From Bacteroidota bacterium (GTDB lineage Bacteria; Bacteroidota; Bacteroidia; Flavobacteriales_D; Crocinitomicaceae), in the NCBI GenBank assembly GCA_016192075.1, contig JACPUU010000016.1:124001-188000 (forward strand): a stretch of DNA of 64,000 nucleotides, given 5' to 3'. Positions 1 through 64,000 of the stretch are shown piece by piece; the first letter of the stretch is position 1; each line of letters begins with the position of its first letter. The notes beneath the pieces are model-generated. The model saw nothing but the letters and a program-made list of their open reading frames with translations, was not told the DNA's origin and ran no database searches. The position numbers and the translations under genes are program-made.

Positions 1-826
1 TTATCTCAGCCTGCGAGAACAGGTTGATAAGTTCAGTGCTTTTGCTGGTGAGAAATATTTGCAGGTTTAATGACCCCGGACGGGCCCGCTGAACTTTATC
101 AAGCAGCTGCAGACTTTCGAGTACCGCTTTTCTGCCTGCCGGCATGTCATCATACATAATATCAAACCCCAGGCGGTGATAGTTATAGTAAGCAATGCGT
201 ATTGGTTCAAAAACTGACTGCAGGGCATTGTCGACCATCCAGTAACGGTTGTTCTTTTTTCCGGCAGAAGCTGCCCAGCCCGGATCGCCTGAGTTTTTGG
301 CATTACCGGCAATAATTTGTGCTTTGTTGAAATATTTGGTACCGCCTTTCAGTTCAAAACTATCGTAGTCATAACCAATAACCATGTAGGCGTAGAATGC
401 CAGAATAGAAGTCAGGTTGTCACGATACTGATCAATCGAAAAAAGCAGGGCAGAGTTGCGCAGGTAATTAAAGGTTACGTCGTTGTCTTCAAAGTTAAAA
501 AGTACCGTGTTGTAACCCGTATTGTAAACCGGGCGGGATGACTGAACCTGCATTTTACCATTAAAGGTAGTGCTTGAAGGCATTTCACTGATGGTGATCA
601 GAATGTTGCAGTTAATCCGTTCTTCAATTTCAAATACGTCCGTGGTCCAACGGGTATTATTCATAAAGTCGTAGATAGAACCTTCCAGCTCGGTCATAAT
701 TTCTTTTTCAACGGGACCAACTTGCAATCCCGGTGCGGCAATAATGCTCACCTGGCAATTAAGTTCCTGTGCGCTTGAAAAAGCGGCAGAAAGAAAAATC
801 AGAATAAGTGCAAAGTAACTTTTCAT
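1..826 (-). CDS. porD: PorD/DUF4835 family protein (3' end outside window)
   Basis: The reading frame starts at the ATG complementary to 824-826 and stays open to base 1, so about 275 residues are visible and the C-terminus is cut off. Residues 1-20 form a signal peptide ending in SSAQ. The start of the mature protein (ELNCQV) and the later INCNILITISE stretch are typical of DUF4835, annotated in Bacteroidota as the T9SS protein PorD. The ATG shares one base with the coaBC stop (TAATG), indicating translational coupling. The order bamD, omega, coaBC, DUF4835 is a conserved Bacteroidota arrangement. The T9SS link is family knowledge, and it fits the many T9SS cargo proteins in this window. Confidence 0.82.
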   Translation of the reverse strand, partial: MKSYFALILIFLSAAFSSAQELNCQVSIIAAPGLQVGPVEKEIMTELEGSIYDFMNNTRWTTDVFEIEERINCNILITISEMPSSTTFNGKMQVQSSRPVYNTGYNTVLFNFEDNDVTFNYLRNSALLFSIDQYRDNLTSILAFYAYMVIGYDYDSFELKGGTKYFNKAQIIAGNAKNSGDPGWAASAGKKNNRYWMVDNALQSVFEPIRIAYYNYHRLGFDIMYDDMPAGRKAVLESLQLLDKVQRARPGSLNLQIFLTSKSTELINLFSQAEI

Positions 827-2034
827 TACAAATCGTGTTCAATTTCGTCCAACAGCCTGTTCATCAAAACCGTCTTTTCGTTTAACTCAAAAGTAGCGGT
901 TTTATTATTGGGTTTAATAAAAGTCACCTTATTGGTATCGTGTCCAAAACCGGCACCGGCGTCTTTCAGGGAGTTTAGAACCAGCAAATCAAGTTTTTTT
1001 GCCACCAGTTTTTTGGTTCCGTTTTCAAGTTCATTTTCCGTTTCAAGTGCAAAGCCCACCAGGTATTGGTCTTTTTTCTTGTTAAGTCCGGCCCATTTAA
1101 GAATATCGGGGTTTTTAACAAGGTTCAGGGTTAGGCGGTCATCTGTTTTTTTAATTTTTTCACCGGCCGCAAATTCCGGTTTATAATCAGCCACTGCTGC
1201 GGAGTATATTCCAACAGTACAATCAAACCAGTTTTGTTCAACCGTTTTCATCATTTCATCAGCACTGGTTACCGCAATTACTTTTACGCGGGGATTTTTA
1301 ACCCGTTGCTGTGTGGGCCCGGTTATCAGCAATACTTCTGCACCGCGGTTGGCACAGGCATCGGCCAGTATAACACCGGTTTTACCGCTGGAGTGATTTC
1401 CGATAAACCGCACCGGATCAATGGCCTCATAGGTGGGGCCGCCAGTGATGAGAATTTTTTTTCCCCGTAATTTAGAAGCAGGGTTAAACCAGGCGTCAAT
1501 CTGATCTGCAATTTCTTCGGGTTCCTGCATGCGGCCTTTTCCGTCAAGACCACTGGCCAGTTCTCCGCTGGTTGGGTCAATGACACGAATGGTTTGTGCG
1601 GTGAGTTTTGTAAGATTTTCCTGCGTTGAGGGGTGTTTGTACATGTCCAGGTCCATGGCGGGTGCAATCCACACCGGGCATTTGGCGCTGAGGTAGGTTG
1701 CCATCAACAGATTATCGCATTGTCCGGTAACCATTTTTGAAAGCGTATTGGCAGATACCGGGGCAATGATAAAAAGATCTGCCCACAGACCCAGTTCAAC
1801 GTGACTTTCCCATTCACCTGCCTGGCCGTTTGTTTCTGGCTTTACAAAATCAACAGCAACCGGATTTTTACTCAGGGTTGAAAGCGTTAGCGGTGTAATA
1901 AATTCACGTGATGCCGGCGTCATAACAACGCGCACGTCAGCTCCAAGGCGAATCAACTCACGAACAAGGAATGCAGATTTATAAGCAGCAATGCTGCCCG
2001 TAACACCAACCAGGATTTTTTTTCCTGTCAGCAT
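826..2034 (-). CDS. coaBC: Bifunctional phosphopantothenoylcysteine decarboxylase / phosphopantothenate-cysteine ligase
   Basis: Catalyses two steps of coenzyme A synthesis: joining 4'-phosphopantothenate to cysteine with CTP, then FMN-dependent decarboxylation to 4'-phosphopantetheine. Length (402 aa) is normal. The CoaC flavoprotein half shows VTGSIAAYKS (11-20), SHVELGLWAD with the catalytic His78, and PAMDLDMY (125-132). The CoaB half shows ITGGP (196-200), NHSSGKTG (213-220) with the acyl-intermediate Asn, and a KIKK motif. One oddity: where E. coli has ACGDxGxGRM with the catalytic Cys158, this protein reads ASGLDGKGRM, with Ser161 at the cysteine position. It lies 11 bases after the omega gene and overlaps porD by one base. 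Confidence 0.95.
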   Translation of the reverse strand: MLTGKKILVGVTGSIAAYKSAFLVRELIRLGADVRVVMTPASREFITPLTLSTLSKNPVAVDFVKPETNGQAGEWESHVELGLWADLFIIAPVSANTLSKMVTGQCDNLLMATYLSAKCPVWIAPAMDLDMYKHPSTQENLTKLTAQTIRVIDPTSGELASGLDGKGRMQEPEEIADQIDAWFNPASKLRGKKILITGGPTYEAIDPVRFIGNHSSGKTGVILADACANRGAEVLLITGPTQQRVKNPRVKVIAVTSADEMMKTVEQNWFDCTVGIYSAAVADYKPEFAAGEKIKKTDDRLTLNLVKNPDILKWAGLNKKKDQYLVGFALETENELENGTKKLVAKKLDLLVLNSLKDAGAGFGHDTNKVTFIKPNNKTATFELNEKTVLMNRLLDEIEHDL

Positions 2035-2045
2035 GTGAAGGGGGA

Positions 2046-2390
2046 TTAATTATCAGATGATGCAACCGTTTCGTTGGCATCTCTCACGTAAACTTTATCA
2101 TCCAGGTATTCCTGAATAGCAATAGAAACCGGTTTTGGAAGACTTTCGTAGAATTTTGAAATCTCAATTTGTTCACGGTTTTCAAAAATTTCTTCCAGAT
2201 TGTCAGTACTTGAGGCAAATTCAGCTAGTTTTTTGGTGAGTTCCTCACGCATTTCAGCACTGATCTGATTGCTTCTTTTAGCAATAGCGTTCAATGATTT
2301 GTAAATGTTGCCGGTTTTGTTGGCAATATTTTCCAAATCTCTTGTTACGGTTGTTCTTTCAGCAACACTCCCTTTATAATTCTGACTCAT
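2046..2390 (-). CDS. rpoZ: DNA-directed RNA polymerase subunit omega, Bacteroidota type
   Basis: A 114-residue protein matching the long Bacteroidota omega (Rpb6-like) family. It has an N-terminal TTVTRDLENIANKTGNIY segment, then ISAEMREELTKKLAEFAS, and ENREQIEISKFYESLPKP in the second half. Omega helps assemble and stabilise the beta-prime subunit of RNA polymerase in the cytoplasm. The gene sits 11 bases downstream of bamD and 11 bases upstream of coaBC on the same strand, the usual location in this phylum. The start ATG is complementary to 2388-2390. Confidence 0.88.
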   Translation of the reverse strand: MSQNYKGSVAERTTVTRDLENIANKTGNIYKSLNAIAKRSNQISAEMREELTKKLAEFASSTDNLEEIFENREQIEISKFYESLPKPVSIAIQEYLDDKVYVRDANETVASSDN

Positions 2391-2401
2391 AATTTTGCTA
2401 T

Positions 2402-3226
2402 TTATTGAACCGGTTTTCCAGACAGGCTTTCGAGTTCTTTATCAGCTTTTGCTTTTATGGCCTCAAGCTCTTTCAATTTCTCAGACTGCGGAAATTCGGC
2501 CACAAATTTACGATAACTTTTCAATGTTTCATTCAATCGCTCCACTTTTTTAGTGGGAATGCTGTTAATAGCCAGCTCATAGTTGCTCAAAACCAGCAGG
2601 TAAAGGACCTCTTCTTTGTAAACCGATTCAGGGAATTTTTCAAGCGTTGCATTTAACGCTACCACTGCGGCCTTATAGTTTTGAGTCTGGTAATAAAGTT
2701 TGGCATATTCAAACTGTTTTTTTTCCAGTTTGGCTCTGAGGTTGTCCATAATCTGGTTACAGGTGTCAATCCGCCTGCTGTCCGGGAACATATCAATAAA
2801 AACCTGCATTCCGTCCAGGGCATTGTACGTTTCTGTCTGATCCAGGCTATACTCCGGGGAATTGTGGACTGAGCACAGTGCGCTCAGAAACATGGCTTCT
2901 TCACAATATGGGCTGCGCGGATACTGGCGTACAAAACGCCCAAAATAATAGCCCGCCAGGTAATAATCCCCCAGTTTGTAATTTGCCATGCAAAAATAGA
3001 AGTAGAGCTTTTCGCCTTCAGGCGTCAACTTGTAAAAAGGAATAATTTCTTCAAGCAGGGTAATGGCTTTGATGTAATCACCCTTTTCATAATATTCAAT
3101 GGCCTTGGTTTTTTTCAACTCATTGTCATTGCTTTTAACAACCTGGTTGTATTCTGAACAACCGGTGAATAGCAGCAGAAACAAGCTCAGAAAGAGGAAT
3201 TTGCCGTAAAAAAGAGTAATTTTCAT
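2402..3226 (-). CDS. bamD: Outer membrane assembly lipoprotein BamD
   Basis: Predicted 274-residue outer-membrane lipoprotein of the BAM complex, which inserts beta-barrel proteins. I chose the ATG complementary to 3224-3226. It gives a signal peptide (MKITLFYGKFLFLSLFLLLF) followed by lipobox FTGC, and a TAnnTTTG promoter element lies 17 bases upstream, so the longer frame reaching 3259 would start inside the promoter. The mature part is made of TPR-like helical repeats, for example EKGDYIKAITLLEEII, YYLAGYYFGRFVRQYPRSPY and KAAVVALNATLEKFPES, as in BamD. It is first in the operon with rpoZ, coaBC and porD. Confidence 0.9.
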   Translation of the reverse strand: MKITLFYGKFLFLSLFLLLFTGCSEYNQVVKSNDNELKKTKAIEYYEKGDYIKAITLLEEIIPFYKLTPEGEKLYFYFCMANYKLGDYYLAGYYFGRFVRQYPRSPYCEEAMFLSALCSVHNSPEYSLDQTETYNALDGMQVFIDMFPDSRRIDTCNQIMDNLRAKLEKKQFEYAKLYYQTQNYKAAVVALNATLEKFPESVYKEEVLYLLVLSNYELAINSIPTKKVERLNETLKSYRKFVAEFPQSEKLKELEAIKAKADKELESLSGKPVQ

Positions 3227-3242
3227 AAAGTGCTTAGCGGTA

Positions 3243-3276
3243 CAAAGATAATCCTTCAATTGTTAAAATAGCTCAA
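3243..3276 (-). promoter_or_regulatory. Bacteroidota promoter for bamD-rpoZ-coaBC-porD
   Basis: On the minus strand TATCTTTG (3250-3243) is an exact match to the Bacteroidota -7 element TAnnTTTG. TTG (3276-3274) lies 23 bases upstream, the upper end of the known spacing. Transcription would begin about 10 bases before the chosen bamD ATG. Confidence 0.55.
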
Positions 3277-3398
3277 CGTATCAAGATTGCAGAACGCTAA
3301 AATGTGGATAAAATTTCAACAGCTATGCCAATTTTATCGAATTTCGGTATAATTTCGCGTATTAAACCTGACATGTATTAAGGGTTAAATAAAACTTT

Positions 3399-4685
3399 AT
3401 GGCATTAGATATATTTGAAAAAATTAAGGCGAACAGGGGACCAATTGGTCAACACGCTAAAGGAGTACACGGATATTTTACCTTTCCAAAACTGGAAGGT
3501 GATTTGGGGAGAAAAATGACTTTCCGCGGTAAAGAGTGTCTGATCTGGAGTATTAATAATTACCTGGGGCTGGCAAATCATCCGGAGGTTCGTAAGGCAG
3601 ATGCTGATGCTGCTGCAAAGTGGGGAATGGCCTACCCGATGGGTGCCCGTATGATGACCGGTCAGACTTCAGAACACGAGGCACTTGAGGCTGAGTTGTC
3701 TGATTTTTTAGGAAAAGAAGATACCATTCTCTTAAACTTTGGTTACCAGGGAATGTTGTCAGCCATTGACAGCCTGGTTGATCGTAAAGATGTGATTGTT
3801 TATGACAGCGAATCACACGCCTGTATTATTGACGGTGTGAGATTGCATGCCGGTAAACGTTTTGTTTTCCAGCACAACGACATGGCCAGTTTTGATAAAC
3901 AAATGGAGCGCGCCACCAAATTGGCTGAAGAAACCGGCGGCGGAATTATGGTTATTACCGAAGGCGTTTTTGGAATGGCCGGTGATCAGGGAAAATTAAA
4001 AGAGATCATTGATTTCCGTAAATCCGGAAAATATAAATTCAGATTATTTGTAGATGACGCTCACGGATTTGGTACAATGGGTAAAACCGGTGCCGGAACA
4101 GGTGAAGAGCAAGACGTTCAGGGAGAGATTGATATTCTTTTCGGAACTTTTGCAAAATCCATGGCATCTATTGGTGCATTTATTTCTTCAACAGAAGATG
4201 TGGTGGAATACCTGCGCTACAACATGCGTTCACAAATGTTTGCCAAATCACTGCCAATGCCTTTGGTTGTTGGTGCCCGCAAACGTCTTGAATTGCTCAG
4301 AACAAAACCTGAACTGAAAGCAAATCTCTGGAAAATTGCCAATGCCCTTCAAAAAGGCTTTAAAGAAGCCGGCTTTAACCTGGGAAGAACAAATACCATG
4401 GTAACACCTGTTTTCCTGAGCGGAACACTGGCTGAAGCAACGAATCTGACGTTTGATTTACGTGAAAATTATGGAATCTTCTGTTCAATTGTGGTATACC
4501 CGGTAATTCCAAAAGGAGTTATTATGCTGCGGATTATTCCAACAGCAATCCATACCCTGGAAGATGTTCAGTACACCATTGAGACGTTCAAAAAACTTAA
4601 AGAAGGACTGGAAACCGGAAAATATCAATCAGACGCGTTAGCTAAGGTTGAAACCGATAAAGGGTTTAAACTGGATAATCTTTAA
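3399..4685 (+). CDS. PLP-dependent alpha-oxoamine synthase (serine palmitoyltransferase / cysteate acyltransferase-like)
   Basis: A 428-residue fold-type I PLP enzyme of the family that condenses an amino acid with an acyl-CoA or acyl-ACP. Visible are DSESHACIIDG with PLP-stacking His140, FVDDAHGFG (218-225) with the cofactor-binding Asp, and FGTFAKSMASIGAF with Schiff-base Lys253. In Bacteroidota such enzymes make sphingolipid precursors (serine palmitoyltransferase) or the sulfonolipid base capnine (cysteate acyltransferase). The sequence resembles the flavobacterial forms, but I cannot decide the amino acid substrate by eye. It is monocistronic and followed directly by a strong terminator. 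A 2-amino-3-ketobutyrate CoA ligase role is less likely. Confidence 0.85.
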   Translation: MALDIFEKIKANRGPIGQHAKGVHGYFTFPKLEGDLGRKMTFRGKECLIWSINNYLGLANHPEVRKADADAAAKWGMAYPMGARMMTGQTSEHEALEAELSDFLGKEDTILLNFGYQGMLSAIDSLVDRKDVIVYDSESHACIIDGVRLHAGKRFVFQHNDMASFDKQMERATKLAEETGGGIMVITEGVFGMAGDQGKLKEIIDFRKSGKYKFRLFVDDAHGFGTMGKTGAGTGEEQDVQGEIDILFGTFAKSMASIGAFISSTEDVVEYLRYNMRSQMFAKSLPMPLVVGARKRLELLRTKPELKANLWKIANALQKGFKEAGFNLGRTNTMVTPVFLSGTLAEATNLTFDLRENYGIFCSIVVYPVIPKGVIMLRIIPTAIHTLEDVQYTIETFKKLKEGLETGKYQSDALAKVETDKGFKLDNL

Positions 4686-4704
4686 TTTGTATTTACTTAC
4701 GTTG

Positions 4705-4742
4705 AAACCCGGTCCGGAAGCAATTTCGGACCGGGTTTTTTT
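4705..4742 (+). terminator. Rho-independent terminator
   Basis: A 12-bp perfect stem (4705-4716 with 4727-4738), a 10-base loop and a T run, 20 bases after the oxoamine synthase stop. Confidence 0.9.
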
Positions 4743-4793
4743 GTTTATTCAATTAAAATCATATCTTCATTGTATTAACTTAAAACAACTTCT

Positions 4794-5066
4794 ATGAAAA
4801 AAACAATTTTAGCATTTGGATTGGGCATTGTATTGACTTCATGCGGTGGCGGATCAACCAGCGGAGCCATTGATACGGTTGATAACGCGGCACAAACCTA
4901 TTGTGATGCTGCAACAAAAGCTGATGCCGCTGCAGAGGCCGACAAGGAGAAATTAAACCAGGAACTGAATGACCTGGAAAACAAAATTGAAAAAGAGCAT
5001 GAAGGAGATGAGGCGTGGTTCAATGAGTTTGAACAAAAGGTAGAAGAAATTTGCCAGAAAGGATAA
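4794..5066 (+). CDS. Small lipoprotein of unknown function
   Basis: A 90-residue protein with a short signal peptide and a lipobox (VLTSC, Cys17), then a GGGS linker. The rest is a highly charged, probably alpha-helical segment rich in Ala, Glu, Asp and Lys (residues 30-90), with two more cysteines (Cys38 and Cys87). I recognise no family. It lies between two terminators, so it is probably expressed alone. Small charged lipoproteins of this kind are frequent in Bacteroidota; no function can be assigned. Confidence 0.75.
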   Translation: MKKTILAFGLGIVLTSCGGGSTSGAIDTVDNAAQTYCDAATKADAAAEADKEKLNQELNDLENKIEKEHEGDEAWFNEFEQKVEEICQKG

Positions 5067-5073
5067 GATTAAC

Positions 5074-5118
5074 AAAAAAAACCGTTTGACTTTAGCCAAA
5101 CGGTTTTTTTTGTTTTTT
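5074..5118. terminator. Bidirectional terminator between convergent genes
   Basis: CCGTTTG (5082-5088) pairs with CAAACGG (5097-5103). The stem is flanked by an A run on the left and a T run on the right, so it can end transcription of the lipoprotein gene (+) and of the thioredoxin gene (-). Confidence 0.88.
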
Positions 5119-5126
5119 GACTTAAA

Positions 5127-5597
5127 CTAGTTCTTTTTAGAAACGGCCACTTCTCCGGCTGAAATCAGTTGCGAAGGTTCCATGTATCCCAGGGTCTGGT
5201 GTACAATGTTTTCGTCGCTGTCAACAAAATAAAGGGTCGGATAAGCCTGTAAACCATACTTGGTACTTAAACGCGGCCCATCACTGTGTTTTTCCATGTC
5301 CATTTTATAACTGATGAAGTGCTCGTTGAAATAAGCGCCTACCGATTCATCGGTAAATGTCATGGCAGACATTCGTTTGCAGGGGCCGCACCACGATGCA
5401 TAAGCATCCAGAAAAATTACTTTTTTGTCTTTTTTGGCAGCCTCCAGCGCTTCAGCCCAGGTACCTTCAAAAAATTTAATGCCTATTTCGGTGGCATCTC
5501 CCTTAACAGATAAGGTGTTACTATACGCCCTGGCGTTTGCAGCCATAACTGTGCTGCCCATTAAAAGGGCCAGTGTAAGTGTAATAAATGGTTTCAT
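5127..5597 (-). CDS. Exported thioredoxin-fold protein
   Basis: A 156-residue protein with a signal peptide (about residues 1-20) and one thioredoxin domain. The redox motif is WCGPC (Cys70, Cys73), and the cis-proline is Pro120 in AYPTLYFVD. Spacing and the SWCGPCKRMSAMTF context resemble the thioredoxin_7 / DsbD-C group that reduces or isomerises periplasmic disulfides. The tail IVHQTLGYMEPSQL is typical. It is probably a periplasmic reductase; its electron donor and targets cannot be read from the sequence. It is divergent from the MenE-like gene and ends at the shared terminator. Confidence 0.85.
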   Translation of the reverse strand: MKPFITLTLALLMGSTVMAANARAYSNTLSVKGDATEIGIKFFEGTWAEALEAAKKDKKVIFLDAYASWCGPCKRMSAMTFTDESVGAYFNEHFISYKMDMEKHSDGPRLSTKYGLQAYPTLYFVDSDENIVHQTLGYMEPSQLISAGEVAVSKKN

Positions 5598-5659
5598 TGG
5601 TTTTGTTTTTTATAAATCGTCCGTAGAATATTGGTTACCTTTAATCAAATTTTGTTCCA

Positions 5660-6673
5660 ATGTATAAAGATATCGTTTTATCAGACGGTATTCAGGACGA
5701 TTACTTACAATCCATTCTCAATTTTGTAACGGAATGGGAATCCTATTCGCCGGTAATTCCTATTTCCACATCTGGTACAACAGGATCTCCCAAAACGATT
5801 AAATTCACTAAAAAACAGGTAGAATCGTCAGCAAAATACACAGGCCGTTTCTTCGATTTCAAAGAGGGAGATGCCGTGCTGCTAAATTTGTCTCCGCAAT
5901 TTGTAGCAGGTAAATTAATGATTGTGCGGGCACTGGTTCATAAACTGAAACTGGTTGTTGCACCGTTAAATTCAAATCCGTTGGCAGACATTGACGCATT
6001 TCCACATCCTGTTAAACTGGCCGCATTTGTACCACACCAGGTTGAAGAAATTTTGTCAAACGAACATTCCCGTAAACGCTACAATGAAATAGCCAATGTG
6101 ATTATAGGCGGCGCATCTGTTCCAAAACAGCTTGAAGAAAAAATTGCGCAGCAGCAAACTAAAAGTTATGCCACCTTTGGGATGACAGAAACACTGACGC
6201 ATTTTGCTTTGCGTCCGGTTGATGGTAAAACGGAATACTATACCTGCCTACCCGGAATTACAGTTGATACAGATCAGCGCGGCTGTTTGATTGTCCTTCC
6301 AAATGAAATTCTGGCCGAACCTTTAATCACAAATGATTTGGTGGAACTCATCAATGATCACACCTTTTTGTGGAAAGGCCGTTTTGACAATGTAATTAAT
6401 TCAGGCGGGGTTAAAATTTTTCCGGAGTCAGATGAAAAATTGATCGAACATCTTTTAGGGGAAACACGGTTTTATTTGTCATCCAGGTTTCATGAAAAGT
6501 TTGGTGAAGAGGTGGTGTTGGTACTTGAATCTTCTTGCGCTATCCCGGCACATGATGCAATCCTCTTGAAAATAGCTTCGGTGTTGCCTAAATATCATGC
6601 ACCCAAATCAATCGTGTATCTTGCAGAATTTGAAGAAACGGCAAACGGAAAAATCAAACGGATAAAATTTTGA
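5660..6673 (+). CDS. menE: AMP-binding acyl-CoA ligase, MenE-like (o-succinylbenzoate-CoA ligase)
   Basis: A 337-residue ANL-superfamily enzyme, shorter than typical acyl-CoA synthetases, as usual for Bacteroidota MenE. The phosphate-binding loop STSGTTGSPK spans 36-45, TFGMTET spans 172-178, and the C-terminal NGKIKR places the catalytic lysine at residue 331. MenE activates o-succinylbenzoate with ATP and CoA in menaquinone synthesis. No other men gene is in the window, so the assignment rests on size and overall pattern; another small-acid CoA ligase is possible. It converges with the CPBP protease gene across a long inverted repeat. Confidence 0.75.
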   Translation: MYKDIVLSDGIQDDYLQSILNFVTEWESYSPVIPISTSGTTGSPKTIKFTKKQVESSAKYTGRFFDFKEGDAVLLNLSPQFVAGKLMIVRALVHKLKLVVAPLNSNPLADIDAFPHPVKLAAFVPHQVEEILSNEHSRKRYNEIANVIIGGASVPKQLEEKIAQQQTKSYATFGMTETLTHFALRPVDGKTEYYTCLPGITVDTDQRGCLIVLPNEILAEPLITNDLVELINDHTFLWKGRFDNVINSGGVKIFPESDEKLIEHLLGETRFYLSSRFHEKFGEEVVLVLESSCAIPAHDAILLKIASVLPKYHAPKSIVYLAEFEETANGKIKRIKF

Positions 6674-6701
6674 AAAAAGGAAATTAGTTAGTGGGATTTA
6701 A

Positions 6702-6816
6702 GGGGTAAGATATAAGACTTAAGGAGTAAGATTTAAGGATTAAGGAATAAGATTTGAGGAGGAAAGTTCAGGGAACCAACTCCCCTCCTTAAATCTTACG
6801 TCTTATATCTTACCCC
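6702..6816. repeat. AT-rich inverted repeat with internal tandem units
   Basis: GGGGTAAGATATAAGAC at 6702-6718 is perfectly complementary to 6800-6816. Inside the left arm, units close to TAAGATTTAAGGA recur at about 6727, 6739 and 6748, and one copy (6784-6797) is inverted in the right arm. The element fills the gap between two convergent genes, so it may act as a bidirectional terminator. It also looks like a dispersed intergenic repeat. Confidence 0.8.
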
Positions 6817-6821
6817 TCTCC

Positions 6822-7382
6822 CTACCTATAAGCAGCTGTTCTCCGGTAATACATCAGTAAAACCAAATCATAGCTAAAATGTCCGGCAATGGCGTGCCAG
6901 ATGGTAAAATGTTTGGCGGCGTAACCCAATATTACAATAAAAAGCGTAAGCCCTAACGCAAATACATTTACCGGCATTTTTTTGCGTGAGAAATAACCGT
7001 GAATGGCTACAAAAAAAATAGCGGTGAGCCAGATTCCCGCATAGGGTTGTATTGCTCCGCGGAAAAAAACTTCTTCACCAAAGCCCGCGCAGAATGAAAG
7101 AAAAAAAGCATGAAAACGTGTAATTTTCAGATTGCTTAAAAGACTGCGGTAACTTGAAAGTGATTTGTCAAAATAGGGCAGTTCGCTGATGTAAATCACC
7201 AACAATCCAAACAAAATTCCAATAGATAAAAAGGTGGGTACTGAAAAAAGATCAGTCCACTCACAACGGAATATGGCAAAGAAATCAGCCCCGGTGAGCC
7301 ACAAAATAAGCCAGGCCAATAGCGGGAAGAGGATCAAGGTAATTAATCCCAAAAACCAGAGTGATGTAATAAGTTTGCGCAT
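6822..7382 (-). CDS. CPBP family intramembrane glutamic endopeptidase-like protein
   Basis: A 186-residue polytopic membrane protein. The frame opens at a TTG at 7394, but the ATG complementary to 7380-7382 (MRKLITSLW) is the natural start. The CPBP/Abi motifs are present: EEVFFR (residues 103-108) with the catalytic glutamate pair and arginine, a second-motif histidine in AIHGYF (His128), and HAIAGHFSYD near the end supplying further histidines. Several hydrophobic helices cover most of the length. CPBP proteases act inside the membrane on unknown substrates in most bacteria; some mature peptides or give phage or bacteriocin immunity. No linked substrate gene is visible. Confidence 0.82.
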   Translation of the reverse strand: MRKLITSLWFLGLITLILFPLLAWLILWLTGADFFAIFRCEWTDLFSVPTFLSIGILFGLLVIYISELPYFDKSLSSYRSLLSNLKITRFHAFFLSFCAGFGEEVFFRGAIQPYAGIWLTAIFFVAIHGYFSRKKMPVNVFALGLTLFIVILGYAAKHFTIWHAIAGHFSYDLVLLMYYRRTAAYR

Positions 7383-7443
7383 TCTGAATGGCAATTAGCT
7401 GTAGTATGGTTTGAATTTTGTTGGTTGCATGCTGCGAATTTTC

Positions 7444-8688
7444 TTACGCCAGTATTTCTTTGTAATGTTTGTTAAGTACGGATGAATCAGTACCGCTTAG
7501 AAAAGAAGAATAGGTGAGGTGCGTCAGCAAAAAACGCTTATCCCTGATCCACGGCGGCAAATACTGCGGAGCCTCAATTAACCCCATTTCACTCATCATT
7601 TTCAGTGCAGGAATATCTGATAAATCCAATTTGCCGCAGAACAATAAATCCAGGTATTCAAATTTACCAACTGCCACTGCTGCACTCAAAAAATTCTGAA
7701 CCCTGACCAGTCCCTCCAGGTACACAATGTCTTTTGTAAAGGGCGCACGACCCTTGATATCTCCTCCCCTGAAAACGCGTTTGGCACTGTCAAAAGCTTT
7801 TCCCTCGTCGTCGGTTTTTTCTAAATAATTCCGGTAAAGATCTATGAAATCAGCACCTTCAATAACCATTTGGGTGGCTAATACGCGGTCTGATAACCGG
7901 CGGGTCCGGTCCAGGTCAATACAACCGGTAATAAACTCCGAAAATACGGCCAGGCCTTCTTGCGTTTCAGTTGTTCCCGCATGTCCGGCTCCCAGAATTC
8001 TGATGTTTTTTTGATTGTGTCCGTTGATCGAAGTTGCTACGTGAATGTATACTTCGTGCTCAATCAGCTGCTGAATATCTTTGTCGGTAAAACACGCCGC
8101 AGGATTAATGGCTATGCGCCTGCGTCCGGCAATGGCATTGGATGAAATGGTATCATCCATAACAATTTTAGGGCCCTCATCACCAAACATGCCGGTAACG
8201 GCTTTTTCCATTTCTGCTGCCAGAGTTGATGGCATAACACAGGCTTTGGGCGGAGCACCCAGGTCAAAATTTTTGACGTTTTCAAAAAGTTCACCAAAAT
8301 GTTTTGCAAGGTCTAAGGCGGTGCTTTCTCCGTCGGGCAAAATGTCTTTCGGGCAGCCGTACATGTTTTTGGAGTGCCTGAAAAAATCCTGCGTTCCACG
8401 TGATGAAAGCAGCAAGGCACTGCTCTCAAGTTTATCTGCAATACGGCTGGCCCATTTGTCAATAACATCATTCACGCCCAAAAGCCGGCGGGCCTTTTTC
8501 AGTTCATCCAGCACCGGATTTGGATCAAACGGCCTGTATTCAACAACAGGTAATTTTTGCGCCTTGTTTTTGAAAAATTCCTGCTCCACCTCATTGGGCC
8601 AGGCAATGTTGCGTAATATGTTGATGTTGGATGCGGCTTCATCCAATGCGTTTGAAATGGCAATGATACGTTCTTTTTCAGCAGACAT
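7444..8688 (-). CDS. DUF1704 / QEGLA-motif metallopeptidase (MATCAP-like family)
   Basis: A 414-residue protein of the DUF1704 family, often annotated 'flavohemoglobin expression-modulating QEGLA motif protein'. I start it at the ATG complementary to 8686-8688; the TTG two codons upstream is less likely. A zinc-peptidase signature is visible: HEVYIH (211-216), followed 27 residues later by QEGLA (243-247), whose glutamate would be the third ligand. The family includes the eukaryotic tubulin carboxypeptidase MATCAP, so a carboxypeptidase-like activity is plausible, but bacterial substrates are unknown. No signal peptide, so it should be cytoplasmic. The flavohemoglobin name is historical and has no support here. 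Confidence 0.8.
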   Translation of the reverse strand: MSAEKERIIAISNALDEAASNINILRNIAWPNEVEQEFFKNKAQKLPVVEYRPFDPNPVLDELKKARRLLGVNDVIDKWASRIADKLESSALLLSSRGTQDFFRHSKNMYGCPKDILPDGESTALDLAKHFGELFENVKNFDLGAPPKACVMPSTLAAEMEKAVTGMFGDEGPKIVMDDTISSNAIAGRRRIAINPAACFTDKDIQQLIEHEVYIHVATSINGHNQKNIRILGAGHAGTTETQEGLAVFSEFITGCIDLDRTRRLSDRVLATQMVIEGADFIDLYRNYLEKTDDEGKAFDSAKRVFRGGDIKGRAPFTKDIVYLEGLVRVQNFLSAAVAVGKFEYLDLLFCGKLDLSDIPALKMMSEMGLIEAPQYLPPWIRDKRFLLTHLTYSSFLSGTDSSVLNKHYKEILA

Positions 8689-8802
8689 AAGCAATTGAGC
8701 TTTAAACGAAGATAACGAAAAAGCAGGTATGAAACCGGTACGCTGAACGAAGTATGGAGTTTGATTTATAGTTCACGTGTATACCTCTCGTTTTGCATTT
8801 TC

Positions 8803-10773
8803 TCAGATTTTGATTCCAATCACGCAAACATCATCCACCTGTTCCAAATCACCTTTCCAGTCAAAAAATGCGTTTTTCAGTTTTTCACGCTGAATATCCA
8901 TGGGGTACTCTGCAATGGAAATCAAAAATTCCTTGAGGCGTTTATACATGAATTTTTTTCCTTTCTCTCCGCCAAATTGATCAGGCAAACCATCGGTCAA
9001 GGCATAAATGACATCACCGTTTTGTAAATCAATTTGTTTTGAAGTGAATGGTATGTGCTGCTTGTCGTGCTTACCAACCGGCATTTTGTCAGGCTCACAT
9101 TCAATAATTTCATGCCCGGGTGAATCGGCTATGGAAGCAGTTTGTCTTACAATCCAAACCGGGTTATTGGCAGCTGCGTAATTCAGCTTTTTATTTTTCA
9201 AATCAAGGCAAACCAGGCTGGCATCCATTCCATCTTTTCCACCTTCTTTACTTCCGTCTTTTTTGAGCCGGTCAATAATATTTAAGCGGGCATGGTTCAG
9301 AATGTCTCCCGGATCAACCAATTTTTCTTCCTGCACTGCTTTTTCCAGGCAGGTAATATTCAGAATGCTCATAATGGCTCCTGGTACTCCATGTCCTGTA
9401 CTGTCTGCGGTAACCAGCGCAAAGTGATTGTTTGGTAATTTGGTGGCCCAGTAAAAATCGCCGCTCACCACATCCTTGGGTTGAAAGAAAACAAAATAGG
9501 CTTTCAGATTTTCATCCAGCAGATCTTTTGTTGCCAGAAAACTGCGTTGAATGCGTTCAGCGTAGTTGATGCTGTCCGTTATCTCTTTGTGTTTTTCTTC
9601 TACCAGGTGACGTTGATATTCAGCCTCATTTTTCTGCTCAACCACTTCTGTCGTGCGGTCAATTACTTTTTGTTCCAGTGTCTGATACGACTCCTGCAGT
9701 TGTTCGACCATGTGATTAAAGCTTCGGGATAGCTGCGTAATTTCATTCTCACCTTCTTCCTCAATTCGTTCGTCAAGTTTTCCGGAACTGATCATTTCTG
9801 CCTTTTTTGTAAGCCGTATGATTGGCCGTGTAATGGTGCGTGCCCTGAAAGTAATAATCAGGATAAGGATGAAAATTGCAATGCCGGCCATGACCGCAAA
9901 CCTGCGAATAGCCTGCCCGGCCAGTTGTCTTTCTTTGGAGTCATCACTTTTGATGTAGAGAATAATGCCGTTGAACATGCTGGTTTCTTCAAGCAGTACT
10001 TTGATATAAATGAGGTCTTCAAAAACGGTCCGGTCTGGTTCTTCGGTTATAATCCGTTGATTTTTTTGGCTGACCAATACCTCTTGCATTTTTTGCTGAA
10101 CCATTGAGTCATCAATGCCTTCAAAATATTCACCCTTCACCTGCATGGCCAGAAAAACCTGCTCAATGTCATTGTGTTTATCTGCAATGGCATTGACTTT
10201 AGTCAGCAGCGTTTCACGCATAATTTTGGCTTCTTCACTCAGAAATCCGAGTTCCACCAGGTAAAGCCCGTTGCGGGTTGGAATGAAACTCCATTTTTTG
10301 ATCCGGCCGGTTACCTGTTCTGCTGAAAAACGGTCTGCAAAAAAGCCATTCTGTGCCCATATTTTTTCAAAATATTCCCGGTAACCTTCACCGCGTGCGT
10401 AAAAATCCAGGTGCAGGTCTTTGTAGAAACTGGTATTTACCACAACGCCATTGGTGTCAATAATGTAAACCGACTCGGTATTTGTATCCAGGCCAATTTC
10501 TTCAGATAGCTGATAAAGATCGGCAGTGGCGGGATCGTACCGGGTGTCAAAAAGCGTGACCAGCTCATGACTTATTTTTTCCATGCGGGCTTCAAAATGA
10601 CGTTCATTCATTTTCATACCCAGGTCGTGAATTTCAATCAGGTTCTGAACTTCATCCTGTATTTGCTGCAGACGTTCCTGGTTTAATAGTTCCAGTTCAC
10701 GTTTATTGTACCGGTAATTGATATACGAGAACAGAACCAGTACCAAAATAACCGGAACGGTGATGTTCAGCAT
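8803..10773 (-). CDS. Membrane sensor with HAMP and SpoIIE-type PP2C phosphatase domain
   Basis: A 656-residue signalling protein. It has an N-terminal membrane helix (residues 1-18), a large extracytoplasmic sensor region (about 20-285, Cache-like layout, not firmly identified), a second helix around 288-308, a HAMP segment with TRPIIRLTKKAEMISSG, a coiled coil (about 365-405) and a C-terminal SpoIIE/PP2C domain. Metal-binding acidic motifs are visible in VVSGDFYWA, DSTGHGVPG, GMDASL and ALTDGLPDQFGG. Such proteins dephosphorylate anti-sigma or anti-anti-sigma regulators. The first ATG is used; in-frame codons upstream (PKRQKTILQQL) suggest the real start could be a non-ATG codon slightly upstream. 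A paralogous phosphatase domain lies at 58254-60311. Confidence 0.85.
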   Translation of the reverse strand: MLNITVPVILVLVLFSYINYRYNKRELELLNQERLQQIQDEVQNLIEIHDLGMKMNERHFEARMEKISHELVTLFDTRYDPATADLYQLSEEIGLDTNTESVYIIDTNGVVVNTSFYKDLHLDFYARGEGYREYFEKIWAQNGFFADRFSAEQVTGRIKKWSFIPTRNGLYLVELGFLSEEAKIMRETLLTKVNAIADKHNDIEQVFLAMQVKGEYFEGIDDSMVQQKMQEVLVSQKNQRIITEEPDRTVFEDLIYIKVLLEETSMFNGIILYIKSDDSKERQLAGQAIRRFAVMAGIAIFILILIITFRARTITRPIIRLTKKAEMISSGKLDERIEEEGENEITQLSRSFNHMVEQLQESYQTLEQKVIDRTTEVVEQKNEAEYQRHLVEEKHKEITDSINYAERIQRSFLATKDLLDENLKAYFVFFQPKDVVSGDFYWATKLPNNHFALVTADSTGHGVPGAIMSILNITCLEKAVQEEKLVDPGDILNHARLNIIDRLKKDGSKEGGKDGMDASLVCLDLKNKKLNYAAANNPVWIVRQTASIADSPGHEIIECEPDKMPVGKHDKQHIPFTSKQIDLQNGDVIYALTDGLPDQFGGEKGKKFMYKRLKEFLISIAEYPMDIQREKLKNAFFDWKGDLEQVDDVCVIGIKI

Positions 10774-10943
10774 AAGCTGCTGTAGAATGGTTTTTTGACG
10801 CTTTGGTTTCAGACAAGGTTGATTTTAGGGTGAAGATACAAGAAATAGGTCCATTTTCTTTTGAAAAAAACGCCGTGTAATTCCCTTTATTTGAAGGTGT
10901 TTGAATAATTTGGAAGATTTCACGCAAGAATTTTTGCGATTTC

Positions 10944-10974
10944 TTTGCAATTATTAAAAAGCTCTCTATATTTG
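10944..10974 (+). promoter_or_regulatory. Consensus Bacteroidota promoter for tRNA-Val
   Basis: TTTG (10944-10947), a 19-base spacer and TATATTTG (10967-10974) match the Bacteroidota sigma-A consensus exactly. The predicted start is near 10981, about 45 bases before the tRNA. Confidence 0.85.
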
Positions 10975-11026
10975 CACCCCGTAATCAATATTATCCTCCT
11001 ACGCCTAACGGCTTTGGAAGATGTTA

Positions 11027-11101
11027 GGGAGATTAGCTCAGCTGGTTCAGAGCACCTGCCTTACAAGCAGGGGGTCACTGGTTCGAACCCAGTATCTCCC
11101 A
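11027..11101 (+). tRNA. tRNA-Val (anticodon TAC)
   Basis: A full cloverleaf folds: acceptor GGGAGAT/ATCTCCC, D stem GCTC/GAGC, anticodon stem CCTGC/GCAGG with loop CTTACAA and anticodon TAC at 11062-11064, and T arm ACTGG-TTCGAAC-CCAGT. The discriminator base is A, and CCA is not encoded (the next bases are CCC). It reads GUA and, by wobble, other valine codons. It has a consensus promoter upstream and a terminator directly downstream, so it is an independent unit. Confidence 0.97.
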
Positions 11102-11105
11102 CCCA

Positions 11106-11143
11106 AGGGGTCAATTCTTAATCGAGTTGACCCCTCTTTTTTT
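11106..11143 (+). terminator. Rho-independent terminator after tRNA-Val
   Basis: AGGGGTCAA (11106-11114) pairs with TTGACCCCT (11127-11135), followed by CTTTTTTT. Confidence 0.9.
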
Positions 11144-11190
11144 GCTGGTGTTTCAGCTAGGCACATCTTAAGGCAAATCCGAAATACCAG

Positions 11191-11505
11191 GGATCAGTAT
11201 CAAAAGTTGGGGATCATGCATAAATTTTGGTTAATCTGTAAAGAAAGAATTCGACGTTTTTGACTCCCCTGAACTGATTTCTAAAGGCTTTAATTTTTGC
11301 ATTAAAAGATTCAGCAGAGGCGTTGGTGCTTCGGTTATCAAAGTAGTTAAGTATTGTTTTATAGTGACTCATGATGGTTTTGGATATTGTATTGAATGAC
11401 TTAAAACGGATCAAGTCCAATACCTGTGGAATAGAAAAAATCAAGCATAAATTTTAGTTAGTCTGTAGAGGAAGAATTCAGGATCAAGCCCACTTTTTGT
11501 ATCTT
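11191..11505 (-). mobile_element. Decayed ISAon1-like insertion sequence
   Basis: The segment holds the last part of a transposase on the minus strand. A second copy of the transposase 3' end (11445-11479) resembles 11218-11252 at 30 of 35 positions. Imperfect inverted ends can be seen: TATCAAAAGTTGGGGATCA near 11198-11216, and a similar reverse complement in the GGATCAAGCCCACTTTTTGTATC stretch near 11481-11503. Most of the element is gone. It sits just past the tRNA-Val terminator. Confidence 0.65.
11214..11444 (-). pseudogene. C-terminal fragment of ISAon1 / ISL3-like transposase
   Basis: About 75 residues remain, including NRSTNASAESFNAKIKAFR and FRGVKNVEFFLYRLTKIYA, the hallmark C-terminal region of ISAon1-type (DDE, ISL3-related) transposases that normally exceed 300 residues. 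The frame opens only at a TTG, and no upstream catalytic region is present. Immediately upstream on the same strand a second copy of the last codons (EFFLYRLTKIYA then stop, around 11444-11480) shows that two element ends abut. Non-functional. Confidence 0.8.
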
Positions 11506-11572
11506 AGTTTCACAAAACCACCTATAGCAAATCCGGTCTGCTGCCGCAGACACAAACAAATACGAATTTCAC

Positions 11573-11998
11573 ATGGCTGAAAAAAAATCAAAACTGGTTG
11601 AAATCAAAACCAAACAAACCACTGCAAGCGTGGATGATTTTATCAATACCGTTCCCGATGAGCAAAAACGCAAAGACAGTTTTGTGATTTTGGAGATGAT
11701 GAAAAAAGCAACCGGGGAAGAACCAAAAATGTGGGGCGCATCGCTCATTGGTTTTGGTAATAAAAGATATAAAAGTCCTGCCACCGGTAGAGAAGTTGAT
11801 TGGCTGCTCATTGGTTTTTCTCCCCGCAAAGCCAATCTGTCGTTGTACCTGACAATGGATATTAAAAAACATGCCGATACGCTTAAAAAGCTTGGGAAAC
11901 ACAAGACGGGTGTTGGTTGCCTCTACATCAATAAACTGGAGGATATTGATGTGAAAGTACTGAAAGCATTGATCGATGTGTCGTTAAAGCAAAAGTAG
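11573..11998 (+). CDS. DUF1801 domain protein
   Basis: A 141-residue cytoplasmic protein of the DUF1801 (YdhG-like) family. Visible hallmarks are VDDFINTVPDEQKRKDSF near the N-terminus, MWGASLIGFGNKRY in the middle, WLLIGFSPRKANLSLYL, and LGKHKTGVGCLYINKLEDID near the C-terminus. Members adopt a small alpha/beta fold and have no established biochemical role. It appears as a single gene downstream of the insertion-sequence relic. Confidence 0.83.
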   Translation: MAEKKSKLVEIKTKQTTASVDDFINTVPDEQKRKDSFVILEMMKKATGEEPKMWGASLIGFGNKRYKSPATGREVDWLLIGFSPRKANLSLYLTMDIKKHADTLKKLGKHKTGVGCLYINKLEDIDVKVLKALIDVSLKQK

Positions 11999-12152
11999 CA
12001 AAACGGCGCGCTGCTTTTTTTCAATTCAGTTTCTTACCTGGATAAGAAAGACCAAAATAACGAACAGGTTTTTAGTAATCGTCACTTCGTTTACGATCAA
12101 AAAAATGACCTGAAAATTCCGGAACGGTTCAACGCATAAAACAGGTTTCGTT

Positions 12153-12347
12153 TCAGCGTTTTCTTGAAGTGGTAATTAATTCCTGGTGCCTTCTGTCAGC
12201 GTAAAATTTGTTAACAACCAGCATGGCAAAAATCACGCCCGGCAACCAGCCCAGCAAGGTTAAGAGCAGGCTCAGCAGAAATGCGCCCAACTTGCCTGTT
12301 GACAGTACAGCAATTGGAGGCAGTATAATGCAAAAAAAGTAGCGCAT
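12153..12347 (-). CDS. YqaE/Pmp3 family small membrane protein
   Basis: A 64-residue protein started at the ATG complementary to 12345-12347 (MRYFFCIILPP); the longer frame adds 13 residues that do not belong to the family. Two membrane helices are evident. The signature LLTLLGWLPGVIFAMLVV matches the Pmp3/UPF0057 family, whose members are stress-linked membrane proteins affecting membrane potential in yeast and plants. The basic tail (RRHQELITTSRKR) is probably cytoplasmic. Confidence 0.82.
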   Translation of the reverse strand: MRYFFCIILPPIAVLSTGKLGAFLLSLLLTLLGWLPGVIFAMLVVNKFYADRRHQELITTSRKR

Positions 12348-12516
12348 GGCTTTCAATAGATGAGACCAAAGTATTGATTTAAACAACCCGGGTCAATGTG
12401 GAAACTACGTGACTTTATTGCGGGAAATACGTTTTTTATAGAAACGGAACAACGAATCGGGCTTCTGCCAGGGTGTCTTTTTATTGAATGAAAGCTTTAC
12501 CAGAGCTGCTTACATC

Positions 12517-13269
12517 TTATTTGGATTCTCGCCGAACAACTTTCTCGCCCAGCAACCAACTTGGTTTATAGGCTTCACTTAATTTCAACTGTGGGTTGTT
12601 GAGTACATAATTCCGGATATGCGTGACCACTTCGTTTACATCGTCTGTAAATAAAATCAGTTTAAGATCTTCTGCACTGATGGTTTGAGATTGTGCCATA
12701 GTGCCAATGTGTTCAATTAAATCTTTGTGGTATTCAAGCCCCATAATAACTACCGGAAAAGGATCTGTTTTGCGGGTTTGAATCAAGGTAATGGTTTCAA
12801 AAAATTCATCCAGTGTTCCAAAACCGCCGGGTAAAATGATAAATGCAAAGGAATATTTTCGAAGCAATTCTTTGCGTACAAAAAAATATTCAATGTCAAC
12901 CTGTTTGTCTAAATACGGGTTGGCAGCCTGTTCATGCGGTAATACAATGTTGCAGCCAATTGAAACTCCACCTGCTTCTTTGGCACCGCGGTTGGCCGCT
13001 TCCATAATTCCGGGCCCGCCGCCAGTCACAATGGTAAACCCCAGTTTTGATACTTCAGCAGAAACATTGCGGGCCAATTGGTAATAGGGATGATTCTCAT
13101 TGAACCGGGCCGAACCAAAAACAGTAATGCTGGGGCCTACAAAATGCAATGCACGGAATCCTTTAATGAATTGCATCACCACACCAACAGCATACTTAAA
13201 CTCACGCCACCGAGCCCGGGGACCTTTTAAGAAACTCTGTTCTTCTTTATGAAAGATTCTTTTTTTCAT
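12517..13269 (-). CDS. LOG-family (TIGR00730) Rossmann-fold nucleotide phosphoribohydrolase-like protein
   Basis: A 250-residue cytoplasmic protein. The LOG signatures are present: TGGGPGIMEAANRGA around residues 81-95 and PGGFGTLDE around residues 148-156, with the catalytic glutamate of the PGGxGTxxE motif. The family cleaves nucleoside 5'-monophosphates to the base and ribose 5-phosphate; LOG enzymes in plants activate cytokinins, while bacterial members probably act in nucleotide turnover. The N-terminus carries about 40 extra basic residues (MKKRIFHKEEQ). It is divergent from the copper-gene region. Confidence 0.85.
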   Translation of the reverse strand: MKKRIFHKEEQSFLKGPRARWREFKYAVGVVMQFIKGFRALHFVGPSITVFGSARFNENHPYYQLARNVSAEVSKLGFTIVTGGGPGIMEAANRGAKEAGGVSIGCNIVLPHEQAANPYLDKQVDIEYFFVRKELLRKYSFAFIILPGGFGTLDEFFETITLIQTRKTDPFPVVIMGLEYHKDLIEHIGTMAQSQTISAEDLKLILFTDDVNEVVTHIRNYVLNNPQLKLSEAYKPSWLLGEKVVRRESK

Positions 13270-13652
13270 TTTTTCCGGCTAAAAATGCCTGCTTGTTCCG
13301 GATGTTTCAACGCTGCATTTTTGTTAACCGAAGGTAGTACTTGTCAGGACAGACAGAAATGAGCAATATCAGTTTTGGTTTTGAGATGTGTGTGGACTAT
13401 TTCTAAAACAAACAGTTCAGCAAAGCAGCTTTTCAACGTGTACGGTCATTCATTTAAAGCAGTTGACTACGAAACATCCTGGTAAAAAGCAGAGGAACAC
13501 CGGCAGACAAAATTGAACGAAAACCCGGGCGGTTTGCAGCAAATCCGTAGTGTCCGACACGCTTGTTTTAGCTGAGAATCCAACAATATTGCAAAGTATT
13601 GAACCTGATCTGAAATCCAAATCACTTTTTTTACGTAAATTCGAATTGGACA
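13270..13652. other. Intergenic region between divergent genes
   Basis: I see no convincing gene. A -7-like TAAATTCG (13636-13643) lies 10 bases before the HYC_CC_PP start, but no matching upstream element is at the right distance. No clear operator or terminator. Confidence 0.5.
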
Positions 13653-14075
13653 ATGTATCACCGCGTAATAGCATATCACTTTTTAGTACTTTTTTTGCTT
13701 TGCTCCTTTCAGGTAGGGGTCAAAACGCATTATTGCTGTGGAAAGTACATAGGCACCAGGCTTGTTATGGGCGATGGTGAGATCAGTTGCGGCATGAAAC
13801 CAGAAGCAGATGTGTCTTGCGAAACCGGTGAAAAAATCAAGAAAAAATGCTGTGAAAATTTTCTGGCAAAACTTCAGTTTCAGAATGATTTTGGCGTTGC
13901 AAAAGTTATTTCTGTTCCTGCTTTAACAGATGTTGTTGCTTCATTTTACATGTATGAAGTACGTACCTCTCAGGGCATTGTTTGTGTTATCGAAAACGCT
14001 TATTCGCTCAACCCTCCACCTGATCTTTCAGTCATGAAAGAAGACCTCTCCCGCCTTCAGGTCTTTAAAATATAG
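13653..14075 (+). CDS. HYC_CC_PP family secreted protein
   Basis: A 140-residue protein with an N-terminal hydrophobic signal (residues 4-22). It carries the three landmarks that name the HYC_CC_PP family: HYC at 26-28 (here HYCC), CC at 66-67 and a proline run in SLNPPPDL near the C-terminus. Six or more cysteines plus histidines suggest metal or disulfide chemistry outside the cytoplasm. In Bacteroidota such genes are commonly found next to copper-handling genes, which matches the downstream multicopper oxidase and cupredoxin. No enzymatic activity is known. It is 106 bases ahead of the next gene and may be cotranscribed. Confidence 0.8.
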   Translation: MYHRVIAYHFLVLFLLCSFQVGVKTHYCCGKYIGTRLVMGDGEISCGMKPEADVSCETGEKIKKKCCENFLAKLQFQNDFGVAKVISVPALTDVVASFYMYEVRTSQGIVCVIENAYSLNPPPDLSVMKEDLSRLQVFKI

Positions 14076-14181
14076 CTTTCAGCGCACCCGGGATTTTTTT
14101 CCTGTATTCTCTTGCACGTTTGCCAGACATTCGTGCCAGGTAATTTATATAAAACAACTTTTAATAATTAGAATTTTACGT

Positions 14182-15069
14182 ATGAAAACTTCGTTATACT
14201 TAATTGTATTGCTTTTTATTGCAGATAACACCTTTGCACAAATTCCAAATAATGGATTTGAATCCTTCACGAACATGGGCGCTTATGATGAGCCGGACTC
14301 ATGGGGTACTTTAAATGCCTTAACCGATATGGCCGGTATTTATACCGCCACAAAAGGAACACCGGGCAGCCCGGGCGCCTCGTATTTAAAATTAACATCT
14401 AAAACAGTTGGCCCGGCTGTGGTAAATGGTATTGCTGTAAGTGGTGTTCTGGATGAATCAACCATGACACCGGTATCAGGTTTTGCATATACTGGTCAGC
14501 CCATTTCATTCACCGGTAAATGGCAGCACATGATCTATGGTTCCAGCCAGGGAGGTATCACCGTTGTGCTGACAAAATGGAATTCAACCACCAGTATGCG
14601 TGACACCGTTGCAATGGCAAATCAAACATTGTCAGGCATGGCCATGAGCTGGGCAAATTTCACCATTCCGTTTACTTATTACAGTGCAGATGCGCCTGAC
14701 TCGTGCATTATTTTTATGCGCGCAAGCGGATCTTCACCAACGGCAAACGATTATTTGTGGGTAGATAACCTGGCCTTTTCAGGTTCTGTTGTTGGTATTG
14801 AAAACAATGAACTCAGCGTGGGTACCGTTTCTGTTTACCCAAATCCATCCAGTGAAATGCTTACTGTTTCATTTGCAACAACGGCATCTCAACCGGTAAA
14901 CCTGCAATTGGTTGACATCGCAGGTAAAATTGTACTTACCAAAAACCTGGGTGTTATTCAGGGGCAGCGCAGTGAGTCAATTGCGGTAGATGGCCTTGCC
15001 GCAGGAACATACATTTTAAAACTGAACGGTGTTGCAAATACCCAAACTCAGACTATCGTTATCCGGTGA
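14182..15069 (+). CDS. Secreted PCMD-like protein with T9SS type A sorting domain
   Basis: A 295-residue protein with a signal peptide ending in TFAQ (about 20 residues). The middle region (IPNNGFESF, TPGSPGASYLKL, DYLWVDNLAFSG) looks like a carbohydrate-binding-type jelly roll (PCMD or similar); this is a resemblance, not a firm match. The last 80 residues (SVYPNPSSEMLTV through GTYILKL) form a T9SS type A sorting domain, so the protein should cross the outer membrane. It appears to start the secreted copper operon, with short gaps (30, 10, 6, 35 and 40 bases) to the genes that follow. Its own role is unknown. Confidence 0.8.
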   Translation: MKTSLYLIVLLFIADNTFAQIPNNGFESFTNMGAYDEPDSWGTLNALTDMAGIYTATKGTPGSPGASYLKLTSKTVGPAVVNGIAVSGVLDESTMTPVSGFAYTGQPISFTGKWQHMIYGSSQGGITVVLTKWNSTTSMRDTVAMANQTLSGMAMSWANFTIPFTYYSADAPDSCIIFMRASGSSPTANDYLWVDNLAFSGSVVGIENNELSVGTVSVYPNPSSEMLTVSFATTASQPVNLQLVDIAGKIVLTKNLGVIQGQRSESIAVDGLAAGTYILKLNGVANTQTQTIVIR

Positions 15070-15099
15070 TTTGAAAAGTGAATGCATACTGACAAATTT

Positions 15100-16800
15100 A
15101 TGAAACACATTTTTTCAATTCTCACAGCTGTTATTCCGGTTATTTCGGTTGCCCAGCAAGCGTTATTCATTCCGGATACGCTTGTGGGCACATCGATTAA
15201 TCTGACCATGCATAAAGACAGTGTACAATTTTTTCCGGGCCAGATTTCGTACACGTATGCCTTTAATGCAAACAGTTTTCTGGGTCCGACACTTATTCTG
15301 AACCAGGGAGACAACGTCAGCCTTTTGGTAGATAACCAGATTGACGATACAACTACCGTACACTGGCATGGACTGCACGTACCGGCCATGTACGATGGCG
15401 GACCGCACACACCTATTTTTCCGGGTGATACCTGGAACCCGGTTTTTACCATCATGGACCATGCCGCAACCTATTGGTATCATCCGCACATGCACATGAA
15501 AACAGCTGAACAGGCCATTAAAGGAGCAGCAGGTTTAATCATTGTTCGTGATGCAGGCGAGGCTGCGTTAACGCTTCCCAGAAAATACGGCGTAGACGAT
15601 TTTCCAATCATCGTTCAGTGCCAGCAATGGGATTCTGTAAACCAGGTAATGCCGCTTGGAATGCAGGACAGTACCTTAATGGTGAACGGAACAATAGATC
15701 CGTATCTCGATGTTCCTGCACAGGTTGTGCGGCTGCGTTTTTTAAATGCATCGGGTGAACGCGCATTTAATTTCGGGTTTACCGGCAACATGCCGTTTTA
15801 TCAGATTGCTTCTGACGGCGGACTATTGAACGAACCGTTTCTGACAACCCGGGTTCGGCTTGCTCCCGGTGAACGGGCTGAAGTGCTGTTGGATCTTTCT
15901 GCCATGAATGGTCAGACATTTTACCTGATGTGTTATGGATCAGAATTGCCAATGGGTGTACAGGGTGGTCCTACAATGCCAATGCCTCCCGGTTCTCCGC
16001 CAATGGACAGTCCGCTGAACGGTGTTGATTACAACATTCTTCAATTGAACGTGGTTGTGCCTACGGCAGATCCGGTTACGACCATCCCCGGTATTTTAGC
16101 AAGTAACATACCTTACCTTGTGTCTGATGCAGATGCCTACCGTACCGTAAAATTTACGGCCGATAGTGCAATGGTGATGGATGGTCCGTTTTATTTCAAT
16201 GACAGCACGTTTAACATGATGCGCATTGACTATACCATTCCGCTCAACAGTGTTGAGGTTTGGGAACTGATCAATGAAACCATGGTGGCACATCCGTTTC
16301 ACATACACGACGTTCAGTTTTTTGTTCTGAACCGCAACAGTATTTTACCCGGCCCCGAAGAAAGCGGACGAAAAGATGTGGTGCTGGTATTACCCGGAGA
16401 TACACTGCGGTTCATTACCAAATTTGATGATTTTGCTGATCCAATGATTCCATACATGTACCACTGCCACATTTTAATGCATGAAGACGATGGCATGATG
16501 GGGCAATTTATTGTGCATCCAAGCGCCATTGGTATTTCAGAAACTGAGATAGAAAACCAGGTTTCGGTTTATCCAAATCCGGTGAATGGTAATTTAATTA
16601 CCGTTGAGTTGGCACAAAGCAGCAGTTCAACCGTTTTGTTCGAATTGTATGATGCCAGCGGCCGCTTGATTTTATCAGATCAACAGGTGATGGAATCAAC
16701 CAAAACAGCTATTGATTTAAGTACGGTGTCACCGGGAATTTATGTGCTGAGAATAACCAGCGGATCAGAAATTTATGCGGTAAATGTTTTAAGACAATAA
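15100..16800 (+). CDS. T9SS-secreted multicopper oxidase
   Basis: A 566-residue protein, started at MKHIFSIL because this gives a clean signal peptide (cleavage near SVAQQ); the upstream ATG at 15082 adds six residues. All four copper-ligand blocks are present: HWHG (His88, His90), YHPHMH (about 127-132), HPFHIH (about 397-402) and YHCHILMHEDDGM (about 452-464) with the type-1 copper Cys and His ligands. A methionine-rich stretch (about 281-306, MPMPPGSPPM) resembles the Cu(I)-binding segments of CueO-like cuprous oxidases. The C-terminus (VYPNPVNGN to VLRI) is a T9SS sorting domain. It probably oxidises Cu(I) or organic substrates with O2 at the cell surface. Confidence 0.93.
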   Translation: MKHIFSILTAVIPVISVAQQALFIPDTLVGTSINLTMHKDSVQFFPGQISYTYAFNANSFLGPTLILNQGDNVSLLVDNQIDDTTTVHWHGLHVPAMYDGGPHTPIFPGDTWNPVFTIMDHAATYWYHPHMHMKTAEQAIKGAAGLIIVRDAGEAALTLPRKYGVDDFPIIVQCQQWDSVNQVMPLGMQDSTLMVNGTIDPYLDVPAQVVRLRFLNASGERAFNFGFTGNMPFYQIASDGGLLNEPFLTTRVRLAPGERAEVLLDLSAMNGQTFYLMCYGSELPMGVQGGPTMPMPPGSPPMDSPLNGVDYNILQLNVVVPTADPVTTIPGILASNIPYLVSDADAYRTVKFTADSAMVMDGPFYFNDSTFNMMRIDYTIPLNSVEVWELINETMVAHPFHIHDVQFFVLNRNSILPGPEESGRKDVVLVLPGDTLRFITKFDDFADPMIPYMYHCHILMHEDDGMMGQFIVHPSAIGISETEIENQVSVYPNPVNGNLITVELAQSSSSTVLFELYDASGRLILSDQQVMESTKTAIDLSTVSPGIYVLRITSGSEIYAVNVLRQ

Positions 16801-16810
16801 CACCAAAAAT

Positions 16811-18262
16811 ATGACAGGCAGATTTAAACTACTTCTGGGATTTATAACATTGGGCAGCACTTTAACGGCGCAGGAATTTGTTCCGTCAGCGCCGGTAAAC
16901 GTAGCACCGGGGTATGGCAATTATCACCCGCAGATTGAGGTTTTGGGTGATGGTGAACTGGGCGTTGTCTGGACATCATCAGCCACCAATGATTTGTTTT
17001 TTGCCAGGCGAAACGGTATAGACCAGTTTGATGTTCCGGTAAAACTTAACCCGGACAGTCTCGATGTTCAGGATTATAACTGGAGTGGTGCTGATCTCGC
17101 TGTCTGGGGAAACAACGTGTATGTTATTTTCCGCAGCCTGGGTTATGAAGACGGGCATGTTTACCTGGTAAAATCAACTGACAACGGGTTGACGTTTGGT
17201 GATACTGTTCGTGTTGATAACCTGGCATCGGGTTTTGCACAATTTCCAGATGTTGCTGTTTACAATGATACCGTTTTTGCCACGTACATGAAGTATGATG
17301 ACATGAGCATGAATCCGCGTTACATACTTACGCGGTCAGTTGATGGCGGAAACACGTTTGAAACAGAAGTTGAAGCGGGCTCAATTATCGGTGACGAGGC
17401 ATGTGATTGCTGCCAGCCTGAAATTGTCGTAAATGCAGATAAGGTCCTTCTTTTTTTCAGAAACAATGCCTCAAATATCCGTGATATAAAAGCAGTTGTT
17501 TCGTATGATAGGGGACAGACGTTTAGTGATTGGATATCGGTTGATGATCACAACTGGCTCATTACATCGTGTCCAAGTACCGGGCCCGATGCGCGGTTTG
17601 TAGGCAATGATGTAGTGGTTGGTGCTTATCGTACCATGGTTTCAGGGCAGCCAAAAATCTTTTTGAATGAATACAACCTGGCTACAGATGCCTCCCTGAA
17701 CCTGGTTGATGTATACATGGACGGAGCCTCTGGTTCAGGCATTAATTATCCGCAAATTTATTATGCCGGTAACCTGCTGGGCATTGTGTGGGAAGGCCTT
17801 GGAGAAAGTACAGATGTTTTTTTCAATGCAAGTAACACAGGTGCTGCCGGAATTATTCCGGCCAATGCCATAAATGTGACAGACGCTGTTGGCTCACAGT
17901 CAAAACCGGATATGGCTATTTTGAACGGATCATTTCACATTGTTTATGCTGAGTTATCCGGTGCAGAGGTGAAATATTGCCGGGTCAGTTCCGTTAACGG
18001 AACTGCTGAAATGGCTGATAATGCAGTATCGGTTTATCCAAATCCGGTTAATGGAAACCAGGTAACGGTTGAACTTAAAAACAGCAAATCAGCAGGTATT
18101 CAGGTGCAGCTTTTTGACTTGTCAGGCAGGTTGGTTTTTTCAACAACAGCGCAGCCGGTTGCAGGGAAAATATACTTAAATCTTGATGCTGTTTCGGATG
18201 GATCTTATTTGCTTCGGATAAACGATGGCGTGTTCAGTTATGATTTAAAACTAATTAAATAA
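16811..18262 (+). CDS. Secreted Asp-box (sialidase-like) propeller with T9SS sorting domain
   Basis: A 483-residue secreted protein with a signal peptide ending near LTAQ. Repeated Asp-box signatures (STDNGLTFGD, SVDGGNTFE, SYDRGQTFSD) indicate a six-bladed sialidase-type beta-propeller. However, I do not see the full arginine triad of a true sialidase, so enzymatic sialic-acid cleavage is not supported. A cysteine cluster, EACDCCQPE (about residues 195-203), sits in the propeller and could bind metal or form disulfides. The C-terminal VYPNPVNGNQVTVEL segment is a T9SS sorting domain closely similar to that of the upstream oxidase. It starts 10 bases after the oxidase stop. Confidence 0.82.
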   Translation: MTGRFKLLLGFITLGSTLTAQEFVPSAPVNVAPGYGNYHPQIEVLGDGELGVVWTSSATNDLFFARRNGIDQFDVPVKLNPDSLDVQDYNWSGADLAVWGNNVYVIFRSLGYEDGHVYLVKSTDNGLTFGDTVRVDNLASGFAQFPDVAVYNDTVFATYMKYDDMSMNPRYILTRSVDGGNTFETEVEAGSIIGDEACDCCQPEIVVNADKVLLFFRNNASNIRDIKAVVSYDRGQTFSDWISVDDHNWLITSCPSTGPDARFVGNDVVVGAYRTMVSGQPKIFLNEYNLATDASLNLVDVYMDGASGSGINYPQIYYAGNLLGIVWEGLGESTDVFFNASNTGAAGIIPANAINVTDAVGSQSKPDMAILNGSFHIVYAELSGAEVKYCRVSSVNGTAEMADNAVSVYPNPVNGNQVTVELKNSKSAGIQVQLFDLSGRLVFSTTAQPVAGKIYLNLDAVSDGSYLLRINDGVFSYDLKLIK

Positions 18263-18268
18263 CCATTT

Positions 18269-18451
18269 ATGAAATCACGCAAGTTAATTTACCTGATGCT
18301 GTCGCTGACATTTTTAATTTCCTGCGGAGGACAGACAAGTGATCAGAATAAACCGGGGATTTATAAATGCCCCATGGAATGCGAAGGGGAGAAAACATAC
18401 GCAGAACCCGGAAAATGCCCGGTATGTGAAATGGATCTTCAAGTACAGTAA
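18269..18451 (+). CDS. Small lipoprotein with heavy-metal-binding domain
   Basis: A 60-residue lipoprotein: signal peptide with lipobox FLISC (Cys19), then a heavy-metal-binding domain (HMBD, YHS-like) with Cys34 and Cys38 in KCPMEC and Cys50 and Cys53 in KCPVC plus Met55. The same CPM...CPxC pattern occurs in the two CusB-type adaptors of this window. It starts 6 bases after the propeller gene and is almost certainly cotranscribed. It likely binds Cu or a similar soft metal at the membrane surface. Confidence 0.85.
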   Translation: MKSRKLIYLMLSLTFLISCGGQTSDQNKPGIYKCPMECEGEKTYAEPGKCPVCEMDLQVQ

Positions 18452-18486
18452 TTAATATCAGCTTCTAAAAAAACCGAAACTTAAGT

Positions 18487-20544
18487 ATGAAAAAATTCTT
18501 AACGAGTTGCGCTTTCAGTATTCCTGCAATATTGGTAAACGCGCAGTGTCCCGTTGGCCAATCAGAAGTTACCATAGATGTAACTACAGATGCATATGGG
18601 TATGAGATTTATTGGGAATTGGTTCCGGGAGGAAACAGCTGTGGAACGGGAACCCTTTTTGCTGGCGGAAATATGGCCGTGGGATGTGGCGGTGGCGGAG
18701 CGCAAAATCAAACACCGGGTGGTTACGCAAACAATACCACAGTAAGTGAAGGGCCCTGGTGCCTGACTGATGGCGCCAGTTACGACCTTATTTTTGTAGA
18801 TGACTGGGGAGATGGTGGAGCGTCATTTACGATTAACGTTGCCGGGTTTCCTGTTTTTCAATGGTCATCAGGGAGTGGGGCAGGCTCAGGTTCAGTTTAT
18901 ACATTTGTAGTTGAACCACCACTACCGTGGGATATTCAGGGTGAAAGCATATCGGTGTTTAATTATGTAAACATTGGAAATGTTGATATTACCGGAACCC
19001 TGTTTAACTCCGGATCAAATGTGGTGACCAGCTTCGATATAAATTATCAGATAGATAACGGAGCAATTATTACCGCACCATTGTCCGGGTTAAACATTCC
19101 GCCGTTTACCGATTATAGTTTTATACATCCTACACAATGGAACGCTGCAGCCAATGGTACTTATTCACTAAAAATATGGGCAAGTAACCTGGATGGAAAT
19201 GCAGACATGGATAATACCAATGACACCATTCAAAAAAACGTAATTGTTGGTCCGGGTATCCCAAATCTGGTTGACAACTATCTTGGAATTATTCCGGAGC
19301 AAACAGTAATCGCAAACGGATCAGATGGTATAGAAATTCCCCGTGATCTTGACTTCCATCCTACATTAAGTAACAATGAACTTTGGGTGATTTTGAAAAG
19401 CACTGAGGCAAGCGGCGGCAAAACGGTAAAAATTTCAGATGCCGGTGAAATTGGTCAAACCGAGCTTGTGCAGCAGGATGATAATGCCTGGCACTTTATG
19501 TCATTACCTACCGGCATAGCATTCAGCGAAAACGGAAATTTTGCTACCTCGCCGGGGGTGTATGATTCTAACCATGATGGTGGTGCACCTTTTACAGGAC
19601 CGGCATTATGGTCAAGTGATCCGGCTATTTACGCTCAACCTTCAGGGGGCAATGGAAGCCATTTAGACATGTTGCATGAAAGTCCATATAGTATGGGAAT
19701 TGCACATGAGTCAGACAACGTTTTTTGGGTGTTTGATGGCCAGAATAATTGTGTTACCCGTTATGATTTTGGAATAGATCACGGGCCTGGTAACAGTGAT
19801 CACAGTGATGGAATTGTTAGAAGATATAGTGGAATGGGACTGTCTGAAGACCCGGCGTATGAAGTATCCAGTCACCTGGTTTTGGATAAGGCTACTAATT
19901 GGTTGTATATTGTTGATACGGGAAATGACAGGATTGTCAGACTTGACATTACCTCAGGTTCGCAAACAGGCACCTTTGTTCCGTATGAAGGTACATTTGA
20001 ATCTTCCATTTATGGCGGATATACATCTGAAGTTTATGTTTCAACCGGATTAACTCAGCCAAGCGGAATCGACATTGTGGAGAACCGAATGATTGTGTCA
20101 GACTATACAACAGGGCAAATCATGATTTATGATATCTCCGGATCAACGGTTGTAGAACTTGGACAGATACAAACAGGTACTCCGGGCATCATGGGAGTTA
20201 AATTTGGTCCTGATGGAAAAATATGGTATGTAAATGCAATTACCAATGAGGTTGTCAGGCTTGAGTTTAATGATGTAACCGGACTTGATGAAAGTAACGG
20301 GTCAGAAATTTCGGTTTATCCGAATCCTGTCAATACGGGGGTAATAACCCTTGCTACAATGATTGATGGAGCCTTTCAGGTTAATATTGTGAATGCGACC
20401 GGCCAGGTTGTTGCAAATTATATGTTGAATGAGCCGGTTTCAAAAATCGATGTTTCAGCTATTGCACCCGGACATTATATTCTCCAGGTAATAGATTCGA
20501 ATAATGGTACAGTAATCAACAAAAAAATTGTTGTTTCAGAATAA
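18487..20544 (+). CDS. Large secreted protein with NHL-like propeller and T9SS sorting domain
   Basis: A 685-residue protein with a signal peptide ending near LVNAQ. Residues 22-145 are a Gly-rich domain (TIDVTTDAYGYEIYWEL, FVDDWGDGG) of a kind often repeated in Bacteroidota surface proteins. Residues 150-255 look like a CARDB/Ig-like module. Residues 260-610 contain blade-like segments (NWLYIVDTGNDRIVRLD, PSGIDIVENRMIVSDYTTG, GVKFGPDGKIWYV) of an NHL-type propeller. A T9SS sorting domain (ISVYPNPVNTG to KIVV) ends it. The function is unknown; the operon context suggests extracellular copper-related chemistry or adhesion. Confidence 0.8.
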   Translation: MKKFLTSCAFSIPAILVNAQCPVGQSEVTIDVTTDAYGYEIYWELVPGGNSCGTGTLFAGGNMAVGCGGGGAQNQTPGGYANNTTVSEGPWCLTDGASYDLIFVDDWGDGGASFTINVAGFPVFQWSSGSGAGSGSVYTFVVEPPLPWDIQGESISVFNYVNIGNVDITGTLFNSGSNVVTSFDINYQIDNGAIITAPLSGLNIPPFTDYSFIHPTQWNAAANGTYSLKIWASNLDGNADMDNTNDTIQKNVIVGPGIPNLVDNYLGIIPEQTVIANGSDGIEIPRDLDFHPTLSNNELWVILKSTEASGGKTVKISDAGEIGQTELVQQDDNAWHFMSLPTGIAFSENGNFATSPGVYDSNHDGGAPFTGPALWSSDPAIYAQPSGGNGSHLDMLHESPYSMGIAHESDNVFWVFDGQNNCVTRYDFGIDHGPGNSDHSDGIVRRYSGMGLSEDPAYEVSSHLVLDKATNWLYIVDTGNDRIVRLDITSGSQTGTFVPYEGTFESSIYGGYTSEVYVSTGLTQPSGIDIVENRMIVSDYTTGQIMIYDISGSTVVELGQIQTGTPGIMGVKFGPDGKIWYVNAITNEVVRLEFNDVTGLDESNGSEISVYPNPVNTGVITLATMIDGAFQVNIVNATGQVVANYMLNEPVSKIDVSAIAPGHYILQVIDSNNGTVINKKIVVSE

Positions 20545-20584
20545 CTGTGACTGGTGTAAGAAATTTTGCAGACTTTTTAGGATT

Positions 20585-21199
20585 ATGAAAATACACATGA
20601 GATTATTTATAATGGCGTTACTTTTTTTGTCGTCCTCAAAGTTATTGTCTACGGTACATGACATTAAAACGGTTGCGGCAACCTTTACCCCTGATACAAC
20701 CTATGCGCAGATAGGTGATACCATTAAGTTTATGATCAGCATTGGGCATGATGTGCTTGAAATTACAAATGATTCATACAACACAAATACGATAGATGCA
20801 TTTCCCGGAGGTTTTGGATTTACAAGTGGCACACATTATTATGAATTGCAGGAGGCAAAAACATTCTACTTTGGATGTACCTATCATTTGGCTTCGTCAC
20901 AAATGAAAGGAGTTATAATAGTAACTGATCCCGCCGCCGGGGTTTTAATAAATGATGTTACTGAAAACACGCTGATTTATCCCAACCCGACATCAGGCTT
21001 TATTACCATTCAAATACCTGAAAATCTTAAGTATGGAGAGGTTCAGATAGTCTCTATGGAAGGTGAACTTGTTTATCAGCAGAGGCTGGGTAATAGTTCA
21101 GTATGTTTCATTGATCTAAGCCATTTGAATCCGGGAATATTCCAGGTAATACTAAGTGACGCTGACAGGTTAAAAAGAATGAGTGTAATAAAAAAATGA
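20585..21199 (+). CDS. T9SS-secreted cupredoxin (plastocyanin-like)
   Basis: A 204-residue protein starting at MKIHMRL, which gives a normal signal peptide; the longer frame from 20528 overlaps the previous gene and lacks this form. Residues 26-115 form a single cupredoxin-like domain with a credible type-1 copper site: His55 (SIGHDVLEI), Cys98 and His101 (FGCTYH) and Met107. The spacing Cys-x2-His-x5-Met is one residue longer than in plastocyanin. A T9SS sorting domain (LIYPNPTSGFITIQI to RMSVIKK) follows. It could pass electrons to or from the multicopper oxidase three genes upstream; that partnership is inference. Confidence 0.82.
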   Translation: MKIHMRLFIMALLFLSSSKLLSTVHDIKTVAATFTPDTTYAQIGDTIKFMISIGHDVLEITNDSYNTNTIDAFPGGFGFTSGTHYYELQEAKTFYFGCTYHLASSQMKGVIIVTDPAAGVLINDVTENTLIYPNPTSGFITIQIPENLKYGEVQIVSMEGELVYQQRLGNSSVCFIDLSHLNPGIFQVILSDADRLKRMSVIKK

Positions 21200-21653
21200 G
21201 GTTCAGATTTTACCGAAACCCTATTTAAAGAAATGAAATTACAATTGAGTTTGCGCAACCATCATGTAGCTGAAGATTCTGGGTTGGGGGCATGGCGGAG
21301 ACGCAGATAAAATAGCATTGTTAAATGCCTGCCTGTCAACGGGCAGGCAGGTGGAGCGGCGGGGTCTGTGGGTTAAGTCTCCCGCTGCTCCTTACCAGGC
21401 AATCGGTGTGCTACTATAGCTTGTGTTGGACGATTAAAATGTGCAAATCAACGAAGTCAGTAACAAGCAGATTGTTTTATAGAATTATAGTCCGGTTATA
21501 CGAAACACAAAGGGTATGAAAGTCAGTTAAAAGGCTGATTTGACTCATACAGAATATATTTAAATAGCGTAATATTTACATATTAAATTGTCCTTGGTAT
21601 GAAAACGATGAAGGAGCCTGTCATAAAAATTTCTGAAATCATACATCTGCAAA
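21200..21653. other. Intergenic region upstream of the ATP-cone nuclease operon
   Basis: No gene is credible here. It contains a compound hairpin (21326-21391) and the 14-mer GACGCAGATAAAAT (21300-21313), which recurs inverted at 33977-33990. A -7-like TATATTTA occurs near 21555, with no confident partner element. Confidence 0.6.
21326..21391. repeat. Compound double-hairpin (REP-like) element
   Basis: TGCCTGCC (21326-21333) pairs with GGCAGGCA (21342-21349). Two bases further, GGAGCGGCGGG (21353-21363) pairs with CCCGCTGCTCC (21381-21391) with one G-U pair. The high GC content contrasts with the surroundings, and no T run follows, so it is more like a dispersed palindromic element than a terminator. 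Confidence 0.75.
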
Positions 21654-22520
21654 ATGGAAAAAGACGATCAGATAACAATAACCAAAGCAAGCGGAGAATA
21701 CGCTCTCTTTTCAGCTGAAAAACTTGAACGGTCTCTGATGAATGCCGGTGCTTCAGCTGACCTGGCAGCATCAATAGCAGATGAGATACGGCCAAAATTG
21801 TATGCCGGTATTTCTACAAAAAAAATATACCGGATTGCGTTTAATTTGCTCCGGAACGCATCAAGCCCGCTTGCGGCCAGGTATCATCTTAAATGGGGCA
21901 TTATGGAGCTGGGCCCTTCTGGTTTTCCGTTTGAAAAATTCATTGGTGAAATACTCCGGCATCAGGGATACGCTGTAAAAGTTGGTGAAATAGTAGCAGG
22001 TAAATGCGTGAATCACGAAGTAGACGTAATAGCTGAAAAAGACCATCATCACTTTATGATTGAGTGTAAATATCACAATCAGCCCGGAACAATCAGTGAT
22101 GTGAAAATACCACTTTACATTCAGTCTCGCTTTAAAGATGTGGAGGCAACGTGGATTAAAATGCCGCAGCACAACCAAAAAATTCACCAGGGCTGGGTGG
22201 TCACAAATACAAAATTCAGCCGTGACGCCATTCAATACGGCAACTGTGCCGGACTGAAACTCGTGGGGTGGGATTTTCCCATAAAAGACAGTTTAAAAGA
22301 TCAGATCAGCCGGCTGGGCCTTTACCCGGTTACCTGCCTTACCAAACTCACCAAAGCTGAAAAACAACAACTGCTTGAACGAAATGTGGTGCTGTGTAAA
22401 GAGTTGTGTCACCATGAAAAAATGCTGGCAAGTATGGGAATAAAAAATTCCCGTATCCGTGAAATACTGAATGAAGGCCGTGAAATATGCAGTCAATTAA
22501 TAAAGAGTGAGAAGCATTAA
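21654..22520 (+). CDS. ATP-cone / PD-(D/E)xK (Mrr-like) nuclease fusion
   Basis: A 288-residue cytoplasmic protein. Residues 7-85 form an ATP-cone, the nucleotide-sensing domain best known from ribonucleotide reductase and NrdR (ITKASGEYALFSAEKLERS, AGISTKKIYRIAFNLL). Residues 92-210 are an Mrr-like restriction endonuclease domain with an intact PD-(D/E)xK core: Asp124 (HEVDVIAE) and Glu137-x-Lys139 (MIECKY). The remaining 75 residues are helical and unassigned. No methyltransferase is nearby, so classic restriction-modification is unlikely; nucleotide-gated DNA cleavage or repair is possible. It overlaps the P-type ATPase gene by 14 bases and leads a four-gene operon. Confidence 0.85.
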   Translation: MEKDDQITITKASGEYALFSAEKLERSLMNAGASADLAASIADEIRPKLYAGISTKKIYRIAFNLLRNASSPLAARYHLKWGIMELGPSGFPFEKFIGEILRHQGYAVKVGEIVAGKCVNHEVDVIAEKDHHHFMIECKYHNQPGTISDVKIPLYIQSRFKDVEATWIKMPQHNQKIHQGWVVTNTKFSRDAIQYGNCAGLKLVGWDFPIKDSLKDQISRLGLYPVTCLTKLTKAEKQQLLERNVVLCKELCHHEKMLASMGIKNSRIREILNEGREICSQLIKSEKH

Positions 22521-25137
22521 CCAACATAGCTCCCCGTTTTCAGTTAATGCTGAAGAAATTTTCACTGCATTGCAGAGTGATAGCGCGGTTGGTTTGTGCC
22601 AGCCTGAGGTTGAAAACCGCCTGAAAGAATTTGGTGCCAATAAAATTGAAGAAAAAGCACGTAAAAGTTTGTTCCTCATTTTTCTGAGCCAGTTTAGGAG
22701 CCCTATTGTGTGGTTACTGGTTTTTGCAGCGGGCTTGTCATTTTATGTGAGTGAATGGCTTGACAGTGTCGCCATTCTTACCATAATACTCATCAATGCA
22801 CTGATTGGTTTTTACATGGAATATCAGGCCGAGCATTCAATGAACGAGCTTAAAAAACTGGCCACCGTTCCCGCAAAAGTTTTAAGAGATAAAAACCTGC
22901 AGGAGATAGATGCTGCATACATTGTGCCCGGCGATATTGTATACATTGAAGCGGGAGATATGATTCCGGCAGATGGCAGAATTTTTACGGCGACACAGTT
23001 GCAGCTGGATGAATCTGCTTTAACAGGAGAGTCGCTGCCGGTAGAAAAGCAAACAGAAAAACTGGCGGTCACCACCCCCCTTGCTGAGCGTAACAACATG
23101 CTTTATAAGGGAACGTATTCTACAAAGGGCAATGGCTACATGATTGTTACCGATACAGGCATGAATACAGAGCTTGGTACAATTGCGCGAATGGTTCAAT
23201 CGGCTGACCAGGTTGCCACGCCGCTGGAAAAAAAACTGGAGGACTTCAGCAAAAAACTCATTTGGATTACGGTGGGTCTGGTTGCCGTAATTTTTACCTC
23301 CGGAATTCTTAACGGGCAGTATTTTCCCGAGATGCTTGAAACAGCGATTGCACTTGCAGTGGCTGCAATACCTGAAGGCCTGCCCATTGTTGCAACACTT
23401 GCTTTGGCCCGGGGAATGCTCAAAATGGCAAAGCACCAGGTCATTGTAAAAAAACTCTCTGCCGTTGAAACCCTGGGTGGCACCAATATCATCTGCACCG
23501 ATAAAACAGGTACGCTCACCCAAAACAAAATAGAAGTAACAACAGTTGTCACGGCAGCTGATAATGCAGCTGGTCGTGAAATAAGTAATCAGATAGCTGT
23601 TTTATGTAACACGGCTGAACTGCATGAAAGTGCTGCCGGTTTTTCAGAAATTGGTGATCCGCTGGAGACAGGGCTGCTGAAATTTGTGGTAAAAAACCAG
23701 TTGAATATTCAGAGTTTCCGAAACAGGTTTCCTAAAATTAAAGAAGAACCCTTTTCGTCTGAAACAAAAATAATGGCCACACTCCATCAGACAGAAGAGG
23801 GGTTTACCATTTATGCCAAAGGCGCTTCTGAAGAAATACTGAAACGCTGCACCGGTATTTTTGAAGCACAGGGTATTGTTGAACTGAATGCTGAAAAAAA
23901 ACACTATTGGACACAAAAAGCAGAAGAACTCGCCAACACCGGGTTAAAGGTAATTGCGGGTGCCTATAAACCGCATGCAGCTGAAACAGCTGTTCTTCAT
24001 ACGGATCTTGTTTTTGTGGGTTTGTTTGGTTTGATTGATCCGCCGAGGGAAGATGTTTTTGCCGCCATTGAAGAATGTAAAACAGCCGGTATCCGGGTAA
24101 TAATGATAACCGGAGATCACCCGGCCACTGCAAAAAATATTGCCGTTAAACTGGGCATTGCTGCTGATGCCAATGTAACAATAATGACCGGCCAGGAAAT
24201 GAATGCATATGAAAACCTGACCGAAAAAGAAAAATCAGTATGGCTGAATACGACTGTATTTGCACGCGTAAGCCCCAAACAAAAGCTGGATCTCATCGCT
24301 GTTTTGCAGGAACATAAGAATATTGTAGGCATGACCGGCGATGGGGTGAACGATGCCCCTGCATTGAAAAAGGCAGACATCGGTATTGCTATGGGAGTGC
24401 GGGGCACACAGGTGTCACAGGAAGTAGCAGATATGGTTTTGAAAGACGATTCATTTAACTCCATTGTAATTGCAATCAGGCAGGGCCGCATCATTTTTGA
24501 CAACATCCGCAAATTTGTTATTTATTTACTCTCCTGCAACCTGAGTGAGTTAATCGTGATTGCTTTTGCCTCAGTCATGAACATGCATTTTCAGTTGTTT
24601 CCGCTGCAAATTCTCTTTATCAATCTCATTACCGATATGCTTCCTGCACTTGCCCTGGGGGTTACTGCCGGCAGTCCGGATATTATGCGCAGGCCGCCGG
24701 TAACGGTAAATGAACCTATTGTAGACCGCAAACGGTGGATAACCATTTTCTTTTATGCTTCAGTAATTGGAGCAACAAGTATAGGCGCTGTTTTTTTAAG
24801 CCATTTTACGGTTCATAAAACGGAGTTATGGAATCCTGAACTTTGTAACAACATTTTGTTTTTTACACTTATTTTTTCGCAGTTGCTGCATGTGCTCAAT
24901 ATGGGAAGCAACAGTGCCGTCTTCTTTAAATCTGAAGTGTTCCGCAATACGCATGTATGGGGTGCAATAGCACTTTCAGTCATTCTTTTAATGGTCATGT
25001 ACGTTATAGAACCGGTAAGAAAAGTGCTGTCAATTTATGAAATGTCGGCAAGTGACTGGCTTATTATTTTATCGGCAAGTATTGTTTCCCTGTTGATTAT
25101 TCAGCTGGGTAAAAAATTAAAAATAGCGGTTCAATGA
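22507..25137 (+). CDS. P-type (P2A-like) Ca2+-transporting ATPase
   Basis: An 876-residue P-type ATPase starting at a GTG that overlaps the preceding gene by 14 bases. Catalytic motifs are complete: TGES (173-176), DKTGTLTQN with phosphorylated Asp332, and GDGVNDAP (611-618). The ion-binding residues of SERCA site II are recognisable: PEGLP in M4 (289-293), NLSEL in M5 and NLITD in M6. This points to Ca2+ (or Mn2+) export rather than heavy-metal transport; there is no CPx motif or metal-binding N-terminus. Ten membrane helices are expected. Its stop overlaps the start of the SRPBCC gene (ATGA). Confidence 0.9.
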   Translation: MRSINQHSSPFSVNAEEIFTALQSDSAVGLCQPEVENRLKEFGANKIEEKARKSLFLIFLSQFRSPIVWLLVFAAGLSFYVSEWLDSVAILTIILINALIGFYMEYQAEHSMNELKKLATVPAKVLRDKNLQEIDAAYIVPGDIVYIEAGDMIPADGRIFTATQLQLDESALTGESLPVEKQTEKLAVTTPLAERNNMLYKGTYSTKGNGYMIVTDTGMNTELGTIARMVQSADQVATPLEKKLEDFSKKLIWITVGLVAVIFTSGILNGQYFPEMLETAIALAVAAIPEGLPIVATLALARGMLKMAKHQVIVKKLSAVETLGGTNIICTDKTGTLTQNKIEVTTVVTAADNAAGREISNQIAVLCNTAELHESAAGFSEIGDPLETGLLKFVVKNQLNIQSFRNRFPKIKEEPFSSETKIMATLHQTEEGFTIYAKGASEEILKRCTGIFEAQGIVELNAEKKHYWTQKAEELANTGLKVIAGAYKPHAAETAVLHTDLVFVGLFGLIDPPREDVFAAIEECKTAGIRVIMITGDHPATAKNIAVKLGIAADANVTIMTGQEMNAYENLTEKEKSVWLNTTVFARVSPKQKLDLIAVLQEHKNIVGMTGDGVNDAPALKKADIGIAMGVRGTQVSQEVADMVLKDDSFNSIVIAIRQGRIIFDNIRKFVIYLLSCNLSELIVIAFASVMNMHFQLFPLQILFINLITDMLPALALGVTAGSPDIMRRPPVTVNEPIVDRKRWITIFFYASVIGATSIGAVFLSHFTVHKTELWNPELCNNILFFTLIFSQLLHVLNMGSNSAVFFKSEVFRNTHVWGAIALSVILLMVMYVIEPVRKVLSIYEMSASDWLIILSASIVSLLIIQLGKKLKIAVQ

Positions 25138-25733
25138 GTGTGAAAAAAACATACGGATACCTGCTGCTTATTACTTTCTGGTGCATGGGGGCAATTTCTA
25201 TTGCGCAGGAAACCACAGATTCATTAAAACAAATTTCGCGTGAAAAAATAAAAAAAATTGAACGGACAGAGGTAATAAATGGCAAACCGGAAGAAGTGTT
25301 TGCGTTTATGGATGATATCCGCAACACGGGCCGTCACATGACAGAAAGCAGTGGTGCTATGATGGGGGGTAAATTAAAACTGGAGTGGCTGACCACCCAC
25401 ACAACCGGTTTAGGAACCAAATACAGATGGGAGGGGAAAGTACTTGGAATGAAAATGGACTTTACGGTTGAAGTCAGTAAATGGGTTGAAGCCCAACAAA
25501 AAATATGGGGCACGGTGGGTGAGGCAAAAATGATTGTCATCACCTGGTTTGAAATGCACCTTGAGTTAACACCCAATGAAGATGGTACAACAACCGTGAA
25601 ACTGCGAATTCTATTTACCAAATCAAAAAACATTCCCGGGTTTTTGTTGGGACGGCGCTACTCAATCTGGTGCGTAAAAAGCATGTTAAAAGACACCAAA
25701 AAACATTTTGACAAAAATGAAAAAAACAGGTAA
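25134..25733 (+). CDS. Exported SRPBCC-family protein
   Basis: A 199-residue protein with an N-terminal signal or anchor (YGYLLLITFWCMGAISIA). The rest resembles the SRPBCC (START-like) fold used to bind hydrophobic ligands: INGKPEEVFAFMDDIRN, GLGTKYRWEGKVLG, EVSKWVEAQQKIWGT, and a long C-terminal helix around SIWCVKSMLKDTKKHF. No ligand can be predicted. It overlaps the ATPase stop by four bases and the pfkA start by 17 bases, so its translation is tightly linked to both. Confidence 0.75.
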   Translation: MSVKKTYGYLLLITFWCMGAISIAQETTDSLKQISREKIKKIERTEVINGKPEEVFAFMDDIRNTGRHMTESSGAMMGGKLKLEWLTTHTTGLGTKYRWEGKVLGMKMDFTVEVSKWVEAQQKIWGTVGEAKMIVITWFEMHLELTPNEDGTTTVKLRILFTKSKNIPGFLLGRRYSIWCVKSMLKDTKKHFDKNEKNR

Positions 25734-26706
25734 ATTAAAAAAGATAGCCGTTTTAACCTCTGGCGGTGATGCTCCCGGTTTGAATGCTTGCATTCGTGCT
25801 GTGGTGCGAACAGCCGTGTTTAACGGGTTAACCGTAATGGGTGTTCGAAAAGGTTTTGAAGGGCTGATTGCCGGCGATTTTGTATCAATGAATGCCAGCA
25901 GTGTAAGTGGAATTATTCACTCAGGGGGCACATTGCTTCAGTCTTCCAGGAGTGAGCGGTTTAAAACAAAAGCCGGAAGAAAAAAGGCGTTTGAACAAAT
26001 TACAAAAGCAAACATAGATGCTGTTATTTTAATTGGTGGAGATGGTTCCTTTGAAGGAGCAAAAACATTTACCAAAGAATATGAAATTCCGTTTATCGGA
26101 ATTCCCAAAACCATTGACAACGATATTTCCGGTACGGATATCTGTATTGGTTATGATACCGCATTGAACACCGCCATGCAGGCGATTGATAAAATAAGAG
26201 ATACGGCTCAATCTCACGAACGTATTTTTATTGTCGAAGTGATGGGGCGTGATTCCGGTTACATTGCTTACGGGGCAGGTTTGGCCGGAGGAGCGGAGGC
26301 TATTTTGATTCCTGAAACAAAAGCAGATGCTGAAAATCTCTTGCAGGTTTTAAAAAAAGGCTGGAAGCGTGACAAGTCATCCCTGATTGTTGTAGTGGCA
26401 GAAGGTGATGAAAGCGGCGGTGCAGGTAAAGTAGCTGAGTTGATTGAGAAACACAATCCCGGTCAGTATATCGGCATTTGTATTTTAGGGCATACACAGC
26501 GGGGAGGCAGTCCAACAGCGGCTGATCGTATTTTGGCCTCAAAATTCGGATACGGTGCTGTTGAAGCACTCCTCAGCGGAAAAAGAAACAGCATGATTGG
26601 CATCAAAAAAAATGAAATCTGTTTTACACCGCTTGCAAAAGTCAAAAAGCAGCATTTGGCCGTAACGGGCAATTTGCTGAAAATGATCACCACCCTGACA
26701 GGTTAA
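25717..26706 (+). CDS. pfkA: 6-phosphofructokinase
   Basis: A 329-residue glycolytic enzyme phosphorylating fructose 6-phosphate. The ATG at 25717 is preferred over the TTG at 25708. Motifs: TSGGDAPGLNACIR (ATP site, start of protein), GGDGSFEGA (ATP-type; PPi-dependent enzymes have GGDD), PKTIDNDISGTD with the catalytic Asp, and VEVMGRDSGYIA (substrate binding). Length matches bacterial ATP-PFK. It overlaps the SRPBCC gene by 17 bases and closes the operon. The presence of a glycolytic enzyme behind a nuclease and a cation pump is unexpected; it may be a second, conditionally expressed PfkA. Confidence 0.94.
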   Translation: MKKTGKLKKIAVLTSGGDAPGLNACIRAVVRTAVFNGLTVMGVRKGFEGLIAGDFVSMNASSVSGIIHSGGTLLQSSRSERFKTKAGRKKAFEQITKANIDAVILIGGDGSFEGAKTFTKEYEIPFIGIPKTIDNDISGTDICIGYDTALNTAMQAIDKIRDTAQSHERIFIVEVMGRDSGYIAYGAGLAGGAEAILIPETKADAENLLQVLKKGWKRDKSSLIVVVAEGDESGGAGKVAELIEKHNPGQYIGICILGHTQRGGSPTAADRILASKFGYGAVEALLSGKRNSMIGIKKNEICFTPLAKVKKQHLAVTGNLLKMITTLTG

Positions 26707-26764
26707 GCTGCGGAACAGAAACTAAAACCAACGAAATGAAATTCAAAAAACCGATTAAACGACC

Positions 26765-29700
26765 ATGATAAATTTTTGCATAAACTGGGCGCTGAAAAAC
26801 AAAGTCATTGTACTGATGATGGCTTTCGTGATCACTATTTATGGTGTTTTTTCGGTACGTACAACACCTGTGGATGCCATTCCGGATTTATCTGAAAACC
26901 AGGTCATCATTTATACCGAGTGGATGGGTGCCAATCCACAGTTAATAGAAGATCAGATTACGTTTCCATTGGTCAGCAATCTGCAGGGTATTCCTGATGT
27001 GAAAAATATCCGGGCATCTTCCATGTTTGGCATGAGTTTCATTTTTGTGATTTTTGAAGACGATACAGACATTTATTGGGCAAGGTCGCGCGTGTTGGAA
27101 AGACTCAATTATGCACAGCGGTTATTACCTGAAGGGGCCACACCAACACTTGGGCCTGACGGAACCGGGCTGGGCCATGTTTTCTGGTATACACTGGATG
27201 CACCCGGGTATGATTTGGGTGAGTTGCGTGCCATCCAGGATTGGTATGTCAGGCTGGCACTTCAGTCAGTAGAAGGTGTGAGTGAAGTAGCCTCTTTTGG
27301 CGGCTTTCAAAAACAATACCAGGTAGTAATTGATCCTTACAAACTGCGTTATTACGACCTGACCTTAATGGAGGTGGTTGATAAAATCAAAGCCAATAAC
27401 AACGATGTCGGTGGCCGCAAATTTGAGCAGGCAGATGTGGGGTATATTATCCGCGGACTGGGGTTTATCAAAAACATAGAGGAGATAGAAAACATTCCGG
27501 TAAAAACCATTAATTCAATTCCTGTTCTCATCAAAGATATTGCAACCGTACAAACCGGTGGTGAGCTGCGCCTGGGAATTACTGACTTTAACGGAGAAGG
27601 AGAACGGGTGGGTGGAATCATTGTGATGCGCTATGGTGAAAACGCCAAAGAAGTAATTGAACGCATAAAAACAAAAATGGCTGAGGTGGAAAAAGGGTTG
27701 CCTGAAGGCGTCCGGTTTGACATTGCTTACGACCGGTCATGGCTGATTGATGAAACCATAAATACGCTGAGCAGTGCCGTGACCGAAGAAATTATCATTG
27801 TAACTATTGTGCTGTTTATTTTTCTCTTTCACGTGCGGAGTGCGTTGATCGTAGTTATTACCATTCCCCTGTCTGTACTGATTGCATTTATTCTGATGAA
27901 CCTCTTTGGCATATCGTCCAATATTATGTCGCTGGCGGGGGTAGTTCTGGCGGTAGGTGATCTCGTTGATGCGGGAATTGTAATGGTCGAAAACGCCATG
28001 AAAGAACTGGGCGCTGAAAATCCTGACAAAAATTTCAAATTAACAGACATTGAGCGTAAAAAAAGAATTGAAATTTCATCTAAACTAATTGGTAAAGCTG
28101 TCTTTAATTCAATTCTGGTAACGCTGATTTCATTCAGCCCTATTTTATTTCTCGAAGGGCAGGAACATAAACTTTTCTCGCCGCTTGTCTGGACTAAAAC
28201 ATTTGCCATGCTGGGCTCTGCTTTTGTTGCCATCTTCCTGGTTCCGGTTTTGATGGTGGTGCTGCTGAAAGGTAAAATTCTCCCTGAAAAAAAGCATCCC
28301 GTTTCGCGCTTTTTCATTTGGATTTACACCCCGGTAATCAATTGGTGTCTGCGCTGGAAAAAAACGGTTTTGATAAGCAGTGTTGTATTAATCCTTGGCA
28401 GTATACCGCTTGTTATGAATCTGGGTACTGAATTTATGCCGCCGCTTGATGAAGGTTCAATTCTCTACATGCCGGTGACCATGCCTGATATTTCAAATTC
28501 AGAAGTTAAGCGCATTCTCCAGGTTCAGGATAAACTAATTCTTTCAGTGCCTGAAGTAGATAAAGTACTTGGCAAAGCCGGCCGCGCAAACACCGCCACT
28601 GATAATGCACCAATGAGTATGATTGAATCCATTATCTTATTAAAGCCGCAATCAGAATGGAGACCAGGCATTACAAAAAGTGACATTATTGATGAGTTGA
28701 ATTCAAAACTGCAGATTCCGGGAGTCATTAATGGCTGGACACAACCCATCATCAATCGTATTAATATGCTTTCAACCGGTATTCGTACAGATGTGGGTAT
28801 TAAAGTCTATGGCCAAAACCTGGATACCATAAATAAATACGCCCAGTTGATGAAAAAAGAACTGGAAGGTGTTGAAGGGGTAAGAGATTTGTATGTTGAC
28901 CCGATTACCGGTGGAAAATACATTGACATAAAAATCCGTAAAGATGAAATCGGGCGCTATGGTTTGTCAGTTGATGATGTCAATATGTTTATAGAAACGG
29001 CATTGGGTGGCATGAATGTTACAACCGTTTTAGAGGGCAGACAACGCTTCAGTCTCAATGTCAGGTATGCGCAGAGTTACAGGGACAATATCCGAAAATT
29101 AAATGAACTGCATATTCAGACCATGGATTACGGACCCATTCCGCTTTCGTCTGTTGCAGAGATAAAAATCACCAATGGACCACCCATGATAACCACCGAA
29201 AATGCAATGCTGCGCGGTACCGTATTGTTTAACGTCCGTGATCGCGATATGGGCAGCACGGTAAAAGATGCCAAAGAAAAGCTGGAAGAATTTATCCGGA
29301 ATCTGCCGCAGGGATATTACGTGGAATGGAGCGGTCAGTATGAAAACCAGGTAAGGGCAGAAACACGACTGAAAATAATTATTCCCATTGTGCTTGTTGT
29401 CATTACGGTGATTCTGTACTTTACGTTTAAATCATTCAGGGATGTTGCCATTGTGCTAAGTGCAATTCCGGTTGCGCTTGTCGGCGGGGCTTATTCACTT
29501 TACTTTTTTGATGTGAATTTTTCGGTTGCGGTTGCCGTTGGGTTTATCGCACTTTTTGGTGTGGCTATTGAAACCGGTGTATTGATGCTTGTTTACCTGA
29601 ACAATGCCGTTTTTGAAAAAAGCAAACGACTTAACGAAACAAATTTACCCATGACAAAACAAGCGATTCAGGAAGCCATATATGAAGGTGCTGCACTTCG

Positions 29701-29932
29701 TTTACGTCCAAAACTGATGACGGTTCTGGTAGATATTATTGGTTTGTTGCCGGTGCTAATGGCAACAGGTATAGGCAGTGATGTAATGAAACCAATTACC
29801 ATTCCGTTTGTATTCGGGCTTATCACATCCACACTTTTTGTACTGATTGTGTTACCCGTTTTATATGCGGTTGTCCGCGAAGGGGAATTAAAACATAAAG
29901 GAATGATTTCAGTGAAAGAATTTGAGGAATAA
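26765..29932 (+). CDS. cusA: CusA-type Cu(I)/Ag(I) RND efflux permease
   Basis: A 1055-residue inner-membrane proton-driven RND pump of the heavy-metal (HME) family. The three methionines that bind Cu(I)/Ag(I) in E. coli CusA (573, 623, 672) are all present at a constant offset of four: Met569 (LYMPVTM), Met619 (PMSMIES) and Met668 (INMLSTGI). The TM4 signature DLVDAGIVMVENAMK is also of the monovalent-cation type (VDxxxxxxENxxK) rather than the divalent DFGxxxDGA type. Twelve membrane helices and two large periplasmic loops are evident. It begins the operon with tolC and two adaptors, 58 bases after pfkA. Confidence 0.93.
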   Translation: MINFCINWALKNKVIVLMMAFVITIYGVFSVRTTPVDAIPDLSENQVIIYTEWMGANPQLIEDQITFPLVSNLQGIPDVKNIRASSMFGMSFIFVIFEDDTDIYWARSRVLERLNYAQRLLPEGATPTLGPDGTGLGHVFWYTLDAPGYDLGELRAIQDWYVRLALQSVEGVSEVASFGGFQKQYQVVIDPYKLRYYDLTLMEVVDKIKANNNDVGGRKFEQADVGYIIRGLGFIKNIEEIENIPVKTINSIPVLIKDIATVQTGGELRLGITDFNGEGERVGGIIVMRYGENAKEVIERIKTKMAEVEKGLPEGVRFDIAYDRSWLIDETINTLSSAVTEEIIIVTIVLFIFLFHVRSALIVVITIPLSVLIAFILMNLFGISSNIMSLAGVVLAVGDLVDAGIVMVENAMKELGAENPDKNFKLTDIERKKRIEISSKLIGKAVFNSILVTLISFSPILFLEGQEHKLFSPLVWTKTFAMLGSAFVAIFLVPVLMVVLLKGKILPEKKHPVSRFFIWIYTPVINWCLRWKKTVLISSVVLILGSIPLVMNLGTEFMPPLDEGSILYMPVTMPDISNSEVKRILQVQDKLILSVPEVDKVLGKAGRANTATDNAPMSMIESIILLKPQSEWRPGITKSDIIDELNSKLQIPGVINGWTQPIINRINMLSTGIRTDVGIKVYGQNLDTINKYAQLMKKELEGVEGVRDLYVDPITGGKYIDIKIRKDEIGRYGLSVDDVNMFIETALGGMNVTTVLEGRQRFSLNVRYAQSYRDNIRKLNELHIQTMDYGPIPLSSVAEIKITNGPPMITTENAMLRGTVLFNVRDRDMGSTVKDAKEKLEEFIRNLPQGYYVEWSGQYENQVRAETRLKIIIPIVLVVITVILYFTFKSFRDVAIVLSAIPVALVGGAYSLYFFDVNFSVAVAVGFIALFGVAIETGVLMLVYLNNAVFEKSKRLNETNLPMTKQAIQEAIYEGAALRLRPKLMTVLVDIIGLLPVLMATGIGSDVMKPITIPFVFGLITSTLFVLIVLPVLYAVVREGELKHKGMISVKEFEE

Positions 29933-29946
29933 AAAATACTACAGCT

Positions 29947-31227
29947 ATGCTTAATCTGTTTCATAAATTTAGTCCGTCCGCCGTTGGTTTTTTTCTGCTG
30001 ATGATAGTCTCATTTGGCGTCAACGCGCAGCCTGTTACCCTGGACAGCATTTTGTTTGTAGTCGAAAATGAAAACCCTGAATTCAGGGTGTATGATTCCC
30101 GCATACTGGCTTACAGTGAATATGCTCAAGGCGCAACAGCACTCGATGCGCCGCAGATTGGCGCCGGATTTTTTATGACACCCTACAACCCGGGCATGTG
30201 GAAAAGTGATCCTGCCATGAATAATCCGGGCATGGGTTCTTTTATGATCAGCGGGCAACAAATGATCACAAATCCTAAAAAACGGGCAGCCAGTGAAAAT
30301 TACATGCTGAGTATGATTGGCGTTGATTCAACCATGAAAAACAGCATGCGAAATCAAATGTTCTTTATGGTAAAAATGGCCTATTATGAATGGCTTATTA
30401 TGGAAAAGCAGCTGCGTGTTATTGAAGAGAGTGAAGTGCTGATTACCTACCTGATTCAATCAGCAGAATTGCGGTATACCTATGGCATGGACAAACTGCC
30501 GGCCTACTACAAAGCCCAGGGTATGCTGGCTGAAGTTCAGTCTATGAAGCTGATGCTTGATCAGGCCATTAATCAAAACCGCATTCTGCTCAACACCTAC
30601 ATGAACCGTAGCCAACAGGAACTTTTTACGATTGATACCACCTACACGATCCGGAATTACGAGCAGAAAAAAGCAGACACGCTGCTTATTGCTGAAAACC
30701 GCAGTGATTACAAGTTGCTAAACGCAGAAGTTTACCAATTGCAGCAAAAGCAAAACCTGGAACTGGCACAAAAATATCCTGACTTCGGAGTCAGGTATGA
30801 TCACATGTTTCCTTTTGGTACAAACCCGCAGCAGTTCAGTCTCATGTTTATGATTTCTGTTCCAATTGCTCCCTGGTCTGATGATATGTATCTGGCCGAG
30901 GCACGAGGGCTTGATTTTGAAATAGAAAGTATTCGCAGTGAGCAGCAAAGTTTACAAAACAGTATTGAGGGTAAACTGGAAGTATTGCGAACTAAAATTG
31001 GCAGTAAAAAGCAGGAATTGTACGTAACAGAAAGTCTTTTGATTCCGGCCATGGAAAAAAATTACCAGGTTGAGTTGATTGGGTATGAACAAAACACACA
31101 AATGCTTTTTATGGTGTTGGATGCCTGGCAGAATTTAAAAATGGCAAAACTCATGTCACTGACCCAATTAATGGATTTGTTGGTGCTGCAGGCTGAGTAT
31201 GAGTATGAACTTGAAATAATTCCGTAA
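29947..31227 (+). CDS. cusC: TolC-family outer membrane efflux protein, methionine-rich
   Basis: A 426-residue TolC-like protein with a signal peptide ending near GVNAQ. It has long helical repeats typical of the periplasmic tunnel (residues 110-230 and 300-420) and forms the outer-membrane exit of the RND pump. An unusual Met-rich segment (Met77, 84, 91, 96, 100, 106, with PYNPGMWK and NNPGMGSFM) lies early in the mature protein, which would suit soft-metal handling. The gene is 14 bases after cusA and one base before the first adaptor. Confidence 0.87.
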   Translation: MLNLFHKFSPSAVGFFLLMIVSFGVNAQPVTLDSILFVVENENPEFRVYDSRILAYSEYAQGATALDAPQIGAGFFMTPYNPGMWKSDPAMNNPGMGSFMISGQQMITNPKKRAASENYMLSMIGVDSTMKNSMRNQMFFMVKMAYYEWLIMEKQLRVIEESEVLITYLIQSAELRYTYGMDKLPAYYKAQGMLAEVQSMKLMLDQAINQNRILLNTYMNRSQQELFTIDTTYTIRNYEQKKADTLLIAENRSDYKLLNAEVYQLQQKQNLELAQKYPDFGVRYDHMFPFGTNPQQFSLMFMISVPIAPWSDDMYLAEARGLDFEIESIRSEQQSLQNSIEGKLEVLRTKIGSKKQELYVTESLLIPAMEKNYQVELIGYEQNTQMLFMVLDAWQNLKMAKLMSLTQLMDLLVLQAEYEYELEIIP

Positions 31228-31228
31228 A

Positions 31229-32479
31229 ATGAAACGTGTCCGGTTAGTTTTAATAGCGTTGATCCTGGTTGCGGTATCTTGTGCCGGTGACAGGCAAAAC
31301 GGTTCAGCAGAGTCCGTCACGGACCAGGTGTATACGTGTCCCATGCATCCTGAAATAGAATCAGATCAACCCGGGAATTGCCCAAAATGCAACATGAAAC
31401 TGGTGCTGAAACAGGGCACTGAAAATTCAGACCTGGAATACCTGCTTCAGCCAACGAATGAATTTGTTGTAAGTGAAATCAATACCACCACGTTGGTCCG
31501 GCAAAAGGTGAAATATTTGATTCGCGTGGACGGGAGCATAAATTATGACCTCCAGGAAATACATGCTGTTACATCGCGTGTTTCAGGCAGGGTTGAAAAG
31601 CTCTATGTTTATGCTGAATTTGAACCTGTAAAAAAGGGGCAGAAACTGGTAGAAATTTACAGTGAAGAACTGGTCACCGAACAAGAGAATTATATTTTTC
31701 TGCTAACCAGCGATGCTGAAAATACCAACCTCATTCATGCCGCAGAAAAAAGACTTGAACTGCTTGGTATGGATCACGATCAGCTTGCAAAACTCAAAGA
31801 AAACAAAACCTCAATTGCATCAGTCGTAATCAAAAGTCCATACACCGGTCACCTGCATTCAACGGTACAAAATGCAACCACCGGCAACGAAATGAATACA
31901 ACCATGTCAGCATTGCCAACAACCGAAAAAAATAATGCAGCGGCATGGCTTAGAGAGGGGGCCTATGTGAGCAAGGGTGAAAATCTCTTCAGCATTTACA
32001 GCACCCGAAAAGTTTGGGCCATTCTTAACATTCCCGCAGCTTACCTGGGAGAAATTAAAACAGGAATACCCGTTAAAATTTGGTTTTCTGCCGGTGAAAC
32101 AGATACGGTTTATGCCAGCATAAATTACGTTGAACCGGTTGTGAATGAATCAGGCAATACCCTGCGCGCACGGGTGTATTTAACCAATCCGGATGATCAG
32201 TTTAAAATAGGTTCCTTGCTGAATGCTGAACTGGACCTTGGTGAAAAAGAGGGTTATTTTGTCCCTGAAACGGCTGTTGTCAGCCTGGGAAATAAGCAGG
32301 CGGTTTTTATAAAACAAGACCACATTTTTGTTTCCAGGATTGTTCACACCGGCATGAAGCGTGACGGCCTGGTTGAAATAATTTCAGGAATCAGTGAAGG
32401 TGAAAAAATTGCTGTCAACGCTCAAATGATGGTTGACAGCGAAAGTTTTATCAAAATACCGGTTGAAAATAAAGAGTAA
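31229..32479 (+). CDS. cusB: CusB-type RND periplasmic adaptor with heavy-metal-binding domain (1)
   Basis: A 416-residue lipoprotein adaptor (lipobox AVSC, Cys18). Immediately after it comes a heavy-metal-binding domain: YTCPMHPE with Cys37, then CPKCNMKL with Cys51 and Cys54. The rest has the membrane-fusion layout: barrel-sandwich halves (AVTSRVSGRVEKLYV; VIKSPYTGHLHSTV), a helical hairpin between them, then beta-barrel and membrane-proximal domains ending GEKIAVNAQMMVDSE. It links the permease to TolC and may hand Cu(I) or Ag(I) to the pump. It starts one base after the tolC stop codon. Confidence 0.92.
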   Translation: MKRVRLVLIALILVAVSCAGDRQNGSAESVTDQVYTCPMHPEIESDQPGNCPKCNMKLVLKQGTENSDLEYLLQPTNEFVVSEINTTTLVRQKVKYLIRVDGSINYDLQEIHAVTSRVSGRVEKLYVYAEFEPVKKGQKLVEIYSEELVTEQENYIFLLTSDAENTNLIHAAEKRLELLGMDHDQLAKLKENKTSIASVVIKSPYTGHLHSTVQNATTGNEMNTTMSALPTTEKNNAAAWLREGAYVSKGENLFSIYSTRKVWAILNIPAAYLGEIKTGIPVKIWFSAGETDTVYASINYVEPVVNESGNTLRARVYLTNPDDQFKIGSLLNAELDLGEKEGYFVPETAVVSLGNKQAVFIKQDHIFVSRIVHTGMKRDGLVEIISGISEGEKIAVNAQMMVDSESFIKIPVENKE

Positions 32480-32503
32480 AAAATAAACGAAAATTTTGAG
32501 CAC

Positions 32504-33736
32504 ATGATTTCAGAAGCAGCCATAAAAAAAATAAGAACGGGTCTACTGTCAGTTTTTTTGATGGGTATTGGTTTAACCACAAGTTGCACAAATCCTGAAT
32601 CTCAGAATGAAGCCAATGTGGTTTACACCTGTTCCATGGATCCCCAGGTCAGAGAATACAAACCCGGAAACTGCCCTATTTGCAAAATGCCGCTTACACC
32701 CGTTGCTACCGACAAAACAACGGCTCCCAATGAACTTAAATTAAGTGATCAGCAGATTTTGCTGGGGAATATTTCTACAGATACGGTCAGGGAACAGGTA
32801 TTGGGCAACGAATTGATTCTTACCGGCGCACTGGTTGAAAACCAGGACCAGGTTACGACTATCAGTTCCAGGGTTTCGGGCAGAATTGATAATTTGTACG
32901 TGAAAACGCCGGGCCAGAAAGTTGCGGTGGGTCAAACACTTTACACCATTTACAGTGAAGAACTTTTGCTGGCGTTGAATGAATTGAAACTGGCTCTTGA
33001 AAAGAAAAAGAATCTGCCCCCGGGCATAGTCGATAGTGATCGCATAATCCGCAGTTCGAAAAACAAACTTATGCTGTTTGGTCTTACCGGTGATCAGATT
33101 ACAGCGCTCACCACAGCTAAAGATTTACCGGATCGTATTCCCGTTTATAGCCAGGTAACGGGAGTTGTTTCGGTAATTAATGTTACTGAGGGAAGTTATG
33201 TCAGCACCGGCACCGAACTAATGTCGCTTTCTGATTATTCAACGCTATGGGCCCAGGCTGAAATTTTTTCAGAAGACATGCTGCGCATAAAACAGGGAAT
33301 GCCGGTGGTGGTTTCAATACCGGCACTCAATAACCTGGAACTAAAAGGAACCATTTCATTAATTAACCCGTCACTGGATCAAAACACCAAATTGGGATTG
33401 GTACGTGTTTTAATTGAAAACAAAGAGCACCTGCTGAAACCGGGTTTACAGGCAAATTTTTCAATTGTCTATGATTCTTATGCGGCAATTGCCATTCCTA
33501 CAAACGCAATTATTTTCGATGAAGACGGTGCAACGGTTTGGGTACAGTCCGGCCCCAATTCATTTCAGAGTAAAATGGTGGAACCGGGTGCAGAATCAAA
33601 CGGATTTACAGAAATTAAAAAAGGAATTTCCGTTGGCGAAACCGTTGTTATTACAGGGGCCTATTTACTGAATAGTGAATTTATTTTTCAAAAAGGAACC
33701 GGCGTTATGAGTGGTCACGATATGGAGCACATGTGA
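32504..33736 (+). CDS. CusB-type RND periplasmic adaptor with heavy-metal-binding domain (2)
   Basis: A 410-residue second adaptor, also a lipoprotein (lipobox LTTSC, Cys28) with its own heavy-metal-binding domain (YTCSMDP with Cys43; CPICKMPL with Cys57 and Cys60). The sandwich (TISSRVSGRIDNLYV; PVYSQVTGVVSVINV) and the C-terminal domains are complete. It ends with a Met/His tail, GTGVMSGHDMEHM, that could add metal ligands. It resembles the preceding adaptor in layout but diverges along its length, so the pair is an old duplication or two specialised subunits. Last gene of the efflux operon. Confidence 0.92.
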   Translation: MISEAAIKKIRTGLLSVFLMGIGLTTSCTNPESQNEANVVYTCSMDPQVREYKPGNCPICKMPLTPVATDKTTAPNELKLSDQQILLGNISTDTVREQVLGNELILTGALVENQDQVTTISSRVSGRIDNLYVKTPGQKVAVGQTLYTIYSEELLLALNELKLALEKKKNLPPGIVDSDRIIRSSKNKLMLFGLTGDQITALTTAKDLPDRIPVYSQVTGVVSVINVTEGSYVSTGTELMSLSDYSTLWAQAEIFSEDMLRIKQGMPVVVSIPALNNLELKGTISLINPSLDQNTKLGLVRVLIENKEHLLKPGLQANFSIVYDSYAAIAIPTNAIIFDEDGATVWVQSGPNSFQSKMVEPGAESNGFTEIKKGISVGETVVITGAYLLNSEFIFQKGTGVMSGHDMEHM

Positions 33737-33779
33737 GTCATAACGTAAAACCCATTGTGCTTTCTGAGCGCAGCCAAGA

Positions 33780-33815
33780 AGTTACTGCTAAAATCTAAAC
33801 AGATTTTAAGTAACT
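33780..33815 (+). terminator. Possible terminator hairpin after the cus operon
   Basis: AGTTACT (33780-33786) and TAAAATC (33789-33795) pair with GATTTTA (33802-33808) and AGTAACT (33809-33815), with a two-base bulge and a 6-base loop. The T tract that follows is weak. Confidence 0.5.
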
Positions 33816-33959
33816 ATTAGGAAATTTTATTTCGAGAAGTAGTACTCTCATCAGCCTCTACCGTGTCATCATTTTGCTTTCCCGCAACGCTTGCGCCGAA
33901 GCCAGATCGCGGAGATTTTTCTGTAGATAAGGCGAAGATTTGTTTTGCATATAATAGCA

Positions 33960-34010
33960 ATCTGCGTGTTCTGCGCATTTTATCTGCGTCGCGATACTTC
34001 GCGATCTGCG
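33960..34010. repeat. Three ATCTGCG heptamers at exact 22-bp spacing
   Basis: ATCTGCG occurs at 33960-33966, 33982-33988 and 34004-34010, each 22 bases apart; a near copy (TTCTGCG) is at 33969-33975. The middle copy belongs to a 14-mer found inverted at 21300-21313. The bases between the heptamers are not conserved. Confidence 0.8.
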
Positions 34011-34226
34011 GGAGAATAGAGCTCTTCCTTTGAAGGTAAAACAACAAACGGTTACTATGAGGTCCGTAAATTAGTTATAACCCTTGTTTTGCTAACCGCC
34101 GTATTCATGCTCCCTCATCAATCAATTATTAGATTCCTAAAAGTGGGTGAAAAGAACGGTATGATTTGAATCATGTTTTCAGATTCAGGGGAGCCGGAAC
34201 TTTCGGTCAATTCTAAAAACAGATGT

Positions 34227-35288
34227 ATGATAAGGCCTGAGAAAAGAAAACACAGCATAAAATTTATAGCAGCAGGATTCGTTTTGATGGTACTTGTTAC
34301 CGGTTGCAAAAAAGATCATTGCCGGGGTAACGTGGACGAAAAAATTTTTGTTGCCAATGAAGAATCCGGAACCATTTCGGTAATTGATGCTGCCTCTGGC
34401 GACGTTGTAAAAACAGTTGACCTGGGCTACAAGGGAAACATGTATATGGCACACAATGTTCAGAGCGCTCCTGATCATCAAACCGTTTGGGTAACTGCAG
34501 TACCAATGGAAGAGGGAGCAGAGGAATATGCCATTGTAATGAACAGCCGCCGTGAAGGAAGCCTGGATTTTATTCCGCTTGGTGAAGAGCAGCATGTTGC
34601 GCACGTGGTTCTTGACAATGAATCAGCCTTTGCATACGTTACCGGAAATGAGAGCGGTCAGGTGATAAAAATTGATGCCAAAAGAAAACAAGAGGTTGAC
34701 CGGTTTGATTTAGGTGCTGATGCTGGTCCGCATGGGCTGCGGTTTATGGATGGCAAATTATATGTGGCATGTATGAATTCGCATGAACTGGCAATTATCG
34801 ATATTTCAACAAGCACGGTAACTAAAATTCCGGTTGGGGGAATTGCCGTTCAGACAGCCGTTTTACCCACCTTGCAGGCTGTGTATGTTTCAGTATATGA
34901 TTTGAAACAAGTGGTGCGGTATGATCTTTCAACCGGTGATACCACCATCGTTCCGCTTCCGGCTGATTCAAAAGGACCAATTCAGTTGTATCCATCGCCT
35001 GACAACGCGCGGGTGTATGTTTGTGACCAGGGCATGGTGTACGGGAATCCGGTATCCAACAAACTTTACGTCATTGACACTTATACCAACACGGTTGTTT
35101 CAACGGTAACAGTTGGCAATGGTGCGCATGGGGTTGTTACAACTGCAGACGGATCCAAAATCATTGTTACAAACCTGGCTGACAATACCGTTTCTATTAT
35201 TGATGCGGCTACGCTGACTGTTGACAAAACCATTAAGGTGGGTACATCACCCAATGGCGTTACAACCGTGCCGTGTGAATGTGATTAG
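34227..35288 (+). CDS. YncE-like beta-propeller lipoprotein
   Basis: A 353-residue protein. The ATG at 34227 (MIRPEKRKHSIKF) is preferred; the longer frame from 34173 puts 18 extra residues before the signal. Lipobox VTGC precedes KKDHCRG, a small Cys/His cluster. The body is a seven-bladed YVTN/YncE-type propeller: KIFVANEESGTISVIDAAS, AYVTGNESGQVIKID, VYVSVYDLKQVVRYD, KIIVTNLADNTVSIIDAAT. Such lipoproteins are cell-surface or periplasmic with mostly unknown ligands; some lie near cytochrome or copper genes. It is separated from the efflux operon by 490 bases. Confidence 0.83.
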   Translation: MIRPEKRKHSIKFIAAGFVLMVLVTGCKKDHCRGNVDEKIFVANEESGTISVIDAASGDVVKTVDLGYKGNMYMAHNVQSAPDHQTVWVTAVPMEEGAEEYAIVMNSRREGSLDFIPLGEEQHVAHVVLDNESAFAYVTGNESGQVIKIDAKRKQEVDRFDLGADAGPHGLRFMDGKLYVACMNSHELAIIDISTSTVTKIPVGGIAVQTAVLPTLQAVYVSVYDLKQVVRYDLSTGDTTIVPLPADSKGPIQLYPSPDNARVYVCDQGMVYGNPVSNKLYVIDTYTNTVVSTVTVGNGAHGVVTTADGSKIIVTNLADNTVSIIDAATLTVDKTIKVGTSPNGVTTVPCECD

Positions 35289-35368
35289 CTGAACAGCGCG
35301 TCATAAAGTCATGTTTTTTCGTGATTGGTGTCATTCAGGGTGAATCCATCCGGGTGCATCTTTGTAGT

Positions 35369-35812
35369 ATGCGGGCACTTTTAATTACACTGTTGGTTTT
35401 TCTTGGAATTGGGGCTATTGCCGGCGGCGGATTATTGATACTTGCCCCGGATGGAGCCCTGCTGGGAATGCCTTTGTCCGTTTTGGAAAAATCACCCTTT
35501 ACCAATTTTCGTGTGCCCGGCATTATTCTGTTCCTGGTTTTAGGTTTGTTTCCGCTAATTGTTGCCATAGGCTTGCTCAAAAAAAAGCATGCTGCTCTGG
35601 CTGAAAAACTCAACCTGCTGCCTGATATGCATTGGTCCTGGACCTTTAGCCTGTATGCCGCATTTGCTGACATTCTGTGGATCCAGTTTCAGATGCAATT
35701 GATACAATCGGTTTCATGGCTGCACACATCGTATGTATTTCTGGGGCTTGCTATTTTGATAACGGCGCTTATGCCGCAGGTCAGAAATTTTTACAGAAAA
35801 AATGCGCCCTGA
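35369..35812 (+). CDS. Four-helix membrane protein of unknown function
   Basis: A 147-residue hydrophobic protein starting at MRALLITLLV (35369); the frame continues upstream but those residues are not membrane-like. Four transmembrane helices can be outlined (about 3-25, 45-68, 85-105, 115-135). I recognise no family, although similar small proteins (IILFLVLGLFPLIVAIGLLKKK) are common in Bacteroidota. It is 80 bases after the propeller gene and 41 bases before the next small membrane protein. Confidence 0.7.
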   Translation: MRALLITLLVFLGIGAIAGGGLLILAPDGALLGMPLSVLEKSPFTNFRVPGIILFLVLGLFPLIVAIGLLKKKHAALAEKLNLLPDMHWSWTFSLYAAFADILWIQFQMQLIQSVSWLHTSYVFLGLAILITALMPQVRNFYRKNAP

Positions 35813-35853
35813 CACGAGCCAATTAATCCAGGTCAAATCGTAAAAAAAAACGT

Positions 35854-36036
35854 ATGAAAAAAGAAATAAAACAATACGGTCCAAACAACACCGTTTACGG
35901 AATGGGGTTTATTGGTGCTGCCATTTATTACATTTCCATTGCAACCGGTTTTTGGATGGGTGTACTGGGATTTTTAAAAGCCATCGTCTGGCCGGTTTTC
36001 CTGGTCTATGAAGCACTGAATGCATTAGGCGCCTGA
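35854..36036 (+). CDS. Small membrane protein, 60 residues
   Basis: The sequence has a polar start (MKKEIKQYGPNN), then two hydrophobic stretches (VYGMGFIGAAIYYISIATGF; VLGFLKAIVWPVFLVYEAL). It looks like a conserved two-helix membrane protein, but I cannot assign a function. It is 41 bases after the four-helix protein and could share its transcript. Composition and length favour a real gene over a chance frame. Confidence 0.65.
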   Translation: MKKEIKQYGPNNTVYGMGFIGAAIYYISIATGFWMGVLGFLKAIVWPVFLVYEALNALGA

Positions 36037-36260
36037 AAATTCGGTGCCTGATTTTCTTTCAATGCACAGATTCTGAAATGCATGCTGGTTGTGGCAGAAA
36101 TGTTTGGAAGCATTCCTTGAAACTGGCTTTTATTCGCTAAATTGGGTAAAGCATGCAGGATATTATTACGCGCTATTTGGTACAAAAGGTGTTTTCAATT
36201 ACAGCCGGTTGTCGTTAGCCGTGTACTAGTTGTACCTGTAAAAAACAGAAGATCCGTAAA

Positions 36261-37109
36261 ATGAATCTGAAAAAATCAATTGACATACAAGGCCACCGTG
36301 GTGCGCGCGGGCTCTATCCTGAAAACACGCTTACCGCATTTATAGAAGCGGTAAAACTCGGTGTTCATACGCTTGAAATGGATGTAGTAATCTCGGCTGA
36401 TCAGCAAGTGGTTGTATCCCATGAACCCTGGATGAATGAGGCGTTTTGTGCGCAGCCTGATGGAAAAGCGGTAGAAAAAAATGCGCGTGAAAAATACAAC
36501 CTCTATAAAATGACCTATGCAGAAATTGCTGCATTTGATTGCGGAAAAATGGGCAACCCAAAGTTTCCGCAGCAAAAAAAAATGCCCGCACATAAACCGT
36601 TGCTGCATGAAGTAATCACCCGGGTAGAAACCTTTCTGAAAGAAAATAAACTGCCATTAATTACGTATAACATAGAAATTAAAAGTGATCCGGCTGATGA
36701 TTTAGTCTTTCAGCCTGACCCGGCAACGTTTGTTCGCCTGTTGTATACGGAGCTTAAAAAGCACACCTGTATGGACCGCATTTACCTGCAATCGTTCGAT
36801 GTCCGGATTTTGCAGGAAATCAAAATAACCGATCCAAAAATGAGAATGGCGTTGTTGGTTGAGAACCGTGAGGGACTTCAAAAAAACCTAAATAATCTTG
36901 GGTTTAAGCCAGAAATGTACAGCCCTTATTTTCAACTGGTGAATGAAGATTTGATTGAGCAACTGAAACAGATGAACATCAAACTCATTCCCTGGACAGT
37001 GAATGAAATTTCAGACATGAAACGTTTGTTGACCTTGGGTGTTGACGGTATTATTACCGATTACCCGGACAGGTTGATTGCGTTATTGAAAACAGATGCA
37101 TCCGCTTAA
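36261..37109 (+). CDS. ugpQ: Glycerophosphodiester phosphodiesterase
   Basis: A 282-residue GDPD TIM-barrel enzyme that hydrolyses glycerophosphodiesters to sn-glycerol 3-phosphate and an alcohol. Catalytic motifs are complete: HRGARGLYPENT (residues 12-23) with the first catalytic His, TLEMDVVIS with the metal-binding Glu and Asp, and VVSHEPWM with the second His. YNIEIKSDP supplies another metal-binding Glu. There is no signal peptide, so it should act in the cytoplasm. It directly precedes glpD (24-base gap), which would use the glycerol 3-phosphate. Confidence 0.9.
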   Translation: MNLKKSIDIQGHRGARGLYPENTLTAFIEAVKLGVHTLEMDVVISADQQVVVSHEPWMNEAFCAQPDGKAVEKNAREKYNLYKMTYAEIAAFDCGKMGNPKFPQQKKMPAHKPLLHEVITRVETFLKENKLPLITYNIEIKSDPADDLVFQPDPATFVRLLYTELKKHTCMDRIYLQSFDVRILQEIKITDPKMRMALLVENREGLQKNLNNLGFKPEMYSPYFQLVNEDLIEQLKQMNIKLIPWTVNEISDMKRLLTLGVDGIITDYPDRLIALLKTDASA

Positions 37110-37133
37110 AAATTATTCGTCTAAATTCGTGAC

Positions 37134-38807
37134 ATGAATTCCTTTTCAGCAAAAAACAGGGCAGGTAACAGTGAACGTTTGCGCAACACGTACTTTGACC
37201 TGGTTATTGTTGGCGGCGGCATTACCGGCGCGGGTATTGCTTTGGACGCAACCTCGCGCGGACTCAGTGTTGCGCTGATTGAAATGCAGGATTTTGCTGC
37301 GGGCACCTCTGGCCGCTCTACCAAACTTATTCACGGCGGCTTACGATACCTGAAGCAGGGCGAATTCAGACTGGTGGCTGAGGTAGGGAAGGAGCGGGAA
37401 ATTATTCACAGCATTGCACCGCATCTGACCAGACCAGAAAAAATGTTGCTGCCTATTGTAAAAGGTGGCTCCCTGGGCAGGTTTTCAGCTCGCCTGGGAA
37501 TGACGCTGTACGAGTGGCTGGCCGGTGTAAAAAAAAGTGAACGGCACCAGGTGCTCAGTCAGGCAGATGCTCTTCGCGCCGAACCTTTGCTGAATAAAGA
37601 AACCCTGTTGGGCGGTATACTGTTTTACGAGTACCGCACCGATGATGCCCGTTTAACCATTGAGGTAATGAAAGAAGCAGCTGAACGCGGTGCGTGTTGT
37701 TTGAACTACATGAAGGCATCGGGCTTTTTGTACACCACTGATTCATCCGGTAAAAAAGAAAAAATAGCAGGCGTTCAGGCCATCGATCAGTCAACCGGTG
37801 AGTCGTTTGAAATTAAAGGCCGGTGTGTGGTCAATGCCGGTGGCCCATGGGTAGATGAACTTGATAACCTGGACCGGAAAAACAAATTACAGCGGCTGCA
37901 TATTACAAAAGGAGTTCACCTGGTGATGGATGAAAAAAAGCTGCCGGTAAAACAAGCGGTTTATTTTGATACGCCCGACAAGCGGATGATTTTTGTTATT
38001 CCACGCAACCAAAAAATATACATTGGTACAACTGATACGTCGTATAAAGGAGACCTCATCAATCCGCAACTGAATACGGCAGATAAAAAGTACCTGGTTG
38101 ATTGTGTCAACCGGTTTTTTCAAACCAGCAAACTTTCTGAAGCAGACATTGAATCTTCCTGGGTGGGGTTGCGGCCCCTCATTCACAAAGCGGGGAAAGG
38201 TCCTTCCGAAATTTCACGGAAAGATGAATTGTTTATCAGTGATACCGGTTTGATTACCATTGCCGGTGGAAAATTAACCGGTTACCGGAAAATGGCAGAA
38301 CGGGTGGTAAACCGCGTTTCAGAAAAAATAAAATCCGTTGAAAACAAACCTATTTCTGAATGCGTCACCGGTGATATCAAACTTTCGGGTGGTAAAATAA
38401 ACGACAATCAACCTTTTTCTGAATACATCAAAATCAAAGTGGTTGAAGCTGTTGCAATGGGTATTCCGGCTGATGCGGCTGAGCGTGCGATCCGGCAGTA
38501 CGGTTCAAATGCAACTGAACTTTTTAAATACATGGTGCAGCTGAATCAGCAGGAACAGCATGAATTGCCGCTGGCGTTAAGAGCGCAGTTAATGTATGGC
38601 ATTGAGCAGGAAATGTGCCTGACACCGTCAGATTTTTTTATTCGTCGCACCGGCCAGCTTTATTTTGATATTGAAACGGTGCGCAAATGGAAAACACCGC
38701 TTGTTATGTACATGCAGCATATTTTAGGGTTTAGTGATGATACCCGGGAGCGTTACATGCATGACCTGGAGTGTACATTAAAAAGCTGCTCCGGGAAAGG
38801 TGCATAA
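37134..38807 (+). CDS. glpD: Aerobic glycerol-3-phosphate dehydrogenase
   Basis: A 557-residue FAD-dependent enzyme oxidising sn-glycerol 3-phosphate to dihydroxyacetone phosphate and feeding electrons to quinone. The FAD-binding Rossmann motif LVIVGGGITGAGIALDA (about 23-39) and the GTSGRSTKLIHGGLRYL signature (about 60-76) are diagnostic. PRNQKIYIGTTDTSY and TIAGGKLTGYRKMAE lie further on, and the C-terminal DAO_C helical domain begins near residue 400. Together with the GDPD gene it forms a short phospholipid-glycerol catabolic unit. Confidence 0.93.
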   Translation: MNSFSAKNRAGNSERLRNTYFDLVIVGGGITGAGIALDATSRGLSVALIEMQDFAAGTSGRSTKLIHGGLRYLKQGEFRLVAEVGKEREIIHSIAPHLTRPEKMLLPIVKGGSLGRFSARLGMTLYEWLAGVKKSERHQVLSQADALRAEPLLNKETLLGGILFYEYRTDDARLTIEVMKEAAERGACCLNYMKASGFLYTTDSSGKKEKIAGVQAIDQSTGESFEIKGRCVVNAGGPWVDELDNLDRKNKLQRLHITKGVHLVMDEKKLPVKQAVYFDTPDKRMIFVIPRNQKIYIGTTDTSYKGDLINPQLNTADKKYLVDCVNRFFQTSKLSEADIESSWVGLRPLIHKAGKGPSEISRKDELFISDTGLITIAGGKLTGYRKMAERVVNRVSEKIKSVENKPISECVTGDIKLSGGKINDNQPFSEYIKIKVVEAVAMGIPADAAERAIRQYGSNATELFKYMVQLNQQEQHELPLALRAQLMYGIEQEMCLTPSDFFIRRTGQLYFDIETVRKWKTPLVMYMQHILGFSDDTRERYMHDLECTLKSCSGKGA

Positions 38808-38903
38808 TCGTTGTTGAAAAATGGGTTCGGGCGCCCGGCCAACATACACAGCCTATCAGGGAAATGCGCAGCTTTTTGCAGTTAAACAACGTGAGACCTG
38901 AAC

Positions 38904-38988
38904 AAAAAAAGCGGCAACCGATACAAATGAAGATGCATTTTTTTGTACTAACCTAAAATCATAAAGAGTTTCAGCTGCATCGGTTGCC
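38904..38988 (-). terminator. Long-loop terminator for the dioxygenase gene
   Basis: GGCAACCGAT (38913-38922) is complementary to ATCGGTTGCC (38979-38988). On the minus strand the second arm runs into CTTTTTTTG (38904-38912). The 56-base loop is long for a terminator. Confidence 0.5.
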
Positions 38989-38997
38989 GATAGTTAT

Positions 38998-40029
38998 TCA
39001 GGTATTCTTAATCATCTTTTTTGATTGTGAAAAAGTGCCAACCAGGTTTGTTACTTTTAACCGGTACGTATAAATCCCATCTGCATAATAGCTTGTATTC
39101 AGCAAAATATTCTGTGAGCCTGCTGTCAGATTTTTCAGTTCAACCTGGTCAATCAGCCTTCCTGTCGTATCAAAAACAAAAAGTGTTACATCTGACGGTT
39201 GAACAAGGTTAAAAGAAACGGTGGTTGTTTCAGAAAAGGGATTCGGGTAGTTGTTCAGGTTTCCAAACTGTCCGCCGGTTTCAAGTTCTGTTGCTGAAAT
39301 ACCAAGCAACGTTCCACTTACGGCAACCTCTTTATAGGCAACATATCCTGCACTGGTATCACCGGTTACATCCATTAATTCGTCTGAATACGAATCACTG
39401 AAAACCATGTCATTGGTATTGGTAAATGAATTGGTTCCGCTGGTTGCATAGTATGCATTAACGGTTGTATTTATTGAATCAGGGAATGCAAGCTGTGAAG
39501 TTGTGACCAGTGTTGTTCCGTTAAAAACCTGGATATGAACATGTGTTGCTCTTGGTGTATACCAGCCCGGATAAATGCTGGTAAACGTTACCTCACCATT
39601 TGAGTCTGTGTATTGAATTCCCCTTAACCAGGTTGTTCCGCCAAAATCCTGGGTGCCGTCTATGCCTGGTTGGTCATCGTATGCTGAATAATATCCACGT
39701 TTGTTGCAATGCCAGATGTCTACCCGCAAGCCTGAGACACCGGAGCAGGCATCGTCTGCATTGACAATTTTGAATGTTAATGTTAAGGGAATACCATCCT
39801 GTGTACCTTCTGTAATTTCAGATCTGACAAGGGTTGATGTGCTGATTGTGCCGGGTGCCGGATAAGGGCCTGCGGTTTCTTCCGGTACAGCGGTACAGGT
39901 TGCGCGGTCAAGCAATTCCTGGTTTGTTGGTTCATCCAGTAAACTTTTTGCCAATGCCGGGGCTGCAACAGCGCTCACTGTAACTATGCCCATGTTTCTC
40001 AGAAATTCTTTACGATTCATTTTTTTCAT
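38998..40029 (-). CDS. Secreted intradiol dioxygenase-like protein with T9SS sorting domain
   Basis: A 343-residue protein; ATGs three codons apart at 40029 and 40020 are both possible. The N-terminus (MNRKEFLRNMGIVTVSAVAA) is a hydrophobic export signal of the type seen on redox enzymes, without a twin arginine. The middle resembles the catechol 1,2-dioxygenase beta-sandwich: ETAGPYPAPG, LRVDIWHCNKRGYYSAYD and IYPGWYTPRATHVHIQVF carry the Tyr/Tyr/His/His Fe(III) ligand pattern. A T9SS sorting domain (NNYPNPFSETTTVSF onward) ends it. Ring cleavage outside the cell would be unusual; substrate unknown. It lies 84 bases after a LytTR regulator on the same strand. Confidence 0.85.
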   Translation of the reverse strand: MKKMNRKEFLRNMGIVTVSAVAAPALAKSLLDEPTNQELLDRATCTAVPEETAGPYPAPGTISTSTLVRSEITEGTQDGIPLTLTFKIVNADDACSGVSGLRVDIWHCNKRGYYSAYDDQPGIDGTQDFGGTTWLRGIQYTDSNGEVTFTSIYPGWYTPRATHVHIQVFNGTTLVTTSQLAFPDSINTTVNAYYATSGTNSFTNTNDMVFSDSYSDELMDVTGDTSAGYVAYKEVAVSGTLLGISATELETGGQFGNLNNYPNPFSETTTVSFNLVQPSDVTLFVFDTTGRLIDQVELKNLTAGSQNILLNTSYYADGIYTYRLKVTNLVGTFSQSKKMIKNT

Positions 40030-40113
40030 ACCTGTAGTAATTTGACAGAGACAAAAAACCGGAATTTCAGAATATCGTGCAAAAAAAAGAGATGAACCCG
40101 CTTTTTTATGCGG

Positions 40114-40788
40114 TCAACGCCCCAGTTTGTCCATAACGGTCTCCTTAAAAGATTCGCCGACAGGAATTCTTTGATCTTCTATTTCAATCATTCGGGAAGA
40201 TACCGAACGGATAAATTTTGTCTGTACAATGAAGGACCGGTGAACTTGCATAAACTGGTCGGGCTGAAGATAGCTGAGTATGTTTTTCAGCGTCATGCGC
40301 GTAACCAGTTTGCGGTTATTGGTGAGGTTAATTTTCAGATAATCACCCAGACTTTCAATAAAGAGAATTTCGGCAACGTTTACCCTTACTGTTTTTGAAT
40401 CGGCCCGCACAAAAATGGATTCTCCGCTCACCCCGTTTTTGGTATTAATTACCTTTTGTACGGCAAGTGCAAACCGTTCCGGTGAAATTGGTTTTACAAG
40501 GTAATCAATCGCTTCTACCTCAAAGGCGTGAACAGCATATTCTGCAAATGCGGTGGTGAAAATGACAAGCGGTTTAGATACCAGGTTCCGGTAAAAATCA
40601 ACACCATTGCCCGAGGGCATGTTAATGTCTAAAAAAATCAGGTCAACCGGGCGTTTTCTCAAAAAGCGTTCAGCTTCTGCGTGTGACTGGTACGTATGCA
40701 GCAGGCTGATTTCGGAAATGGACGCACAATACGCTGAAATTACTTTGAGCGACAAGGGTTCATCATCTATTGCTATGGCTGTGATCAT
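40114..40788 (-). CDS. LytTR-family response regulator
   Basis: A 224-residue response regulator. The receiver domain has the acidic pocket Asp8-Asp9 (IAIDDEP), the phosphorylated Asp54 (LIFLDINMP) and the conserved Lys (LVKPIS). The C-terminal LytTR DNA-binding domain covers about 120-220 (IFVRADSKTVRVNVAEILFIES, MQVHRSFIV). Its start overlaps the sensor kinase gene by 26 bases, indicating coupling. Likely targets include the adjacent secreted dioxygenase gene, but no binding site was identified. Confidence 0.92.
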   Translation of the reverse strand: MITAIAIDDEPLSLKVISAYCASISEISLLHTYQSHAEAERFLRKRPVDLIFLDINMPSGNGVDFYRNLVSKPLVIFTTAFAEYAVHAFEVEAIDYLVKPISPERFALAVQKVINTKNGVSGESIFVRADSKTVRVNVAEILFIESLGDYLKINLTNNRKLVTRMTLKNILSYLQPDQFMQVHRSFIVQTKFIRSVSSRMIEIEDQRIPVGESFKETVMDKLGR

Positions 40789-41791
40789 GCAGTTTCAGGG
40801 TAAGGTTAATAGCATATTCGGTGTCAGAATTCTGAACGACAAGCTGGTGTTGATCAGGGTAAATCAGGTTCAGCCGCTGTACGGTATATTTTTGTCCCAG
40901 GCCGGTTGATGGAATGGCAGATGCGGAAACCGCTTTTGCATTTCTGACATTAAAATTAAGCGTGTCACCGTTTAGTTGTATCGTAATATCAATGAATGAT
41001 TTCTTTTCGACATTGTAACCATATTTAAATGCATTTTCTACAAAATTAATCAGAATCAGCGGTGCTATTTCCAGGTCTCCGGGGTCACCTTCTATATTTA
41101 GTGTAAACTCCAGGTGTTCATCGGTACGCAATAATTGCAGGGTGATATAATCCTGCACGTGCTCCAGTTCCCTGGAAAGTTTGACACGATTCTGAGCGCT
41201 GTCATCAATGACATAGTGGAGCAGACTGGATAATTTGAGAATGGAAGCCGGAGTTGCCTGTGCCTTTGTAAGCGATAATGCATAAATGCTGTTGAGTGTA
41301 TTGAATAAAAAGTGAGGCTGAAGGTGAAATTTCAGATTTTGCAATTCTGTTTCAACGCGTTTTCGATCCATGTCTTTTGTTCTGCCGAATGAAAAAAGAA
41401 CCATGGATGAAGAGAGAGCCAATAAAAATGGAAAAAGGCTGGTAATAAATGGCCTGAAAGAACCATCATCACGTATGTGAAACGAATTTGCCTGGTTATT
41501 GGGAATAAGCCAGTATGGAATTTTTACAATCAAGATGAACACCAACAATAGTACCAGGAAGTAAAGAATGAGTTTTTTTCCGGTTGCAAGTTGATTTAGG
41601 AGAATTGAATAGTTCAGGTAAAAAAACGCAATAAGCAGCACATGTCTCAAAAAATCCCGCCTGAATGGCTCCAGTTCAAAGATACGTCCGGTACCATCAA
41701 AATCTGGTGATGACGCAATGGGAGTAAGGCAATACACTGCAATAAACAGAATATGGACATACTTGTTTGTTAATTGGAATCGCATACTCAT
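40763..41791 (-). CDS. LytS/YehU-type sensor histidine kinase
   Basis: A 342-residue membrane kinase. Four hydrophobic helices occupy residues 1-130, with very short loops, so it likely senses within or near the membrane. The His_kinase domain follows: LKFHLQPHFLFNTLNSIYAL holds the phosphorylated His, and APLILINFVENAFKYG is the ATP-binding N box. ATGs at 41791 and 41785 are both usable. It is cotranscribed with the LytTR regulator. Confidence 0.9.
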   Translation of the reverse strand: MSMRFQLTNKYVHILFIAVYCLTPIASSPDFDGTGRIFELEPFRRDFLRHVLLIAFFYLNYSILLNQLATGKKLILYFLVLLLVFILIVKIPYWLIPNNQANSFHIRDDGSFRPFITSLFPFLLALSSSMVLFSFGRTKDMDRKRVETELQNLKFHLQPHFLFNTLNSIYALSLTKAQATPASILKLSSLLHYVIDDSAQNRVKLSRELEHVQDYITLQLLRTDEHLEFTLNIEGDPGDLEIAPLILINFVENAFKYGYNVEKKSFIDITIQLNGDTLNFNVRNAKAVSASAIPSTGLGQKYTVQRLNLIYPDQHQLVVQNSDTEYAINLTLKLHDHSHSNR

Positions 41792-42005
41792 TGTATTAAC
41801 ATTAAGGCAAATGTATTCTTAATTTTACGGCAACCAAAACACAACGTGGTGAAGACGACTAGTCTGAACCATTTAAGCACAAAAGGAGCAATCATATTAA
41901 ACCATTTTGCAAAATCAGGGTCTTAGTTGTGACCGGCCGATCTGTGGCTGGTTTAAGATAATTTTTTCTGCTCACCCAACTTTAAATTAAAAATCAGCAT
42001 CGTTC

Positions 42006-42587
42006 ATGATGGAAGCCTTTCTGAAAAAAGATACTGTCATAGAAGAACACGAGCTGATCCGGCGTTGTATAAAGCTGGATTCCCCGGCGTGCAAACAATT
42101 GTACGATCAGAACAGCGGTTGGCTCTTTGCGGTTTGTATGCGGTATGCGACTGATTCAGAACAGGCAAAAGACATGTTGCAGGAAGGGTTTATGCAGATA
42201 TATGAAAAATTAAATACCTACAACGGCTCTGGTAGTTTTAAAGGTTGGATGCGCCGGGTTGTGGTGAATGTAGCACTGGGCTATTTCAGAAAACCGGAGT
42301 TAAAATTGAATGTGGTGCGAATGGAAGAATGGCATGAAAACGGTGTATTGGATGAAAGCCTGCTTGCGGCTGTTGATATGGAAGAGCTGGCTGCTTTTAT
42401 CAAAGCCCTTCCGGCTGGGCAGCGCCAGGTGTTTAACGCCTTTTTGATTGAAGGTTATTCACACCAGGAAATTGCGCAGCAAATGAACATTTCAGAAGGT
42501 ACATCCAAATCACAGTTGTATGATGCCAAACGGGCATTGAAAGAAGCCATTGAAAATAACTACGCGGTTGCAAAAAAAATAGTTTGA
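42006..42587 (+). CDS. ECF-type RNA polymerase sigma factor
   Basis: A 193-residue sigma-70 family factor with region 2 (RCIKLDSPACKQLYDQ, MLQEGFMQIYEKLNTYNGSGSFKGWMRRVVVN) and region 4 (ELAAFIKALPAGQRQVFNAFLIEGYSHQEIAQQM with the helix-turn-helix). ATGs at 42006 and 42009 are both plausible. It controls a specific regulon. It overlaps the downstream membrane protein by one base (TGATG), the usual arrangement of an ECF sigma factor and its anti-sigma partner. Confidence 0.92.
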   Translation: MMEAFLKKDTVIEEHELIRRCIKLDSPACKQLYDQNSGWLFAVCMRYATDSEQAKDMLQEGFMQIYEKLNTYNGSGSFKGWMRRVVVNVALGYFRKPELKLNVVRMEEWHENGVLDESLLAAVDMEELAAFIKALPAGQRQVFNAFLIEGYSHQEIAQQMNISEGTSKSQLYDAKRALKEAIENNYAVAKKIV

Positions 42588-43957
42588 TGAATCCGGGAAA
42601 TGAGGATATAAAATTACAGGGCATCTTTGGAGCGCATTTTCAGGATGAGAAAATTGCTGTTTCAGCTGATGTGTGGGCGGCGCTTTCCCAAAAACTGGAT
42701 GAAAAACGCAGCGGGCAAAAACGAAAACGCCGTGTCGCATTTTATTTATGGGCGGCCGGGATTGCTTTTTTAGTAACCGGAACCGGCATGTTTTTTTTGG
42801 TTCAGAATTATTCAACAGAGACCAATTTGTCAACCGTATCAAATGTGAATGGTATGCATGAGCTTTCCAAACCTGCGTGCAAAGCGCTCCGCAACGACGG
42901 GTCTGGAATTTGGGCAGAATCAACCGGAACCAGTGAGTTGACCCGGTCAGCCGAAACTGGTTCCGGTGATCGCTTTAACATACAGCAACCAGTATCTGCT
43001 CAAAATACGGGAGAACAAAAACAGGATTCGGAAACCATAAGTCCGGAACCGGCTCCGGAAAAAAATGAAGTCCGGCAGCAGTTGGTACTTACCAATTTGG
43101 CAAGCAGCACAGATTTCTCCGATGGCCCCGTCAACACACTTCCGGGATCAAAAATTACGCCGTTAAAATTGAATTTTACAGATCCTGTTCTGCCGGCAGT
43201 TACCGTTGTCAAACCGTCTGTTGAAAACAGTAACTGGAGTATTTCAGTGTATGCCGGAATGGGGCATCGCCGGTACATAGGTGAATATGGTTCATTGCCT
43301 GAAAACATCAATGCTAAAATGCTGTCTGAGAAACACCCCGGTCGCCAGTTTTACAGTCAGACAGGCATTGCCGCAGGCTACCGCTTCAATAAAAATATCA
43401 CCCTGGGTTTTGGTGTTCAAACCGGTTTGTGGAATTACCGGTCAGGCCAGTTTCTGAAACGCGTTGGTTATTCCGGATCTGATTATGAATTTGACTCGCC
43501 GGTAGGTCAGCTGTCGACTAAATCAGCTGAACTTAGTCCCTATTACAGTTCACCATCAGATACGGTGCTTTTCAGAATTTCCATGTCACAGACAATTCGT
43601 TTTGTAAGTGTACCGCTGAACCTGCGCCTGTCTGTTGGCACTGAAAAACTGAACCCATATTTGAAAGTTGGTGTGACAACACATGCAACGCTCTCGCAGG
43701 ATACAAAAATGCGTTTTGTCAATGCGGGTGTAGAACGTGAAATTGAGGTAGAAAAAATCGATGGACTCAAAAAATTTCATTTCAGTGCCGGGTTTGCAAT
43801 TGGTACAGCCTTTAAAGCAACGCCAAAAATTGCTGTGTTTGGTGAACTTCAGGCTGATATACCCATTACGCAGGTGTATAAACCAACATCAGCTTACTTT
43901 CAAAAAATCAATACACGGGGAATGGGTTTTAATGTTGGCGTATCATACCTGTTTTAA
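42587..43957 (+). CDS. Anti-sigma-like membrane protein with C-terminal outer-membrane beta-barrel-like domain
   Basis: A 456-residue protein. The ATG at 42587 overlaps the sigma-factor stop. Residues 1-45 are cytoplasmic-like (EKIAVSADVWAALSQKLDEKR, typical of sigma-associated proteins in this phylum). One membrane helix spans about 50-72, then a Pro/Ser/Thr/Gln-rich linker. Residues 215-456 look like an outer-membrane beta-barrel of the PorT-like type: repeated strands such as WSISVYAGMGHRRYIGEYG, GFGVQTGLWNYRSGQFL and FVSVPLNLRLSVG. The combination of an inner-membrane anchor and a barrel-like domain is topologically puzzling. Confidence 0.8.
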   Translation: MNPGNEDIKLQGIFGAHFQDEKIAVSADVWAALSQKLDEKRSGQKRKRRVAFYLWAAGIAFLVTGTGMFFLVQNYSTETNLSTVSNVNGMHELSKPACKALRNDGSGIWAESTGTSELTRSAETGSGDRFNIQQPVSAQNTGEQKQDSETISPEPAPEKNEVRQQLVLTNLASSTDFSDGPVNTLPGSKITPLKLNFTDPVLPAVTVVKPSVENSNWSISVYAGMGHRRYIGEYGSLPENINAKMLSEKHPGRQFYSQTGIAAGYRFNKNITLGFGVQTGLWNYRSGQFLKRVGYSGSDYEFDSPVGQLSTKSAELSPYYSSPSDTVLFRISMSQTIRFVSVPLNLRLSVGTEKLNPYLKVGVTTHATLSQDTKMRFVNAGVEREIEVEKIDGLKKFHFSAGFAIGTAFKATPKIAVFGELQADIPITQVYKPTSAYFQKINTRGMGFNVGVSYLF

Positions 43958-44070
43958 AAGTGGAATAAAAAAAATCAAAAATTATTTTTACCCTCACCCA
44001 ACTTCTACCCAACATCCGGCATCAATGGTTTAGAGCGCAACAATTAAATGTTAAACAAAAAAACAGAAGT

Positions 44071-44898
44071 ATGAAAATGAAATGGCAAAGAAAAGGAATG
44101 GTTGCATTAACCATTGCAATGGCAGGTTTAACAGCGTGCAACAAAGAAACGCAGCAGGAAGAAGACAATACTGCAGTTGCAGAAGATGTGGTGGTTTCGT
44201 CCAGGGAGTCTGAAGAAATTATGCCCGAAGAACTTTATTCGGTGACAACCTGCACGTATGACTGGCCTGAAATGATAGGTGATTGCGCCGTAGTGACAGA
44301 AAGTTCAGTTGAGTTTCCAAAAACCGTAACCATTGATTTTGGAGATGGTTGTACCGGGCCAAACGGGCGCACCAAAAAAGGAAAAATAATCATTGACATT
44401 TCAAATGATATTCGCGTTGAGGGTACAACCCGTGTATTGACCTTTGAAGATTTCTGGATTGATGATGTGACTGTTACCGGCAGCAGAACAGCAACAAATA
44501 TCGGGTTGAGCACCTCTGGTAATATCCTGATTTCGGAAACCGGAACAACGGTGGCAACACGTGACGGAAATTCAAGAACGCGTACTGTAAATCACCAGCG
44601 TGAATGGATTCAGGGATCATCAACCTGTGAGCGTGAAGACGACGAATTTCTGATCACCGGCAGCGGAACCATTACAGGTGCATGCGGTGAAGGTACACAC
44701 ACCATCATAGAGCCGCTTTACGTAACACCGGGTGCATGCAACTATATTTTATCCGGTACCATCAAGGTTGAGCGCGGCAATCACCGTGGCGGAACCATTG
44801 ACTTTGGAGACGGTGCGTGCGATAATACGGCGACACTGACAACCAATCACGGAGACGTTTTTGAAATTAACCTTGACGAACGAAAAATCATGCACTAG
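44071..44898 (+). CDS. Lipoprotein of unknown function with DFGDG repeats
   Basis: A 275-residue predicted lipoprotein with lipobox LTAC (Cys23). The mature part is acidic at first (QQEEDNTAVAEDVVV) and then beta-rich. The motif TIDFGDGC appears twice (around residues 89-96 and, as TIDFGDGAC, around 247-255), marking a duplicated or two-part fold. Seven or more cysteines lie in pairs that could form disulfides. I know no characterised homologue. It is followed by a strong terminator and preceded by a 113-base gap. Confidence 0.75.
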   Translation: MKMKWQRKGMVALTIAMAGLTACNKETQQEEDNTAVAEDVVVSSRESEEIMPEELYSVTTCTYDWPEMIGDCAVVTESSVEFPKTVTIDFGDGCTGPNGRTKKGKIIIDISNDIRVEGTTRVLTFEDFWIDDVTVTGSRTATNIGLSTSGNILISETGTTVATRDGNSRTRTVNHQREWIQGSSTCEREDDEFLITGSGTITGACGEGTHTIIEPLYVTPGACNYILSGTIKVERGNHRGGTIDFGDGACDNTATLTTNHGDVFEINLDERKIMH

Positions 44899-44919
44899 AT
44901 TTAAGTTTGAATTAGATCG

Positions 44920-44957
44920 AAAAAGCGTGTTTAGCGAAAGCGGCACGCTTTTTTTAC
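44920..44957 (+). terminator. Rho-independent terminator
   Basis: AAAAGCGTG (44921-44929) pairs with CACGCTTTT (44944-44952), followed by more T. It ends the lipoprotein gene. Confidence 0.88.
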
Positions 44958-44982
44958 GACTCAGGTTTCCGCAGAATGTTGT

Positions 44983-45025
44983 TAAAACAAAAACCAGGGT
45001 AGCATGCTGACACACTACCCTGGTT
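44983..45025 (-). terminator. Terminator for the minus-strand T9SS gene
   Basis: AACCAGGGTAG (44992-45002) pairs with CTACCCTGGTT (45015-45025). On the minus strand the stem is followed by TTTGTTTT, so it ends the gene at 45072-46631. Confidence 0.8.
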
Positions 45026-45071
45026 CTTGCGCACTTCCGGATCTCCGCCCAAAGAGACCCGGTGCCTTTGG

Positions 45072-46631
45072 TTAATTGGATCCGGTTGTTTGCAGGGTGG
45101 TAACGCTGCCGTCACTAAACGTAAAGCGGTGTAAAAGCATGTTGCCTGATCCGTGCATTTCAGGATTTATGGTCTTCAGAAAAACCTGGTCCTTCTCAAG
45201 ATTAATGGTTTCACTGTAAAGCTTTCTTCCCAGTAAATCAAAAACTTCGTATGAACAAGAACCGCCTTTAGCTGTGGTTATTTGCAGCTGATAGTTTTCA
45301 GCAGAAATAGGCACCGGAAAAATTTCAATTTTTGTTGATTCAGACAGGACACTTTTTTGAGCCGGGGCAATTTCAAAAACTTTCGGAAGATAGGCTCCAC
45401 CGTCAAAAACAAACCCCAGGCTGTATAATCCGGTTTCAAACAGAACAGACCCGTCGGTGAGTTGATTCAAATCTGTAATAACCATTGGAAAAAGATCGTT
45501 TGTACTGCCATCAATATTCGTCACAGTAACCGAACGAAAAAGAGCAGTATCCAAAAAACCGCCGGTAAATCCGGCATCCAGGTAACAATCATTTAGACTG
45601 GCAATCCAACCATTGAAACTTGACCAGGTAGAATCGCTGTTAAAAAACTCTCCCAGGCAGTCGTCACTGCCCGGCGAAGAGCCGCCGCTTAGCGTGGTGC
45701 CATTCAGTGTAGCAATGCATTCGAGGTCATTCGCCGTGTTGGAATAATCGTTAATCACATCTATGGCAAATGATAAACCGTATTGGCATGCCTCCGTACC
45801 AATCTGAAGATTGGGGGTAAAAATATTTCCCCCGGTAGTACTTCCATTTTCCCATATTCCACGCCCTTTGGCAATACCAAATATGTCATTGCCGGTAATA
45901 TGTACATTGTTTCGGTCATAATAGGTATTGGTATTTCCGTCCAGTGGTCCGATAACATTTATACCATCCGGAGAACAATCTCCCTGTTGAATACGGGCAT
46001 TGACAGCGGGCCAGGTAAAGAGGGTTGAACTATTGCTGCAATAGTTATACCAGGTGGTAGAATTCATGTATTCATAATAGGGAACGCCCAACTGGAGTTG
46101 CTGATCAAAATAATCGAAAGCCAGTTCAACGGTAAAATAGCTGCTTGATCCGATATAGGGCCATTGAACAATGTCATAGGCATACTCACGACCATTGCAG
46201 ATACTTTCACACCACGGTATTCCCGTTCCGCCGGTGCAGCCAACACATTGTTCTGCCGGGTCAGCAGGACCGCCTAAAACTGAAAGCAGCGCACTTTGTA
46301 TCACAACACCGCCATCGGTATCATAACCAGATACCCGTAACGAATAGCTGGTTGCATCTGCTTCACGCTCCATGTATGCAGATGGAATTTTGGTGTAATT
46401 TTTTCCGGTTGGCAGCAACGAATTCATCACTTGTAGTGTCACAGGTCCGTCGTCAGAAACAGTTGTTTCGAATACCTGTACGCGCCATTGAACCACTTCG
46501 GGGTAATTGTTTTTATCCATTACCACGTAGCCCTGCGTAAACATAGGCATAGCGGTAATTCCATTTTCCTGGCTTATTGAAACAAAAGGTCCGGCACAGA
46601 TAAGTCCGGCAATCAGAATCAGTTTTTTCAT
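45072..46631 (-). CDS. Large secreted protein with T9SS sorting domain, function unknown
   Basis: A 519-residue protein with a signal peptide (MKKLILIAGLICAGPFVSIS). The body has many Asn/Ser/Gly turns and a cysteine-rich stretch around residues 128-150 (AEQCVGCTGG, CESICNG). I cannot assign a domain to residues 25-420. The C-terminus (IEIFPVPISAENYQLQI through FTFSDGSVTTL) is a T9SS type A sorting domain variant with FPVP in place of the usual YPNP. It is flanked by terminators and is probably monocistronic. Confidence 0.75.
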   Translation of the reverse strand: MKKLILIAGLICAGPFVSISQENGITAMPMFTQGYVVMDKNNYPEVVQWRVQVFETTVSDDGPVTLQVMNSLLPTGKNYTKIPSAYMEREADATSYSLRVSGYDTDGGVVIQSALLSVLGGPADPAEQCVGCTGGTGIPWCESICNGREYAYDIVQWPYIGSSSYFTVELAFDYFDQQLQLGVPYYEYMNSTTWYNYCSNSSTLFTWPAVNARIQQGDCSPDGINVIGPLDGNTNTYYDRNNVHITGNDIFGIAKGRGIWENGSTTGGNIFTPNLQIGTEACQYGLSFAIDVINDYSNTANDLECIATLNGTTLSGGSSPGSDDCLGEFFNSDSTWSSFNGWIASLNDCYLDAGFTGGFLDTALFRSVTVTNIDGSTNDLFPMVITDLNQLTDGSVLFETGLYSLGFVFDGGAYLPKVFEIAPAQKSVLSESTKIEIFPVPISAENYQLQITTAKGGSCSYEVFDLLGRKLYSETINLEKDQVFLKTINPEMHGSGNMLLHRFTFSDGSVTTLQTTGSN

Positions 46632-46851
46632 AGGATTTTTTTAGAATATTTTAGGTTAAAACTACGCAGTACCTGAATCAAAAGCAACGTGGAAAACCGC
46701 TAAACCACTTGCGGTTTCCCGCAATGCGATTAAAAAAATCGTTTAATAGAACGGTTTTGAAACCACCCTACAGGGATTTTTCTGTCTGCAACGCATGGGC
46801 AACGGTCAGGTTCTGTTAAACAGTGACATTGAAAAAATTCCGGGGGCGGAT

Positions 46852-46890
46852 GTTGTTTAATTGTTTAATAGTTCATAAATTTGTGAACTA
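46852..46890 (+). promoter_or_regulatory. Promoter with palindromic operator for arsR-MFS-rhodanese operon
   Basis: GTTG (46852-46855), a 20-base spacer and TAAATTTG (46876-46883) form a Bacteroidota promoter. TAGTTCA (46869-46875) and TGAACTA (46884-46890) make a perfect 7-bp inverted repeat whose 8-base centre is exactly the -7 element. A repressor bound there would block RNA polymerase, so autoregulation by the ArsR protein encoded 10 bases downstream is likely. Confidence 0.82.
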
Positions 46891-46900
46891 ATGAACCAAT

Positions 46901-47224
46901 ATGGCGTACAAAAAAATTCAGGAAATGAATGCAGATGTTTTTAAAGCATTGGCACATCCATTGCGCATTGAGGTAATTGACATTCTGCAGAAAAAAGAAC
47001 TGTGTTTCAGTGATATTCTTCAACAGGCCGGAGGCATTAAGTCAAACCTTTCACAGCATTTGTCAATACTGGTTGAAAAGGGAATTCTTAAATCCAGAAA
47101 AGACAGCCGGTGTACTTACTTTAAGCTGGCCTCACCCAAAGTTGCAAAAGTGCGTTTGTTGGTGAATGAAATATTGACTGATCATATTACCGGTCAGAAT
47201 AAACTCCTGAAAAAAGTCAGCTGA
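46901..47224 (+). CDS. ArsR/SmtB-family transcriptional repressor
   Basis: A 107-residue winged-helix regulator: ALAHPLRIEVIDILQ (helix 1-2), KSNLSQHLSILVEKGIL (recognition helix) and SRCTYFKL (wing). It has only two cysteines. Cys35 lies in ELCFSDIL, where arsenic-sensing ArsR has ELCVCDL, so the classical CxC arsenite site is incomplete; Cys71 lies in the wing. It could sense arsenite, another thiophile or a reactive sulfur species through Cys35 and Cys71. It is translationally coupled (TGATG) to the MFS gene. Confidence 0.9.
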   Translation: MAYKKIQEMNADVFKALAHPLRIEVIDILQKKELCFSDILQQAGGIKSNLSQHLSILVEKGILKSRKDSRCTYFKLASPKVAKVRLLVNEILTDHITGQNKLLKKVS

Positions 47225-48450
47225 TGAATGAAGTAAAACTGGGATTGCGCGAAAACTGGAAACAATTTACCCTGCTGGTGATTGTCAATGCATTTGTAGG
47301 CGGTATGGTTGGTCTGGAGCGCTCCATTCTTCCAAAAATTGCAGAGGAAGAATTTCACCTGGTGGCGGGCACCGTGGTTTTGTCATTTATTGTGGTATTT
47401 GGAATTGTCAAGGCACTGACCAATTATTTTACCGGAGCACTGGCCAATAAATTTGGCCGTAAAAATCTGCTGATCGCCGGTTGGATCATTGGTATTCCGG
47501 TGCCGTTCATTCTCATGACCGCAGATCACTGGAACTGGATTATAGTTGCGAATGTACTGCTGGGTGTGAACCAGGGATTAACCTGGTCTTCTACCGTGGT
47601 TATGAAAATTGACCTGGTGGGCGAAAAACAACGTGGCTTTGCCATGGGGCTGAACGAATTTGCCGGCTATCTGGCGGTGGCCATTGTTGCGTTTTTCACA
47701 GGCTACATTGCGGGTGAATATGGAATCAGGCCCTATCCGTTTTACATAGGAATTGGGCTGGTTGCCCTCGGGTTATTTGCCAGTATATTCCTGGTAAAAG
47801 ATACCCGTCACCATGTGGCCATGGAATCTGAAAACAATACCATTCCAAAACTCAAACGCGTTTTTTGGGATACCACTTTTTTTCACCGCAATCTGGGCGC
47901 TGTAACACAGGCAGGCCTCATCAATAACCTGAACGATGGTATGGCCTGGGGACTTTTCCCGATTTTGCTGGCACAAAAAAAATTCAGTATTGAAGAAATA
48001 GGGCTGGTTACGGCAATTTATCCGGCCGTTTGGGGACTCGGACAATTGGTAACCGGAAAAATGGCCGACCTTTTTTCAAAAAAGAAAATGTTGTTCTGGG
48101 GCATGTTTACGCAGGGTGTTGCTCTTTTATTTTTTGCTTTTGCAGGTTCACTGGCACATTACATTTTTTTATCGGTGATATTGGGAATTGGTACAGCATT
48201 GGTGTATCCTACTTTTCTGGCAACGGTTGCTGAAAACACACACCCGCAGGACAGGGCTAAAAGCCTTGGCGTGTTCAGGCTGTGGCGCGATATGGGATAC
48301 GCCATTGGAGCCATTATTACCGGTGTACTCGCTGATTTTTTCAGTATTAATACGGCCATTCTGGCCATTGCATTTCTGACACTTTTTTCTGCCCTGTTTA
48401 TTGCTGTCAGAATGAAAGCCGGACCCATTACTAATTCTGACAATTTATGA
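47224..48450 (+). CDS. MFS transporter
   Basis: A 408-residue transporter with about 12 membrane helices. The motif GALANKFGRKNLL after helix 2 is the MFS motif A, and the matching segment GKMADLFSKKKML appears in the second half. The position between an ArsR repressor and a rhodanese, with overlapping starts and stops at both ends, indicates one regulated detoxification or sulfur-related unit. The substrate cannot be read from the sequence; arsenite-type or sulfur oxyanion export are options. Confidence 0.9.
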   Translation: MNEVKLGLRENWKQFTLLVIVNAFVGGMVGLERSILPKIAEEEFHLVAGTVVLSFIVVFGIVKALTNYFTGALANKFGRKNLLIAGWIIGIPVPFILMTADHWNWIIVANVLLGVNQGLTWSSTVVMKIDLVGEKQRGFAMGLNEFAGYLAVAIVAFFTGYIAGEYGIRPYPFYIGIGLVALGLFASIFLVKDTRHHVAMESENNTIPKLKRVFWDTTFFHRNLGAVTQAGLINNLNDGMAWGLFPILLAQKKFSIEEIGLVTAIYPAVWGLGQLVTGKMADLFSKKKMLFWGMFTQGVALLFFAFAGSLAHYIFLSVILGIGTALVYPTFLATVAENTHPQDRAKSLGVFRLWRDMGYAIGAIITGVLADFFSINTAILAIAFLTLFSALFIAVRMKAGPITNSDNL

Positions 48451-48773
48451 AAACAAAAACATCCGTCACACGGGATGAATTGAAACAAATGATGTTGACT
48501 AAAACCAAATTTGTGCTGCTGGATGTGCGGTCACCTGAAGAGTTTGAAAACGGGCACATTTCATTTGCAGAAAATATTCCGCTGGCATTGATTGAACAAA
48601 ACAAATTTATGCCTGAACCTGATACCATTGTCATAACAGCCTGCGGCAAGGGTGGGGGCAGATCTGAAAGCGGGGCTGATTACATCCGGTCTAACTCAGC
48701 CTCCACGGTTTATTTTTTAGAGGGCGGAACGTTTGGCTGGCTTGAAAATGAAAAAAATGAAGGCAATGTATAA
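48447..48773 (+). CDS. Single-domain rhodanese-like sulfurtransferase
   Basis: A 108-residue rhodanese domain. The catalytic cysteine is Cys66 in the loop TACGKGGGRSESGAD; the fold landmarks FVLLDVRSPEEFENGHI (22-38) and VYFLEGGTFGWLEN (88-101) are present. Such proteins move sulfane sulfur and often accompany sulfide- or metal-responsive repressors. It overlaps the MFS stop by four bases (ATGA) and the next gene by 26 bases. Cytoplasmic. Confidence 0.9.
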   Translation: MKTKTSVTRDELKQMMLTKTKFVLLDVRSPEEFENGHISFAENIPLALIEQNKFMPEPDTIVITACGKGGGRSESGADYIRSNSASTVYFLEGGTFGWLENEKNEGNV

Positions 48774-49506
48774 AGTAATACCGGTTGTTATTTTGTTAAC
48801 CGGTTGCGGCAGTCAACCGGTTCCGCAAGAGCTGTCGGTAGAAGCAGCACCAAAAATTCCGGAAGTATCAATGGTAGGTGAAATGCGCCGTGTCATGCAC
48901 CAGGGTGAACTTTTTGGAACCATTCACCTGGATACCCTTCCAGACAAAACCCATTTGTACGGTTTGGGCCCGCTGGAATATCTGAAAGGTGAAATTCTCA
49001 TTGCAGATGGTATAAGCTATGTTTCAAGCGTGGAGAATGATTCAGTCATGGACATAAAAGAAACCTACGATGTAAAGGCACCTTTTTTTGTTTATTCAAA
49101 CGTCGAAAACTGGTTTGAAAAACAGGTGCCTGACAGTGTACAAACCATAAAGCAGCTTGAACTTTTTTTGAATGAAACCACGCAGAAAATGCAGCGCCCT
49201 TTTGTTTTCAGAATTGTGGGTGAGGTTGATTCGTCCTCGGTTCACATAGTTAACCTGCCTGACGGTTCAGTGGTTCATTCACCCGATGATGCGCACCGTG
49301 AACAGCAGGTCTATTCCATTGAAAACAGCGAGGTAGAAATCATTGGTTTCTTTTCGACAGAGCACGCCGGCGTTTTTACTCATCACGACAGTTTTGTACA
49401 CATGCACCTGATTACAGCTGATAAAAAGCAAATGGGGCATGTTGATTTTTTGAAACTGACCCCGGGAAAATTCAAATTGTATCTGCCGGAAAAAATTACG
49501 CATTAA
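48748..49506 (+). CDS. Acetolactate decarboxylase-like lipoprotein
   Basis: A 252-residue protein, started at ATG 48748 inside the rhodanese gene; the TTG at 48733 is less likely and ATG 48766 is possible. It has a lipobox ILLTGC (Cys20). The mature part matches the alpha-acetolactate decarboxylase fold: LFGTIHLDTL and HLYGLGPLEYLKGEILIADG near the start, and HMHLITADKKQMGH with the zinc-ligand pattern His-x-His-x10-His near the end. Typical enzymes of this family (AlsD/BudA) are cytoplasmic or secreted and make acetoin; as a lipoprotein in a repressor/rhodanese operon its substrate may differ. Confidence 0.8.
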   Translation: MKKMKAMYKVIPVVILLTGCGSQPVPQELSVEAAPKIPEVSMVGEMRRVMHQGELFGTIHLDTLPDKTHLYGLGPLEYLKGEILIADGISYVSSVENDSVMDIKETYDVKAPFFVYSNVENWFEKQVPDSVQTIKQLELFLNETTQKMQRPFVFRIVGEVDSSSVHIVNLPDGSVVHSPDDAHREQQVYSIENSEVEIIGFFSTEHAGVFTHHDSFVHMHLITADKKQMGHVDFLKLTPGKFKLYLPEKITH

Positions 49507-49592
49507 CCTCCATTTCTCCTATGTTTTCTGACGGGTATACAAATCTCTTTCCGGCGTGGTGATTTGGTGTTTTTTTTGTACCTTCGCTTAGA

Positions 49593-49988
49593 ATGAGGCG
49601 TTTCATAATCATATTCCTTTGCCTGCAAATCCTTTCGGGAAATATGTTTGCTGTGGAGATTATGAAAGTTCCCCTGGCTGTACATCATTATTTTGATCAT
49701 GAAGCAACAGACCACCCCGGACTTACATTTATTGGGTATCTCTATGAGCATTATGTACAGGGGCAGCATGATCACCCGGGCGATGAGCATTGTGCCGAAA
49801 ATTTGCCGTTCAAACATTGTGGTGATTGCTGCTCGCACCACGCGGTTGTAATTCCGTTTACACTGCCTGCTGAGAGGTTAAATCAGCCAGGGATATTAGA
49901 GAAATCAGTACAATTACCCGTTATTCCTGTTGAGGCATTCATCTCAACATTTAGTGGCTCCATCTGGCAGCCGCCAAAAATAGATTAG
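49593..49988 (+). CDS. His/Cys-rich secreted protein upstream of CzcA
   Basis: A 131-residue protein with a signal peptide (MRRFIIIFLCLQILSGNMFA). The mature part is rich in His, Cys and Asp: HHYFDHEATDHPG, QHDHPGDEHCAEN, FKHCGDCCSHH. It ends with a hydrophobic segment and IWQPPKID. Proteins of this layout precede CzcA-type efflux operons in many Bacteroidota; a periplasmic metal buffer or sensor role is inferred. It sits 73 bases ahead of the fused permease gene, presumably in the same operon. Confidence 0.75.
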   Translation: MRRFIIIFLCLQILSGNMFAVEIMKVPLAVHHYFDHEATDHPGLTFIGYLYEHYVQGQHDHPGDEHCAENLPFKHCGDCCSHHAVVIPFTLPAERLNQPGILEKSVQLPVIPVEAFISTFSGSIWQPPKID

Positions 49989-50061
49989 TGAAATTTGGTC
50001 AATCCATTGGCCTGAGGCGTTTCAAATGTCAATTTTTATTCATTAATCAAAGCACAAAATT

Positions 50062-53000
50062 ATGTTGGATGCAATCATCCGCTTTTCCATAAGGAACAAG
50101 CTTGTTATAGGTATTTTTAGTCTTGCCTTGATAGCCTGGGGAAGCTATTCATTAAAACAACTCCCCATTGATGCCGTACCAGACATCACAAACAACCAGG
50201 TACAAATTATTACATCTGCTCCGTCACAATCTGCGCAGGATATTGAACGCCTGGTCACTTTTCCGGTGGAGCAATCGGTAGCCACCATTCCGGGAATTGT
50301 TGAAGTACGTTCATTTTCGAGGTTTGGGTTGAGTGTGGTGACGGTTGTTTTTAAAGACGAGGTCGATGTCTATCACGCGCGTCAACTCGTTTCAGAACGC
50401 TTAAACGAGGCAATGAATCAAATTCCGCCCGGAGTTGGCATACCGGAGTTGGCTCCGGTTACAACAGGTTTAGGTGAAATTTATCAATATACACTGCACG
50501 CAAAACCAGGATATGAAGATAAATACGATGCAATGGAATTACGAACCATTCAGGACTGGATTGTTCGCAGGCAATTATTGGGAGTGGAAGGTGTTGCCGA
50601 TGTGAGCAGCTTTGGTGGTTACCTCAAGCAATATGAAATTGCACTTAATCCCGATAAACTCAAAAGCATGAATGTAACCATCAGCGATGTGTTCACAGCT
50701 TTGGAGAAAAACAACCAGAATACCGGTGGCGCATATATTGATAAAAAGCCGTACGCATGGTATATCCGAAGTGAAGGTTTAATTGGCAGCAAAGAAGACA
50801 TTGAAAACATTGTTGTAAAAAACCTGGACAATGGTACTCCTGTTCTCATTCGAAATGTGGCAGAAGTAAGGTATGGTCATGCTATCCGGTATGGTGCTTT
50901 AACCTATAATGACAAAGGCGAGGCGGTGGGAGCAATTGTGATGATGCTCAAAGGAGCAAACTCATCTGAAGTTATAGATAATGTTAAAGAACGTATTGCT
51001 CAAATAGAAAAAACACTGCCCGAAGGAGTTGTGATTGAACCGTTTTTAGATCGTTCCAGATTAGTGGACAATGCCATTGGTACTGTTACCAAAAACCTGA
51101 TGGAAGGTGCGCTCATTGTAATTTTTATTCTTGTTGTCTTCCTTGGAAATTTTCGTGCCGGATTAATTGTTGCCTCGGTCATTCCATTGGCAATGTTGTT
51201 TGCTATTTCGCTCATGAATGTTTTTGGAGTATCGGGCAACCTGATGAGTTTAGGCGCAATTGACTTTGGATTAATTGTCGATGGTGCGGTTATTATTGTT
51301 GAAGCAACACTTCATCATTTGCAACTAAAAAATATCGGCAGAAAACTCACTCAAAACGAAATGGATGATGAAGTGTTTTCATCTGCAAGTAAAATAAGAA
51401 GTTCTGCAGCTTTCGGAGAGATTATTATTCTGATTGTTTATCTGCCCATTCTCGCATTAGTAGGCGTAGAAGGAAAAATGTTTAAACCGATGGCACAAAC
51501 AGTATCCTTTGCCATTCTTGGCGCTTTCATTCTTTCACTCACCTATGTTCCCATGATGAGCGCCTTATTACTCAGAAAAAAAACAGAACATAAACGGAAC
51601 TTATCAGATCGTTTAATGGATTTCTTACATCGCATTTACAGTCCATTCATCCATTCATCACTTAAAAGGCCTCTTGGAGTTATTTTTACCTCATTGACGC
51701 TTTTGATTTCAAGTTTTATTGTATTTAAACAATTAGGAGCCGAATTTTTGCCCTCCCTGGATGAAGGTGACTTTGCGGTTGAAACAAGGGTAATGACGGG
51801 AAGTAGTCTGGAAGAAACCATTGATGCTGCAAGTAAAGGTTCAAAAATACTTCTGGAACGTTTTCCGGATGAAGTTAAAATGGTGGTCGGTAAAATCGGT
51901 TCGGGCGAAATTCCAACCGATCCTATGCCCATTGAAGCGTGTGATTTGATGGTTATACTTAAAGATAAATCTGAATGGACAAAAACAGATAACAAAGACG
52001 AATTGGCAGAATTAATGACCAGGGAACTGGAGGATGTGCCGGGAGTAACTTTTGGCTTTCAGCAACCCATTCAAATGCGCTTTAATGAATTGATGACCGG
52101 CGCACGGCAGGATGTTGTGGTGAAGATTTATGGTGAAGATTTGGACATGCTCACCTATTATTCAAATCAGGTCGCTTCATTGGTTTCATCTATTGACGGG
52201 GCAAAGGATTTGTATGTCGAAGAAGTGACCGGAGCAAGGCAAATCCTTATCAAATATAAGCGTGAAGAAATTGCCAGGTTTGGAATGAATATCGAGGATA
52301 TCAATCAAACTGTTAACACCGCGTTTGCGGGACAAAGTTCAGGAAAGGTTTATGAGGGTGAAAAACGATTTGATATGGTGGTGCGATTGGAAAGTGAAGA
52401 ACGCACAGGCATTGAAGACGTACAAAATCTTTTTGTAACCACACCTGGCGGAAAGCAAATTCCATTGGGACAGGTTGCTGATGTTGATTTTGACGACAAA
52501 GCACCAACACAGATTCAGCGTGACGATGCCAAGCGCAGAATCACCGTTGGATTTAACGTACGCGGACGGGATGTCGAGAGTGTAGTAAAAGAATTAAAAG
52601 CAAAGGTTGATAAAAACATAAAATTTGAACCGGGATATTATCCGACTTACGGTGGTACCTTTCAGAATTTACAGGACGCACGCGCACGATTGATGATTGC
52701 TGTTCCTGTTGCATTATTGCTGATTTTTATTTTACTGTATTTCACTTTTGCTTCCATCAAACAGAGTCTGGTAATTTATACAGCCATTCCACTTGCTGCC
52801 ATTGGCGGCGTGTATGCGCTTTGGTTACGTGGAATGCCATTCAGTATTTCGGCAGGTGTTGGATTCATTGCTTTATTTGGAGTTGCGGTACTTAACGGTA
52901 TTGTGCTGATAGCCGAGTTCAACCGACTCAAGCAGGCAGGGCTGAATGATGTAAAAGAAAGAATCCTGCGCGGCACAAAAAACAGATTAAGACCCGTAAT

Positions 53001-54432
53001 TATGACTGCAGCAGTTGCGTCATTAGGTTTTTTGCCAATGGCCTTGTCGCATGGCAGCGGGGCAGAAGTTCAAAAGCCTTTGGCAACAGTGGTTATCGGT
53101 GGATTAATTACCGCAACCTTATTAACGTTGTTTGTACTTCCCTGTATCTATCAAATAGTGGAAGGCGGGTATAAACGAAAACCGAAAAAGATGAAAACAA
53201 CAACTAATTTGATGCTGATACTGCTTTTATGCGGAGGCTCAGCTTTTGCGCAAGAAGTAAAAACTGTATCGCTCGATTCTGCATTGAACATTGCCTGTTC
53301 CAATAACAAGAATTTGCAATCCGTTTCGATGCAAACCGATTATTATCAGTTACAGAAGAAAACAAGCAGTGAACTTCCTAAAACCGATGTGAGTCTTACA
53401 TACGGTCAATACAATAGTTTTTACAGCAGCGACAATAACATTACGGTATCGCAAATCATACCGTTTCCTACCGTTTTCGGTGCAAAATCATCACTGGCCA
53501 CTGCACAGATCAAGGGCGCAGAACTAAAAACGGCTTCAACCAAAAACGAACTCACATATCAAATTAAACAAGTGTATTACCAACTTTTGTTTTGGAAGGG
53601 TTACAGAACGGTTCTGATGCAGCAGGATTCAATGTATGGACAAATGGCGAAAGCTGCTGATTTACGTTACAAAACGGGCGATGGAACTTTACTCGAAAAA
53701 ACTTCAGATGATGCAAGGCTGAGTGAGGTTCAAAATAAATTGAAGCAAACCAATGCAGAAATTCAGGCCCTGAATATACACCTTCAATCACTCATGGGTG
53801 TGACGTATGCCGTGAGTGTTGAGCTAACAGATTCGCTTGCACGGCCGTTTAACCTGATTACTGACACCGCCGCGGTGAATGCAAATCCGCAATTGGCTTA
53901 TATCAAACAGCAGATTGAAATTGCAGAACGTGAGAAAGCTGTTATTACCAATTCTGCATTGCCTGAAATCAAAATCGGATATTTCAATCAATCGCTTTAC
54001 GGAACACCGCTGAATGATGCAAATACTCAATTTGCCGGCGCGGGAAACCGCTTTCAGGGTGTTCAGGTTGGATTAATTATTCCTCTATGGTTTGCGCCGG
54101 ACGTGAATAAAAGTAATGCGGCACAAATGCAGGTTGATATCAACGAAATGCATTATAGAAGCGAGCAAATTATGTTTCAGAGTTATTATGATCAGGCTGT
54201 TCAACATTACCTGGCAGCTCAAAATAATTTGAATTACTATCAATCAATTGCGTTACCTAACACAGATTTGATAGAGAAACAATCGCAAACCGCTTACTCA
54301 ATGGGAGACATTGGTTACGCAGAACATTTGCTCAATCTTCAGCAGGTAGTTTCTATTCGTGAAGGATACCTGAATGCGGTAAACGATTACAACCAGACAG
54401 TCATTTATATTGAATACTTAACAGCACGTTAA
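50062..54432 (+). CDS. CzcA-type RND metal efflux permease fused to a TolC-family protein
   Basis: A 1456-residue fusion. Residues 1-1040 are an HME-type RND permease with TM4 signature IDFGLIVDGAVIIVEA, the divalent-cation type (DFGxxxDGA), and without the three CusA methionines, so Zn, Co, Cd or Ni is more likely than copper. Residues 1044-1456 are a TolC-like outer-membrane protein that begins with what looks like a complete signal peptide (MKTTTNLMLILLLCGGSAFA) at 53191. No stop codon separates them. How a single chain spans inner and outer membranes, or whether it is cleaved or re-initiated at residue 1044, is open. The adaptor follows 18 bases later. Confidence 0.9.
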   Translation: MLDAIIRFSIRNKLVIGIFSLALIAWGSYSLKQLPIDAVPDITNNQVQIITSAPSQSAQDIERLVTFPVEQSVATIPGIVEVRSFSRFGLSVVTVVFKDEVDVYHARQLVSERLNEAMNQIPPGVGIPELAPVTTGLGEIYQYTLHAKPGYEDKYDAMELRTIQDWIVRRQLLGVEGVADVSSFGGYLKQYEIALNPDKLKSMNVTISDVFTALEKNNQNTGGAYIDKKPYAWYIRSEGLIGSKEDIENIVVKNLDNGTPVLIRNVAEVRYGHAIRYGALTYNDKGEAVGAIVMMLKGANSSEVIDNVKERIAQIEKTLPEGVVIEPFLDRSRLVDNAIGTVTKNLMEGALIVIFILVVFLGNFRAGLIVASVIPLAMLFAISLMNVFGVSGNLMSLGAIDFGLIVDGAVIIVEATLHHLQLKNIGRKLTQNEMDDEVFSSASKIRSSAAFGEIIILIVYLPILALVGVEGKMFKPMAQTVSFAILGAFILSLTYVPMMSALLLRKKTEHKRNLSDRLMDFLHRIYSPFIHSSLKRPLGVIFTSLTLLISSFIVFKQLGAEFLPSLDEGDFAVETRVMTGSSLEETIDAASKGSKILLERFPDEVKMVVGKIGSGEIPTDPMPIEACDLMVILKDKSEWTKTDNKDELAELMTRELEDVPGVTFGFQQPIQMRFNELMTGARQDVVVKIYGEDLDMLTYYSNQVASLVSSIDGAKDLYVEEVTGARQILIKYKREEIARFGMNIEDINQTVNTAFAGQSSGKVYEGEKRFDMVVRLESEERTGIEDVQNLFVTTPGGKQIPLGQVADVDFDDKAPTQIQRDDAKRRITVGFNVRGRDVESVVKELKAKVDKNIKFEPGYYPTYGGTFQNLQDARARLMIAVPVALLLIFILLYFTFASIKQSLVIYTAIPLAAIGGVYALWLRGMPFSISAGVGFIALFGVAVLNGIVLIAEFNRLKQAGLNDVKERILRGTKNRLRPVIMTAAVASLGFLPMALSHGSGAEVQKPLATVVIGGLITATLLTLFVLPCIYQIVEGGYKRKPKKMKTTTNLMLILLLCGGSAFAQEVKTVSLDSALNIACSNNKNLQSVSMQTDYYQLQKKTSSELPKTDVSLTYGQYNSFYSSDNNITVSQIIPFPTVFGAKSSLATAQIKGAELKTASTKNELTYQIKQVYYQLLFWKGYRTVLMQQDSMYGQMAKAADLRYKTGDGTLLEKTSDDARLSEVQNKLKQTNAEIQALNIHLQSLMGVTYAVSVELTDSLARPFNLITDTAAVNANPQLAYIKQQIEIAEREKAVITNSALPEIKIGYFNQSLYGTPLNDANTQFAGAGNRFQGVQVGLIIPLWFAPDVNKSNAAQMQVDINEMHYRSEQIMFQSYYDQAVQHYLAAQNNLNYYQSIALPNTDLIEKQSQTAYSMGDIGYAEHLLNLQQVVSIREGYLNAVNDYNQTVIYIEYLTAR

Positions 54433-54450
54433 TTAACAAAAACAGAAATT

Positions 54451-55656
54451 ATGAAGATTACTAACTATATTTTCAGTTCACTCATTGCAATAGTGTTATT
54501 GCTTGGTGCCTGCGGCGGAGCCCAGGAAGAGCTTAAAGAGGAAGAACATCATGACGAGGCAGAAGACCTTGTTGAACTTACGAATGCACAATACAAAACA
54601 GCCGAAATAGAATTAGGTGAAGTGGAAATGCGTACAATAAGCGGCAGCATTCCTGCCAGTGGATTATTGGATGTGCCTCCCCAAAGTAAAGTGAGCATAT
54701 CCGCTCCAATGGGTGGTTTTGTAAAATCAACGGATTTGTTGCAGGGATCACGTGTGGAAAAAGGTCAGGTTGTGGCGGTCATGCAACATCAGGATTATAT
54801 CCAATTGCAGCAGGATTATTTGGAAAACATCAGCCAACTGGAGTTCCTGAAATCTGAATTTGAACGACAGGAAATTCTCTCAAAAGAAAATGTCAATGCA
54901 AGAAAATCCTTTGAACAGGCAAAAGCCAATTACAATACTACCAAGGCAACGGTTGACGGATTGAAAGCAAAATTGCAGATGCTCCATATAAATATTGAAA
55001 ACCTTGAAAAAGGAGCGATTCAGAATACAATCAATTTATATTCTCCCATTTCGGGTTATGTTACCAAGGTAAATACAAATATCGGGGCTTTTGTAAATCC
55101 TACGGATGTTCTTTTAGAGATTGTAAATACTGAGCAACTCCATGTTGAACTTACTATTTTTGAAAAAGATGTTCCGCTGCTGAAAGTGAATCAACGGGTT
55201 TTATTTACCCTTGCCAATGAAAATACACATCGGGTGGCCTTTGTTCATTTGATAGGTCGTGAAATAAGTGCTGACAGAAGTGTACAAGTGCATTGCCATA
55301 TTGAAAAACAGGACCGGGAATTGATTCCGGGAATGTATCTGAAAGCAATTGTTGAAATGGATAGTGCGCACGTTTCTTCTATTCCCGAAGAGGCGGTGGT
55401 ACACTTTGAGGGAAAGGAGTTTATATTTATTGAAACAAAAGACGAGTATGATCAAGAAACAAAAAATGAAGAAAAGCAGGAAGAAAAACATCATTTCAAA
55501 ATGATCGAAGTAACAACAGGTGATGCTGAGTTAGGTTTTATCGAAGTGAAATTGCCTGAAGGATTTGACATGGACTCTAAAATTGTTGTTTCAGGCGCAT
55601 TTAGTTTATTAGCGAAAATGAAAAATAGTGAAGAAGAAGGAGGACATGCACATTAA
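54451..55656 (+). CDS. CzcB-type RND periplasmic adaptor
   Basis: A 401-residue lipoprotein adaptor (lipobox LLGAC, Cys21) with an acidic/His N-terminus (KEEEHHDEAEDL). The sandwich halves are SKVSISAPMGGFVKSTDLLQG and NTINLYSPISGYVTKVNTNIG, with a coiled-coil hairpin between them (FERQEILSKENVNARKSFEQ). A charged linker (QETKNEEKQEEKHH) lies in the membrane-proximal domain, and the tail ends with GGHAH. It has no heavy-metal-binding domain, unlike the two Cus-type adaptors. It is the partner of the upstream fused permease. Confidence 0.92.
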   Translation: MKITNYIFSSLIAIVLLLGACGGAQEELKEEEHHDEAEDLVELTNAQYKTAEIELGEVEMRTISGSIPASGLLDVPPQSKVSISAPMGGFVKSTDLLQGSRVEKGQVVAVMQHQDYIQLQQDYLENISQLEFLKSEFERQEILSKENVNARKSFEQAKANYNTTKATVDGLKAKLQMLHINIENLEKGAIQNTINLYSPISGYVTKVNTNIGAFVNPTDVLLEIVNTEQLHVELTIFEKDVPLLKVNQRVLFTLANENTHRVAFVHLIGREISADRSVQVHCHIEKQDRELIPGMYLKAIVEMDSAHVSSIPEEAVVHFEGKEFIFIETKDEYDQETKNEEKQEEKHHFKMIEVTTGDAELGFIEVKLPEGFDMDSKIVVSGAFSLLAKMKNSEEEGGHAH

Positions 55657-55740
55657 TACTCAGGTAGAATCCCGGTTTCTTTTCTTTGCAGTTGCAAAGC
55701 TTTCAAAGCCGGTATTTTCTGCCTGTCAATAAAATTAATT

Positions 55741-57741
55741 ATGATAAACACAGATCCTGACCATAGACACACGTACGATGAAAACGGTTACATGACCTGT
55801 TGTTCGTTGGAAGATAAAATAAATTCCCGGGCTGAAGAAGAGCATGATCACACACACGATCACCATTTTCAGGAGGGACTGGCCTGGAAAGAATACGTGC
55901 CGGCAGCCGTAAGTTTTATTTTGTTGGTTGGGGGAATTGTTTTGGATGAATTTATTCAGCCCGGCTTTTTCAAAAATTACATTCGGTTAACCTGGTATAT
56001 AGCTGCTTATTTGCCCGTAGCAATTCCGGTTATCAGAGATGCTGTGAAGGCCATTTTGAAAGGGGACGTGTTTACCGAATTTTTTTTAATGACACTGGCA
56101 ACAACCGGTGCATTTGCCATTCTTCAGTATCCTGAAGCGGTAACCGTAATGCTTTTTTATGCAATCGGAGAACTGGTTCAGTCAGCTGCCGTTAAAGGTG
56201 TAAAACGAAGTATTAAATCATTGCTTGATATCAGACCTGACAAAGCAACCCTTTTGCGCAACGGTGTGCCTGTTTCTGTCAGGCCTGAAAGGGTGATTGT
56301 TGGTGAAATAATCCGGGTAAAATCGGGTGAAAAAGTTCCGCTTGATGGTATGCTGCTTTCAGAAAAGAGTAGTTTCAACACTGCAGCTCTAACGGGAGAA
56401 AGCAAGCCCGATACCATTTACAAAGAGCAGGCCGTACTGGCGGGCATGATTAACCTGGGCCAGGTCATTGAAATCAGGGTTATCCGAAAATTTGAAGAAA
56501 GCACCATCAGCCGTATTCTGGACATGGTTCAGCATGCCGCTGCACGCAAGGCAAAAACAGAACTTTTTATCCGAAAATTTGCCCGCATTTATACCCCGGT
56601 GGTTGTTTTGTGCGCAACATTGCTTGTGGTAATTCCTTCTTTTATACAGGCAGATTATTTGTTTGCAGATTGGCTTTACAGGGCCTTGATTTTTTTAGTT
56701 GTTTCGTGCCCCTGCGCATTGATAATTGCTATACCGCTTGGCTATTTTGGGGGTATTGGCGCTGCTTCACGAAACGGAATTCTTTTTAAAGGATCCAATT
56801 ACCTGGATCTGATTGCAAAAACAGATACCGTGGTGATAGACAAAACCGGCACGCTGACAAAAGGCGTATTTAAGGTGCGCCTTATAAAATCAGAAACGCT
56901 GCCTGAAGAAAACTTTATAGCCCTTGTAGCTGCATTAGAATCGCACTCCACACATCCGGTAGCAAAAGCAATTGTTGCACACAGCGGTGAAAAACAACAA
57001 GAAATTACCGTTGATGGGGTTGAAGAAATTTCAGGTCATGGTATAACCGGAAAATGGAATGGAGAAGTTGTTTTGGCTGGGAATACAAAATTGCTGAAGA
57101 AGTTTGGAATTGCCTATCCGACCAATATTGATGACCTTGCAGACACCCTTGTTGTTGTTGCCGTTGCGGGTAAATACAGCGGCTATATAACAATTGCAGA
57201 CGAACTTAAACCCGATGCAAAGCAAGCCATTCAGGCACTGCACGCCATGTCGGTTAAAACAGTTATTCTTTCAGGTGACAGCCAGGCGGTGGTAGCTGAC
57301 GTTGCTGCTGAACTTGGCGTTGACCAGGCAATTGGCAACTTATTGCCGGAAGAAAAAGTAACCCATTTCGAACGGCTTAAAAAGGAACGTGCAGCAACAC
57401 TCGCATTTGTCGGCGATGGAATTAACGACGCCCCCGTTTTGGCCCTGAGTGATGTTGGTATTGCAATGGGTGGACTTGGAAGCGATGCTGCTGTTGAAAC
57501 GGCTGATGTTATTATTCAGACAGATCATCCGTCAAAAATTGCAACCGCCATTCAAATTGGAAAAGCAACAAAAAAAATCGTCTGGCAAAATATTGCATTG
57601 GCATTTGGCGTTAAGGTTTTTATACTGATGCTGGGTGCTTTTGGAGTTGCCACCATGTGGGAGGCCGTTTTTGCAGATGTTGGGGTTGCTTTGCTGGCTA
57701 TTCTCAACGCTGTACGAATTCAGCGGTTTGTTTGGAAATGA
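55741..57741 (+). CDS. zntA: P1B-type heavy-metal ATPase (Zn/Cd/Pb-type)
   Basis: A 666-residue metal pump. It has CPC in the metal-transport helix (Cys323-Pro-Cys325), phosphorylated Asp367 (DKTGTLT), the P1B-specific HP motif (SHSTHPVAKAI) and GDGINDAP. The last helices contain DVGVALLAILN, the Asp-x-Gly signature of P1B-2 (Zn2+/Cd2+/Pb2+) pumps. The N-terminus has no CxxC metal domain; instead it is His/Asp-rich (DPDHRHTYD, EEHDHTHDHH) with a lone CC pair. It exports divalent metal from cytoplasm to periplasm, where the adjacent RND system can take over. Confidence 0.92.
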   Translation: MINTDPDHRHTYDENGYMTCCSLEDKINSRAEEEHDHTHDHHFQEGLAWKEYVPAAVSFILLVGGIVLDEFIQPGFFKNYIRLTWYIAAYLPVAIPVIRDAVKAILKGDVFTEFFLMTLATTGAFAILQYPEAVTVMLFYAIGELVQSAAVKGVKRSIKSLLDIRPDKATLLRNGVPVSVRPERVIVGEIIRVKSGEKVPLDGMLLSEKSSFNTAALTGESKPDTIYKEQAVLAGMINLGQVIEIRVIRKFEESTISRILDMVQHAAARKAKTELFIRKFARIYTPVVVLCATLLVVIPSFIQADYLFADWLYRALIFLVVSCPCALIIAIPLGYFGGIGAASRNGILFKGSNYLDLIAKTDTVVIDKTGTLTKGVFKVRLIKSETLPEENFIALVAALESHSTHPVAKAIVAHSGEKQQEITVDGVEEISGHGITGKWNGEVVLAGNTKLLKKFGIAYPTNIDDLADTLVVVAVAGKYSGYITIADELKPDAKQAIQALHAMSVKTVILSGDSQAVVADVAAELGVDQAIGNLLPEEKVTHFERLKKERAATLAFVGDGINDAPVLALSDVGIAMGGLGSDAAVETADVIIQTDHPSKIATAIQIGKATKKIVWQNIALAFGVKVFILMLGAFGVATMWEAVFADVGVALLAILNAVRIQRFVWK

Positions 57742-57798
57742 CATGAAAATCTGGTAATTTTTTTTTATCTTTCAATTACAAATGTAAATTAACAGAAT

Positions 57799-58167
57799 AT
57801 GAAAATTGCTGTTCCGTTTTTGGGGGGAGTTGCCCTGGTAGTAATGCTTATGTTGTCATCCGGATTTATGCAGAATCCGACAGGGAAAAAGATGCAGACA
57901 GTGGTGATTAAAACAACCATCTATTGCAGCCATTGCCTGGAGTGCGAGACCTGTGGTCATAAATTTGACAATGAACTGGCTTACGAAAAAGGAATTCGTT
58001 TGGTGGTGGTAGATGATAAAGCCATGACCATTACGGTAACCTACAATTCAAAACAAACCAATCCCGATGAAATAAGACTGGCGATCAGTAAATTGGGCTA
58101 TGATGCAGACGATGTAAAGGCTGATCCTGCTGCCTATGAAAAGCTTGATGCCTGCTGCAAGAAGTAG
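57799..58167 (+). CDS. Secreted MerP-like heavy-metal-associated (HMA) domain protein
   Basis: A 122-residue protein with an N-terminal signal or anchor (VPFLGGVALVVMLMLSSGF). Residues 33-105 form an HMA ferredoxin-like fold. The metal site reads YCSHCLECETC in place of the classical GMTCxxC, offering four cysteines and one histidine. A C-terminal ACCKK adds two more cysteines. It lies 57 bases after the P1B ATPase, which lacks its own HMA domain. It could act as a periplasmic carrier for Zn or Cd. Confidence 0.82.
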   Translation: MKIAVPFLGGVALVVMLMLSSGFMQNPTGKKMQTVVIKTTIYCSHCLECETCGHKFDNELAYEKGIRLVVVDDKAMTITVTYNSKQTNPDEIRLAISKLGYDADDVKADPAAYEKLDACCKK

Positions 58168-58253
58168 GTAGTCTTGTTCCAAAATTTATTCCGGTAAATG
58201 CAGGCCGGGCGCATTTCTATTTTTATCTTTAAGCCAAATCAGGTATCCGGTTT

Positions 58254-60311
58254 ATGCGGTTTGTTGTTGTTTTTATTTTTATAGTTTCTGCTTTTTCCGG
58301 AGTGGCACATGCAGCTGCGGTTATGAATTTGCAGGCAATTGATTTTGCCCGTCAGAAAACCGTTATTCTGAACGGCAACTGGGAGTTTTACTGGAACAAA
58401 TTTTATTACCCGGCTGATTTTAAAGCGGCTGATGCCCCGCAGCCGGACCTGCTGACAGCCCCGGTTTCATGGAACGATTTGAAGGTGGATGGAAAACCAT
58501 GCGGCAGTTACGGGTATGCCACCTACCGGCTGAAACTGGTGAATTGTCCAAAGCAACAGTTAATGCTCAATGCTTACAGTGTACAAACCTCACTGCGCAT
58601 TTTTTTGAATGACAGCCTGGTTGATGAGGTGGGGCAGGTTGGTACCGATGCGGCCTCATGCAAACCCATGAACCGGGATATCCAGGTTCTGTTTCCGGCA
58701 AATGCATCTGAAGTTGAAATTGTATTGCACATTGCCAATTTTCACCATCGCAAGGGAGGTTTTGTACAGCCGTTTGAGCTGGGTGATCCTGAAACAATTA
58801 TTACCAACCAGTCACGCTATTACATTCTGGACGCGCTGGAATCTGCTGCACTGGCCATTATTGGCTTTTTCCTTTTGGCCCTTTACATCTTCCGGAGAAA
58901 AGATCTTTCGGTTTTATATTTTTCATTGTTTAGCATTACGCTGAGTTTAAGACCGGTTATATCGGTCAATTACCTGCTTGCCAATTTGTTTCCGGACATC
59001 AGCTGGTCGCTGATGCTGAAACTGGAATACCTGGGGGTTTTGTTTCCATGTTTGTTCATGGTTTTATTTATCCGCAAATTATTTCCCGCACAAATGTCAC
59101 TGATTGTGGTGCGCATATTGATTGTTGTTTTTGTGGTAAAAATTGCAATCACCGTGTTTTTTACACCGGCAGTTTTCTCATGGCTGGTTTTGGCGCTGCT
59201 GGTGCTTATACCATTAGGTGTACTGCTGATGACGGTGGTTATTATCAGGGCGGTAATTGCTAAAATTGACGGCGCCAATTATGCCGGAATTGGTGTGATT
59301 GTTTTATTTGTGAGCCTGGTTTTAAAGGTGATGACCTATGCCGGAATTTTACCTGCCATGAATGCTGTAATCACGCTGCTTGATATTGGCTTTATATTTA
59401 TGATGTCGCTTATTTTGGGGTCCAGGTTTTCAATGCAGTTTGTAAAAGTGGAAACCCTGCAGACAGAAACTGAAAAACAACGCTTTGACATTGAACAGAA
59501 AAAGCAGCAGATTGAACATCAGAAAGAACTGGTTGAAGAAAAAAATAAAGAAATACTGGACAGTATCAATTATGCCAAACGCATTCAGGCGGCTATTTTA
59601 CCACCGGGGCGTCTCATGCATGAACGGCTGCCCCAGCATTTTATCTTTTATAAACCTAAAGACATTGTAGCCGGTGATTTTTACTGGATGGAAGAAAAAA
59701 ACGGGCATGTACTTTTTGCCGTGGCAGATTGCACCGGACATGGAGTTCCGGGATCTTTGGTTTCTGTCATCTGCAACAACGGGTTGAACCGCAGTGTGCG
59801 GGAACACGGACTCACCGATCCGGCAGAAATACTGGACAAAACCCGTGAAATAATCATTGCTGAATTTGAAAAAAGCGATGAGGAGGTAAAAGACGGAATG
59901 GACATTTCACTGATTTCTATGCAGCATAACCCGTCTCAGCAAAAAATAAATGTGCGTTGGGCTGGGGCCAATAACCCGGTATGGATTTTACGCAAGGGAG
60001 CTGATCAGATTGAAGAACTAAAGCCGGATAAACAGCCCATTGGAAAATTTGCAAATGCGGTTTCATTTACAACCCATTCAACTGAACTTTACAAAGGAGA
60101 TTGCATTTATCTTTTTACCGATGGTTTTGCCGATCAGTTTGGTGGTGAAAAAGGTAAAAAGTATAAGTACGCACGGCTGAAAGAACTGCTGGTACATATT
60201 GCGGAAGAGCCAATGGAAAAACAAGCTGGAATCCTGGACCAGGAACTGAACCGTTGGAAAGATGTCCTGGAGCAGACAGACGATATTTGCATTGCCGGAA
60301 TAAAGATGTAA
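58254..60311 (+). CDS. 7TMR-DISM membrane receptor with SpoIIE-type PP2C phosphatase domain
   Basis: A 685-residue sensor. It has a signal peptide (1-20), an extracytoplasmic beta-sandwich sensor of the DISM type (GNWEFYWNKFYYPADF, YATYRLKLVN; about 25-180) and seven membrane helices (about 190-400). A coiled coil follows (EKQRFDIEQKKQQIEHQ, about 405-440), then a SpoIIE/PP2C domain with the acidic motifs AGDFYWME, ADCTGHGVPG, GMDISL and FTDGFADQFGG. It transduces an unknown external signal into dephosphorylation of a partner protein. Its catalytic domain is clearly related to that at 8803-10773, but the sensors differ. Confidence 0.87.
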   Translation: MRFVVVFIFIVSAFSGVAHAAAVMNLQAIDFARQKTVILNGNWEFYWNKFYYPADFKAADAPQPDLLTAPVSWNDLKVDGKPCGSYGYATYRLKLVNCPKQQLMLNAYSVQTSLRIFLNDSLVDEVGQVGTDAASCKPMNRDIQVLFPANASEVEIVLHIANFHHRKGGFVQPFELGDPETIITNQSRYYILDALESAALAIIGFFLLALYIFRRKDLSVLYFSLFSITLSLRPVISVNYLLANLFPDISWSLMLKLEYLGVLFPCLFMVLFIRKLFPAQMSLIVVRILIVVFVVKIAITVFFTPAVFSWLVLALLVLIPLGVLLMTVVIIRAVIAKIDGANYAGIGVIVLFVSLVLKVMTYAGILPAMNAVITLLDIGFIFMMSLILGSRFSMQFVKVETLQTETEKQRFDIEQKKQQIEHQKELVEEKNKEILDSINYAKRIQAAILPPGRLMHERLPQHFIFYKPKDIVAGDFYWMEEKNGHVLFAVADCTGHGVPGSLVSVICNNGLNRSVREHGLTDPAEILDKTREIIIAEFEKSDEEVKDGMDISLISMQHNPSQQKINVRWAGANNPVWILRKGADQIEELKPDKQPIGKFANAVSFTTHSTELYKGDCIYLFTDGFADQFGGEKGKKYKYARLKELLVHIAEEPMEKQAGILDQELNRWKDVLEQTDDICIAGIKM

Positions 60312-60376
60312 AACCTATAGGCAAGGAACCCCAAAAATCACTTGTCATTCAGAATGTCCAACTTGTTTTATCTTTT

Positions 60377-62719
60377 TTAATAGTATTGGCTGCTGATCTT
60401 TTTTGTATAAATGGTGTCATTGCAGATAACGCTAACCAGTAATACCTGCTGTGGAATAGCTGTAAGTGATATAACGGTGTTTCCGGCTGCAACAGGCTCA
60501 TCCAGGATTAGCCGGCCGGCAAAGTCACGCAATTCAATTCGTCCGCTTTGTTCAGTATACACGTTTAACTGACCAGATGCTGCATAAACATTTGTTTGTG
60601 ACAATGTCATCTCTTCGGTATTCAACAGGTCAATAACGGTAATAGTGCGTTGTGCGGTTTCGTAACAGCTGCTGTTTTGGTAGGCGGTAAGTGTCACCGC
60701 ATAGGTGCCGGGTGTATCAAATGCATAGGTTGAATGAGCCGCCGAACAGGTACCCATGGAACTACAATCCCACAAATAATAACTGGCATTCAGTGATTCG
60801 TTGGTGAATGAAATTTCTTCGGGCGTACCATCAAAATAAACCGTATCTGCTGAAGAACTGAATTGCGCAGTGATGTGAGCAGGTTCTGAAACAACAAGGC
60901 TGTCAGTCAGGTTTCCGCACAGCGAATCAGTACACTGAATAATATAGATGCCTGCATCCAGGTTCTCTAACGTAACAATCTGGTAGATGTCAGTTTGTGA
61001 GGTCAGCAATGTACCATATTGATTAAACAGGGAAAGGTCATACAACTCTTCACTCTGTTTTGCAAAATGAATAGCTCCGTCATTTTGTGCGTAGCACGAT
61101 GCGTCAAAAGCTTCAGTATACACTGGCGCACCAAGTTTTAATAAAAAGCGTGGAACCGAAGTGGTGTCAGCAATAAAAACATCAATTTGTGACGTGACCG
61201 AAAGATCGTACGTGATGCCGGTTACCAGGTCTTCCAGAAAAACACACGATGAATGGACAAAACCTTCAGCACCCGAAAAAGTGAGTGTGTGAATTTCAGA
61301 GCTGGTGGTAGTTACGTAAATAGGAATTGCAACAGCCTGTTCTGAAAACTGGTTAATGGAATAATACGTATCAGGCAAATTTTGGGTGGAACTGAAAATG
61401 GAGAGCTGGTTTGCTGAATGAGGAAACATTTTATGTGCATCGTATGCGGCGTCAAAATAAAGGGTGGCTGCATCATTTATTTTCAGTACGGTTTGATCTT
61501 GTCCGTAACTGTTTGAAACGTTAAGGATAAAAGGGGTGTTACCCGTTTCACTTTTAAAAAAATAAGAAGGCAAGGTGGTTTTGCAATTTTCAGTCAGTTG
61601 AAGAACCGGTGATGGTGAATTTGCTCTTACATAAAATGCCTGCGATGATGCAATAACAGCTTTTCCACCGTTTGTACCAATGCCGTCTACATAACTGGCA
61701 TAAGCCCCTAAGGCAGGGTTCCACATATAAATGGCATTGTCAATACCTGTTTTTACAATGGTTGTATCATCCCAGTTAATGGCTGATGGGTAAGGATTAC
61801 CAACCAGGTTCCAGCCATCAGCATTTACACCGCTGACCGTATAAGATACCGGTAAATTGATGGTGCCGGTATTGGCGGGACCTGTGAAATCTACAAACCC
61901 GTCTAAATTTGACGGATCAATGTGCGCTATAAAGCCAGTACCTGCAGGCAGTGAGTCATCAATAGTACCGGCGGCAACAAAACCTGAATCTACCATGCCG
62001 GCATACGTTTCATTGTAATAATAGACAGAGATAAATGTATCAGCCGGAAATGCAGAACCCGGGAAACCGTAAGTATAAAAGTCATCATTAATTTCATTGA
62101 GGGTTGCATTGGCAACCGGTGAACTTAAAAAACGCCAGCCCGGGGTGGTAATGTCTAGGTAACGATGAACGTTAATGTTGCCTGAAATGGAGCCGCCGGT
62201 TATAGGGCCAATTGAGCCTGTACCGGTTGAATCAGAAAGAATAAAAAGCCGGTCACTGGTTTCAAAATTTCCGTTGGTAAGGGTGAGTACCCCGCGTAGG
62301 GAATCGTACCCTGAATAAATCTGAAGGCCATTGGTATTGTTTACCTCCAGGTTGTAAAATGTTTGGTCTCCTTTAATGAACTGGAGTATTGATCCGGCAA
62401 AAAGTACGGTTGACGTTCCGGCATTGAATGTGCCCTGATTGCTCCAGTCGCCCAGTACGGTTAATTTTTGGCTTCCAAGGGTTAACGAAGCACCGGCGTT
62501 GATTTGAAGCAATGAAACTGAAAAGGCGGTAGTCAGATAAGGTTGTACAGGACCTGCGTGTATGATAATGGTGTCGCCTGAAACGGGAGGGATGTTGCCC
62601 AGCCAGTTGGCCGGATTGCTCCAGGCATTGTCTGATGCGCCTGTCCATTCCCGTTTAGTTTGTGCTGATACTGCTGTGCTTGTGATAATCAGAATTAAAG
62701 CTGCGATAACCGTTTTCAT
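60377..62719 (-). CDS. Large T9SS-secreted protein with PKD-like domain
   Basis: A 780-residue secreted protein with a signal peptide ending at SAVSAQ. Residues 20-170 resemble a G8-like or autotransporter-type beta-helix start (TWSNPANWLGN-like, GDTIIIHAGPV, LTVLGDWSNQGTF). A large middle region with many YYN/W turns follows. A PKD-like domain is near 625-690 (TSFTNESLNASYYLWD, YAFDTPGTYAVTLTAY). The C-terminus (TNVYAASGQLNVYTE to IYTKKIS) is a T9SS-type tail lacking the usual YPNP motif. The protein is probably surface-exposed; function unknown. Confidence 0.78.
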   Translation of the reverse strand: MKTVIAALILIITSTAVSAQTKREWTGASDNAWSNPANWLGNIPPVSGDTIIIHAGPVQPYLTTAFSVSLLQINAGASLTLGSQKLTVLGDWSNQGTFNAGTSTVLFAGSILQFIKGDQTFYNLEVNNTNGLQIYSGYDSLRGVLTLTNGNFETSDRLFILSDSTGTGSIGPITGGSISGNINVHRYLDITTPGWRFLSSPVANATLNEINDDFYTYGFPGSAFPADTFISVYYYNETYAGMVDSGFVAAGTIDDSLPAGTGFIAHIDPSNLDGFVDFTGPANTGTINLPVSYTVSGVNADGWNLVGNPYPSAINWDDTTIVKTGIDNAIYMWNPALGAYASYVDGIGTNGGKAVIASSQAFYVRANSPSPVLQLTENCKTTLPSYFFKSETGNTPFILNVSNSYGQDQTVLKINDAATLYFDAAYDAHKMFPHSANQLSIFSSTQNLPDTYYSINQFSEQAVAIPIYVTTTSSEIHTLTFSGAEGFVHSSCVFLEDLVTGITYDLSVTSQIDVFIADTTSVPRFLLKLGAPVYTEAFDASCYAQNDGAIHFAKQSEELYDLSLFNQYGTLLTSQTDIYQIVTLENLDAGIYIIQCTDSLCGNLTDSLVVSEPAHITAQFSSSADTVYFDGTPEEISFTNESLNASYYLWDCSSMGTCSAAHSTYAFDTPGTYAVTLTAYQNSSCYETAQRTITVIDLLNTEEMTLSQTNVYAASGQLNVYTEQSGRIELRDFAGRLILDEPVAAGNTVISLTAIPQQVLLVSVICNDTIYTKKISSQYY

Positions 62720-62786
62720 ATAGTGCTGTTAATAGAACGAATGTATTTTGATAGCTGTGTTTGCGTCGGTCGTAATTTCCCCGTGA

Positions 62787-63515
62787 CTAATGCAACTTTC
62801 CAAACGGGTATGAAAAGCCAACAAATTTCCGATCGTTCATAGAGAGACCTGCCAGTGAATGAGAGCCGGCTGAAATTTTAACAGCTGAATGCCGGTTGGC
62901 AGATTCACCGGGTGTTTGGGGAGTCATGCTTTTTAGTTTCTGATACTCTGTTTCAGTAAGCAGTTTGTGAAATTTTGGTTTCAACGGTTGTTTTGGACTT
63001 TCAGGCTGTTCAGAAAATTGCCAGTTTTCAAAATGATCAAGCTCAAAATTTTGCTTGTTTATGACAAACGAAAATAATTCCCCATTGATTGTTTCAGGTG
63101 TTGCCAGGCCATAAAAGTGGTGTCCGGGTTGGTTTAGTCCTGATCCCAGGCTTTCATAAAAAGCAGGGTTGATTGAATCTCCGGTTACCATAAGTACTGC
63201 ACCCAGGTATTTTTTTGTTTCAACAAACTGCCAGTAATATTGTGAGGCGTCAAATGCCTGTAAGTAAAAACCGGGGTAATTAAATTCATAAATCCACCTG
63301 ATCAATAAGGCTTTTGCTTTTGGCATGCGCTCACCGGCATTGCGCACGATGATAATTTCACGGCTTTGAATGTATCCACCAAAGCTGGAAACGCATACAT
63401 TGGTTTTGGGTGCATATACTGTATTTGCATCAATTACCTGAATTGATTTTGCGGCAGGGCTATATGCCAGAAGCAGAAATGCGGCAATCAACAGGAGGGT
63501 ATTTTTTCTTTTCAT
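62787..63515 (-). CDS. Secreted protein of unknown function
   Basis: A 242-residue protein starting at MKRKNTLLLIAAFLLLAYS, the natural signal-peptide start (the frame extends upstream to a TTG). The mature part has few recognisable motifs: GYIQSREIIIVRNAGERMP, YEFNYPGFYLQAFDASQYYWQF and a Pro-rich C-terminus (SEQPESPKQPLKPK). I cannot name a family. It lies 67 bases upstream of the large T9SS gene on the same strand, so the two may share a transcript. Confidence 0.7.
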   Translation of the reverse strand: MKRKNTLLLIAAFLLLAYSPAAKSIQVIDANTVYAPKTNVCVSSFGGYIQSREIIIVRNAGERMPKAKALLIRWIYEFNYPGFYLQAFDASQYYWQFVETKKYLGAVLMVTGDSINPAFYESLGSGLNQPGHHFYGLATPETINGELFSFVINKQNFELDHFENWQFSEQPESPKQPLKPKFHKLLTETEYQKLKSMTPQTPGESANRHSAVKISAGSHSLAGLSMNDRKFVGFSYPFGKLH

Positions 63516-63884
63516 ACGAGTTAATGTTTTGCAATTATTTTCGACCCCAAAGGTTGGCTGATCATGTTGCGCCGCAACTTCCAAATTTCCCTCCGGTGGC
63601 TGATCCGCCGGGAAAAGAATGTGGCTAAAACGTTGAATAGAGTGGTTTTCAAAATTGTTTGAACGGTGTTTGCCATCAAAATAAAAGCAGAATCATTTTT
63701 TAACGTTTGATCAGAAAGGAGAATGGGGGTACCCGGCAAACAAACCGTTGCGGTGCACAGCCAGGCCTGTTGGTGAATAAAAATTCACCTTAATTTACCG
63801 GTGTTAAAATATTCGGGCAGTTGATTCGTCTTCACGAAAGATGTTCAAACAACTAATTTAATTTTTCGTTCCTTTGTAACTATT
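63516..63884. other. Intergenic region between divergent genes
   Basis: No credible gene. A -7-like TTCCTTTG (63869-63876) lies 8 bases before the ABC transporter start; no confident -33 partner. Nothing else stands out. Confidence 0.5.
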
Positions 63885-64000
63885 ATGAGTAAAAAGAAAG
63901 TTGGCCTTAAACAGGTATTTAAAGATATTATATGGCCGCGCAGACGAATTCTGGCCGTTGGATTGATTTTAATTGTGATTAGCCGTGCGGCAAGTTTGGT
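63885..64000 (+). CDS. ABC exporter, N-terminal start (truncated by window)
   Basis: Only 38 codons are inside the window: a basic cytoplasmic start (MSKKKVGLKQVFKDIIWPRR) followed by the first membrane helix (ILAVGLILIVISRAASLV). This pattern is typical of Bacteroidota MsbA-type ABC transporters with fused permease and ATPase domains. The ATPase part would lie beyond base 64000. Confidence 0.6.
   Translation, partial: MSKKKVGLKQVFKDIIWPRRRILAVGLILIVISRAASL

Follow-up and report, generated by a model that had tools for sequence, protein, structure and literature searches.

The components that meet at the locus described here are already known separately, namely AF1548-like nucleases, ATP-cones and operons of the TP-PRPP synthetase-MBL type. 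The predicted catalytic residues of AF1548 are D38/E51/K53 (PMC1821046), and in NrdR mutation of K50, K62 or V48 impairs nucleotide binding (PMC9110341). In Bradyrhizobium diazoefficiens, the transcripts of bll3117-bll3116-bll3115 (annotated as TP, PRPP synthetase and MBL) are up 5.1-, 7.7- and 15.4-fold at 0.5% oxygen (PMC6515984), bll3117 and bll3115 are down 6.6- and 30.6-fold without FixK2, and phosphoketolase and acetate kinase also fall in its absence (PMC9104804). Hypoxic M. tuberculosis raises ctpF, PfkB, HspX and Usp (PMC8044303). Searching the open-access literature, we found no description of a nuclease carrying an ATP-cone, of its pairing with a beta-CASP protein or of the whole neighbourhood in which the two occur.

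We analyzed a stretch of 64,000 nucleotides from a Bacteroidota genome (contig JACPUU010000016.1; hereafter the window), in which four ORFs on the + strand overlap by 14, 4 and 17 bases, as the preliminary description had stated and as the ORF coordinates bear out when the last gene is started at its ATG (25717); starting it at the alternative TTG (25708) lengthens the last overlap to 26 bases. These ORFs encode a nuclease with an ATP-cone (21654-22520, 288 aa), a P2A (Ca2+-type) P-type ATPase whose GTG start lies within the nuclease gene (22507-25137, 876 aa), an SRPBCC-like small protein whose N terminus is hydrophobic and signal-like (25134-25733, 199 aa) and an ATP-type 6-phosphofructokinase (PFK; 25717-26706). 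On the gene map, a CusA/CzcA-like RND efflux pump (26765-29932, + strand) begins 58 bases past the PFK gene and is probably transcribed by read-through from the same operon; it is homologous (46% identity) to the CusA/CzcA protein encoded beside a P2A ATPase on a plasmid of Criblamydia. Upstream of the operon, positions 15082-21199 encode a multicopper oxidase together with three proteins, of which two or more have YPNPV-type C-terminal sorting-like tails, including a cupredoxin-like protein (20528-21199). A scan for sigma-70 promoters and terminators gave a signal no better than chance.

The nuclease scored above the Pfam cut-offs for Mrr_cat (36 vs 21 bits) and for the AF1548-like C-terminal domain (AF1548-like_C, 28.5 vs 23.9 bits), and its residues 96-278 match the solved structure of archaeal AF1548 (PDB 1y88) with an E-value of 5e-34. 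The D...E-x-K triad D124, E137 and K139, which corresponds to D38/E51/K53 of AF1548, is invariant in 44 aligned homologues of 34-76% identity, so the preliminary description was right to call the PD-(D/E)xK site intact. It was equally right that the nuclease comes without a methyltransferase, none being linked at the locus, and for this reason we rejected a restriction-modification system. The ATP-cone passed its Pfam cut-off narrowly (26.5 vs 25.8 bits; 28.9 bits in the genome search). Within it, K11 and I/V9 are kept in all 44 homologues and K23 in 43 of 44, with G14 and F19 also conserved, and in our own alignment, which sets the register, K11, K23 and I9 fall on NrdR K50, K62 and V48. From these residues, nucleotide binding by the ATP-cone appears likely. 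The equivalents of NrdR R51 and E56 are A12 and A17, neither of which the family conserves (16 of the 44 have E at position 17), so the ligand specificity may differ from that of NrdR. A shallow AlphaFold model (four sequences, pLDDT 50) places, with moderate confidence, two strands (E8-10 and E16-18) and four helices between residues 21 and 84; this hairpin with four helices over residues 8-84 is the layout of an ATP-cone, the model being poor outside the N-terminal domain. The protein thus belongs, with its catalytic site intact, to the AF1548-like PD-(D/E)xK family and bears an ATP-cone at its N terminus; its activity is predicted from these features.

The ATPase has the full P-type set of Pfam domains (Cation_ATPase N/C and E1-E2) and the motifs DKTGTLT, TGES, PEGLP and NLITD, which cover the P-type core and the P2A cation site; its best NCBIfam models are PMR1- and SERCA-type Ca ATPases, at scores below the equivalog cut-offs. 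The 14-base overlap between nuclease and ATPase genes recurs in four other loci, three with nucleases 67-76% identical to that of the window (L035-L037) and one at 58% (L039), none of which has an SRPBCC or PFK gene at this position. Since the 14-base overlap is conserved and the other two involve genes absent there elsewhere, the overlaps alone are no evidence of unusual coupling. The SRPBCC protein matched Polyketide_cyc2 with an E-value of 2.5e-4, below the Pfam cut-off, and had no homologue in a search of 197 other Bacteroidota genomes. The PFK has a Pfam E-value of 3e-108, exceeds the PFKA_ATP equivalog cut-off (401 vs 371 bits) and is the second of its genome, another PFK gene being present on contig C13, which answers the question of a second pfkA. 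Near the nuclease, PFK genes were found in L044 and L048, alongside class I FBP aldolase and LDH, that is, in 2 of 60 loci vs 0 of 40 control regions, which is not significant. The window PFK has GGDGS, as in ATP-type enzymes, yet PKTIDND where those of C13, L044 and L048 have PGTIDND; Lys at that position is usual in PPi-dependent phosphofructokinases. The four-gene operon is therefore not conserved, and we rejected it as a conserved unit because the SRPBCC protein is without relatives and PFK is rarely linked, whereas the nuclease-ATPase core is conserved. Conserved linkage is thus absent for SRPBCC and, less firmly, for PFK, but present for nuclease and ATPase.

The three closest loci (L035-L037) share the order ArsR-nuclease-ATPase, L039 sharing the nuclease-ATPase part. 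Their ArsR-family gene (104-116 aa) precedes the nuclease gene with a 4-base overlap and is full-length (HTH_5, E-value 1.5e-8), and before it lies a long AT-rich inverted repeat, identified by eye (for instance TTTGAGTATCTGAATATTT...AAATATTCAAATACTCAAA in L036), which is probably the ArsR operator. The window keeps a homologue of this leader/promoter block (21560-21598, + strand) followed by the first ~44 bases, or ~15 codons, of the ArsR gene (21599-21642, + strand, MKTMKEPVIKISEII), running nearly straight into the nuclease start, the rest of the gene being deleted. Aligned with L035, L036 and L037, leader and gene start scored 57, 59 and 53, against 41, 38 and 36 for the best of 200 shuffles. 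In the window, the inverted repeat has decayed in its right half. Remnant and degraded repeat together suggest that the ancestral operon was probably under ArsR control and that the window copy, now probably free of its own repressor, escaped it.

To determine the distribution of the fusion and its neighbours, we relied on whole-genome searches, as a single-sequence scan of contigs returned three relatives only. The ATP-cone/AF1548-like nuclease was found in 39 of 247 sampled Bacteroidota genomes, counting that of the window, and in 22 of 199 genomes of its order; tabulating the neighbours, as had been proposed, yielded 63 mapped loci. Homologues also lie on plasmids of Pontibacter actiniarum and Criblamydia sequanensis (Chlamydiota), so the cluster can move; a search of viral contigs returned no relative, and there is thus no sign of phage carriage.

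Among the 63 loci, the nuclease gene is followed directly, on the same strand, by a gene for an MBL/beta-CASP/RMMBL protein in 34 and by one for a P2A ATPase in 5. Comparing 60 loci with 40 control regions away from the nuclease and largely from the same genomes, we found beta-CASP genes near the nuclease in 37/60 vs 0/40 (p 7e-12), and 39 of the 46 beta-CASP genes detected in 59 nuclease-bearing genomes lie at most 1.5 kb from it. This aCPSF1-like MBL/beta-CASP protein is the usual partner of the nuclease family, a fact not visible from the window alone. Its best NCBIfam models are type VII Cas14 (405 bits, cut-off 800) and archaeal aCPSF1 (299 bits, cut-off 580), which makes it a sub-threshold relative of both and probably an RNase; it matched no PADLOC model. 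Linked examples are L080:13588-14946, which gave the 405-bit score, and L052:10493-11863; given that score, Cas14 may have arisen from something close to this stress-linked family. In the genome of the window, the homologue is an orphan on contig C9 (G000:C9:57645-58982) with unrelated neighbours. The strict coupling of four genes proposed in the preliminary description is therefore not supported, given an SRPBCC protein without relatives, a seldom linked PFK and a beta-CASP gene that is unlinked here.

In the same comparison, the enrichment was clear for P2A ATPases (23/60 vs 2/40, p 8e-5) and universal stress proteins (Usp; 17/60 vs 1/40, p 5e-4) and marginal for Crp-type response regulators (18/60 vs 4/40, p 0.015), GAPDH-II (7/60 vs 0/40), LDH (6/60 vs 0/40) and Hsp20 (6/60 vs 0/40), all p values being optimistic because loci of the same genus are not phylogenetically independent. 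Fewer loci carry Hsp20, PFK, aldolase, GAPDH-II, LDH, phosphoketolase, glycogen phosphorylase (glgP), acetate kinase, TP or PRPP synthetase. Plasmid clusters with the nuclease include phosphoketolase, glgP, acetate kinase, TP and PRPP synthetase, the first three of these accompanying the homologue on the Criblamydia plasmid, and in L035, L044, L079, L080 and L121 the nuclease is followed by the TP, PRPP synthetase and MBL families. In L040, a protein adjoining the ATP-cone nuclease is a fusion of an ATP-cone to a glucoamylase-like protein (L040:10850-12385), which suggests nucleotide control of glucan breakdown; a glucoamylase-family gene 61% identical to it lies close to the nuclease on the Criblamydia plasmid (L080:18649-19950).

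The recurring families (beta-CASP, P2A, Usp and metabolic genes) fit a state of failing respiration and suggest that a low-energy response includes cleavage gated by nucleotides. At about even chances, the locus is one lineage's own form, stripped of its regulator, of a low-energy survival neighbourhood that recurs elsewhere and includes such cleavage; the nuclease, predicted to cut DNA or RNA, is probably one part of this survival kit. The ATP-cone would read ATP/dATP or adenylate charge and, as in RNR and NrdR, convert the nuclease between an inactive oligomer and an active one, so that nucleic acid would be cut upon a collapse of energy or growth. The partner beta-CASP RNase, where present, would degrade RNA; in loci with the phosphorylase/PRPP-synthetase pair, sugar phosphate could be salvaged and pass to glycolysis or phosphoketolase. 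In the genome of the window, the P2A ATPase, presumably co-expressed, would remove Ca2+/Mn2+ leaking in as membrane energy drops, and the extra phosphofructokinase would raise substrate-level ATP production. No TP homologue was detected in the genome of the window, in a search that had no internal positive control, and with the beta-CASP gene unlinked the complete salvage route is not present in this genome. The stress or energy-state module of the preliminary description thus survives in part: P2A and Usp enrichment, the metabolic genes of the Criblamydia plasmid and the Bradyrhizobium parallel speak for it, and the strictly coupled four-gene unit is not supported.

We weighed this low-energy reading against three others. 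The nuclease might serve against phages or plasmids as a Type IV-like (Mrr/CARF-effector-like) effector whose activity nucleotide levels control, its neighbours being incidental. CARF nucleases are built in the same way, with a ligand-sensing domain joined to a PD-(D/E)xK nuclease, the distribution is patchy with homologues on plasmids, the partner RNase has its sub-cut-off score to type VII Cas14, and PADLOC returned weak matches to CARF-PDDEXK (1.7e-5) and to the Mrr-like nuclease of ZorD (5.4e-5). However, these matches are partial, which with the stress and metabolic neighbours does not place the protein in Type IV or another known defence system; the neighbourhoods are not marked by defence genes, and the linked beta-CASP protein is itself without a PADLOC match, so we regard a defence role as unlikely.

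A chance pile-up in a metal-resistance island, in which four genes of independent origin came under a single promoter and overlap through operon compactness alone, would explain the multicopper oxidase and CusA-type genes flanking the operon, the absence of SRPBCC and PFK from this position elsewhere, and the deleted regulator. The nuclease-P2A order and overlap kept in four other loci, together with the general enrichment of P2A near the nuclease, go against it, and it is to our mind no likelier than a defence role. In RNR and NrdR, the classical role of ATP-cones is to signal dATP/ATP (PMC9110341, PMC5794259), and the nuclease could accordingly serve housekeeping or repair tied to dNTP pools through a sensor of that kind, unrelated to energy stress; but a protein found in so limited a share of Bacteroidota genomes is not universal, and no RNR or repair gene is prominent beside it in the annotated clusters, which leaves this the least probable of the readings, and distinctly improbable.

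A stronger form of the low-energy reading holds that ATP-cone nuclease and beta-CASP RNase act together as a two-nuclease switch not described before, which is conserved in Bacteroidota, occurs also on a plasmid from Chlamydiota, and would read ATP/dATP, cleave cellular (or invading) nucleic acid at energy collapse and, in full clusters, feed salvage and fermentation. We consider it rather unlikely, if a little less so than a defence role. Should the low-energy reading be right, nucleotide status would directly control a nuclease that is firmly coupled to an RNase and to emergency metabolism, energy charge would be linked to nucleic-acid turnover in dormancy, and a function would be given to the AF1548-like nuclease family, for which we found no assigned role in the open-access literature, its structure having been public since at least 2007.

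Among known systems, the DosR/hypoxia regulon of Mycobacterium resembles the nuclease loci, by analogy only, in its mix of cation P-type ATPase, phosphofructokinase, Usp and Hsp20, and differs in that no ATP-cone nuclease is reported in it; the mycobacterial PfkB also belongs to a different family from the window PFK. Bradyrhizobium bll3117-bll3115 has the same three families that lie downstream of the nuclease, matched by annotation and not by sequence, but neither an ATP-cone nuclease nor a P2A ATPase is reported in that operon. A beta-CASP homologue on a Bradyrhizobium plasmid has neither TP nor PRPP synthetase beside it, so the chromosomal TP-PRPP-MBL operon is not confirmed by sequence. 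The CARF-PD-(D/E)xK nucleases Can/Card share the combination of a ligand-sensing domain with a PD-(D/E)xK domain (a weak profile match over ~54 residues), whereas the window protein has an ATP-cone in place of CARF, a domain that Pfam did not match in it; nor was a CRISPR locus seen. With Archaeoglobus AF1548, a predicted restriction-endonuclease-like protein, it shares the nuclease fold, the C-terminal domain and the catalytic residues; the matched region of the solved chain begins after the ATP-cone of the window protein, and no ATP-cone match was found there. Like the ribonucleotide reductases (NrdA/NrdB/NrdD) and like NrdR, the window protein carries an ATP-cone at one end of an effector and keeps the equivalents of K50, K62 and V48; unlike them, it lacks conserved R51/E56-equivalent contacts, and its effector is a nuclease.
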